Both the position numbers and the translations under genes were made by a program. A DNA stretch of 30,086 bases, from positions 1 to 30,086 of the IMG/VR virus record IMGVR_UViG_3300036768_001582. One strand, given 5' to 3'. The notes below the pieces were generated by a model, which saw nothing but the letters and a program-made list of their open reading frames with translations, made no database searches and was not told where the DNA came from. Origin of the DNA: a virus. Within the stretch, counting starts at the first letter, position 1; the number at the start of each line of letters is the position of its first letter. Positions 1-30,086 of the stretch are shown here, in pieces.

Positions 1-418
1 CACGCTTGCCGAGCCGGAAGGAGCCGATGTGCCCGCCGGTGAGCAGCGACAGCATGGGCGCCTGGATGATGGGGGGCGCGGTCGTCACTTCGTCGAGGAT
101 GACGAAGCCGAAGCCGTCGGGGTTCTCCTCCGAGCCCTCGTCCATCGGGACGGTCCAGTCGGGGCGCGGGTAGCCGATGACGCCGCCCTTCGTCGGGACG
201 GGCACCGCGCCGAAGGCCGCCTCACCGTCCTTGCCGGGGGAGAGCACCTTCGTCGGGCACGTCGAGCCGTCGCTCACGACGAGGCGGGCGGCGTACTGTT
301 CGCCCATGCTCGTCTTGCCGCCGCCCGGCTCGCCCTCCGCGAGAAGCGGGAGGCCCCAGCGGCCGCCGCCCATCGGGGTGAAGAAAGCCGCGTGGAGGAT
401 GTGGTGGGAAGCCTTCAT
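1..418 (-). CDS. MoxR-like AAA+ ATPase, N-terminal part (runs off the window)
   Basis: The reading frame starts at the ATG at 418 and stays open for 139 codons to the window edge, so the C-terminal part is missing. Residues 29-36 read GEPGGGKT, a Walker A P-loop, preceded by the hydrophobic strand LPLLAE. Residues 104-110 read FGFVILDE, a Walker B strand, followed by a long helix (PPIIQAPMLSLL) and GGHIGSFRLGK. This layout is typical of MoxR/dynein-like AAA+ ATPases, which remodel protein complexes using ATP. An AAAGGA ribosome site lies about 8 bases upstream, and a promoter element shared with the gene starting at 1824 lies at 466-502. MoxR proteins often act with a VWA-domain partner, which would be sought further left. 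The assignment to AAA+ is firm; the subfamily is inferred. Confidence 0.82.
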   Translation of the reverse strand, partial: MKASHHILHAAFFTPMGGGRWGLPLLAEGEPGGGKTSMGEQYAARLVVSDGSTCPTKVLSPGKDGEAAFGAVPVPTKGGVIGYPRPDWTVPMDEGSEENPDGFGFVILDEVTTAPPIIQAPMLSLLTGGHIGSFRLGKR

Positions 419-465
419 GGTCGTCGTCCTTTCGTCGTCCGCGGTGAGCCATTCTCTCCGCGTCT

Positions 466-502
466 CAAGAGAGCTTACGGATTCTTCCGACTCTTGCAAG
501 TC
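466..502 (-). promoter_or_regulatory. Promoter-like element, copy A, upstream of the AAA+ gene
   Basis: Read on the minus strand, a TTGCAA box (499-494) lies 16 bases before TAAGCT (477-472), giving a sigma70-like layout with a 5' leader of roughly 45 bases before the ATG at 418. An A-tract (509-502) precedes the -35-like box and could act as an UP element. The box sits inside the 8-bp palindrome CTTGCAAG, a possible operator. The same 37-bp block recurs at 1862-1898 with 34 identical bases. Transcription start and regulator are inferred. Confidence 0.6.
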
Positions 503-562
503 TTTTTTTTCTAGCCAGCGAAGTGCCGGAAAAACCGGGCTCGACGCGACATCCCAGCCGCG

Positions 563-584
563 CCGGCCCGGCTTCTCCGGCCGG
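563..584 (-). terminator. Possible terminator hairpin after the Asp/Pro-rich gene
   Basis: Directly after the stop codon at 591-589 the minus strand can fold CCGGCC against GGCCGG around a short loop, with extra pairing inside. There is no clear U-tract, so this is only a weak terminator candidate. It separates the gene ending at 589 from the promoter of the AAA+ gene. Confidence 0.3.
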
Positions 585-588
585 TGGG

Positions 589-1389
589 TTACCCATTCTC
601 CGCGGCGTCGTCGGAGGCCGCGCCGGCCGGAGCAGGGTTGGGGTTCACGACCGTGAGGTGGCCGCGGGAGACGATGGCGCGCGCGCCGTCCTTCGTCCGG
701 CAGACCACCTTCGGCTTCCCCTCCTCGTGCTTCACGACGAAGAGCGCATCCATCTCCGCCGGCTCCAAGGCGCCCTCGTACTCCTTCCGCACGTTCTCGC
801 GGATGGCGACCTGCGCGCCGGCGGGGAGCGTCTTCGGCGCGCCCTTGCCGCCGCTGCTCGACGTCGGCGGCGTCCAGCCCACGGGAAGCTCCTGGAGAGA
901 CTTCGCGGAGTCGTTGAGCGCGACGAGCGCGTCAGCGAGCCGAGCACGCGCGAGCGCCACGTGTTCGCCGTCCCCCCACTTCGCGACCACGTCGCGGTGC
1001 TTCGCGAGCTTCTCCGCGGCCTTGCGGAGGAGCACCGCGGTCGTGTGCGCGGGGCCGAGTTGCTTGGCCTGCTCCCAGTAGACCTTCGCCGCGTGCGGTC
1101 GCGCGGCCTGCGTTCCGCTCGGGGTCGGCTCCGGCGCAGTCATCGTCTCGACGGGGCGAGCGCTCGCGGGGACGGGCTTCGCCGGCTTCGCCGCCGCGGA
1201 GCCCCCGAGCAGGGAGCCGACGTTGCGCGCGACGGGCGCGGCCGTGTCGGTGTCGTCGTCCTCGTCGTCGTCCATGTACGACGGCCCCACGGGGTCGTCG
1301 TCCTCGACCGGGCTCGCGGGCTTCGCCGGCGTTCCCTTCGGCTTCGGGGTGGTGGTGGTGCTCTTCGCGGTCGCGGTGGTCTTTCCCAT
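589..1389 (-). CDS. Hypothetical protein with a disordered acidic N-terminus
   Basis: The protein has 266 residues and matches no family I recognise. Residues 1-100 are low complexity: Lys/Thr/Pro-rich, then a strongly acidic run (EDDD, DDDEDDD) and Ala/Pro-rich stretches. Residues about 100-165 are predicted helical (KVYWEQAKQL, AVLLRKAAEKLAKH, ALARARLADALVAL), and the C-terminal 80 residues look like a small beta domain (KPKVVCRTKDGARAIVSRGHLTVV) with a Gly/Ala/Glu-rich tail. The start at 1389 has a good AGGAGA ribosome site. It probably shares a transcript with the gene ending at 1495, which carries the promoter element, 105 bases upstream. A DNA- or protein-binding accessory role is possible but not shown. 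Confidence 0.65.
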   Translation of the reverse strand: MGKTTATAKSTTTTPKPKGTPAKPASPVEDDDPVGPSYMDDDEDDDTDTAAPVARNVGSLLGGSAAAKPAKPVPASARPVETMTAPEPTPSGTQAARPHAAKVYWEQAKQLGPAHTTAVLLRKAAEKLAKHRDVVAKWGDGEHVALARARLADALVALNDSAKSLQELPVGWTPPTSSSGGKGAPKTLPAGAQVAIRENVRKEYEGALEPAEMDALFVVKHEEGKPKVVCRTKDGARAIVSRGHLTVVNPNPAPAGAASDDAAENG

Positions 1390-1494
1390 CGTCGTCTCCT
1401 GCTTCGCGCGCGGCGACGCGCCGGCGCTTCTGATGCGTCGAGGCCGCCGGCGACGAGCGCGGGCAGCCTACGGAACGCGAAACGCGTCAGGCGT

Positions 1495-1824
1495 TCAGTG
1501 CGCGGCGGGGACGCGCGCGCCGCCGCGTCGAGCAGCGGGGACCGTCGCCCAGGGCACCCAGCCGAAGGGCCGGTAAGCCGGGTCGAAGGAACGCGGGCAG
1601 AAGACGGAGCCGACGGCGCGGAGCGCGTCGACGCCCTTCTGCGTAACGAGCGCTTTGGAGATGACGTTACCGGCAACGGTAGTGGTCGAGCCGATGATGA
1701 CGAGCCCTGCCCGAGCGAGAGCGAACGCGGTGGACCGCGAGATGCCGCTGTACTCCCCGAAGCCGTGGCCGTCCGTCATGGCGAACGATTCGAGAGCGCG
1801 GAGCTGAGCGGGGGAAAGCTTCAT
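1495..1824 (-). CDS. Small protein with a possible winged-helix DNA-binding domain
   Basis: A frame of 109 codons starts at the ATG at 1824, which has an AAGGAGA ribosome site about 9 bases upstream. Longer readings of this frame run into the divergent nuclease gene and are not credible. Residues 4-43 contain two helices around SGISRSTAFALARAGLV, and TQKGVDALRAV follows at 61-71. This resembles the wing and last helix of MarR/ArsR-like winged-helix regulators, but similarity is weak and I would call it only possible. The C-terminus is Pro/Arg-rich. It lies divergent from the plus-strand operon and directly behind promoter copy B, a position typical of a local regulator; the CTTGCAAG palindrome in both copies is a candidate operator. 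Confidence 0.6.
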   Translation of the reverse strand: MKLSPAQLRALESFAMTDGHGFGEYSGISRSTAFALARAGLVIIGSTTTVAGNVISKALVTQKGVDALRAVGSVFCPRSFDPAYRPFGWVPWATVPAARRGGARVPAAH

Positions 1825-1861
1825 CGTCGTCTTCTCCTTCGCGGCGTCGTTTGCGCCGACC

Positions 1862-1898
1862 CAAGAGAGCATACGGATTCTCTCGACTCTTGCAAGTC
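1862..1898 (-). promoter_or_regulatory. Promoter-like element, copy B, upstream of the small possible regulator gene
   Basis: This is the second copy of the element at 466-502, differing at 3 of 37 positions. On the minus strand TTGCAA (1895-1890) is followed after 16 bases by TATGCT (1873-1868), a better -10 box than in copy A. The expected leader to the ATG at 1824 is about 37 bases. The CTTGCAAG palindrome over the -35 box is kept. An A-tract occurs further upstream here (1917-1911). Confidence 0.65.
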
Positions 1899-1936
1899 TT
1901 CCGAGCATTCTTTTTTTGCCGCAGCCCGTAAACCTG

Positions 1937-1942
1937 TACAAT
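1937..1942 (+). promoter_or_regulatory. Possible -10 box for the plus-strand operon
   Basis: TACAAT lies about 31 bases before the ATG at 1974, in the only AT-richer stretch ahead of the plus-strand genes. A matching -35 box is poor (T-rich run ending near 1920). It would make 1825-1973 a divergent promoter region with copy B on the other strand. Confidence 0.35.
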
Positions 1943-1973
1943 CTGTCGGAAAGAACAGGACGGAGAATCCGAT

Positions 1974-2405
1974 ATGGGAGCCATGCAGCGCAGGAAGGGA
2001 GCCCGATTCGAGGTCGCGACGGCGCGCGCGTTCGCCGTCGTCTTCCCCGGAGCCCGGCGGGGTATCGGACAGGCGCGCTCCGCCGGCGAGGTCGCCGACG
2101 TGGAGGGGACGCCGTTCTGGCCCGAGTGCAAGCGGGGCGCGGGCTCGACGCCGGACGCCGCGCTGGCCCAGGCGAGCGCCGCGAGCGACGGCCGCGTCCC
2201 CGTCGCGGTCGTCCGGCGCGACAAGAAGCGCGCGACCGCGACGATGTACCTGGAGGACTTCCTCGCGCTGCTCGCCGCCGCGCGCGTCGACTCCGCAAGG
2301 GACCTCTACATCCCCGACGAGACGCGGATGCGCATTCGCGAAGCGGTGGCGCTGGCCGAATCCGACGGGCGGACGGTGAAGAGGCCGCCGAAGGACGCCG
2401 CATGA
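1974..2405 (+). CDS. PD-(D/E)XK nuclease-like protein (Holliday-junction-resolvase/VSR-like fold)
   Basis: The protein has 143 residues. The N-terminus RRKGARFEVATARAF holds the basic patch and Glu13 expected in the first helix. Asp42 (ADVEGTPFW) and Glu51-x-Lys53 (WPECKRG) form the D...ExK catalytic motif, followed by a helix and the strand VPVAVVRRD at 75-83. This is the layout of small phage resolvase-like and other PD-(D/E)XK endonucleases, which cut branched or recombining DNA with Mg2+. A CGGAG ribosome site 8 bases before the ATG at 1974 favours this start over the ATG at 1983. Its stop overlaps the next start (ATGA), so translation is probably coupled. The fold is well supported; the exact substrate is not. 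Confidence 0.78.
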   Translation: MGAMQRRKGARFEVATARAFAVVFPGARRGIGQARSAGEVADVEGTPFWPECKRGAGSTPDAALAQASAASDGRVPVAVVRRDKKRATATMYLEDFLALLAAARVDSARDLYIPDETRMRIREAVALAESDGRTVKRPPKDAA

Positions 2406-2689
2406 CCCAGTTCAGCTTCGACCCGATTCTGCGCGGTATGCCGCTCCCGGCGGGCGTCCGGCGGCCCAGCGCCGCCCGCGCCGGCTTCGCGGTGAACAGT
2501 CAGGGCGTGCCCTGCTGGCGCGTGAACCTGCTCAACCCCCTCGGGGACCCGACCGTGGCCGGCTTCGGCTGGACGCCGGAGCACGCGCTGCGCGCGGGGC
2601 TCGTCGGGCTGCTCACCGACCTGGAGCAGCTCACGGGCAAGTCGACGGCGGAGGCGCGCGCCTTCGTCGCGCAGCGCACGACGAACTAG
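2402..2689 (+). CDS. Small hypothetical protein
   Basis: A 95-residue frame begins at the ATG at 2402, overlapping the nuclease stop by four bases (ATGA). The sequence has a Gly/Pro-rich N-terminus, a central stretch with Trp and Asn (CWRVNLLNPLGDPTVAGFGW) and a C-terminal helix (HALRAGLVGLLTDLEQLTG). I recognise no family. The four-base overlap and shared direction suggest it works with the nuclease-like protein, for example as a DNA-metabolism accessory; this is inference from position only. Confidence 0.6.
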   Translation: MTQFSFDPILRGMPLPAGVRRPSAARAGFAVNSQGVPCWRVNLLNPLGDPTVAGFGWTPEHALRAGLVGLLTDLEQLTGKSTAEARAFVAQRTTN

Positions 2690-2691
2690 CG

Positions 2692-2710
2692 CCGGAGGCG
2701 TACACTCCGG
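2692..2710 (+). promoter_or_regulatory. Inverted repeat covering the GGAGG ahead of the gene at 2714
   Basis: CCGGAG (2692-2697) pairs with CTCCGG (2705-2710) around a 7-base loop. The only GGAGG before the ATG at 2714 (2694-2698) lies mostly within the stem, so the hairpin could mask ribosome binding, or it could be a weak intercistronic terminator. Confidence 0.35.
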
Positions 2711-2713
2711 TCG

Positions 2714-3232
2714 ATGGACTTCGTCGACGTGGAGCTGGACGGGGAGGTGTGGGAGGTCTCGACGGTGTACGCGCCGTGCGTCGCCATCGGCGAAGCGCTC
2801 CGGCTCGCGCGCGACGCTGGATGCGAGCTTCCCTCGCCGCAGCTCGCGGACGCCATCTGGCTCGCCGCCGACGCGAAGCTCCTGCCGATGCCGCGCGCGC
2901 ACGACGGGACGCCGCGCACTATGGCCAGCGAGGACGTGTTCCTCGACCAGCAGGCGCGCATCCTCGGGCAGTTGGAAGCGTTCCCTCAGGCGCAGCTCGT
3001 CGCGGGCTGCTTCAAGGACGTGGTGCTCGTCGGCGGGAAGCTCGCGCTGTACGGCTGGCACGTCGCGGACGAGGACGCCGTCGACTGGATGCACGAACAC
3101 CCCGGCATCAAGCTCCACGCCGCGAAGACGGCGCACCTCGGCGCGCGCGTCGTCCAGCCCGTCTTCGGCGGCCACGCGCTCTCGTGGCGCGACTACTCGC
3201 AGGGCGCGCGCTTCGTCCGGCGCAAGGCATAG
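2714..3232 (+). CDS. Conserved-looking hypothetical protein with a YGWH...QP...DYSQG..FV C-terminus
   Basis: The protein has 172 residues and no signal peptide. Its motifs are LPSPQLADAIWLAA near residue 38, LVAGCFKDVV near 95, YGWH near 113, and VVQPVF...H...WRDYSQGARFV at the end. From memory these resemble a widespread bacterial and phage family of unknown activity ending in YGWH...IQP...DYSHG.R; I cannot confirm this without a search. Conserved His and Lys residues would suit an enzyme, but no reaction should be assigned. It follows the nuclease operon after 24 bases and ends at the convergent junction with the lysis cassette. Confidence 0.62.
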   Translation: MDFVDVELDGEVWEVSTVYAPCVAIGEALRLARDAGCELPSPQLADAIWLAADAKLLPMPRAHDGTPRTMASEDVFLDQQARILGQLEAFPQAQLVAGCFKDVVLVGGKLALYGWHVADEDAVDWMHEHPGIKLHAAKTAHLGARVVQPVFGGHALSWRDYSQGARFVRRKA

Positions 3233-3276
3233 AGCGCCGGCGCGTCGGAGGCGGTCACGCTTCCACCACCGCGACG

Positions 3277-3296
3277 CACCCACCTCGCGGTGGGTG
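3277..3296. terminator. Hairpin at the convergent junction
   Basis: CACCCACC (3277-3284) and GGTGGGTG (3289-3296) form a perfect 8-bp stem with the loop TCGC. It lies between the stops of the convergent genes ending at 3232 and 3332. Neither side has a clear T-run, so it may be an imperfect or Rho-assisted terminator serving both strands. GC-rich GCGCCGGCGCG-type sequences flanking it (about 3235-3245 and 3305-3320) could extend the structure. Confidence 0.5.
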
Positions 3297-3331
3297 GACG
3301 CTCCGCGCGCGCCGGCGCGCCTTCGACGCTA

Positions 3332-3934
3332 TCACGGAGCGAGCGCGGTCGCCTCGGCCTTCGGCGGCGCGCGGTGCGCGAAGAGCGCGAACGCGAGCGA
3401 CATGCGCGTGCGCGAGAGGCGCCGGCCTTCCTCGGAGTCGCACGAGCCGCGCGCGTACAGCGCGAGCCGCTCCGACACGGGGAGCGACGAGCACGCGCGG
3501 AAGGACTCGCGCGCCATCCGGAGCACGACCCGCAGGCACTTCTTGCGGTCGGCGACGAGGTCGGGGCCGGTCCAGCCCTCCGCCGTCGTCTTCTCGCCGT
3601 TCGCGTCGAGGAGGACCTGCCCGATGCACCACGAGCGGCCGTGGTCGCCGCGCGTCACGCCGGCGTCGACGTCCTTGTGCCAGTCGCTCTCGTACCGCGT
3701 GAGCCCGAGCAGGACGGTGGCGGTGCGCTCGCGCGCGGCGTCGCCCCGGAACAGCGGCGGCTCCGCGTCGTCCCACACGACGTCGACGATGTCGGCCGCG
3801 ATGGCGCCGTAGCGTGCGGTGCGTTCGGCCACCGTCTCGCGGCGCGCGTCGAGCGAGATGAGGGGGACGACGCGCTCCGGCGGGAGCGTCCACGTCATGA
3901 GCGAGAGCAGCCAAGCGGCGAAGAGGGCTTTCAT
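3332..3934 (-). CDS. Secreted lytic-transglycosylase-like protein (probable cell-wall hydrolase)
   Basis: The protein has 200 residues. Residues 1-16 (MKALFAAWLLSLMTWT) look like a signal peptide. Glu82 in RYESDW, followed by GRSWCIGQV at 99-107, matches the catalytic Glu plus the G...G.xQ motif of the lysozyme-like SLT fold. Near the C-terminus, ALYARGSC...RRLSRTRM resembles the last helices of this fold. Cysteines 103, 133, 148 and 165 could form disulfides, which suits a periplasmic enzyme. Such proteins cleave the glycan strands of peptidoglycan. As the last gene of the lysis region it could be the endolysin, exported by its own signal rather than released by a holin. The fold is likely; lysis as its role comes from position. 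Confidence 0.72.
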   Translation of the reverse strand: MKALFAAWLLSLMTWTLPPERVVPLISLDARRETVAERTARYGAIAADIVDVVWDDAEPPLFRGDAARERTATVLLGLTRYESDWHKDVDAGVTRGDHGRSWCIGQVLLDANGEKTTAEGWTGPDLVADRKKCLRVVLRMARESFRACSSLPVSERLALYARGSCDSEEGRRLSRTRMSLAFALFAHRAPPKAEATALAP

Positions 3935-3980
3935 GGGGCCGTCTTCCCTAGCCCAGCCGCTCGTCGGCGTCCAGGCTAGC

Positions 3981-4253
3981 TCAGCGGCAGCGGTTGGCGG
4001 CGTCGCAGCTCTTCGCCGACGAAAGACACGACACGGGCCACGCGACCCCGCCGGCCTTCGCCGTGTTCTCGCACACGTCCTCGCAGTACGAGCCCTTGGG
4101 CGTCTGGAGCCACCCGGCGCACCCCATCTCGCGCATGTTCGCGCACGCGGTGGAGCACGTCGCGTTGGGGTCCTCGGGGTCCAGCGGCGGCTCCGGCGGG
4201 CGCGGGCAGCCGACGACGAGCAGCGCGAGGGCGGCGACGAGCGAGAGCTTCAC
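3981..4253 (-). CDS. Cysteine-rich small lipoprotein
   Basis: A frame of 90 codons starts with the GTG at 4253-4251, which overlaps the stop of the peptidase gene (GTGA). A perfect GGAGG ribosome site lies about 5 bases upstream, which decides this start. Residues 1-16 form a lipoprotein signal (KLSLVAALALLVVGC) with Cys16 as the lipid-bearing residue, followed by a Pro-rich spacer (PRPPEPPLDPEDP). The mature part has eight more cysteines (33, 37, 45, 57, 61, 76, 83, 89), enough for four disulfides, in patterns such as CSTAC and CEDVC. It is probably an outer-membrane or periplasmic lipoprotein, possibly a spanin-like lysis factor, a protease partner or a superinfection protein. No family assignment is possible by eye. 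Confidence 0.72.
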   Translation of the reverse strand: MKLSLVAALALLVVGCPRPPEPPLDPEDPNATCSTACANMREMGCAGWLQTPKGSYCEDVCENTAKAGGVAWPVSCLSSAKSCDAANRCR

Positions 4254-5095
4254 GGGGCCTCCGACGAGAACGCGGGGACGACGTCGATGGCGTAGAGGTC
4301 GCGGACGTGGTCCTGGGCGAAGAGGTCCCACGTGAGGCGCGCTTCGCCGTTCTGGCGCCAGCGGCTCGACCACCAGTTGTCGATGCCCGGGCCGGTGTCG
4401 TCGGCGTCCAGGCAGAGCAGCATGTGGCCACCGACCTTCTTGGAGAGGTCGACGGAGTCGATGACCGCGGGGCCGTCGTTGTCCATGAACGCCTCGTCGA
4501 CGGTCATGCCGAAGATGACGGGCGAGCCGGCGGCGAGGCACCGCGCGACCTCGCGAGCACGCGCCTCTGCGCCGTACGCGTAGATGCGCCGGTACACGAG
4601 GTTGCGCTGGTCGAACGCGCTCATGTACGCGCGCGGCGGAGGCCGGCGGTTGTCGTTCGGGAAGCCGTTGATGTCGGCCGCGCCGTCGGCGAACGGATAG
4701 TCCTGCTCGCGGCAGAAGCCGATGTTCTGGACGGCGCGCATCGCGAGCCGCGGGAAGGAGCCCTTGTCGATGACCGGCAGGTCCGGGCGGCCGTCCTCGC
4801 GCGCCTCGACCGTCTCCTGGCGCCGCGCGTTGTAGTACATGAACATCGGGCTCGGCATCGACGCGGAGAGCGGCCGGCCCGCGCGCTCGTCGGCGACGAG
4901 GAGCGCCATGTGGATGGCGCGAGCGAGCGCGAACGCGACGCAGGCGCCGAAGCCGTTTTGGTACAGCTCGCCCTGCTTGTAGGCGCGGAGCGAGGCCGGC
5001 GAGAACGCGACGGCGGGGCCGCCGAAGCGCTCCGCGTTGTCGAAGTCGCGCACGTCCGGCGCGTCTTCCTTCCAGCCCAGCCCGAGCCGGCTCAT
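4250..5095 (-). CDS. Papain-family (C1) cysteine peptidase
   Basis: The protein has 281 residues. Gln46 and Cys52 in QNGFGACVAFA have exactly the spacing of the papain oxyanion Gln and nucleophile. His224 in VGGHMLLCLD and Asn240 in IDNWWSSRW complete the triad, and NG at 249-250 matches the NSWG...W..NG segment of papain. The N-terminus LGWKEDAPDVRDF resembles bacterial C1 peptidases, which often begin with GW..D.PD.RD. No signal peptide or clear propeptide is present. It lies between two lipoprotein genes (ATGA overlap upstream, GTGA downstream), so it belongs to the lysis region. It may cut cell-wall peptides, envelope proteins or host defence proteins; the substrate is unknown. Family assignment is firm. 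Confidence 0.85.
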   Translation of the reverse strand: MSRLGLGWKEDAPDVRDFDNAERFGGPAVAFSPASLRAYKQGELYQNGFGACVAFALARAIHMALLVADERAGRPLSASMPSPMFMYYNARRQETVEAREDGRPDLPVIDKGSFPRLAMRAVQNIGFCREQDYPFADGAADINGFPNDNRRPPPRAYMSAFDQRNLVYRRIYAYGAEARAREVARCLAAGSPVIFGMTVDEAFMDNDGPAVIDSVDLSKKVGGHMLLCLDADDTGPGIDNWWSSRWRQNGEARLTWDLFAQDHVRDLYAIDVVPAFSSEAP

Positions 5096-5334
5096 CGCGC
5101 GTCCGCGCCGGCGTCCTTTGCCGCGCGCGCCGCCTGCTTCGCCTCGGCTTCCATCGCCAGCTCACGCGCCTCCTCGGGCGTGAGCTTCACCTCGTGCTCC
5201 TTGCCGTCGGGGCCGAGGTACTTGACGACCGTGCAGGCGTGGTGCGCGAGGTCCACGACGGAGCAGACCTTGCCGCCCACCCCGCAGCCGACGAGGAAGA
5301 GCGCAACGAGCGAGACGATGAAGCGCGGGGTCAT
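5092..5334 (-). CDS. Small lipoprotein, possibly spanin-like
   Basis: An 80-residue protein starts at the ATG at 5334 with an AAGGAG site. Residues 1-17 (RFIVSLVALFLVGC) form a lipoprotein signal with Cys17. The mature part has Cys24 and Cys34, a short beta-like stretch (CTVVKYLGPDGKEHEVKL) and an Ala/Glu/Lys-rich C-terminal helix (PEEARELAMEAEAKQAARAAK) suited to coiled-coil contacts. Gram-negative phages often place an outer-membrane lipoprotein of this size (Rz1-type) among lysis genes, but Rz1 is usually Pro-rich and nested with Rz, which is not seen here. Spanin function is only a suggestion. Its stop overlaps the peptidase start. Confidence 0.68.
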   Translation of the reverse strand: MTPRFIVSLVALFLVGCGVGGKVCSVVDLAHHACTVVKYLGPDGKEHEVKLTPEEARELAMEAEAKQAARAAKDAGADAR

Positions 5335-5337
5335 GGG

Positions 5338-5724
5338 TCACTCCTTGGGCGGGTCGGGGTTCTTCGGCGCGGGCTTCACGAGCGCGAGCCAGCGCAGCCA
5401 CGCGGGCTCTTCGCGGCCGTGGTAGTACGCCTTCACGGCGAGCACGCCCAGCGCGACGATGAGCGCGGGGTTCACCGCCACGCTCCAGGGCTTGCCGGAG
5501 TGGACCTCCTGGAGCACGTCGGCGAGCGTCCCGAGCGCCAGCGTCAGGACGGGCTGCCACGGCTCCGGCACGTTCACCGGGAACTTGGAGTCCTTCGCGG
5601 TGAGCCGGACGAGCACGCCGACGACGAAGATGGCGATGGCGAGCCACGAATGGCTCTTGAGCAGCTCCACGAGCGCGGCGAAGTCCATGGGCACCATGGT
5701 CGCGGCGAACGCGTGCGGCGTCAA
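5338..5724 (-). CDS. Small membrane protein, putative holin
   Basis: The protein has 128 residues with two or three hydrophobic segments: about residues 25-42 (SWLAIAIFVVGVLVRL), 57-72 (VLTLALGTLADVL) and 84-99 (NPALIVALGVLAVKAYY). The C-terminus is charged and Pro-rich. The frame begins with TTG at 5724, overlapping the preceding stop (TTGA); an AGGAGA site about 9 bases upstream supports it, while the in-frame ATGs at 5697 and 5688 lack ribosome sites. Size, membrane segments and position before the lipoprotein and hydrolase genes fit a phage holin, which would open the inner membrane at lysis. No specific holin family is recognised. Confidence 0.65.
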   Translation of the reverse strand: MTPHAFAATMVPMDFAALVELLKSHSWLAIAIFVVGVLVRLTAKDSKFPVNVPEPWQPVLTLALGTLADVLQEVHSGKPWSVAVNPALIVALGVLAVKAYYHGREEPAWLRWLALVKPAPKNPDPPKE

Positions 5725-5975
5725 GCGGGGCTCTCCTGGCTCGACGGCGGGGGCTCTTCCTCCGACATCGGGGGCGGGGCCGACGAGCGGACCTCATCCA
5801 GGTACGAGGACAGCTCCGCGTCGAGCGACCCGAGCGCGCCAGCGGTCAGCCCGTCGGCGTCGCTGATGCTCTCCAGCTTGCGCCGGTAGTCGCGGACGGC
5901 GGGATGGTTGCCGCTGCTCCGGCGCTTCGGGGGCTCGGCGGGCGGCGTGGTCGGCGGCTTCTTGTCCTCGGACAT
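5721..5975 (-). CDS. Small hydrophilic hypothetical protein
   Basis: An 84-residue protein is read from the ATG at 5975, which has a GAGG ribosome site at a good distance; an in-frame GTG at 5981 would add two residues and overlap the preceding stop. Both ends are Pro/Ser/Glu-rich and probably disordered (PPTTPPAEPPKRRSS; PPPMSEEEPPPSS). The centre (HPAVRDYRRKLESISDADG...LGSLDAELSSYLDEV) could form two helices. There is no membrane segment. It lies between two membrane-protein genes of the lysis region and might be a soluble regulator such as an antiholin partner, but there is no direct evidence. Confidence 0.6.
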   Translation of the reverse strand: MSEDKKPPTTPPAEPPKRRSSGNHPAVRDYRRKLESISDADGLTAGALGSLDAELSSYLDEVRSSAPPPMSEEEPPPSSQESPA

Positions 5976-5977
5976 GC

Positions 5978-6229
5978 TCACCCTCGCCGGTCGCGGTTGG
6001 GTCCGATGGTCCGCTTGATTTCCTCGAAGACGGCCGTGAGCTTGTGGACGGCGGCGACCACCTCCGACTGGAGCTTGAGCGCGAGGTCGGTGTAGTCCTT
6101 CGCGTCCTTGATGCGCGCGGCGCGCTCTTCCTTCAGCTCCTTGTCCTTCTCGCGGAGCCAGTAGATGAGCACCGCGATGGCGAGCCCCGCCGTCCCGTGC
6201 TCCGCGATGGTGGTGAGGAACGCCTGCAC
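5978..6229 (-). CDS. Small membrane protein with one TM segment and a coiled coil (XhlA/holin-like)
   Basis: An 83-residue protein begins with GTG at 6229. Residues 9-25 (AEHGTAGLAIAVLIYWL) form a single membrane segment near the N-terminus, followed by a highly charged helix (REKDKELKEERAARIKDAKDY) and an amphipathic helix (ALKLQSEVVAAVHKLTAVFEEIKRTI). This recalls small haemolysin XhlA-like proteins and some holin or i-spanin proteins. No clear ribosome site is seen ahead of the GTG. It is the first gene of the lysis region, directly after the last glycine-rich adhesin gene, and its stop overlaps the next frame. The role in membrane permeabilisation is inferred. Confidence 0.62.
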   Translation of the reverse strand: MQAFLTTIAEHGTAGLAIAVLIYWLREKDKELKEERAARIKDAKDYTDLALKLQSEVVAAVHKLTAVFEEIKRTIGPNRDRRG

Positions 6230-6257
6230 GCCGCGAAGTGTATCGAAGCGCGCGCGA

Positions 6258-7151
6258 TTACTCCACCCACGCGACGATGAGATACCCGGTCCCGCCGTCG
6301 CCGCCGGCCTGGCCCGCGCCGCCGGAGTTCACCGCGCACGGACCACCACCGCCCCCGCCTCCGCCGCATCCGCGGAGCCCCGGAGCGCCCGCGGTCCCGG
6401 GGAAGCCGAGGCCGCTGTTCACGCCCGCGTTCCCGTTCGCCGTCCCACCGTTGCCGCCGTAGCCCGCGAACGCGGGGAAGCCGGGGAAGTTGGAGTGCCC
6501 GCCTCCGCCGCCCCCACCGCCGGAGTTGTACGAGCCGGAGTTGGCCGGCCGCGTGCCGGGGTTGCCGGAGTAGTTCACCGTGTCGGTGAACGGTCCCATG
6601 ACCGCGGGGATGCCGATGCTCGCATCCTGCGGCGACGCGGAGACGGAGGCGCCATACCCGCCGTTGCCGGGGAGGTTCGTCCCGAGGCCGTCGTAGCCGA
6701 TGGTGTACCCCGCGTCGGAGCCGTTGTTCGTGCCGAGGCGCACCGCGTTGCCGCCGCCCGACACGGAGCTGAACTTGCCCTGCTGACCGCCCGCGCCGCC
6801 GGCGAACGTGGCGAGCCGCACGCCCGAGCGCTCGATGGTCGTGTCCCCGCCGTCGGTGCCGGGAGTGCCCACGCCAGCCGGCGGGTTCGCTCCGGGACCA
6901 CCCGTTCCGGGCGCGCCGATGGAGAAGTCGAGCACGTCCCCCGGCGAGACGGAGAGGACCTCGAAGTGGCCTTGCGCGCCGCCGCCCCCGCCACCACCAC
7001 CGGCCTTCGTCGTCGTGCTCGTGTCGCCGGCGGAGCCGCCGCCCCCGCCTCCGCCGCCACCCAGGCCCCAGACGTACAGCGAGCGCACGCCCAGAGGGAC
7101 GGTGAAGCTCGCGGTGCCGCCGGTGTACTCGCGATATCGGAGACGCGCCAT
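6258..7151 (-). CDS. Glycine-rich adhesin-like tail protein, paralog 3
   Basis: The protein has 297 residues. The N-terminus (TASFTVPLGVRSLYVWGLGGG) matches the pattern of glycine-rich phage tail proteins, in which a short beta strand with VP.GV..L.VWG leads into polyglycine. Several pure Gly runs of 6-9 residues follow, separated by short variable stretches, and the end GGDGGTGYLIVAWVE matches its two neighbours. Such Gly-rich domains in tail adhesins of T-even-like phages form packed polyglycine-II helices whose loops set host range; the same fold is inferred here. The start at 7151 has a GAGAGGGA ribosome site. It has no cysteines near the N-terminus, unlike paralogs 1 and 2. Confidence 0.75.
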   Translation of the reverse strand: MARLRYREYTGGTASFTVPLGVRSLYVWGLGGGGGGGGGSAGDTSTTTKAGGGGGGGGAQGHFEVLSVSPGDVLDFSIGAPGTGGPGANPPAGVGTPGTDGGDTTIERSGVRLATFAGGAGGQQGKFSSVSGGGNAVRLGTNNGSDAGYTIGYDGLGTNLPGNGGYGASVSASPQDASIGIPAVMGPFTDTVNYSGNPGTRPANSGSYNSGGGGGGGGHSNFPGFPAFAGYGGNGGTANGNAGVNSGLGFPGTAGAPGLRGCGGGGGGGGPCAVNSGGAGQAGGDGGTGYLIVAWVE

Positions 7152-7160
7152 CGTTCCCTC

Positions 7161-8018
7161 TCAGTCGAAGTAGCTCAGGATGACACGCCCCGGCGCGCCG
7201 TCGCCACCAGCGCCACCGGCCCCGATGACGGTACCCGCGCAGCCGCCTCCGCCTCCGCCGCCCCCACCGCATCCCGGGCGCGTCGCCGCGGTCCCCGGGG
7301 AGCCCGCCGTGGCGTTCGTAGAATGGCCGTTGCCGCCCGCGCCGCCGTCACCCAGGACGCCGTCCGCGGCCGTCGAGAACATCGTGGAGCGCGCGCCACC
7401 GCCTCCGCCGCGGCCGCCCCAGCGCGTGCTCGCGTCGGAGCCCGTCGCGCCGCCCAGGCCGCCGTCGCCGGCGCTCGACGTCGGCGTCCCGTACGTGAGG
7501 AGGTCGTGATTGGCCCGGCTCGGGCCACCAAAGCCGTCGCCGGCCGTGAGCCGGTAATCGGGGTTGTTCACCGTACGGCTCGCCGTCGTCGGCGGCCCGC
7601 CGTAAGCGATGCCGTTGTAGGTGTCCTGCTTCATGCCGCCGGCCGCGCCGTGCCACCGCGCCAGCTCCGCGCCGCCCTGGACGCGGAAGATAGACGGCTG
7701 GCCATCGGCGCCCGCCGTCGCGTTGTTGCCGTCGGAGCCCGTGCCGCCCGCGCCGGCCCCGGTGCCGCCGGCCCCCACCTCGACCTCGTACGTCGTGCCC
7801 GGGACGACCGTGACGATGAACGTGTATGCCGGAGCAGCCCCGCCGCCTCCGCCACCGCACGCTTGCGACGAGAGCGCGAACGTCCCCGGCTTCCCTCCGC
7901 CGCCCTGCCCGCCACCGCCGCAGCCCGTGAGCCGAACGCGCGTGACGCCGACGGGGCACGTCCACGTGTACGTGCCTGCGCCGTCGAACACCCGCCGAAT
8001 CTCGCGCGCCTTGCCCAT
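7161..8018 (-). CDS. Glycine-rich adhesin-like tail protein, paralog 2
   Basis: The protein has 285 residues. It opens with RRVFDGAGTYTWTCPVGVTRVRLTGCGGGG, close to paralog 1 (TYTWTCP.GV in both), and continues as Gly-rich blocks divided by longer variable loops. A Thr/Val-rich strand (YTFIVTVVPGTTYEVEVGAGG) occurs near residue 68, matching STVIVPVTPGVTYDIFIGSGG in paralog 1. The end GGDGAPGRVILSYFD matches its neighbours. The shared frame of conserved strands with divergent loops fits a receptor-binding adhesin under diversifying selection. The spacing to both neighbours is only a few bases, which indicates tandem duplication in one transcript. Confidence 0.75.
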   Translation of the reverse strand: MGKAREIRRVFDGAGTYTWTCPVGVTRVRLTGCGGGGQGGGGKPGTFALSSQACGGGGGGAAPAYTFIVTVVPGTTYEVEVGAGGTGAGAGGTGSDGNNATAGADGQPSIFRVQGGAELARWHGAAGGMKQDTYNGIAYGGPPTTASRTVNNPDYRLTAGDGFGGPSRANHDLLTYGTPTSSAGDGGLGGATGSDASTRWGGRGGGGGARSTMFSTAADGVLGDGGAGGNGHSTNATAGSPGTAATRPGCGGGGGGGGGCAGTVIGAGGAGGDGAPGRVILSYFD

Positions 8019-8021
8019 CGG

Positions 8022-8837
8022 TCACTCCACCCACGAGATGATGAGGCGGCCACCGGAGCCCGCGCCGCCGTTGCCGCCGACTCCGCCACCGGCGGAGCCG
8101 CATCCACCGCCTCCGCCCCCTCCGCCACCGGCTCCGAAGCCCGTGGCGTTGCCGCCCGGCGAGCCCGCTCCCCCCGCGCCGGCGTCGTTGTGGTTGCCGC
8201 CGTTGCCGCCGGCCCCGCCCTGGGAGCCGAAGGCCCCGCCGCCTCCACCGCCTCCTCCTCCGCCACCCTTCCGGGTGCCGTTGGTGCCCTGCGCGCCGTA
8301 CGCGCCGCCGAGGCCGCCACCGTTCGCCGCGCCCGTGTCCGGCGGCACGGTCGTCGTCGTCCACGCGCCGAAGCCGCCGCGACCGGGCATGCGGTCGAAG
8401 TCGTTGTTGTAGGCGATGGGCAGCCGCGACGTGAGCCCGCCGAGGCTCCAGTTGCCGTTGAGCCCCGGAGCGCCGCGAGCAGCGCCGAGGAACTTCGCGA
8501 GGAAGTTGGGCGCGGAGCCCTGCGCACGGATGTACGTGTCGGTCCCGTCGCCCGCGTTGTTCGTGCCCGGCGTCGTGCCGCCAGCGCCCCCGGACCCGAT
8601 GAAGATGTCGTAGGTGACGCCGGGCGTGACGGGGACGATGACCGTGCTCTCCGTCGCGCCACCACCGCCCGCGCCGCTGCTCGGAACGGTCGTGGACGTC
8701 GAATCGCCGCCGGCGCCCTTCCCTCCGCCGCCTCCGCCTCCGATGCCTTGGAGGATGACGCACTTCACCCCGGCTGGGCACGTCCACGTGTACGAGCCCG
8801 GCGTGTCGAACGTGCGGTTGACCCACTTCGCGCCCAT
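8022..8837 (-). CDS. Glycine-rich adhesin-like tail protein, paralog 1
   Basis: The protein has 271 residues from the ATG at 8837 (MGAKWVNRTFDTPG); an upstream extension of the frame to 8939 is Arg/Pro/Thr-rich and would overlap the fibre gene, so it is rejected. SYTWTCPAGVKCVILQGIGGGG near residue 14 and the end GGAGSGGRLIISWVE are shared with paralogs 2 and 3. Gly runs of 7-10 residues recur through the C-terminal half. It directly follows the fibre gene ending at 8851 and probably forms a fibre tip or a short tail adhesin. Assignment to the Gly-rich tail-protein class is good; the receptor is unknown. Confidence 0.75.
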   Translation of the reverse strand: MGAKWVNRTFDTPGSYTWTCPAGVKCVILQGIGGGGGGGKGAGGDSTSTTVPSSGAGGGGATESTVIVPVTPGVTYDIFIGSGGAGGTTPGTNNAGDGTDTYIRAQGSAPNFLAKFLGAARGAPGLNGNWSLGGLTSRLPIAYNNDFDRMPGRGGFGAWTTTTVPPDTGAANGGGLGGAYGAQGTNGTRKGGGGGGGGGGGAFGSQGGAGGNGGNHNDAGAGGAGSPGGNATGFGAGGGGGGGGGCGSAGGGVGGNGGAGSGGRLIISWVE

Positions 8838-8850
8838 CGTCGGCCTCCGT

Positions 8851-10038
8851 TCAGTCGATGAACCAGTCGGTGCCGTCGGAGTGGAAGCGGTAGCTGCCCC
8901 AGTCGGCGATGAGCGTGCGCGCGGCGGCCACGCCCTCAATCTTGACGACGTTCGCGCCGGCGAGGTCGTGCGGCTCGACGGTGAGCGCGTTCGTCCCGAA
9001 CGTCCCCTTCACGTCCTTGATGAAGATGACGCGCCCCGCCGTCGGAGCGGGGAGGACGAGCGTGACCGCGCCGCCGCTCGTGTCCGCGTAGACCTGGCGC
9101 TCCGTCGTGAGCGTCGTGTTCGCGTTGATGGCGCTCGACGTCGTGCCGAGCGGGCCGGCGTCGACGTACGCGCGGAGCGCATCGAGCTGGGAGGCGAGCG
9201 TCCCGGCCGCGAGCCCGAAGTGGTAGCTGGCCGCGCTCGCGTCGGCGTAGACCTTGGCCGCGCCGCCGGCGCTCGCGAGGTCGCTGACAATCTTGTCGAG
9301 CTGGCCCTCCACCGTCGTCGCCGGGTTCGTCGTGCCGTCGGCCCACGCGCCGCCGCCTCCGTACGAGAGCGACGCGCCGCCGTGGGCCGTCGCGCTGTTC
9401 ACGTGCGACGCGAGCAGGGAGAGCAGCTCGCTCACCGCCTCCTTCGCGCGCCCCTTCCGGAGCGAGAGCGGGGATGTGGCGGCGACGAACGTGTCCTGGC
9501 GGCGCGTCGTGGAGATGTCCGCGTTGAGCACGCTGGTCTGGCCGTTGATGAGCAGGACGTCGGCGACGAGGATGCGCGCGGCGTCGAGCGACGGGCGCGT
9601 GGCGAGGCCGCTCGCGGCTTCGACGCCGGCCACCACGCGCGTCTCGAAGGTCTCGGCGCGCGAGAAGTACACCGTGGCGCCGTTGCCGTCGGTGCGCGCG
9701 TCGGTGAGGTTGCGCCCGAAGCCGACGAAGATGGACAGCCAGCGCTCGTTGCCGGGGTTCGCCACGGTCGTCGAGATGCCGTTGTAGTCCGCGGCGCAGT
9801 TCACGTTCTGGTTGGCCGGGATGCGGATGCGCCGGCCGGTCGCGTCGTACGCGGCTCCGGCGGTCATCAGGACCGTCATGTTCGGGACGGCCTGCTCCGA
9901 ACAGGCCAGCCCGTAGTGGATGCCCGTCAGGTCGGCGTCGACGACCATGTTCCAGTCGGCGGCCTCGGCCTTCGCGAAGCCGTCGTCCAGCTCCGCCTCG
10001 GTCACCTTCTGTCGGAAGTAGTAGTCCAGACGGTCCAT
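8851..10038 (-). CDS. Tail fibre-like protein
   Basis: The protein has 395 residues. Its N-terminus (MDRLDYYFRQKVTEAELDDGF) and residues about 20-130 look like a baseplate-attachment domain found in fibre proteins next to gpI-like genes. The middle (residues 195-290) is helical and repetitive (SLRKGRAKEAVSELLSLLASHV, ATTVEGQLDKIVSDLASAGGAAKV). The C-terminus (TTLTTERQVYADTSGGAVTLVLPAP...VEGVAAARTL...YRFHSDGTDWFI) resembles the beta-rich tip seen in many tail fibres. It lies between the gpI-like gene and the three Gly-rich adhesins, the expected place for the fibre shaft. The fibre class is supported by order and composition; no receptor can be named. Confidence 0.7.
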   Translation of the reverse strand: MDRLDYYFRQKVTEAELDDGFAKAEAADWNMVVDADLTGIHYGLACSEQAVPNMTVLMTAGAAYDATGRRIRIPANQNVNCAADYNGISTTVANPGNERWLSIFVGFGRNLTDARTDGNGATVYFSRAETFETRVVAGVEAASGLATRPSLDAARILVADVLLINGQTSVLNADISTTRRQDTFVAATSPLSLRKGRAKEAVSELLSLLASHVNSATAHGGASLSYGGGGAWADGTTNPATTVEGQLDKIVSDLASAGGAAKVYADASAASYHFGLAAGTLASQLDALRAYVDAGPLGTTSSAINANTTLTTERQVYADTSGGAVTLVLPAPTAGRVIFIKDVKGTFGTNALTVEPHDLAGANVVKIEGVAAARTLIADWGSYRFHSDGTDWFID

Positions 10039-10052
10039 CGCTCAGCTCCGTT

Positions 10053-11819
10053 CTAGTGCAGCTCCCACGTCACGCCCAGCTCGCTGAGACCCAGCTCCAG
10101 GTGGTCGACGACCGTGGGCGCGGTCGGCTCGACGATGTTCACGAGGTGGGTGTGGGAGGGCTTCATGTACTTCACGATGGTGCGAAGTCGCGCGCGCTGC
10201 TCCGCCGTGAGCGTGAAGGCCACGTTGACGTCGAATGCGTAGCGCATGAACGACGACGACGGACCCAGCACCCAGTCTACACCCAATTCGGCTTCCCCGA
10301 GCGACAGTCCCTCACCGAGGTACGGCGTGAGCGTCACGTCGAAGCCGAGGAAGACGCGCACCGCGTTGCGGATGCCGGGGTCGGTGCCCTTCTGCTTGTA
10401 GAGCGGGACGAGCAGCCGCACGAGCTGGCGCTTTTCGCTGAGCGTGAGGTCGAAGGCGAACGGGTTGCCGAGGTCCGCGAGCATCGCGTCCACGATGTCC
10501 TCGGGCGCTGTGTCCGGGTCGAGCGCGTCGGCGAAGCGGTCCACCTCGCAGAGGAGCACATCCGTGACTTCCTGGAGGCAGGCGGCGAACTTCTCCAGGT
10601 CCTTCGTCTCGTCCTCGCGCCGGTTCATCTGCGGCAGCATCTTGTAGAGGTCGAAGTCGCGGCCCTCCGGCTTCGGGCACGCCGGCGCGACGAAGTCGGC
10701 CGTGTTGAAGGGCGCCTGGACCGCGTTCCCCTCGGTGTCCTCCACGCCGGTCACGGTGACGCGGTAGCGGCGCCCGAGCGAGGCGCGCGTCGACAGCGTC
10801 AGCTCCACGACGCGGTCGGTGACCGCGCGCACGAGCGTCACCGTCGGCGTGACCGCGGGAACGTCGAGCGGCGTGGCCGCGTAGTTGCCCGGGCGCAGCG
10901 CGTCGTCCGCGGCGCTCGCGTCGAGCAGCTTCACGGCTTCGTCGAAGCTCACGAGCACGGTCGTGTGCCCCGTCGCCTGGGCGGAGACGACGCGCGGCGC
11001 GGTCAGGTCCTCGACCTGGAACGTGTAGACGGTGTCGAGCGTGGCACCGCTGCTCGTCGCGGAGACGACGCGGACGGAGACGGTGGCCTCCGAGACGAAG
11101 TCCACGAGCGGGTCGATGACGATGCGGTACATCGCGCTCGGGCCGGCGACGGCTCCCGCCGTCGAGCCCGGGCCGGTGAAGCCGGCCTGGAACACGCCGT
11201 TCTGCCACGCGAGGACGCCGTCGACGTAGACGCTCGTGGACGCGAGCGTGATGGTGGCCGCGGCCGTCGTCGCGATGAGCGTGAGGTCGATGTTCGACGC
11301 CTTCGGCACGCCCGTCGCGCCGGGCTCGGGGTTGCGGCTCGCGAGCACCAGCCCCGCCGGCGTCGCGTCGAGGACGAGCGCGTCGAGCCACACGCCCGGC
11401 AGCTCCACTTCGTACGCGGCCGCCGCGATGCTCGTGGCGAGCTTCAGCCTGAACTTCAGGTCGTGGTTGCCGACGAGCGACGTGACGTTGATGACGCCGT
11501 CGATGAGCTGGAGCGTCGAGCCCGGCGTGAGCTTGCGCGAGCCGTGGACCTGGGCGTCCACGCCCCACTCCAGCTCCCACCAGACGCTCGCCGGCATGCT
11601 CGTCGGCGGCCGCACGACGGCCGTGAAGCGGACGAGCTTCTGGCCGGTCATGTCCGCGGTCTGCGCCACGAGGACGTTGTCGCCCGTGTTGAACGTGTAG
11701 GTGATGCCCGCGACGTCGGAGCCCAGCGCGAACACGTACTCCCCGAGCGGCGGCGTCGTGCCGTTCGGCTTGATGCGGCCCTGCGTCGAGCCGAGGAGTC
11801 GGTTCAGCGCGGTGCTCAT
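10053..11819 (-). CDS. gpI-like baseplate wedge protein fused to Ig-like surface domains
   Basis: The protein has 588 residues. The C-terminal 200 residues (from about YKMLPQMNRREDETKDLEKFAACLQEV) resemble the P2 gpI tail-protein family: LDPDTAPEDIVDAMLADLGNP, then KRQLVRLLVPLYKQKGTDPGIRNAVRVFLG, then RLRTIVKYMKPSHTHL near the end. The N-terminal 150 residues are a beta-rich domain. They are followed by two SbsA/bacterial Ig-like domains (RNPEPGATGVPKASNIDLTL near 162; APRVVSAQATGHTTVLVSFDEAV near 275, ending VTGVEDTEGNAV). Classical gpI is about 180-200 residues, so nearly 400 residues of probable carbohydrate-contact or decorating domains have been added. It would join fibre proteins to the baseplate. 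Confidence 0.78.
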   Translation of the reverse strand: MSTALNRLLGSTQGRIKPNGTTPPLGEYVFALGSDVAGITYTFNTGDNVLVAQTADMTGQKLVRFTAVVRPPTSMPASVWWELEWGVDAQVHGSRKLTPGSTLQLIDGVINVTSLVGNHDLKFRLKLATSIAAAAYEVELPGVWLDALVLDATPAGLVLASRNPEPGATGVPKASNIDLTLIATTAAATITLASTSVYVDGVLAWQNGVFQAGFTGPGSTAGAVAGPSAMYRIVIDPLVDFVSEATVSVRVVSATSSGATLDTVYTFQVEDLTAPRVVSAQATGHTTVLVSFDEAVKLLDASAADDALRPGNYAATPLDVPAVTPTVTLVRAVTDRVVELTLSTRASLGRRYRVTVTGVEDTEGNAVQAPFNTADFVAPACPKPEGRDFDLYKMLPQMNRREDETKDLEKFAACLQEVTDVLLCEVDRFADALDPDTAPEDIVDAMLADLGNPFAFDLTLSEKRQLVRLLVPLYKQKGTDPGIRNAVRVFLGFDVTLTPYLGEGLSLGEAELGVDWVLGPSSSFMRYAFDVNVAFTLTAEQRARLRTIVKYMKPSHTHLVNIVEPTAPTVVDHLELGLSELGVTWELH

Positions 11820-11825
11820 CGCGCC

Positions 11826-12527
11826 TCAGAGCTGGCGGAGGACTTCGACGTGGTCGAAGAACCCGCGCCGCGTGATGTCCTGCGTCTTGAAGCCGAAGCC
11901 GGCGTAGCCGGACGTGAACGGGGCGGAGCTGCTGTTCACCCCGAGCGCGTCGTCCACGAAGTCGGTCATCCCCGCGATGGCCACCCACGACGGCGTCGTC
12001 ACGTCCCCGAGGACGCTCTGGAAGCACTTGAGGATGACGTCCCCGTTGAGGTTCACGACCATGTCGAGGCGCAGGTGCAGCCACGTGTTGTTCGCGAAGC
12101 TCGCGGTGGACCGGCGCAGGATGCCGTTCGTCGGCGGCACCGTGACGGCTCCGGCGGGGACGCCGCCGGAGAAGGCGCCCTTGCGGAGGACGATGTGGTG
12201 CGGGTCCTCGTCGGAGAGCCCGAGCAGATAGCCCTGCGCGGTGACGTCGGCGGCCTGGAGGCCGAGGAAGAGGAACGGCGCGAAGTTGGTCGGGCCGCCG
12301 CTCTGCCCGCGCTTGATGGCGGCGCGGATGGAGCCGCCCTTCGCCATCGGCGCGAAGTTCACCTGGGCGGCGTAGAGGCCGACGGAGCCCGCGGTGTTCG
12401 CGAGCGAGTTGAAGCCGTAGACGAAGCTGCCGCCGCCCGTCGGCGGCGCGATGCCCGCGGTGACGCCGCGGTCCACGACGCCGATGGAAAGCGCGTTCGC
12501 CAGGACACCCCAATCTGCACTTGCCAC
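11826..12527 (-). CDS. Putative structural protein, possibly with a lectin/LamG-like beta-sandwich
   Basis: The protein has 233 residues, beginning at the GTG at 12527 with a strong GAGGAGG site. It is beta-rich throughout with segments such as HIVLRKGAF, NNTWLHLRLDMVVNLNGDVILKCFQS and a last block YAGFGFKTQDITRRGFFDHVEVLR. The pattern of a long strand pair describing something measured along a chain, then AGFGF...FDHVEV at the C-terminus, resembles concanavalin A-like domains of phage structural proteins. This is similarity of pattern, not a confirmed family. It lies between the repeat protein and the gpI-like gene, so a receptor- or sugar-binding tail accessory is likely. Confidence 0.62.
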   Translation of the reverse strand: MASADWGVLANALSIGVVDRGVTAGIAPPTGGGSFVYGFNSLANTAGSVGLYAAQVNFAPMAKGGSIRAAIKRGQSGGPTNFAPFLFLGLQAADVTAQGYLLGLSDEDPHHIVLRKGAFSGGVPAGAVTVPPTNGILRRSTASFANNTWLHLRLDMVVNLNGDVILKCFQSVLGDVTTPSWVAIAGMTDFVDDALGVNSSSAPFTSGYAGFGFKTQDITRRGFFDHVEVLRQL

Positions 12528-12537
12528 GGTAGCCTCC

Positions 12538-13407
12538 TCAGAACGCGGTCGTGACCATCAGGTCAATCCAATACTTGCGAGCGTCAGCGGTGACATATAC
12601 CGCATCCGCGGCCGTCTCGACGAGGTCGATGACGCCCGCGCCGATGCCATTCTCAATCTGGAAGTGCGTCAGCCCGCTGAAGGCGACGTAGTACGCCTTC
12701 CCGCTCTGGAGCGGCGCGGGGTAGATGCTCGTGAGAATGGTCACCTTGTCGCCGTCGGCGAACGGGTGCGACACGTCGACATCGAACTGGTCGTTCAGCG
12801 GGTCGATGGTCACCTGGGTCGGAGCCTTCACCAGCTCGAAGGCGTCGACGGTGTTCCCGACGTTGTCGAAGGTCGCCGCCGAGAGGTCGACGCCGACCCC
12901 GGCGAAGGCCGTGATGTAGCCGGCGCTCCAGCCCGCCGCGGCCTCGAAGGAGTCGAACGTCTCCGCGACGCCCGGCGCGTCCCACACGGCCGCCTCCAGG
13001 TCCGTCCCGACGCCGACGAAGGCCGTGAGGTACGCCTCGTTGGAATCCCAGCCCTCCTCGAAGTCCTCGCGGTCCTCGGGCGCGGCGTCGAAGACGGCCT
13101 CCTCCGGCTCCGGCGAGTCAAGCGACCAGAGGAAGCTCTGGTTGTTGCTCCAAAGCTCCTCGAAGTCCTCCACCGTCTTGATGGTGACCTGGAGCGTCGT
13201 CATCTGCGCGTTCTGGAGGTTCACCGGGGCGAACGCGAAGAGGTACGTGTCATTGTCCCAGCCGCTCTCGAATCGCTCCCACGGCTCAGCCGGCGTCCCG
13301 AAGTCGGCCAGCTCCTCGAACGTCGACGTGGGCGTGAGCGTCCAGCCGGACGCCTCGCCGGCTCCGGCGCCTGCCGTCTCGAAAGAGAGGTTGGACGGCG
13401 CGGGCAT
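12538..13407 (-). CDS. Tail-associated protein with FE..W....Y..AF repeats
   Basis: The protein has 289 residues. Four degenerate repeats of about 33-37 residues cover 43-186, with the consensus [ED].FE.gW..N..YL.AF..V...L.aA.FD: ERFESGW at 44-50, DFEELW at 81-86, DFEEGW at 115-120 and SFEAAAGW at 153-160, with a remnant DAFELV at 188-193. The C-terminal 80 residues (HPFADGDKVTILTS...PLQSGKAYYVAF...FQIENGIGAGVIDL) resemble a module common in tail fibres that ends in YYV and F.I. No known enzyme motif is present. It directly follows baseplate J and probably projects from the baseplate. Function beyond structural is unknown. Confidence 0.68.
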   Translation of the reverse strand: MPAPSNLSFETAGAGAGEASGWTLTPTSTFEELADFGTPAEPWERFESGWDNDTYLFAFAPVNLQNAQMTTLQVTIKTVEDFEELWSNNQSFLWSLDSPEPEEAVFDAAPEDREDFEEGWDSNEAYLTAFVGVGTDLEAAVWDAPGVAETFDSFEAAAGWSAGYITAFAGVGVDLSAATFDNVGNTVDAFELVKAPTQVTIDPLNDQFDVDVSHPFADGDKVTILTSIYPAPLQSGKAYYVAFSGLTHFQIENGIGAGVIDLVETAADAVYVTADARKYWIDLMVTTAF

Positions 13408-13410
13408 CGG

Positions 13411-14916
13411 TTACAGCTCCACCCCGAGGTCCCCGTCGATGAGCTTCACGGTCCCGAGCAGCGGAAACTCCTTGAACGCGAGCGGACAGTCCTCGCGGGC
13501 TCCGTTCAGGAGCAGGCCGTTGTTCGCGGCGGAAACCTTGCGGACGCCGGCCGCGTCGCGGATGACGTTGAAGACGTCGCTCCACGGCACCGCGGGCGCT
13601 TCGTCCCCGTCGGCCTCGATGTAGTTCGCGCCGAAGTCCACGTTGGTGTTCTCGCTCCCGTCGGGATTCGAGATGGCGAACCAGCTCGTGAGCGCGGCGA
13701 GCACCGCGGCCTTCACCGTCGGGCCGGAGAAGCCGGGCTTGAGGTAGATGGTCGCCTCGATGTTCACCGTCTTGTAGACGGGGTCCACGACGTCGACCTG
13801 GAACGTGAGCGGGCACGGGTAGACGACGGTGACCTGATTCTTCACCTGCGTCTTGAGCGCGCTGCTCGGGTTCCCGCCGCCGACCGGGATGATGTGCAGC
13901 TTGCCCGTGTTCTCGGGTACGCTCGGGTCCTCGTTGCTCGTGAGCATGAGCGCGCGAGCGACGCTGCCGAGGCGCTTCGCGTTGATGACGAAGTCCTCGC
14001 GCGCGATGGAGTTCACCGGAGCGCGGACGCTCGCCGGAGCACGGGACTTGATGGCCGCGTTCGACATGCGGTTGGCGCCGCCGCTCGCCTTGAGCGCGTT
14101 CGTCACGGTGACCGCGACGGAGTTGCCGAGCGAATCCGTCCACGAGCCGTCGAGCACCTTGAGCGCCCCGGGCGAGACGTTGCCGCTCTCGCCGCCGCCC
14201 GTCTTGTACGCGACGTTGATGGTCCCGACGGGGATGGCGCCCAGCGTGCCGTTGCCGAAGCGGATGCGCGCGCGGTCGTTTTGGTCGACCACGACGATGA
14301 AGTGGCGGTCGGAAGAGGTGGAGGAGAGGAAGTTGTCGACCTGGGTGTACGCGCCGTTGGCTGCGACGACCACGGCGGAGTCGTCGAGGTACGGCGTCGT
14401 GCCGAGCACGACCTCCTGGTCAGCGAGGCCGGTGCTCGTGAACGCGTCCACCGCGTTCTCGCTGTTCTCGACGGTCCCCGTCGCGCTCGTCGCGCCGGCG
14501 GGGATGGTCAGCGCCGCGAGGAGCTGGAACTTCACGGAGTCGGTCACGTCCGCGGTACGCACGATGGTCCCCGCGGGGAAGACGACGTCCCCGGCGACGG
14601 CCGCGGGGATGGAGAACGTCACGTCCACCGTCGCGGCCTTCGCGCCCTCGACCTCGAAGGCGATGAGCTTGCAGAGCGCGATGAGCGAGCGCCGCTGCGA
14701 GGCCGTCACGATGCGCGACTCATTCGCGTGGCGGTCGAGGTAGAACGTGACGACGTCGCCGACGTGGCAGTACAACTCCACGAGCAGGTTGCCGAAGTTG
14801 GACACCTGCTCATCGGTCCAGTCCGGGAAGACGCTCTTCACGAGCGCGAAGAGCCGGACGCGGAGCGCGTCAAAGTCGAGGTCGGTGTAGTCGAGCGACG
14901 TCGGGACGATGGGCAC
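13411..14916 (-). CDS. Baseplate J-like protein
   Basis: The protein has 501 residues and begins at the GTG at 14916. The N-terminus (DYTDLDFDALRVRLFALVKSVFPDWTDEQVSNFGNLLVELYCHVGDVVTFYLDRHANES) is the typical opening of the larger J/gp6-like wedge proteins. The middle has RIRFGNGTLGAIPVGTINVAYKTGGGESGNV, the conserved FG.G..G..P..G..I...Y..GGG segment, and then ASVRAPVNSIAREDFV and VARALMLTSNED. J proteins form the inner baseplate ring with the gp25/W-like protein, whose gene lies directly upstream. The stop is followed after 3 bases by the repeat protein. Assignment is firm. Confidence 0.9.
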   Translation of the reverse strand: MPIVPTSLDYTDLDFDALRVRLFALVKSVFPDWTDEQVSNFGNLLVELYCHVGDVVTFYLDRHANESRIVTASQRRSLIALCKLIAFEVEGAKAATVDVTFSIPAAVAGDVVFPAGTIVRTADVTDSVKFQLLAALTIPAGATSATGTVENSENAVDAFTSTGLADQEVVLGTTPYLDDSAVVVAANGAYTQVDNFLSSTSSDRHFIVVVDQNDRARIRFGNGTLGAIPVGTINVAYKTGGGESGNVSPGALKVLDGSWTDSLGNSVAVTVTNALKASGGANRMSNAAIKSRAPASVRAPVNSIAREDFVINAKRLGSVARALMLTSNEDPSVPENTGKLHIIPVGGGNPSSALKTQVKNQVTVVYPCPLTFQVDVVDPVYKTVNIEATIYLKPGFSGPTVKAAVLAALTSWFAISNPDGSENTNVDFGANYIEADGDEAPAVPWSDVFNVIRDAAGVRKVSAANNGLLLNGAREDCPLAFKEFPLLGTVKLIDGDLGVEL

Positions 14917-14917
14917 G

Positions 14918-15346
14918 CTACAGCCTCACTTCCTGCTGGATGTCCGCGAGCATGACGCGGCCGCCGTCGACGAAGTCGTACACGAGCGCGGCGACGAGGA
15001 CGTCCTCCCCGCCGGTGATGTCGCTCGCGCTCTTCTCCGTGCGGAAGGTCGCGGCCTTGAGCACCACGCGCGGCTCCCACTTCAGGAGCGCGTCGCGGAT
15101 GTACGTCTGGGCGAGCGTCTGGGTGATGGGGTCGTTGGGCGCGTGGCGGAGCGTGAAGAGCAGGGAGCCGAAGTCGGTGCGCCACGGCACCTCGCCCTCG
15201 GCGTTCTGGTTGCGGCCGCGCGTCCCGAGCACCTGCCCGACGCACGCGCGCACGTTCGCCTCCGCCTCAGCGTGGGCGAAGTCCCCTTTCTGGTCGCGGA
15301 CGAAGGGACGGAGGATGCCCTTCCCGAGATAGCTGCGCCCGGCCAT
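14918..15346 (-). CDS. Baseplate wedge protein, gp25/gpW-like
   Basis: A frame of 142 codons is read from the ATG at 15346; an in-frame ATG at 15361 would add MLDAS, and neither has a strong ribosome site. The motifs YLGKGILRPF, EANVRACVGQVLGTRGRNQNAEGEVPWRTDFGSLL and YIRDALLKWEPRV match the gp25-like lysozyme-fold family: an early turn, the R.G...W...FG segment, and the A..I..AL..WEPR helix. These proteins link the hub to the J wedge and do not act as enzymes. Longer readings of this frame run antisense to the hydrophobic gene and are rejected. It abuts the J gene (stop at 14918, next start at 14916). Confidence 0.88.
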   Translation of the reverse strand: MAGRSYLGKGILRPFVRDQKGDFAHAEAEANVRACVGQVLGTRGRNQNAEGEVPWRTDFGSLLFTLRHAPNDPITQTLAQTYIRDALLKWEPRVVLKAATFRTEKSASDITGGEDVLVAALVYDFVDGGRVMLADIQQEVRL

Positions 15347-15387
15347 GCTCGCGTCCAGCATACACCGGAGCGAGCAGCCTGCCCACG

Positions 15388-16161
15388 CTAGACTGGGATG
15401 GCCGCGCGCACCGTCCCGAGGACCACGATGAGCGCGTCGATGGGCGCCACCGCGCCCTCCAGCGTCCCTCCCAGCTCCAGAGACGGGAGCGCGGGGACGC
15501 CGACGGCTTCCCCGAGCCCGCCGATGAGGGCGAGGAGGCGGTTGAGCGGCTTCGCGCCGTTCTTCTGCGCCGCGAACATCGCGTCCAGGTTCGCCTGCCC
15601 GCAGTTCAGCGCCGCCTCTAGCTGCGCGGCGATGGCCAGGGAGTCGGGGTCGCCGGCGGCCTGGAGGTCGGCGACGGCGTCGAAGCCCGCGTCCAGCTTC
15701 ACCTGGGCGGAGAGCATCACGAGGAGCTGCGCCTTGAGGCTCGCGAGGAAGACGAGGAGGACGTCGATGAAGTCGCGAATCATGAGCGGCAGCGAGAGCG
15801 GCGGCACGAGCGCGGCGACGATGTCGACCTTCTTGATGAGCCCCACGAGCGCGTCGGCAATCTTGATGGGGTTGAGGCTCTTCACCGCGTCGAAGACTTT
15901 GACGATGACCAGCGCGATGTCGATGAGGTCGAAGATGGGCGCGAACGGCCCGAGCGCGGTGTTTATCTGAGCCATGATGTCGGCGATGATGGCTCCCGCG
16001 TTCGGGATGCCATCGCTCGCCTTCGCCCCGAGCTTGATGCCGCCGGGGAGCTGAATCTTCAGGTCGGCGAGCGCGGTCGGGAGGTCGACGCCGAGGCGGA
16101 GGTCGAGCCCCGTTTCGGCATCGATGGCCACGCACACGTTGGAGACGTCGGGGAGGGGCAC
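15388..16161 (-). CDS. Hydrophobic hypothetical protein in the baseplate cluster
   Basis: The protein has 257 residues and begins at the GTG at 16161. It is unusually rich in Ala, Leu, Ile and Val: residues 65-155 hold near-continuous hydrophobic stretches (FAPIFDLIDIALVIVKVF, IVAALVPPLSLPLMIRDFIDVLLVFLASLKAQLLVML), followed by an Ala/Asp-rich helix with DPDSLAIAAQLEAALNCG and a last hydrophobic patch (APIDALIVVLGTVRAAI). I recognise no family. It sits between the spike and the gp25-like gene, where a tail-lumen or membrane-interacting protein delivered with the spike would fit. Regularly spaced charged residues suggest amphipathic helices rather than a classical transporter. Confidence 0.68.
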   Translation of the reverse strand: MPLPDVSNVCVAIDAETGLDLRLGVDLPTALADLKIQLPGGIKLGAKASDGIPNAGAIIADIMAQINTALGPFAPIFDLIDIALVIVKVFDAVKSLNPIKIADALVGLIKKVDIVAALVPPLSLPLMIRDFIDVLLVFLASLKAQLLVMLSAQVKLDAGFDAVADLQAAGDPDSLAIAAQLEAALNCGQANLDAMFAAQKNGAKPLNRLLALIGGLGEAVGVPALPSLELGGTLEGAVAPIDALIVVLGTVRAAIPV

Positions 16162-16170
16162 GCGCTGCTC

Positions 16171-16752
16171 CTATTGGATGGGCTTCCCGTTCCGGATGAC
16201 CGGGCGCTCGCAGATGGTAACCGCGTTCCCGTCGATGTTCACGCCGCCCTTCGCTTCGATGTTCACGAGCGACGTGGCGCTGATGTTGATGCCGCCCTTC
16301 GCGCCGTCCATGAGAATCTCGTCGTTGGTCTTCTTGTCGCGGAGCCGGAGCCGGCCCTTGCCGGGGCGCGAGTCGATGACGACCTCGTAGCGGTCGGTTT
16401 CGTGGACGTAGACGAGGTGGGTGTCCGCCTCGGCCACGTTCTCCTCGTCGAGGTACGCGGGGCGCTCCTCTTCGCCGTAGTGGCCGCCGAAGTACACCGG
16501 CGCGTCGACGTCTCCGGCGAGGAACATGACGACGACGTCGGAGCCCTCCTTGGGAGCAGCGAAGGAGCCGCGGCCCTTCACGCCGCCCCCGAGCCCGCCG
16601 ATGGGCAGCGCCCAGTTGGACGCCGGCTCGACGAGGCCGGGCACGCGGATGCGGCAGCGCCCGAGCTTCTTGGGGTCCTTGTTGTCCACGACGACGCCGA
16701 GGTGCGCCGCGGAGTGGCCCTGTACGCCTTGAGAGTCGTGTGCGCTGCTCAT
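16171..16752 (-). CDS. Baseplate spike protein, gp5/gpV/VgrG-like
   Basis: The protein has 193 residues. The N-terminus (HLGVVVDNKDPKKLGRCRIRVPGL...SNWALPIG...KGRGSFAAPKEGSDVVVMFLAGDVDAPVYFGGHY) is the OB-fold of gp5/VgrG spikes: G.V..N.DP..LGR..V..P, W, P, G..V.V.F..GD...P...G. The C-terminus has beta-helix-like repeats (GGINISATSLVNIEAKGGVNIDGNAV), as in the needle of gp5, and there is no lysozyme domain. It would form the membrane-piercing tip under the hub. Its start overlaps the hub gene's stop (ATGA), so the two are translated together. No PAAR-repeat gene is seen in the window. Confidence 0.88.
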   Translation of the reverse strand: MSSAHDSQGVQGHSAAHLGVVVDNKDPKKLGRCRIRVPGLVEPASNWALPIGGLGGGVKGRGSFAAPKEGSDVVVMFLAGDVDAPVYFGGHYGEEERPAYLDEENVAEADTHLVYVHETDRYEVVIDSRPGKGRLRLRDKKTNDEILMDGAKGGINISATSLVNIEAKGGVNIDGNAVTICERPVIRNGKPIQ

Positions 16753-18056
16753 CAGTTTTCCCGTCCTCGCGTGTCCTTGTACACCGTCTTCGTCTCGCCG
16801 GTGCGCGGGTTCACCTGCTCGACGGGCGTGAGGTTCGCGGAGCCGTCGCCGGTCGGCGGGCCGTCCTTCTTGTTCTGGTTCGCCTTCGACGCGGCCGCGG
16901 GCTTGCCCTTGTTCCCGCCGTCCGTGCGAGCCTTCGCGTCCATCGTGTAACCGCTCGCGCTCACCGAGTGCTTCAGCTCGTGGATGTAATACTTCCCCGA
17001 GAGGCGCTGGCCGAGCCCGCGCACCTCCACGACCGTCTTCGCGACGAGCGACGGGTCCCCGACGAGCTGGAGCTTGAGCTGGACGGCGGCCTGCTGCGCG
17101 CGCGTGAACTGGCCGTCGGCGGCCTTCTTCGCGCCGCCGGGGTCCGCGGTCGTCTGGACCACGCTCGACGCGGCTCCGGCCGGCGGGACCTTGAGCTGCG
17201 TCTCGCCGGTGCGCGGGTTCACCATGAGCACCTCACCGGCGGGCGGCGGGGCGTTCGTTGCCTTCGCGTTCCCGTCCGGCGGCACCGTCCCGAGCAGCTC
17301 CGGGATGGCGGCGAGCGTGTCGCGCTTCGTGTTCGCGTCGTTGCCTTCGCTCTTCACGTCCTTCTTGGCCAGCGGGTCGCGGCCCTTCACGGTCACGTGC
17401 CCCGGCTTCGCCGTCACGTCGTTGTCGACGTCGAAGTTCACGATGTCGCCGACGTTCGGCGGCAAGTAATACTGGTACACGCGGACGGGCTTCTGTCCGA
17501 AGCGCCGCGGGTGCCAGTGGAAGCCGTCGAAGTCCACGTAAAACTCGAATCCCTCCAGGTCGGCGAGCCGCTTGATGAAGGCCGCGTCGGTGAGCCCCGC
17601 CTGGGTGATGACGGGGAAGGTCCGCGTCGTCTCCTCGATGAAGCGCTCCGTGTCCCCGAAGCCGTGCTCCTTCGCGAGCGCGTGGACCAGCTCCGACCGC
17701 GTCGTGTTCTCGTACGTCCGCGTGCGCGGCGTCTTGTGCATGAGGATGCCGGCGCCCTGGGCCTCGACCTTGAGCGTGAGCGCTCCGGTCACCTTCTGCA
17801 CGACGACGGCGCGCGGCGGGCTCATCTTGCCGCCGTACCCCCACGAGACCTTGAGCCGCGTCCCCTTCTCAAAGATGGGGTGGTCAAAGTAGGAGAGGTC
17901 CTGGTTGTTCAGCGTCAGGACGCACTTGTCGACCTTCTTCTCGCTCTCCTCGTACTCCAGCGAGAGCACCCCCGACGAGAGGTCCTGCGGCCCCGAGCCC
18001 TTGCCCTTGGCCGGCTCGACGGTCACGTAGATGCGCGGCGCGGCGCTCAGCGGCAT
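16752..18056 (-). CDS. Baseplate hub protein, gpD/gp27-like
   Basis: The protein has 434 residues. Residues 1-90 (APRIYVTVE...VLSLEYEESEKKVDKCVLTLNNQDLSYFDHPIFEKGTRLKVSWGY) match the first barrel of gpD/VgrG-like hubs, and residues about 125-220 hold ELVHALAKEHGF, AFIKRLADLEGFEFYVD and FHWHPRRFGQKPVRVYQYY, the conserved late-control gene D segment. A final domain (VEVRGLGQRLSGKYYIHELKHSVSASGYTMDAKA) lies near residue 345. Two linkers contain VNPRTGET (near 279 and 415), encoded by an exact 25-base direct repeat. The hub forms the central ring that receives the tube and carries the spike. Assignment is firm. Confidence 0.88.
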   Translation of the reverse strand: MPLSAAPRIYVTVEPAKGKGSGPQDLSSGVLSLEYEESEKKVDKCVLTLNNQDLSYFDHPIFEKGTRLKVSWGYGGKMSPPRAVVVQKVTGALTLKVEAQGAGILMHKTPRTRTYENTTRSELVHALAKEHGFGDTERFIEETTRTFPVITQAGLTDAAFIKRLADLEGFEFYVDFDGFHWHPRRFGQKPVRVYQYYLPPNVGDIVNFDVDNDVTAKPGHVTVKGRDPLAKKDVKSEGNDANTKRDTLAAIPELLGTVPPDGNAKATNAPPPAGEVLMVNPRTGETQLKVPPAGAASSVVQTTADPGGAKKAADGQFTRAQQAAVQLKLQLVGDPSLVAKTVVEVRGLGQRLSGKYYIHELKHSVSASGYTMDAKARTDGGNKGKPAAASKANQNKKDGPPTGDGSANLTPVEQVNPRTGETKTVYKDTRGREN

Positions 18057-18059
18057 CGC

Positions 18060-18404
18060 TTACACCGGCTCCTCGTCGCGACGGCTCTCCGCGAGAATCT
18101 TCTCCAGGAGCGTCCGAACGCTCGGGATGTAGAGCACGCGCCCCGGCTCCAGACGGAGCGTCGGGTCGAAGATGGGGTCAGGCTGGAAGTCGGCGATGGC
18201 CCACCAGAAGCCGCTCGCGCGCTCCATCGGCTGGAAGTAGTGGCCGGCGAGCGTCCAGAGCGTGTCGCCCTGCTTCACGACGTGCGTGCGGTTGTCGGCC
18301 AGCTCGCGGTACCCGTAGGGGATGCGGTCGGAGAGGAAGGACCGCCCGGCGTCGTCCTTCTGGGCGGAGCAAAGGCTGTAGCGGGAGTACAGGCGCGGCG
18401 GCAT
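18060..18404 (-). CDS. LysM-domain baseplate/tail protein (gp53/gpX-like)
   Basis: The protein has 114 residues. Residues 40-95 form a LysM-like domain: HVVKQGDTLWTLAGHYFQ, then the insertion WWAIADFQPDPIFDPTLRLEPGRVLYIPS, which is longer than in a simple LysM but normal for phage baseplate LysM proteins. N-terminal residues (RIPYGYRELADNRTHVVKQGDTLW) match small tail proteins that join the tube-associated protein to the baseplate. Its start overlaps the preceding stop (ATGA), and the hub gene follows after 3 bases. The domain in this context is a structural piece at the tube-baseplate joint; peptidoglycan binding is possible but not shown. Confidence 0.82.
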   Translation of the reverse strand: MPPRLYSRYSLCSAQKDDAGRSFLSDRIPYGYRELADNRTHVVKQGDTLWTLAGHYFQPMERASGFWWAIADFQPDPIFDPTLRLEPGRVLYIPSVRTLLEKILAESRRDEEPV

Positions 18405-18931
18405 CAGGTCCCTCCTCGGTCGGTGCCGTTGTCGCGGACGTCCTCGGACACGAGCAGCGTGTCGCGAATCTCCTCCATGGTCACGTCGACCTGCATGATG
18501 ACCGGCGGCCCGTCCTTACCCATGCGCGGGTACTTGAACTTGAGGCTCGTGATGACGCACGAGAGCGAGATGAACGCCGGCCAGACGAAGAGCACGCGCG
18601 GCGCGCCGGAGAGGTCGCCGAGGCTCGTGGCCAGCCGCGGGTAGCAGAGGCTCATGAGGAAGCGTCGCGCCTCCAGGAGCGCGTCCCGCTCCTTCGTCGT
18701 GCCCGCGTTCGCCGTGAAGTAGAGCTGGAACGTCTCGACGAGGTCCTCGGTGTGCGAAAACTGTTTCACCGTGTGCGAGAGGCCGGGGACCTTCTGCTTG
18801 GAGTAGACAGCCCCGAGCGCCTCCTCCAGGTTCTCCGGGTTGAACTGCGCGTCGAGCCGCTCCCCGGTGCCGAGGTTCACCAGAGCCATCTTCGCGGGGA
18901 CGAAGTCGAGAGCCGTCGTGAGGTCAGCCAT
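18404..18931 (-). CDS. Contractile-tail tube-associated protein (CIS-tube-like)
   Basis: The protein has 175 residues. The start ALVNLGTGERLDAQFNPENLEEALGAVYSKQKVPGLSHTVKQFSHTEDLVETFQLYF contains the F.PE/NP.NL.E...A.Y.....PG.SH...QF..T......F.L.F pattern of the contractile-injection-system tube/LysM-associated family, followed by LLEARRFLMSLCYPR and the strand block SCVITSLKFKYPRMGKDGPPVIMQVDVTMEEIRD. Such proteins initiate the tube on the baseplate hub. The gene lies between the tape measure and the LysM gene, its usual place. Assignment is good, though naming varies between phage and injection-system literature. Confidence 0.82.
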   Translation of the reverse strand: MADLTTALDFVPAKMALVNLGTGERLDAQFNPENLEEALGAVYSKQKVPGLSHTVKQFSHTEDLVETFQLYFTANAGTTKERDALLEARRFLMSLCYPRLATSLGDLSGAPRVLFVWPAFISLSCVITSLKFKYPRMGKDGPPVIMQVDVTMEEIRDTLLVSEDVRDNGTDRGGT

Positions 18932-18943
18932 CTCGTCCTCCTA

Positions 18944-21535
18944 TCACGCCGGCGCGGGCGTCGGAGCGCCCGGCGTGCGAGCAGCGGTGCCGGCCTGGTG
19001 CTTCGCGACGGCCTCGCCGACCTTCTCCCCGTCGAGCACGACGGTCGTGACCGCGGTGGTCTGGATGGGCGGGGCGTTCGCCGCCGCGGCGGCGTTGGCG
19101 GCGTTCTGCGCCACGGGGACCGTCGCGGGCTGCGCGCCGCCGGTCGCGAAGAGCGCGGAGCGGTCCTTGCCGCCGGTGGCATTGATGAGCCCGAGGCCGT
19201 CCTGGGTGCTGTTCAGGAGCGAGTCCTTCTCCGCGGTGAGGGCGCCGGCCAGGTTGCTCTTCTTGCCGAAGGCCCCGGCGACCTTGTCGACCACCGCGAG
19301 GATGGACCCGACGAAGCCGTTGAGCAGGTTCAGGAGGAACTGGACGACGCCGTAGACCATCCGCGCCATCCCCTGCCACGCCTCGCCCCAGCGGCCGGCG
19401 AAGACGGCGTTGATGAACTGGATGAAGCCGGCGAGCATGTTCCAGAGGCCCTGGAACATTCCGATGACGCCGCCGGCGAGCGAGGCGACGACCGCGACGA
19501 CGGTGGCGAACGCGTTGACCATCCCGGCGATGGCGTTGACGATGGCGCCGACGACGAAGCCGACGACCTGCCCCAGCGTCTTCCACATCTCGCCGTTCGC
19601 GGAGCCGCCCTTGGAGACGAGCCCGAGCGCTTCGCCGATGCGGACGAAGGACTCCAGCACGTTGCCGAAGGCCGTCGAGAGCGGGAGCCCGAGCTTGCGC
19701 ATCTCCTGGAAGACCTGGATGGCACCGCTGACGAACTTCGCGACGTTCGTGAACGCGTCCACGACGAATTCGGCCACCTTGCCGATAATGCCGCCCACGC
19801 GCTCGCCCGTCTCGCCGAACGTGCGGAACGCCTCCGCCGCCTCCCAGGGCTTGTCCTGGACGAAGCCCAGCATGGCGCCGATGCTCTTGAGCGCCTGGAC
19901 GAGCCGGTCGAAGGCCGGCCGCAGCGTCGCCATCGCCTCGGTGAAGCCGCGGCCGACGCCCGCGAAGAATTCCTTGATGCGGTTGAACCAGAGGAACGCC
20001 TGGATGGCGAACGCCTTGATGCCCTGGTTCTCCGCCTTGTTCAGCTCCGTGAGGACGGAGCCGCTGAAGCCGCCGTCGGAGAAGACCTGGACCAGCGCGT
20101 CCCACGCCAGCTTCACCTTCTTGTAGGTGTCGTCGACGAAGTCCTTGAAGCCGCCCAGGTTCTCTTCGTACGCGCGCTTGAAGAGGTAGAAGGCCGCGAC
20201 CGCGACGCCGGCCATGACCGCGAACTGAAGCATGAGCCCCGCCGCGGCGGCGAGCGCGATGAGCAGCGCTTCGCCGGCGGCCGCCGCGGCGGCGATACCG
20301 GAGACGATGCCGAGCAGCCCGCCGACGACGAGCAGCGCGACGGAGGTGAACGCGAGGAAGCCGGCGGCGACCTTCTTGACGATGGGCGGCGCTCCGGCGA
20401 ACGCCTTGACCGCCTTCGTCACGAGCCCGGTCAGCTCCTTCACCATCGGCAGAAGCGCGTCGCCCATCTGGACGAGGACGGTCTGGACGTTCGCCTTCAG
20501 GATGCTCCCCTGCATGGCCATCGTCGCGGACATCTCCTTGAACGCGCCCTCCGCGCCGCCGGAGCGGTGCTTCATGCCGTCGAGCATGTCGTTGAACGCC
20601 TTGCCGTTGTTCGCGGTGAGCGCGGTGATGGCGTTGCTCGCCTCGACGGACCCGAAGAGCTTGGTCAGCGAGTCGGCGGTGAACTTGGAGGACTTCGTGA
20701 TGCTGTCGAGGAAGCCCTTGAGGCCCTTCGACCGGAGCGTGGCCGCATCGAACTTGATTCCGAGGCGCTGCGCTTCGTCGGCGGCGTCCTTCGTCGGGTG
20801 CGCGATGTTCGCCATCGCCGCCTTGAGGCCCGTGGCCGCCGCGCCGGTGTCGCGGAGCAGCGTCGCGCCGGTGCCCATCGCGGCAATCATCTCTTCCATG
20901 GACACGCCGGCGTTCTTCGCGCTCGCGGCGAGGTCACCGACGTACTGGCCCAGCTCTCCCACGGTCGTCTGACCGCCCTTCACCGCGACGAAGAACGCAT
21001 CCGAGATGTCGCCGGCGTCCTTGAAGCTGAGCCCGTAGTTGTTCATCACCTTCGTGATGCCGGTGATGGCGGTCGTCTGGTCCGTCTTGCCCGCGATGGC
21101 GAGACGGTTGGCGGCGTTGAGGAGCTGCTGCGCGTCGGCGGCGTTGGCGGCGCCCGACGAGATGGACTGGTACAGCGCCTTCGTCTGCGTCTCCAGGTCG
21201 CCGCCGTACGTCGTCGCGAGCTCCTGAACGAGGTTCCGCATCTCCTCGATGGAGAAGTTGGCGTGGGGCACGAGGGTGCCGACCTCGGCGATGCCGACCT
21301 CGAATTGCGCGGCCTGGTGGACGGCGAGCCCGAGGGCGGCCGCCCCGACCGTACCGGCCACCTTCATCTTGTCGCCGATGCCGCCCATCTGGGAGCCGAC
21401 GTCCTCGAAGGACACCTTGGCCTTCTTCGCGGCCTTCTCCGTTCCCGCGAGCTTGTTCGAGACGCTCTCCAGCGCCGGCGACGCCTCGTCCTTCGCGGAG
21501 ACGTGGAAGCCGAGCCCCATGTTGTTGAGCGCCAT
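18944..21535 (-). CDS. Tail tape measure protein
   Basis: The protein has 863 residues. The N-terminal third (residues 60-330) holds the conserved tape-measure region: QAAQFEVGIAEVGTLV, TQTKALYQSISSGAANAADA, NRLAIAGKTDQTTAITGITKVMNNYGLSFKDAGDISDAFF and GTGATLLRDTGAAATGLKAAMANIAHPT. Hydrophobic segments lie near 395-465 (AFLAFTSVALLVVGGLLGIVSGIAAAAAAG) and again near 640-740 (VGFVVGAIVNAIAGMV, VVAVVASLAGGVIGMFQGLW). By the usual 0.15 nm per residue, the tail would be roughly 130 nm; this is inference. It directly follows the putative frameshifted chaperone gene, as in most long-tailed phages. Assignment is firm. Confidence 0.92.
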   Translation of the reverse strand: MALNNMGLGFHVSAKDEASPALESVSNKLAGTEKAAKKAKVSFEDVGSQMGGIGDKMKVAGTVGAAALGLAVHQAAQFEVGIAEVGTLVPHANFSIEEMRNLVQELATTYGGDLETQTKALYQSISSGAANAADAQQLLNAANRLAIAGKTDQTTAITGITKVMNNYGLSFKDAGDISDAFFVAVKGGQTTVGELGQYVGDLAASAKNAGVSMEEMIAAMGTGATLLRDTGAAATGLKAAMANIAHPTKDAADEAQRLGIKFDAATLRSKGLKGFLDSITKSSKFTADSLTKLFGSVEASNAITALTANNGKAFNDMLDGMKHRSGGAEGAFKEMSATMAMQGSILKANVQTVLVQMGDALLPMVKELTGLVTKAVKAFAGAPPIVKKVAAGFLAFTSVALLVVGGLLGIVSGIAAAAAAGEALLIALAAAAGLMLQFAVMAGVAVAAFYLFKRAYEENLGGFKDFVDDTYKKVKLAWDALVQVFSDGGFSGSVLTELNKAENQGIKAFAIQAFLWFNRIKEFFAGVGRGFTEAMATLRPAFDRLVQALKSIGAMLGFVQDKPWEAAEAFRTFGETGERVGGIIGKVAEFVVDAFTNVAKFVSGAIQVFQEMRKLGLPLSTAFGNVLESFVRIGEALGLVSKGGSANGEMWKTLGQVVGFVVGAIVNAIAGMVNAFATVVAVVASLAGGVIGMFQGLWNMLAGFIQFINAVFAGRWGEAWQGMARMVYGVVQFLLNLLNGFVGSILAVVDKVAGAFGKKSNLAGALTAEKDSLLNSTQDGLGLINATGGKDRSALFATGGAQPATVPVAQNAANAAAAANAPPIQTTAVTTVVLDGEKVGEAVAKHQAGTAARTPGAPTPAPA

Positions 21536-21559
21536 CGCGTCCTCGCCTCCGCGTCCAGG

Positions 21560-21847
21560 TTACTTCTTTCGCGCCGCCTTCTCCAGCGCGCGCTGCTCCG
21601 CGGTGCGTTGTGCTTCCAGCATCTCGCACCAGCGGACGAAGCGCCGCCACTCCATGGCCTCGACCTCGCTGAGCGTCAGGTTCGTTCCGGAGCCGCCATG
21701 CTGCTTGTAGCAGAGCTGGAACACCGCCTTGTCGATGTCCTCGCTCGCGACCGGCGGCACGATGGCCGCCAGCGAAGGGCTTAGCGCGCCTTCTTCCGCT
21801 GCGGCATCCAGAACTCCTTGCCGAAAGGGAGGTTCATCTCCTGGGTG
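21560..21847 (-). CDS. C-terminal extension of the tail assembly chaperone, made by -1 frameshift
   Basis: This frame is open from the stop at 21850-21848 down to 21560. As a separate gene it could begin only at the GTG at 21760 (66 residues), which has no ribosome site. Following a -1 slip at 21829-21823 it adds 87 residues to the upstream protein, joining at P-F-R-Q-G. Residues after the GTG (DKAVFQLCYKQHGGSGTNLTLSEVEAMEWRRFVRWCEMLEAQRTAEQ) resemble the small helical gpT-like or DUF6760-like proteins found before tape measures, with the motif LSEVEAMEW.RF. This arrangement fits lambda gpG/gpGT-type chaperones, where the longer form is made in small amounts and recruits the tape measure. Confidence 0.72.
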   Translation of the reverse strand, partial: HPGDEPPFRQGVLDAAAEEGALSPSLAAIVPPVASEDIDKAVFQLCYKQHGGSGTNLTLSEVEAMEWRRFVRWCEMLEAQRTAEQRALEKAARKK

Positions 21848-22527
21848 TCACCGCACGCCGGGCAGACGACCTCGATGGCCGACTCCACACCGCCGTCCAT
21901 CTCGTCCAGGAGCGCGAGCACCTCCGCGGCGTCGTCCAGGTCCAGGTCGTCGAGGAACTTGAACTTGTCGTTCGCGTGGACGCCCTCCACCTCGACGATG
22001 CGCGACGCGAGCGCGGCGGTCATCTGCCGCGCGCGATTCTGCTTCATGAGCTGCTCGGCCTTCTTCTCGCCCTCGCCGTCCTGGAGCCGGTACCAGAACG
22101 CGCGGCCCGTCGACGGGAACGTGGCGGCGAGGCGGTTGCCGTTCTTGAACGCCTCGACGGCCAGCTCCGGGAGCGGCTTGAGCGGCAGGTCGTCCAGCGA
22201 CAGCTCCCACTCGAAACGCTCGCCGCACGCCGGCGCGGAGCAGCGGACCTTGAACGCATACTCCGGCCCGTACGTCTTCACGCGGACCTTGAGCATCAGG
22301 ACGAAGCGGTCGCACACGAGCACGCGCGGCCACGCGACCTTCCCCGCCGCGTCGAGCGTGTAGGGGCCGGCGTCCGTCGTCGCCTGCCAGACGGCGCCGT
22401 ACACCGAGTCCAGCGCGGACCCTTTGCGCTGCTCGGCAGCGCTCGCGAGCATGTTGGCTTCCGCGACCTTGAGGCCGCGAATCTCGCCGGCGAGGCCGGA
22501 CGGCAGGACGATGGACGACGTCGACAT
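21781..22527 (-). CDS. Tail assembly chaperone / T4 gp26-like protein with a Cys4 zinc site
   Basis: The protein has 248 residues in the zero frame. The N-terminus (IVLPSGLAGEIRGLKVAEANMLAS) and the following WQATTDAGPY...VLVCDRFVLMLKVRVKTYGPEYAFKVRC resemble the T4 gp26-like family found before tape measures of contractile tails. Cys96, Cys101, Cys222 and Cys225 (RCSAPACG and VCPACG) suit a zinc-binding site. Codons 234-235 (CCT TTC) sit in the heptamer C-CCT-TTC at 21829-21823, where a -1 slip would carry translation into the frame ending at 21560 and give a 322-residue product. The start at 22527 has a GGAGG site. Position between tube and tape measure supports a tail assembly chaperone; baseplate-hub function is the alternative. 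Confidence 0.78.
   Translation of the reverse strand: MSTSSIVLPSGLAGEIRGLKVAEANMLASAAEQRKGSALDSVYGAVWQATTDAGPYTLDAAGKVAWPRVLVCDRFVLMLKVRVKTYGPEYAFKVRCSAPACGERFEWELSLDDLPLKPLPELAVEAFKNGNRLAATFPSTGRAFWYRLQDGEGEKKAEQLMKQNRARQMTAALASRIVEVEGVHANDKFKFLDDLDLDDAAEVLALLDEMDGGVESAIEVVCPACGDTQEMNLPFGKEFWMPQRKKAR
21823..21829 (-). promoter_or_regulatory. Putative -1 ribosomal frameshift heptamer CCCTTTC
   Basis: The coding strand reads CTC CCT TTC GGC in the zero frame, so the heptamer C-CCT-TTC has the X-XXY-YYZ form used for -1 frameshifting. It lies 14 codons before the zero-frame stop (21783-21781), exactly where the overlapping -1 frame is open, and the -1 frame continues to the tape measure gene. 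No other heptamer of this form was noticed in the overlap. No downstream stimulator was established by eye. Confidence 0.65.
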
Positions 22528-22539
22528 GGGTGCCTCCAG

Positions 22540-22579
22540 AAAGAGAAACGGGCCGCGCGGCGTGACCCGCGAAGCCCGT
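22540..22579 (-). terminator. Terminator-like hairpin between the tube and chaperone genes
   Basis: On the minus strand ACGGGC (22579-22574) pairs with GCCCGT (22553-22548), and within it CGCGG pairs with CCGCG around a 6-base loop. TTTCTCTTT follows at once. This has the form of an intrinsic terminator, placed after the sheath and tube genes and immediately before the ribosome site of the chaperone gene. Partial termination would keep sheath and tube levels high and later tail genes lower; this role is inferred. Confidence 0.6.
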
Positions 22580-22608
22580 CCACTATATCACGCCTTCGTG
22601 TTCTTGCG

Positions 22609-23073
<465 letters not shown>

Positions 23074-23110
23074 GGTCTTCTCCGTCAGGTGCTAGAGGTC
23101 AGAGCCGCGG

Positions 23111-25354
<2,244 letters not shown>

Positions 25355-25404
25355 GTTCGGTTCCTCGGGGCGGTGAGAGAGTCCCTATTGGTCGTAGGTT
25401 GCGG

Positions 25405-25692
25405 TCAGGACTGTACCACAACCAAGATGCCAGCGTCACATGCTCGCTTGAACTCGGGGATGAGCCCGAGCGCGACGGGCAGCTTCACCTTCGTCTCGCC
25501 GGCGAGCCACGTCAGCGCGGCGGGGAGCGTCTTCACGACCTCCTTCACGCCGACGTCGCCATCCGGCGTCGTCGCCAGGAGCGCGTACGTCGCCTCCTTC
25601 GGCGCGCAGTCCGGCCGCTCCTCGTAGTCGAGGCCGGCGGGCAGGTTGAGCGTGAAGAGGGTGCGCGACTTGTTCTTGACGGTGAGCGACAT
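25405..25692 (-). CDS. Small hypothetical tail-region protein
   Basis: A 95-residue protein is read from the ATG at 25692. It appears beta-rich in the first half (NKSRTLFTLNLPAGLDYEERPDC) with ATYALLATTPDGDVGVKEVVKTLPAALTWLAGETKVKLPVALGLIPEFKRACDAGILVVV in the rest. I recognise no family. It lies between the IPT/TIG-domain gene and the sheath gene, where many myophages carry small proteins of unknown role. A structural or assembly part in the neck or sheath start is possible from position alone. Confidence 0.62.
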   Translation of the reverse strand: MSLTVKNKSRTLFTLNLPAGLDYEERPDCAPKEATYALLATTPDGDVGVKEVVKTLPAALTWLAGETKVKLPVALGLIPEFKRACDAGILVVVQS

Positions 25693-25695
25693 GGC

Positions 25696-26775
25696 CTATG
25701 CCTCCTCGGCGAGAGCGAGCTGGTAGATGCCCGGCGAGAGATACACCGGCCAGGGGAGCGGCCCGCCCGTGACAGGGTCCGTTGTACCATCACCCACGAG
25801 CACATCGCCACCAGCTCCGGTGCCCGGCGTAGCCGTTCCCGGGGTCAGCACGACCTCCTCGATGGGAGCCGTCCGGCGCACGACCATGTCAGGGTCGTCG
25901 AGGTCGACACCGCGGACGACGATGGCGCCGGAGAACTGCCGCACGTTCGATTCGTTCGGCGTGTTGCCCGTCTGGGGGTCGCTCGTGAGGGCCAGCTCGT
26001 ACCGGACGCGCCCCGCGCTCGCGTCGGCGGGGTCCCGCTGTACGTACAGGTAGGGGTTGCGCTCGAAAAACGCCGCCACCTCCTGCTCGATGTTGAGCAG
26101 CTCGATGACGCTCTCCGACGCCCCGAGCAGGTTGAAGCCGACGTCGACACACCGCGCCGGCCGCAGCGTCGCGAAGCCGCCGGGGACGGTGACCTGGCGC
26201 GGCACGTTGGAGCTGTAGAAGCGGTTGAGCGTGAGCTGCGGGCCGACGAGGACGAGCGACGGCAGCTCCGCAATCTCGATGGTGTTCAACCCATCCGCAG
26301 GCGTCGCGTCGAAGTCGGTGTGCACGGTCACGGAGACGTTCTCCATGACCTCGCGCTTGAGCGCGCGGAGCAACGTTCGGACGACGCGAGCGAGGATGCG
26401 CTCCGCGCTGAGGCTCTCGCCGGAGAGCATCGGGCGCCGAAGCGTGAGCGCGGCGGGCAGCGTGACCGTCTCGCCGGGGATGGTCGCGCCGCCGGCGTCG
26501 ACGTTGTCGACGCGGAGGCCCACCACGCCCGGGTCGTGCGACGGGACGAGCACGTGGAGCTGGGTCGCGGAGACGACGTCGACGCGCTCGACCTCGGTGA
26601 GCGCGCCGCCCGCGGCGACGAGCCACGCGCGAACGCTCGCCGGGGGCTTCGGAGCGGGGCCGGTCGCCGGCGGCGCGGCGGGGAGCTGGAAGTTGGACCC
26701 CTGGACGACGACGAGAAAGCGGCCGCCGGTCACGCCCGACGTCGGGGAGAGCGACGAGATGGTGGGGACCGCCAC
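25696..26775 (-). CDS. IPT/TIG-domain protein in the tail-terminator position
   Basis: The protein has 359 residues, starting at the GTG at 26775. Residues 1-105 are an IPT/TIG Ig-like domain: VPTISSLSPTSGVTGGRFLVVVQGSNFQ...VDVVSATQLHVLVPSHDPGVVGLRVDN. After a helix (AERILARVVRTLLRALKREVMENV) comes a beta-rich part (SVTVHTDFDATPADGLNTIEIAELPSLVLVGPQLTLNRFYSSN, then RYELALTSDPQTGNTPNESNVRQFSGAIVVRGVDL) whose order and place resemble a tail terminator/completion protein. The last 60 residues are Gly/Pro/Thr-rich. It lies between the tail-completion gene and the sheath gene. The Ig domain is well supported; the terminator role is inferred. Confidence 0.68.
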   Translation of the reverse strand: MAVPTISSLSPTSGVTGGRFLVVVQGSNFQLPAAPPATGPAPKPPASVRAWLVAAGGALTEVERVDVVSATQLHVLVPSHDPGVVGLRVDNVDAGGATIPGETVTLPAALTLRRPMLSGESLSAERILARVVRTLLRALKREVMENVSVTVHTDFDATPADGLNTIEIAELPSLVLVGPQLTLNRFYSSNVPRQVTVPGGFATLRPARCVDVGFNLLGASESVIELLNIEQEVAAFFERNPYLYVQRDPADASAGRVRYELALTSDPQTGNTPNESNVRQFSGAIVVRGVDLDDPDMVVRRTAPIEEVVLTPGTATPGTGAGGDVLVGDGTTDPVTGGPLPWPVYLSPGIYQLALAEEA

Positions 26776-26796
26776 GAGCGCAGCCTAACACGAGAA

Positions 26797-27504
26797 CTAG
26801 GGCGTGCCGAGCTTCCCGCCCGTCAGCATCGCGATGCGCTTCGCCATGCGCTGCTGGGCGTCCTTCACCCAGACGTCGTACGCCGGTCGGATGAACGGGC
26901 GCGGCGGGATGCGGATGACGAGGAAGCGCTTGCCGCCCTTGCTGCCGCCGGGCTTCGGCCCCTTCCCGAGCTGCTTGGCGAGCACGCCCAGGAAGCGTTG
27001 CATCTTGGGCGTGATGCGCACCACGATGGTCTTACCGAATTCCTGGACCATGCCGATGTTCACGAGCGGCGCGCCGCCGGGGGAGCTGCTCTTCGCCTGC
27101 TTCAGCACCCCGACGAAGGCCGTCGTCTCGCGCTTATTGTCCTCCATCACGACGTACGTGATGGCGTCGTAGAGGTCGGCGCGCGCCATGAGCGGCTTCG
27201 ACCCGCGGATGGGCGGCTTGGCGAGTCGGCGCGACGCGACGGTCCACAGCGACAGCGCCGCGAACGGAGCACCGGCCGGCGCGCCGCCGCGCTGGAGATT
27301 CTGCTTGATGATGCGGACGGCGAGCGCGGCCTCCTGCTTCACCGCGCGGTTGATGGCGGTGTCGAGCGAGAGCGAGCGCGTGACCCGTAGCGCCTTCTCC
27401 CAGTCACCGATGAGGTCAAACTTGGTGCTGAGCTTCGGTTTCGCGCCACCCCCACCGCCTCCGCCGCCAACGAAGCGGCCGCCGGCTCCCCGTTGCCCGG
27501 CCAC
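26797..27504 (-). CDS. Tail completion / virion morphogenesis-like protein (gpS/HK97-gp10-like)
   Basis: The protein has 235 residues, starting at the GTG at 27504, with an N-terminal Gly run (GGGGGGGG near 14-20). The core SLDTAINRAVKQEAALAVRIIKQNLQRGGAPAGAPFAALSLWTVASR is the usual helix plus G.....A.F..LS..T pattern of virion morphogenesis proteins; ADLYDAITYVV follows, then VNIGMVQEFGKTI and the C-terminal IPPRPFIRPAYD, the P.RPF...A motif of the family. These proteins complete the tail so that heads can join. It directly follows the head-closure-like gene, as expected in the connector block. Assignment is good. Confidence 0.8.
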   Translation of the reverse strand: MAGQRGAGGRFVGGGGGGGGAKPKLSTKFDLIGDWEKALRVTRSLSLDTAINRAVKQEAALAVRIIKQNLQRGGAPAGAPFAALSLWTVASRRLAKPPIRGSKPLMARADLYDAITYVVMEDNKRETTAFVGVLKQAKSSSPGGAPLVNIGMVQEFGKTIVVRITPKMQRFLGVLAKQLGKGPKPGGSKGGKRFLVIRIPPRPFIRPAYDVWVKDAQQRMAKRIAMLTGGKLGTP

Positions 27505-27507
27505 GGC

Positions 27508-28017
27508 TCACCCCGAGGCCGCGTTGTCGCGGTACTGGAAGAACAGGAAGAGCAGGTTGCGGCCGCGCCCGATGCCGAACGCGTTGGGCTGCACCTCGAC
27601 GCAGTACAGCTCCTCGCGCGGCGTCCAGACCACGTTCTTGGTTCGCGAATCGCGAATGGAATGCAGCCGGTCCCCCACGCGCAGCGTCGCGTTCCCGTCG
27701 GCGTCGACGAGGCCCGAGCGCTCCAGGTCGCGGAAGTGGAGCACCAGGACGAGGTCGCTCGACGGGTTCGCGCCGGAGAAGAACTGGCGCAGCTTCTCCG
27801 CGGAGCCCATCTCGACCTGGCAAGGGAGCAACAGCTCACCCTTCTCTCGCCGCGCCGACGCGCCCGCGCCCTCGCCGCTCGACGGAGGGAGCCGCGCGGG
27901 CTCCTTGAAGTCGGTGTCGTAGCCCGCGCCGCTCTTCGCCGCGGCCGTCGCCTCCGTGTCGAGACGGCGGATGTCCGCAAGGAACGGCTGGATGAGGCGG
28001 CCGCGGTAGCCCATCAC
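27508..28017 (-). CDS. Head-closure / head-tail connector-like protein
   Basis: The protein has 169 residues; the frame begins GTG-ATG, so the start may be 28017 or 28014, and the frame overlaps the preceding stop. The C-terminal half has the pattern of the SPP1 gp16-like closure family: LLLPCQVEMGSAEKLRQFFSGANPSSDLVLVLHFRDLERSGLVDADGNATLRVGDRLHSIRD, that is a strand, a turn, then a beta barrel with LRVGDRL, and KNVVWTPREELYCVEVQPNAFGIGRGRNLLFLFFQYRD. It follows the larger connector gene and precedes the tail-completion gene, the classical order. Assignment rests on order and pattern rather than a strong motif. Confidence 0.65.
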   Translation of the reverse strand: MMGYRGRLIQPFLADIRRLDTEATAAAKSGAGYDTDFKEPARLPPSSGEGAGASARREKGELLLPCQVEMGSAEKLRQFFSGANPSSDLVLVLHFRDLERSGLVDADGNATLRVGDRLHSIRDSRTKNVVWTPREELYCVEVQPNAFGIGRGRNLLFLFFQYRDNAASG

Positions 28018-29093
28018 GCGCTCCCGAACGTCGGCGGCCGCATGTACCGCGCGAGGACCTGGTCAATCTCGGGGTCGCCGGTGATGTTCGCCGCGAGCCC
28101 GAGGTCCTTCGCGGTGAGCAGCTCGTACGACTGGTCCCGCGTGCTCTCGCTCTTGAGCCGGCCCTGGAGAATCGCGTCCTGGCGCTCCTGCGAGAGCAGC
28201 CCGGGGATGTTCCGCAGCATCAGGAGCAGCGCGACGTGTTCGATGTCGTGCGGCGTGCGCCCGAAGGGCGAGCCGTCGGGGTCGGTGTAGCCGAAGACGC
28301 CGCTGACGGAGACGTTTTGCTGGGCCTTCGGGAAGACGAGGCGCGAGAAGCTGAACGGCCGGACGCCAATCCAGTCCTCGGTCATCGAGAACAGCTCCAC
28401 GCGGGGGTTGTTCCGGTCGTCGGGGCTCGTCATCCCCGAGAGGTGGCGGTTGTAGACACGGAGGAATTCCTTGTCGATGGCCTGGTCGCTCGGGCGCACC
28501 GGCCGCGTCGTCACCTTCACCTCGTCGACGGCGATGATGGGGTGCGTGAAGAGCAGCGCGGTGGAGCCCCGCCCGTCGTAGAAGGAGCTGATGTAGCGGG
28601 GCTCGAAAAAGCGGCCCGTGATGGAGTCGATGAACTGGCTGGCGCGGCGGAGCGCGGCGACCACGCGCGCGTCGCTCGCGTCGCAGGCGGCCACGCCGGC
28701 TTCGCGCGCCATGCTCACCGACGCGTAGAACGGCACCGACGGGTCGATGGCGAAGCCCTGGACGTCGAAGGGGACGTCCACGTGCTGCTCGACGCCGCCG
28801 GCCTCGCTCGTCCAGTACCACCGGATGAAGTGGGAGCCCTTGTCGGCCGGCGTCCAGCCGACGGCGGAGAAGCGCCCCGTGCCGAGCTTGTCGGTCACGA
28901 GGTTCACCGGCATCTCCGTCCCCGCGAGCGCAGGGAAGACCTGCACCGGGGCGAGCTGCTCCTCCTCGGTGGCGGTGCGGAAGACCTGGAACGCGAGGTC
29001 CACCGGGTCGACGAGGTGGCCGTTCAGCGCGTGGTGGAACACGAGCTGCTGGTTGCCGACGACGAGCGCCTGTCCGGTCGCGAGCGTTCGCAT
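28014..29093 (-). CDS. Head-tail connector-like protein (gp6/gp15-like core)
   Basis: The protein has 359 residues. Residues about 140-200 (AREAGVAACDASDARVVAALRRASQFIDSITGRFFEPRYISSFYDGRGSTALLFTHPIIAVDEVKVTTRP) match the helical adaptor core: a helix with VVAALRRASQFIDSITGR.F, then F.G.G...L.....I..V..V. The C-terminus (HDIEHVALLLMLRNIPGLL...ESTRDQSYEL) completes the helical bundle. The N-terminal 130 residues form an extra beta-rich domain (LVVGNQQLVFHHALNGHLVDPVDLAFQVF...GHFSAVGW-like) not needed for a connector. The gene begins 33 bases after the preceding stop, and the block to its left is connector, completion and tail. Assignment to the connector group is good. Confidence 0.75.
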   Translation of the reverse strand: MRTLATGQALVVGNQQLVFHHALNGHLVDPVDLAFQVFRTATEEEQLAPVQVFPALAGTEMPVNLVTDKLGTGRFSAVGWTPADKGSHFIRWYWTSEAGGVEQHVDVPFDVQGFAIDPSVPFYASVSMAREAGVAACDASDARVVAALRRASQFIDSITGRFFEPRYISSFYDGRGSTALLFTHPIIAVDEVKVTTRPVRPSDQAIDKEFLRVYNRHLSGMTSPDDRNNPRVELFSMTEDWIGVRPFSFSRLVFPKAQQNVSVSGVFGYTDPDGSPFGRTPHDIEHVALLLMLRNIPGLLSQERQDAILQGRLKSESTRDQSYELLTAKDLGLAANITGDPEIDQVLARYMRPPTFGSA

Positions 29094-29126
29094 GGCGGCA
29101 GTATCGCACGCCGCGCGCGCGTTGTC

Positions 29127-29492
29127 CTAGCCGGGGTTCGGCCCCGCCGCGCCGACCATGATGGCCGCGTCGTCGGCGGAGCGCGCGAGCCCGCGCTGGT
29201 TCTTCGCCTCGTCCCGGAGCGCGGTCGCGACCTGCTCCGCCTCGTCGAGCAGCGCGAGCCCGACGACCGCGACGAGCTGGTCCTCTCCGGTGAGCCCGTC
29301 GGCCTCGGTCGTCTTGAGCAGCTCGCGCACCCGTTGACGCAGCGTCCCGTCGGCCCCGCGCGCGGCGAGGCTCTGACGGAGGGCGTGGGGGAGCCGGAGC
29401 GCGTAGTCCTCCGCGACCGCGCTCCGAAGCCGGGCGAGCGCCGCGACCTCGGAGACGGTCAGCTCCACGGGGAGGCGCGGGGAGCCGCTCAC
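29127..29492 (-). CDS. Small helical hypothetical protein in the head-tail region
   Basis: The protein has 121 residues, starting at the GTG at 29492, whose GTGA overlaps the preceding stop. It is almost wholly helical (SEVAALARLRSAVAEDYALRLPHALRQSLAAR, LRQRVRELLKTTEADG, LVAVVGLALLDEAEQVATALRDEAKNQRGLA) with a short Gly/Pro tail. I recognise no family. The four-base overlap links it tightly to the gene starting at 30076 and it precedes the connector. A capsid or connector accessory part is likely from position only. Confidence 0.62.
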   Translation of the reverse strand: MSGSPRLPVELTVSEVAALARLRSAVAEDYALRLPHALRQSLAARGADGTLRQRVRELLKTTEADGLTGEDQLVAVVGLALLDEAEQVATALRDEAKNQRGLARSADDAAIMVGAAGPNPG

Positions 29493-30076
29493 GCGTCGGG
29501 AGCGCCGGGGACAGTCGGCGGCTTGTTCGTGCGGTTGCGCGGCTTCGTCTTCGGCGGGTTGCTCGCCGGCGCGTCGGGCGTGCCGGGGACCGGAGCGGAC
29601 GCCGCGACGTCGGCGGCGAGGTCCTCGGAGTCCAGGTCGCTCTCGTCGGCGGGTTCGTCGAGCAGCGGGCCGCGGAGCGGCGGCTGGTTCTCCGGCAGGT
29701 CCGCGGTCGTGATGGCGTTCGTCTTCGCATCGCGCTGACGCGGAACACGGCCGCCGAGGTGGTCGCGGCTCGCGCCCTCGACGGAGCGCGGGTCGAGCGC
29801 GGTCGCGCGCTCCGCGGCCGCCTGCTTCTGGCGGCGCTCCAGCTCGATGGCTTCGGCCTTCGTGCAGACGTCGAAAGCCGGCGGGCTCTCCTCGTTGAGC
29901 GGCTCGCTCCGGACCTCGCGCAGCCTCTCGCCGTACGCGGCGTCCACTTCGTACCAGCCGCGGTCCTCCTTGAACACGGCGCCCGTCTGGCCGTCCACGT
30001 ACGTCTTCATGACGTAGCCGCGGCGCGGGTTGAAGGGCTTGAGGCGGACGAGCAGCGTGTCGGGGGTCTTGGCCAT
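29489..30076 (-). CDS. Hypothetical head-proximal protein with a disordered C-terminus
   Basis: The protein has 195 residues, starting at the ATG at 30076, only 10 bases from the window edge. Residues 1-65 look folded (LLVRLKPFNPRRGYVMKTYVDGQTGAVFKEDRGWYEVDAAYGERLREV) and recall small proteins encoded just after major capsid genes. After a helix (AEAIELERRQKQAAAERA) the remaining 100 residues are Asp/Pro/Asn-rich and probably disordered (DEPADESDLDSEDLAADVAASAPVP, KTKPRNRTNKPPTVPG). No family is recognised. It begins the connector block, so the capsid, protease, portal and terminase genes should lie to the right of the window. Confidence 0.65.
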   Translation of the reverse strand: MAKTPDTLLVRLKPFNPRRGYVMKTYVDGQTGAVFKEDRGWYEVDAAYGERLREVRSEPLNEESPPAFDVCTKAEAIELERRQKQAAAERATALDPRSVEGASRDHLGGRVPRQRDAKTNAITTADLPENQPPLRGPLLDEPADESDLDSEDLAADVAASAPVPGTPDAPASNPPKTKPRNRTNKPPTVPGAPDA

Positions 30077-30086
30077 GGGTGGTCTC

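Follow-up and report, generated by a model that had tools for sequence, protein, structure and literature searches.

The window, by which we mean the whole stretch of DNA that was analysed, comprises bases 1–30,086 of a 62,086-base virus record. Close to its left end, the minus strand carries the 5′ part of a gene for an AAA+ (MoxR-like) ATPase, whose AAA family matches lie below Pfam's cut-off, and a second unit in which an open reading frame (ORF) of 109 residues is followed by a gene for a 266-residue protein. A gene for a RusA-like resolvase diverges from the second unit on the plus strand. Both minus-strand units are preceded by a copy, called here P1 and P2, of one and the same element (Table 1).

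Table 1 Genes and sequence elements around P1 and P2, and the remaining copies of the element in the 62-kb record
Feature	Position	Strand	Remark
AAA+ (MoxR-like) ATPase gene, 5′ part	2–418	minus	cut by the record end; start at 418
P1 ribosome-binding-site-like AAAGGA	427–432	minus	before the AAA+ start
P1 leader stem CGCGG...CCGCG	440–462	minus	sequence unlike the other five copies
Putative promoter copy P1	466–504	minus	ahead of the AAA+ gene
P1 −10-like TAAGCT	472–477	minus	16-base spacer
P1 invariant 13-mer GACTTGCAAGAGT	490–502	minus	−35-like TTGCAA at 494–499
P1 A8 tract	503–510	minus	directly upstream of the −35 block; possible UP-like role
Gene for 266-residue protein	589–1389	minus	downstream of P2
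109-residue ORF	1495–1824	minus	behind P2; start at 1824
P2 ribosome-binding site AAGGAG	1834–1839	minus	sequence-based call
P2 leader hairpin CGGCG-loop-CGCCG	1842–1858	minus	near the predicted 5′ end
Putative promoter copy P2	1862–1900	minus	divergent gap between RusA-like gene (plus) and 109-residue ORF (minus)
P2 −10-like TATGCT	1868–1873	minus	16-base spacer
P2 invariant 13-mer	1886–1898	minus	−35-like TTGCAA at 1890–1895
P2 A7 tract	1911–1917	minus	upstream; read from the sequence
RusA-like resolvase gene (PHROG 244)	1974–2405	plus	divergent; module neighbour kept in G006
Third copy in the record	43194–43214	minus	−10 further on
Fourth copy in the record	45651–45689	minus	
Fifth copy in the record	46876–46913	minus	

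The original prediction described positions 466–502 and 1862–1898 as a duplicated promoter-operator element, and its particulars are reproduced: on the minus strand the two are identical at 34 of 37 positions, each has TTGCAA, a 16-base gap and TAAGCT or TATGCT, with the palindrome CTTGCAAG over the −35-like box, and the gene starts lie 47 (position 418) and 37 (position 1824) bases downstream. Two of the three mismatches fall within the spacer and one within the −10 hexamer, and a longer alignment (461–504 with 1857–1900) retains 39 of 44 identical positions (89%). A search of the entire 62-kb record, proposed along with the prediction, found five copies, all on the minus strand; the three further ones are located at 43.2, 45.7 and 46.9 kb. 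A sixth copy lies about 390 bases past the right end of the record on a longer contig, G002 (IMGVR_UViG_3300035183_001163, 72,636 bases), which was reached by a motif scan of viral contigs and is identical to the record over the end-to-end stretches compared (462, 11,816, 4530, 212 and 2637 bases). The 13-mer GACTTGCAAGAGT is exact in all five copies of the record and, with that of G002, in six of six, and it is absent from the plus strand of the record.

Shuffled sequence did not yield such a family. Dinucleotide shuffles of the record (n = 40) contained, per shuffle, 0.0 exact and 0.025 one-mismatch matches to GACTTGCAAGAGT, and none of 100 shuffles of the window contained the paired pattern. 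An unbiased scan, which required the pattern TTG-N3-N15–18-TA-N3-T with a ribosome site and then a start codon behind it, covered the record and two stretches of G002 (L021 and L022), about 88 kb; it returned seven promoter-like sites with a following gene start, of which six are the GACTTGCAAGAGT family. Among viral contigs, the motif search matched seven stretches in five contigs; three of the stretches (four matches) belong to the same virus, and a stricter pattern matched the same virus only. The matches in L008, L010, L012 and L014 lie inside coding-like sequence and were judged to be chance; L012 and L014, which are one sequence, carry a ribosome-like site and a GTG downstream of the match. 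A host repeat or host regulon was rejected, as the motif was found in 0 of 195 Myxococcota genomes in a search that had no positive control.

All six copies share a common layout that consists of GACTTGCAAGAGT, the hexamer pair TTGCAA-N16/17-TA(A/T/G)GCT, a short GC-rich leader stem, a ribosome site and a start codon. The spacer is 16 bases long in P1, P2 and P4 and 17 in P3, P5 and P6, the distance from TA(A/T/G)GCT to ATG is 38–53 bases, and the conserved 13-mer core is about 57–84 bases 5′ of the start codon. The preservation of both hexamers around a spacer of 16 or 17 bases fits a pair of contacts across a flexible gap, as opposed to a single rigid site, which makes recognition by a host-type polymerase the simplest reading. 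Hexamers close to TTGACA and TATAAT with 15–19 bases between them characterise a sigma-70-type promoter, a pattern that all six copies follow; TTGCAA and TA(A/T/G)GCT match that consensus only partly, and the host is itself presumed. Tracts of at least six A residues are found upstream in P1, P2, P3, P5 and P6, with none in P4. With every copy facing a ribosome site and a start codon, the element is well described as promoter-type, as had been proposed. Two other assignments were rejected. The GG and GC elements of a sigma-54 promoter are 10 bases apart, at −24/−12; in GGAAGACTTGC they are separated by 7, and the copies retain a −10 box at its spacing. A plus-strand terminator formed by CTTGCAAG and a T-tract would have a short, AT-rich stem, with the T-run about 12 bases away in P2, P3 and P5. 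The P3 copy (L007 680–760, record ~43180–43260) shares sequence with the 3′ end of the ORF that precedes it. The two arms of a perfect inverted repeat of 13 bases, CCTAATTCCGGCT ... AGCCGGAATTAGG, enclose this copy, and the right arm spans the spacer and the −10 box.

The distribution of sequence changes over the element is markedly uneven. Twenty-six of 48 aligned columns vary, namely 9/10 upstream, 0/13 in the core, 10/13 in the spacer, 1/6 in the −10 box and 6/6 after it; the lack of any variable column within the 13-mer has a hypergeometric probability of 2.6e-6, a value that ignores the kinship of the copies and applies to a core chosen for its match. As all bases of GACTTGCAAGAGT are fixed, which is more than a −35 box needs, we infer a second reader of the box. 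The operator part of the original prediction accordingly stands as an extrapolation from the invariance of 13 bases, six being enough for a −35 box.

The leader stem consists of five base pairs. It is of the CGGCG-loop-CGCCG type in P2, P4, P5 and P6, and P3 has CGGCC-loop-GGCCG, with one compensating pair, the only such case among the six. No T-run follows the stem in any copy. The folding energy of the longer leader was clearly beyond that of shuffles in none of the six, that of the trimmed leader gave z values of −0.98 to −2.58, and a stem of at least five pairs also occurs at 25 of 83 other gene starts. For these reasons, a function of the stem in the copies is offered as a suggestion only.

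The genes behind the other copies are mostly small. P3 leads to a 69-residue ORF and a DUF6011 protein, P4 to a 132-residue protein, P5 to a 70-residue protein and P6 to a 73-residue protein. The virus carries baseplate, tail, portal, capsid, Mu F-like and amidase families, which identify it as a contractile-tailed phage. Its portal protein has 18 relatives in viral contigs, one of them from the same virus and the others 47–59% identical, and the viral relatives found were either identical or distant. A further 26 portal relatives lie in genome contigs, all of them metagenome bins (17 titled myxobacteria, five Deltaproteobacteria and four others), and the host is likely a myxobacterium. G002 contains queuosine-type genes and an S-adenosylmethionine decarboxylase gene; its first 14,000 bases (L021) encode GTP cyclohydrolase I, an amidotransferase-QueC fusion and likely QueD and QueE, which suggest modified DNA. 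Elsewhere in the record (L007 5708–7511, record ~48207–50010), the gene for a 1227-residue protein runs over tandem DNA repeats that are mostly spaced by 63–69 bases (21–23 residues).

Joint control of the AAA+ gene and the unit behind P2 had also been predicted, and a comparison with the distantly related virus G006 (IMGVR_UViG_3300017605_001488, 96,875 bases, about 99 called genes) makes it the best reading. G006 encodes homologues of the AAA+ (47% identical), 266-residue (28% over 155 residues) and RusA-like (45–47%) proteins in the same order and directions. Its AAA+ homologue is followed by a gene for a DUF2201 metallopeptidase/VWA protein. Both minus-strand genes of G006 follow an element of its own, of the form TTGCAA-N16-TAT (TTGCAATCTTCGGCAGCATGCGTATACA and TTGCAATCACCGCAATCATGCGTATGAT). 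Its agreement with that of the present virus is limited to TTGCAA, the 16-base gap and the first part of the −10 box. The G006 element has five copies in 96.9 kb, three of them outside the module; given five copies and about 99 genes, the chance of both orthologues having one is, as a rough estimate, 0.002. Leader folding in G006 covered three of the five copies, one of the others being without a matching ribosome site and one having an empty leader. The presence in a relative of a switch that is spelled differently and precedes these two genes again argues for a shared control element over a chance repeat. Beyond G006, no relatives of the 266-residue protein were found, searches with the AAA+ protein alone gave nothing useful, and the G006 homologue of the latter matched 0 of 193 Myxococcota genomes, again in a search that had no positive control.

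Other relatives display repeated motifs of different spelling. In G010 (IMGVR_UViG_3300042876_000282), TATATCTA occurs 15 times and leads in 14 cases via a GGGC/GCCC-type stem to a start; the remaining match has no start in range. Where this stem is longer or shorter by a G, the paired C has been gained or lost with it. One copy stands before a gene homologous to that behind P4 (41% over 65 residues), a parallel with a chance probability of 0.18. An A-tract, CCCCGAAAAAAAGTT, lies upstream of several TATATCTA promoters (L088–L092). In G009 (L082–L087; IMGVR_UViG_3300045051_000987), the palindrome TGTTCACCCGGGTGAACA is found at 21 sites over 113.6 kb, many near gene starts, and looks like a repressor-site array; in G012 (L031 1401–7575), a perfect 20-bp palindrome, GCGTCCCGACGTCGGGACGC, is present at three sites shortly before gene starts. 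At the places examined, no promoter of the TTGCAA kind was seen in G009 or in L094, another relative with the AAA+ gene. Nor was one found in 578 kb of relatives, a result that says little because that sequence consisted mostly of structural-gene regions and left out L024 and L042–L044.

Taken together, we consider it likely that the six copies are virus-specific promoter–leader cassettes of the sigma-70 type, probably early, and that a regulator recognises their −35 box as well. It is possible, though less likely, that they are instead plain constitutive host-type promoters spread by recent duplication, in which case there would be no regulator and the shared letters would reflect shared ancestry. 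The copies do form two subfamilies with shared spacers (P1/P2/P4 and P3/P5/P6), four leaders have long stretches in common, and no regulator was found. The subfamilies, however, differ over most of the spacer and at none of the 13 core bases, whereas changes would be spread evenly had recent copying alone been at work, and selection by the polymerase alone would be expected to move some copies toward TTGACA.

As to the identity of a reader, a phage sigma-like factor, the 111-residue protein of G002, might recognise the box, replacing or joining the host factor. This protein shows a weak match to PHROG 3282 'sigma factor' (E 4e-5) and weak GerE and Sigma70_r4 Pfam matches below the cut-off, and the −35 box is where such a helix-turn-helix would make contact. 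We nevertheless find the proposal unlikely: the protein is without a homologue in G006, G009 and G010, it has one helix-turn-helix region and no visible region 2 for the −10 box, and the match may reflect a generic LuxR-type helix-turn-helix. The original prediction had favoured the 109-residue protein, which would bind the element and control both itself and the AAA+ gene. This protein is encoded by the first ORF behind P2, and its single-sequence model, poor as it is (pLDDT 44), displays a helix-helix-helix-strand-strand-helix order that could correspond to a winged helix. Yet it belongs to no recognised family, the searches run gave no relatives (one gave only E >0.03), and it lacks a counterpart in G006, in which the 266-residue homologue is a neighbour of the RusA-like gene and the paired promoters are retained, all of which makes its role as the regulator very improbable. 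That six copies confined to one virus belong to a dispersed repeat or miniature mobile element with no relation to the genes that it precedes by accident is scarcely credible in view of their uniform orientation to the start codon at the −10 distance given above, the lack of shared end repeats on inspection and the different element at the same two genes in G006; the original prediction would have read many more copies as such a repeat, and more copies do exist, but each is at a gene start.

The likely virus-specific cassettes resemble several known systems. Like T4 middle promoters, in which a phage-specific MotA box at the −35 place is joined to a host-type −10, they combine a phage-specific box at that position with a host-type −10, but the element described here has a −35-like TTGCAA. 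Stoperators of mycobacteriophage L5 serve as repressor sites, and many lie away from promoters; in them, too, a single short motif recurs along the genome of a phage, but all six copies described here are at a promoter position. In promoter-early stem-loop cassettes (PeSLs), the stem-loop is a terminator and recombination site, and exchange between cassettes shuffles genes among close relatives. PeSLs of T4-type phages are described as short repeated sigma-70-like promoter and stem-loop cassettes at many gene starts of one myovirus (PMC4503421, PMC3950731), and a promoter plus stem-loop in several copies at gene starts is likewise found here, with a stem that is not beyond shuffles, lies between promoter and ribosome site and, judging by its sequence, ends without the U-run of a terminator. 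Start-associated sequences (SAS) of cluster K mycobacteriophages are short repeats tied to gene starts of the same gene families across relatives, with a consensus that differs per subcluster while gene placement is kept (PMC3203893); the role of SAS and ESAS still requires experiments (PMC12699233). The SAS motif comprises 13 bases at gene starts and ESAS consists of paired 17-bp inverted repeats, whereas here a −35/−10 promoter is conserved and the core is not close to the start codon. Since PeSLs and SAS/ESAS each have a defining feature that is absent here, we file the GACTTGCAAGAGT family as a variant of repeated virus-specific start cassettes, a general kind that it fits. Among the papers listed for myxobacterial phage promoters with TTGCAA and for conserved motifs at gene starts, none took the question further.

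Combining these observations, we propose the following model. A housekeeping-type sigma factor would direct host RNA polymerase to TTGCAA-N16/17-TA(A/T/G)GCT, with the upstream A-tract aiding binding in five of the six copies. Transcription would start about seven bases past the −10 box, and the transcript would soon enter the short GC-rich stem, which stops directly ahead of the ribosome site and may protect or insulate the message. A second reader, a phage or host regulator, would bind over the −35 region and jointly activate or silence all six units, which most likely form an early class; the early timing is probable from the small, accessory-type genes.

It is conceivable, though doubtful, that each phage of this group has a private promoter spelling at many genes, which changes in concert so that the promoter-plus-leader-hairpin arrangement is kept and its letters are replaced. 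If true, a protein that is encoded by the phage and reads the −35 box, such as the 111-residue sigma-like protein, would co-evolve with the promoters and render them orthogonal between relatives. The six copies provide a ready promoter set for a little-studied phage group with probably myxobacterial hosts, and together with G006 they form a clean comparative case in which genes and paired promoters are the same and the letters differ, so that why phage promoter families change in concert becomes directly testable.

Follow-up and report, generated by a model that had tools for sequence, protein, structure and literature searches.

A predicted -1 frameshift site connects a gp26-like gene to a T-like domain ahead of the tape measure gene of a contractile-tailed phage

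Does the small open reading frame between the gp26-like gene and the tape measure gene of this virus encode a protein of its own, or is it the end of a longer protein, reached by ribosomes that change frame near the end of the gp26-like gene? The sequence concerned is a single stretch of 30,086 nucleotides, positions 1 to 30,086 of the IMG/VR record IMGVR_UViG_3300036768_001582 (hereafter the window), for which the initial annotation proposed a programmed -1 frameshift at a CCCTTTC heptamer. We consider that the window encodes a tail assembly chaperone of the G/GT type, built on the T4 gp26 family, with its long form made by -1 frameshifting, and give this reading a rough probability of 0.93. 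The tail genes around the site are as follows.

23111 to 25354, minus strand: tail sheath protein (phrog_17610 and phrog_23)
22609 to 23073, minus strand: tail tube protein (gp19-like), the upstream neighbour of the gp26-like gene (PF06841, E 4.6e-34)
21781 to 22527, minus strand: gp26-like gene, 248 amino acids, the proposed short (G-like) chaperone of Cys4 zinc-ribbon type (PF12322, phrog_150)
21560 to 21823 including the stop, minus strand: -1 extension (RQG...RKK), 87 amino acids, the T-like domain proposed for the long form (group A homology, phrog_20255)
18944 to 21535, minus strand: tape measure protein, 863 amino acids (PF10145, E 1.9e-25; phrog_991, E 3.2e-59)

Since a tail sheath gene is present, the tail is contractile. 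The genes are aligned in the order sheath, tube, gp26-like, T and tape measure, and the gp26-like gene is thereby located between the tail tube and tape measure genes, the placement of a G/GT-type chaperone. An IPT/TIG-domain protein (PF01833, phrog_16236) is encoded upstream of the tail sheath gene, at 25696-26775 on the minus strand.

The elements at the junction between the two frames are listed below.

21838 to 21842, minus strand: AGGAG, Shine-Dalgarno-like, a possible stimulator, 8 nt upstream of the heptamer
21823 to 21829, minus strand: putative slippery heptamer C CCT TTC, in phase; CCCTTT[C/G/A] stands at the homologous codons of related loci (group A, below)
21781 to 21783, minus strand: zero-frame stop TAA, the 14th codon after TTC, with 13 sense codons between
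21758 to 21760, minus strand: GTG, the earliest possible start of the -1 frame after the site, at residue 22 of the extension; judged not to be a real start

Re-reading of the sequence confirmed the heptamer at 21829-21823, its X-XXY-YYZ phase and its distance of 14 codons from the zero-frame stop. The -1 frame is open across it, from 21844 to a stop at 21562-21560, and ends 24 nt ahead of the tape measure ATG at 21535, also as first described. The predicted product of slippage has 235 + 87 = 322 residues, with the junction reading ...NLPF and then RQG.... Counted over 12 likely genes with 4,057 codons in all, CCCTTT occurs in this phase only at this place, and CCT accounts for 5 of the 214 Pro codons; the presence of the heptamer at this position is not a matter of chance. 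At 70% GC, an open -1 frame says little by itself, so that relatives were needed and the weight of the argument rests on conservation.

The first seven relatives were collected by protein-pattern scans of IMG/VR. Two DNA patterns (C-P-x-C, 8 residues, P-[F/L], 3 or 4 residues, F-W) were then scanned, with codon choices left open so as not to select for the heptamer, and gp26-like frames were picked from the matches with a profile of the first seven and sorted into groups automatically. Group A consists of at least 18 loci; one is the window again, recovered from another contig, and there are two pairs of nearly identical loci, so that about 15 are distinct. Every one of these relatives is a metagenomic contig; no isolate of group A was found among 50,697 phage records, which gave just weak gp26-like matches, and two scans of cellular genomes gave no matches. 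Among the matches listed, all 18 group A loci carry CCCTTT[C/G/A] at the homologous Pro-[Phe/Leu] codons. They form one clade (support 0.91), and their proteins are 29 to 48% identical to that of the window, a divergence that leaves little doubt of constraint on the heptamer. The probability of the fixed bases, calculated from the codon usage of each locus, ranges from 0.003 to 0.15; the product of about 1e-31 is an index and not a P-value because the loci are related.

The two reading frames are conserved together with the heptamer. After the F-W motif, the zero frame of group A ends with a basic or polar tail, while the -1 frame continues for another 140 to 314 nt beyond the zero-frame stop, into the T-like domain, in 18 of 18 loci, and the -1 products align with one another. 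The distance from the T stop to the next, tape-measure-type start is between -1 and +31 nt throughout the group, and the N-terminus of that next gene reads MALNxLGLGFxFTAxDxAS in most loci, with deviations in L035, L036, L038 and L041.

One could suppose that CCCTTTN is kept by the requirement for Pro-Phe/Leu or by codon bias, with no meaning for decoding, and the Pro at the site is indeed invariant in the wider gp26 family as well. That wider family, however, retains Pro-[Phe/Leu] while varying freely among CCG, CCA, CCC and CTN, and in those loci the -1 frame mostly closes near the end of the gene. Group A genomes are GC-rich, yet the rare codons CCT and TTG or TTA are employed at this position. 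We regard a constraint on the amino acids or the codons alone as extremely unlikely.

A different explanation is that the small reading frame is a separate gene, translated by re-initiation at the GTG of 21760 after termination at the TAA about 20 nt upstream. This GTG is present, with a weak GGCGG 5 nt upstream of it, and the family phrog_20255, which matches the -1 extension with an E-value of 1.7e-8, treats the piece as a separate protein of 63 amino acids. The initial annotation had described the GTG as the only start, lacking a ribosome site; it is the first start after the heptamer and only the weak GGCGG precedes it, but it is not the only one, as further in-frame starts exist deeper, within the domain. 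An AlphaFold model of the -1 product consists of four helices (mean pLDDT 84), with order beginning at residue 18, and both the first predicted helix and the conserved SLA[AG] residues stand upstream of the GTG, an equivalent of which is absent from the relatives. A possible separate start of T is found in L009, L011 and the window, but five loci (L003, L006, L007, L027 and L050) contain no ATG, GTG or TTG ahead of the domain core, so that, as judged from sequence, the domain can be made there only as an extension. Since the separate gene would also leave the fixed CCCTTTN of 18 out of 18 loci unexplained, we consider it very unlikely. For the fold of the T domain itself, all BFVD and PDB matches were weak (Foldseek E >0.8), and the names that some of them carry, tape measure chaperone for one, are leads only.

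The signature of a -1 site is thus present in group A, with a heptamer of the X XXY YYZ form in phase and conserved and the -1 frame open behind it. The comparative data, i.e. the heptamers and frames of 18 of 18 loci and the starts that are absent from several of them, strongly support the original proposal of a programmed -1 frameshift, and slippage at CCCTTTC is most likely the route to the long form.

As to stimulatory elements, structure in the RNA downstream of 21823, which had been suggested as a check, was not supported. No 3' stem or pseudoknot stood out above dinucleotide shuffles, either in the window (z -0.11) or in the 18 relatives (mean z -0.43). Downstream RNA structures accompany many -1 sites, although not all bacterial sites need one, and upstream Shine-Dalgarno-like stimulators occur at some bacterial -1 sites. 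Within group A, pairing with the anti-Shine-Dalgarno sequence 4-18 nt upstream of the site has a mean energy of -8.2 kcal/mol, a value that low being reached in none of 5000 samples drawn at random elsewhere in these genes, indicating enrichment of a Shine-Dalgarno-like element; it is weak or absent in L024, L036 and L038.

Fusion by slippage of the RNA polymerase instead of the ribosome would equally join both frames, and no sequence result here favours it. The homopolymer runs in CCCTTTC are too short for polymerase slippage, and the phase exactly fits tandem -1 slippage on the ribosome; the probability of a transcriptional origin is close to nil.

What follows is the course of ribosomal -1 frameshifting that we infer, including the slippage and how often it happens, the movements of the tRNAs and the role as a chaperone. 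Most ribosomes would terminate at the zero-frame stop and produce the short form of 248 residues. A minority, positioned at CUC CCU UUC while tRNA-Pro occupies the P site and tRNA-Phe the A site, would slip as both tRNAs move one base back, from CCU UUC to CCC UUU, probably aided by pairing of the upstream AGGAG with 16S rRNA. The slipped ribosomes would then produce the long form of 322 residues with its helical T-like domain, and the two forms would be made in a set ratio. By analogy with lambda gpG and gpGT, many short and few long copies might coat the tape measure protein, and the T-like part might recruit the tail tube protein. A chaperone of the G/GT type would be expected to bind the tape measure protein, to be missing from the virion and to be required for tail formation.

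The chaperone role of the gp26-like protein is most likely in view of gene order, family and fold. The protein matches PF12322 (T4_baseplate) with an E-value of 1e-11 and 45.4 bits, above the curated cut-off of 24.5, and phrog_150 with 6.6e-12; four cysteines (C96, C101, C222 and C225) are invariant across 35 aligned sequences, and the identification as a Cys4 gp26-like protein therefore holds. The AlphaFold model of the 248-residue protein has a mean pLDDT of 95. For its N-terminal half the closest PDB matches are 2ob9, the HK97 tail assembly chaperone, and 3fgx, tied at a middling Z of 5.7, covering 73-81 residues (2ob9: 73 aligned, rmsd 3.4) and with Foldseek E >0.1. Over its whole length, the protein matches baseplate hub proteins of the T4 type in BFVD, for example that of SP-15 (E 1e-15). 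Structure matches to the zinc ribbons of NrdR and Tim15 span residues 88-234 and, taken with the invariant cysteines, place the slippery codons immediately behind the final strand of the zinc ribbon. No second PF12322 gene is present in the 62-kb record, which is possibly incomplete, and the T4 arrangement of two genes, one short and one long (gp26 and gp51), was not found there. The initial annotation had regarded a gp26-like protein as an unusual host for such a site. This view needs correction, because the N-terminal half is similar in fold to a tail assembly chaperone and T4-like tail assembly chaperones have, according to later summaries of the work, already been proposed.

Other routes to a T domain were detected in the gp26 family. 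Group B comprises at least 108 loci by automatic sorting, mostly T4-like in character. Its zero-frame protein matches that of group A with an hhalign probability of 99.9, and the T domain in its +1 frame matches the group A T domain with a probability of 93. CCCTTT is absent from the homologous site of group B. The zero frame ends there with a near-invariant TTYTTTTGGCCT and a few codons (e.g. L099, L064 and L162; an example site is TTTTTTTGGCCT), the -1 frame is soon closed in most loci, and the +1 frame (FFGLT...) is open and carries the T domain, for which no consistent start codon was found in the group. TTYTTTTGGCCT looks like a site of +1 frameshifting, similar to that of RF2 except that UGG replaces UGA. 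The same layout is present in two named phages, Microcystis phage Mel-JY01 and Flavobacterium phage immuto.

In group C (L082, L139 and L168), two gp26-like genes are aligned in tandem and the second has the T domain fused in frame. Over their whole length, the natural fusions of these three T4-like loci can be aligned with the virtual fusions of the -1 and +1 types. Gene duplication may replace frameshifting there. In T4, the PF12322 profile detects both gp26 (E 8.8e-64) and gp51 (E 3.9e-52). The C-terminus of gp51 was considered as a T domain, but its last 50 residues or so, taken alone, gave no significant match to the T profiles, so that the link between gp51 and the T domain is positional only.

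Several further phages were noted in passing. SP-15 (L186), Listeria phage LIS04 (L189), Streptomyces phage BRock (L187) and LuckySocke (L188) have a +1 T-like extension, unannotated or annotated separately, that follows the baseplate hub gene and precedes the tape measure gene, and the junction before the stop is CGA TTC in SP-15 and LIS04 and GAA CTC in BRock and LuckySocke. Agrobacterium phage Atu_ph07 (L192, locus 3290-3531) has T TTT TTC just ahead of the stop of its gp26-like gene, followed by an open -1 frame that looks like a T-like extension and of which a piece is annotated as a separate hypothetical protein. The 595-kb uncultured phage LR756511 (L191) has, near locus 3268, a -1-frame T-like domain behind a gp26-like gene whose tail is rich in Arg; the expected place holds CCA TTA, not CCT TTN.

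We incline to the view, with some reserve, that the gp26 family changed its route to the long, T-carrying form several times, and that the mode of decoding evolves rather than the protein pair. The routes on this reading would be an apparent -1 shift at C CCU UUN in group A, apparent +1 shifts at UUU UGG in marine T4-like phages and Mel-JY01 and at CUU UGG in immuto, other apparent +1 or -1 sites in SP-15, LIS04, BRock and Atu_ph07, and a duplicate with T in frame in the three group C loci and perhaps also in T4 gp26/gp51. The -1 clade, the apparent +1 relatives and the copies fused in frame would then make up a series in which the gain, relocation and loss of a recoding signal could be followed while the two proteins are retained. 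Frameshifting would also account for orphan small reading frames such as phrog_20255.

According to PMC5009743, long-tailed phages other than T4 conserve the frameshift of their tail chaperones, and a gp26-type clade with a fixed -1 site may link T4 to this general rule. In the literature searched, we found neither an account of C CCU UUN as a conserved site among gp26-like genes nor the CCCTTT motif with a frameshift in tail genes; group A would thus supply C CCU UUN as a slippery heptamer new to that literature. One of the closest comparisons is lambda, of which the gpG/gpGT chaperones and the conserved -1 frameshift were described by Xu, Hendrix and Duda in 2004, as summarised in PMC5009743. 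The window resembles lambda in that G and T stand just upstream of the tape measure gene, the short and long forms come from one gene, and the slip is located near the 3' end of G. The slippery heptamer of lambda is G GGA AAG, whereas the window has C CCU UUN, a gp26-like Cys4 protein of PF12322 and a contractile tail.

PMC3004832 names T4 gp26 and gp51 among the chaperones of hub assembly. T4-like tail assembly chaperones with a short and a long gene were proposed by Vladimirov et al. in 2022, as cited in PMC10274946 and PMC12846349; some T4-like phages have one short chaperone gene and one longer fused gene (PMC10274946), and chaperone genes of T4-like phages contain poly-T sites (PMC12846349). 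The T4 pair belongs to the same Pfam family as the window protein and likewise consists of a short protein and a longer relative, but T4 has two genes on opposite strands and the window a single gene with its putative frameshift site. Group B shares with the window a homologous zero-frame protein and T domain, but its T domain is in the +1 frame after TTYTTTTGGCCT. The Vandenendeviridae and Andersonviridae have GTTTTT as the -1 site of their tail chaperone (PMC12846349). They resemble the window in their contractile tails, in a -1 site that ends the short chaperone gene and in an extension located before the tape measure gene and usually annotated as a separate hypothetical protein; the motif is different, and the likeness is drawn on site and layout.
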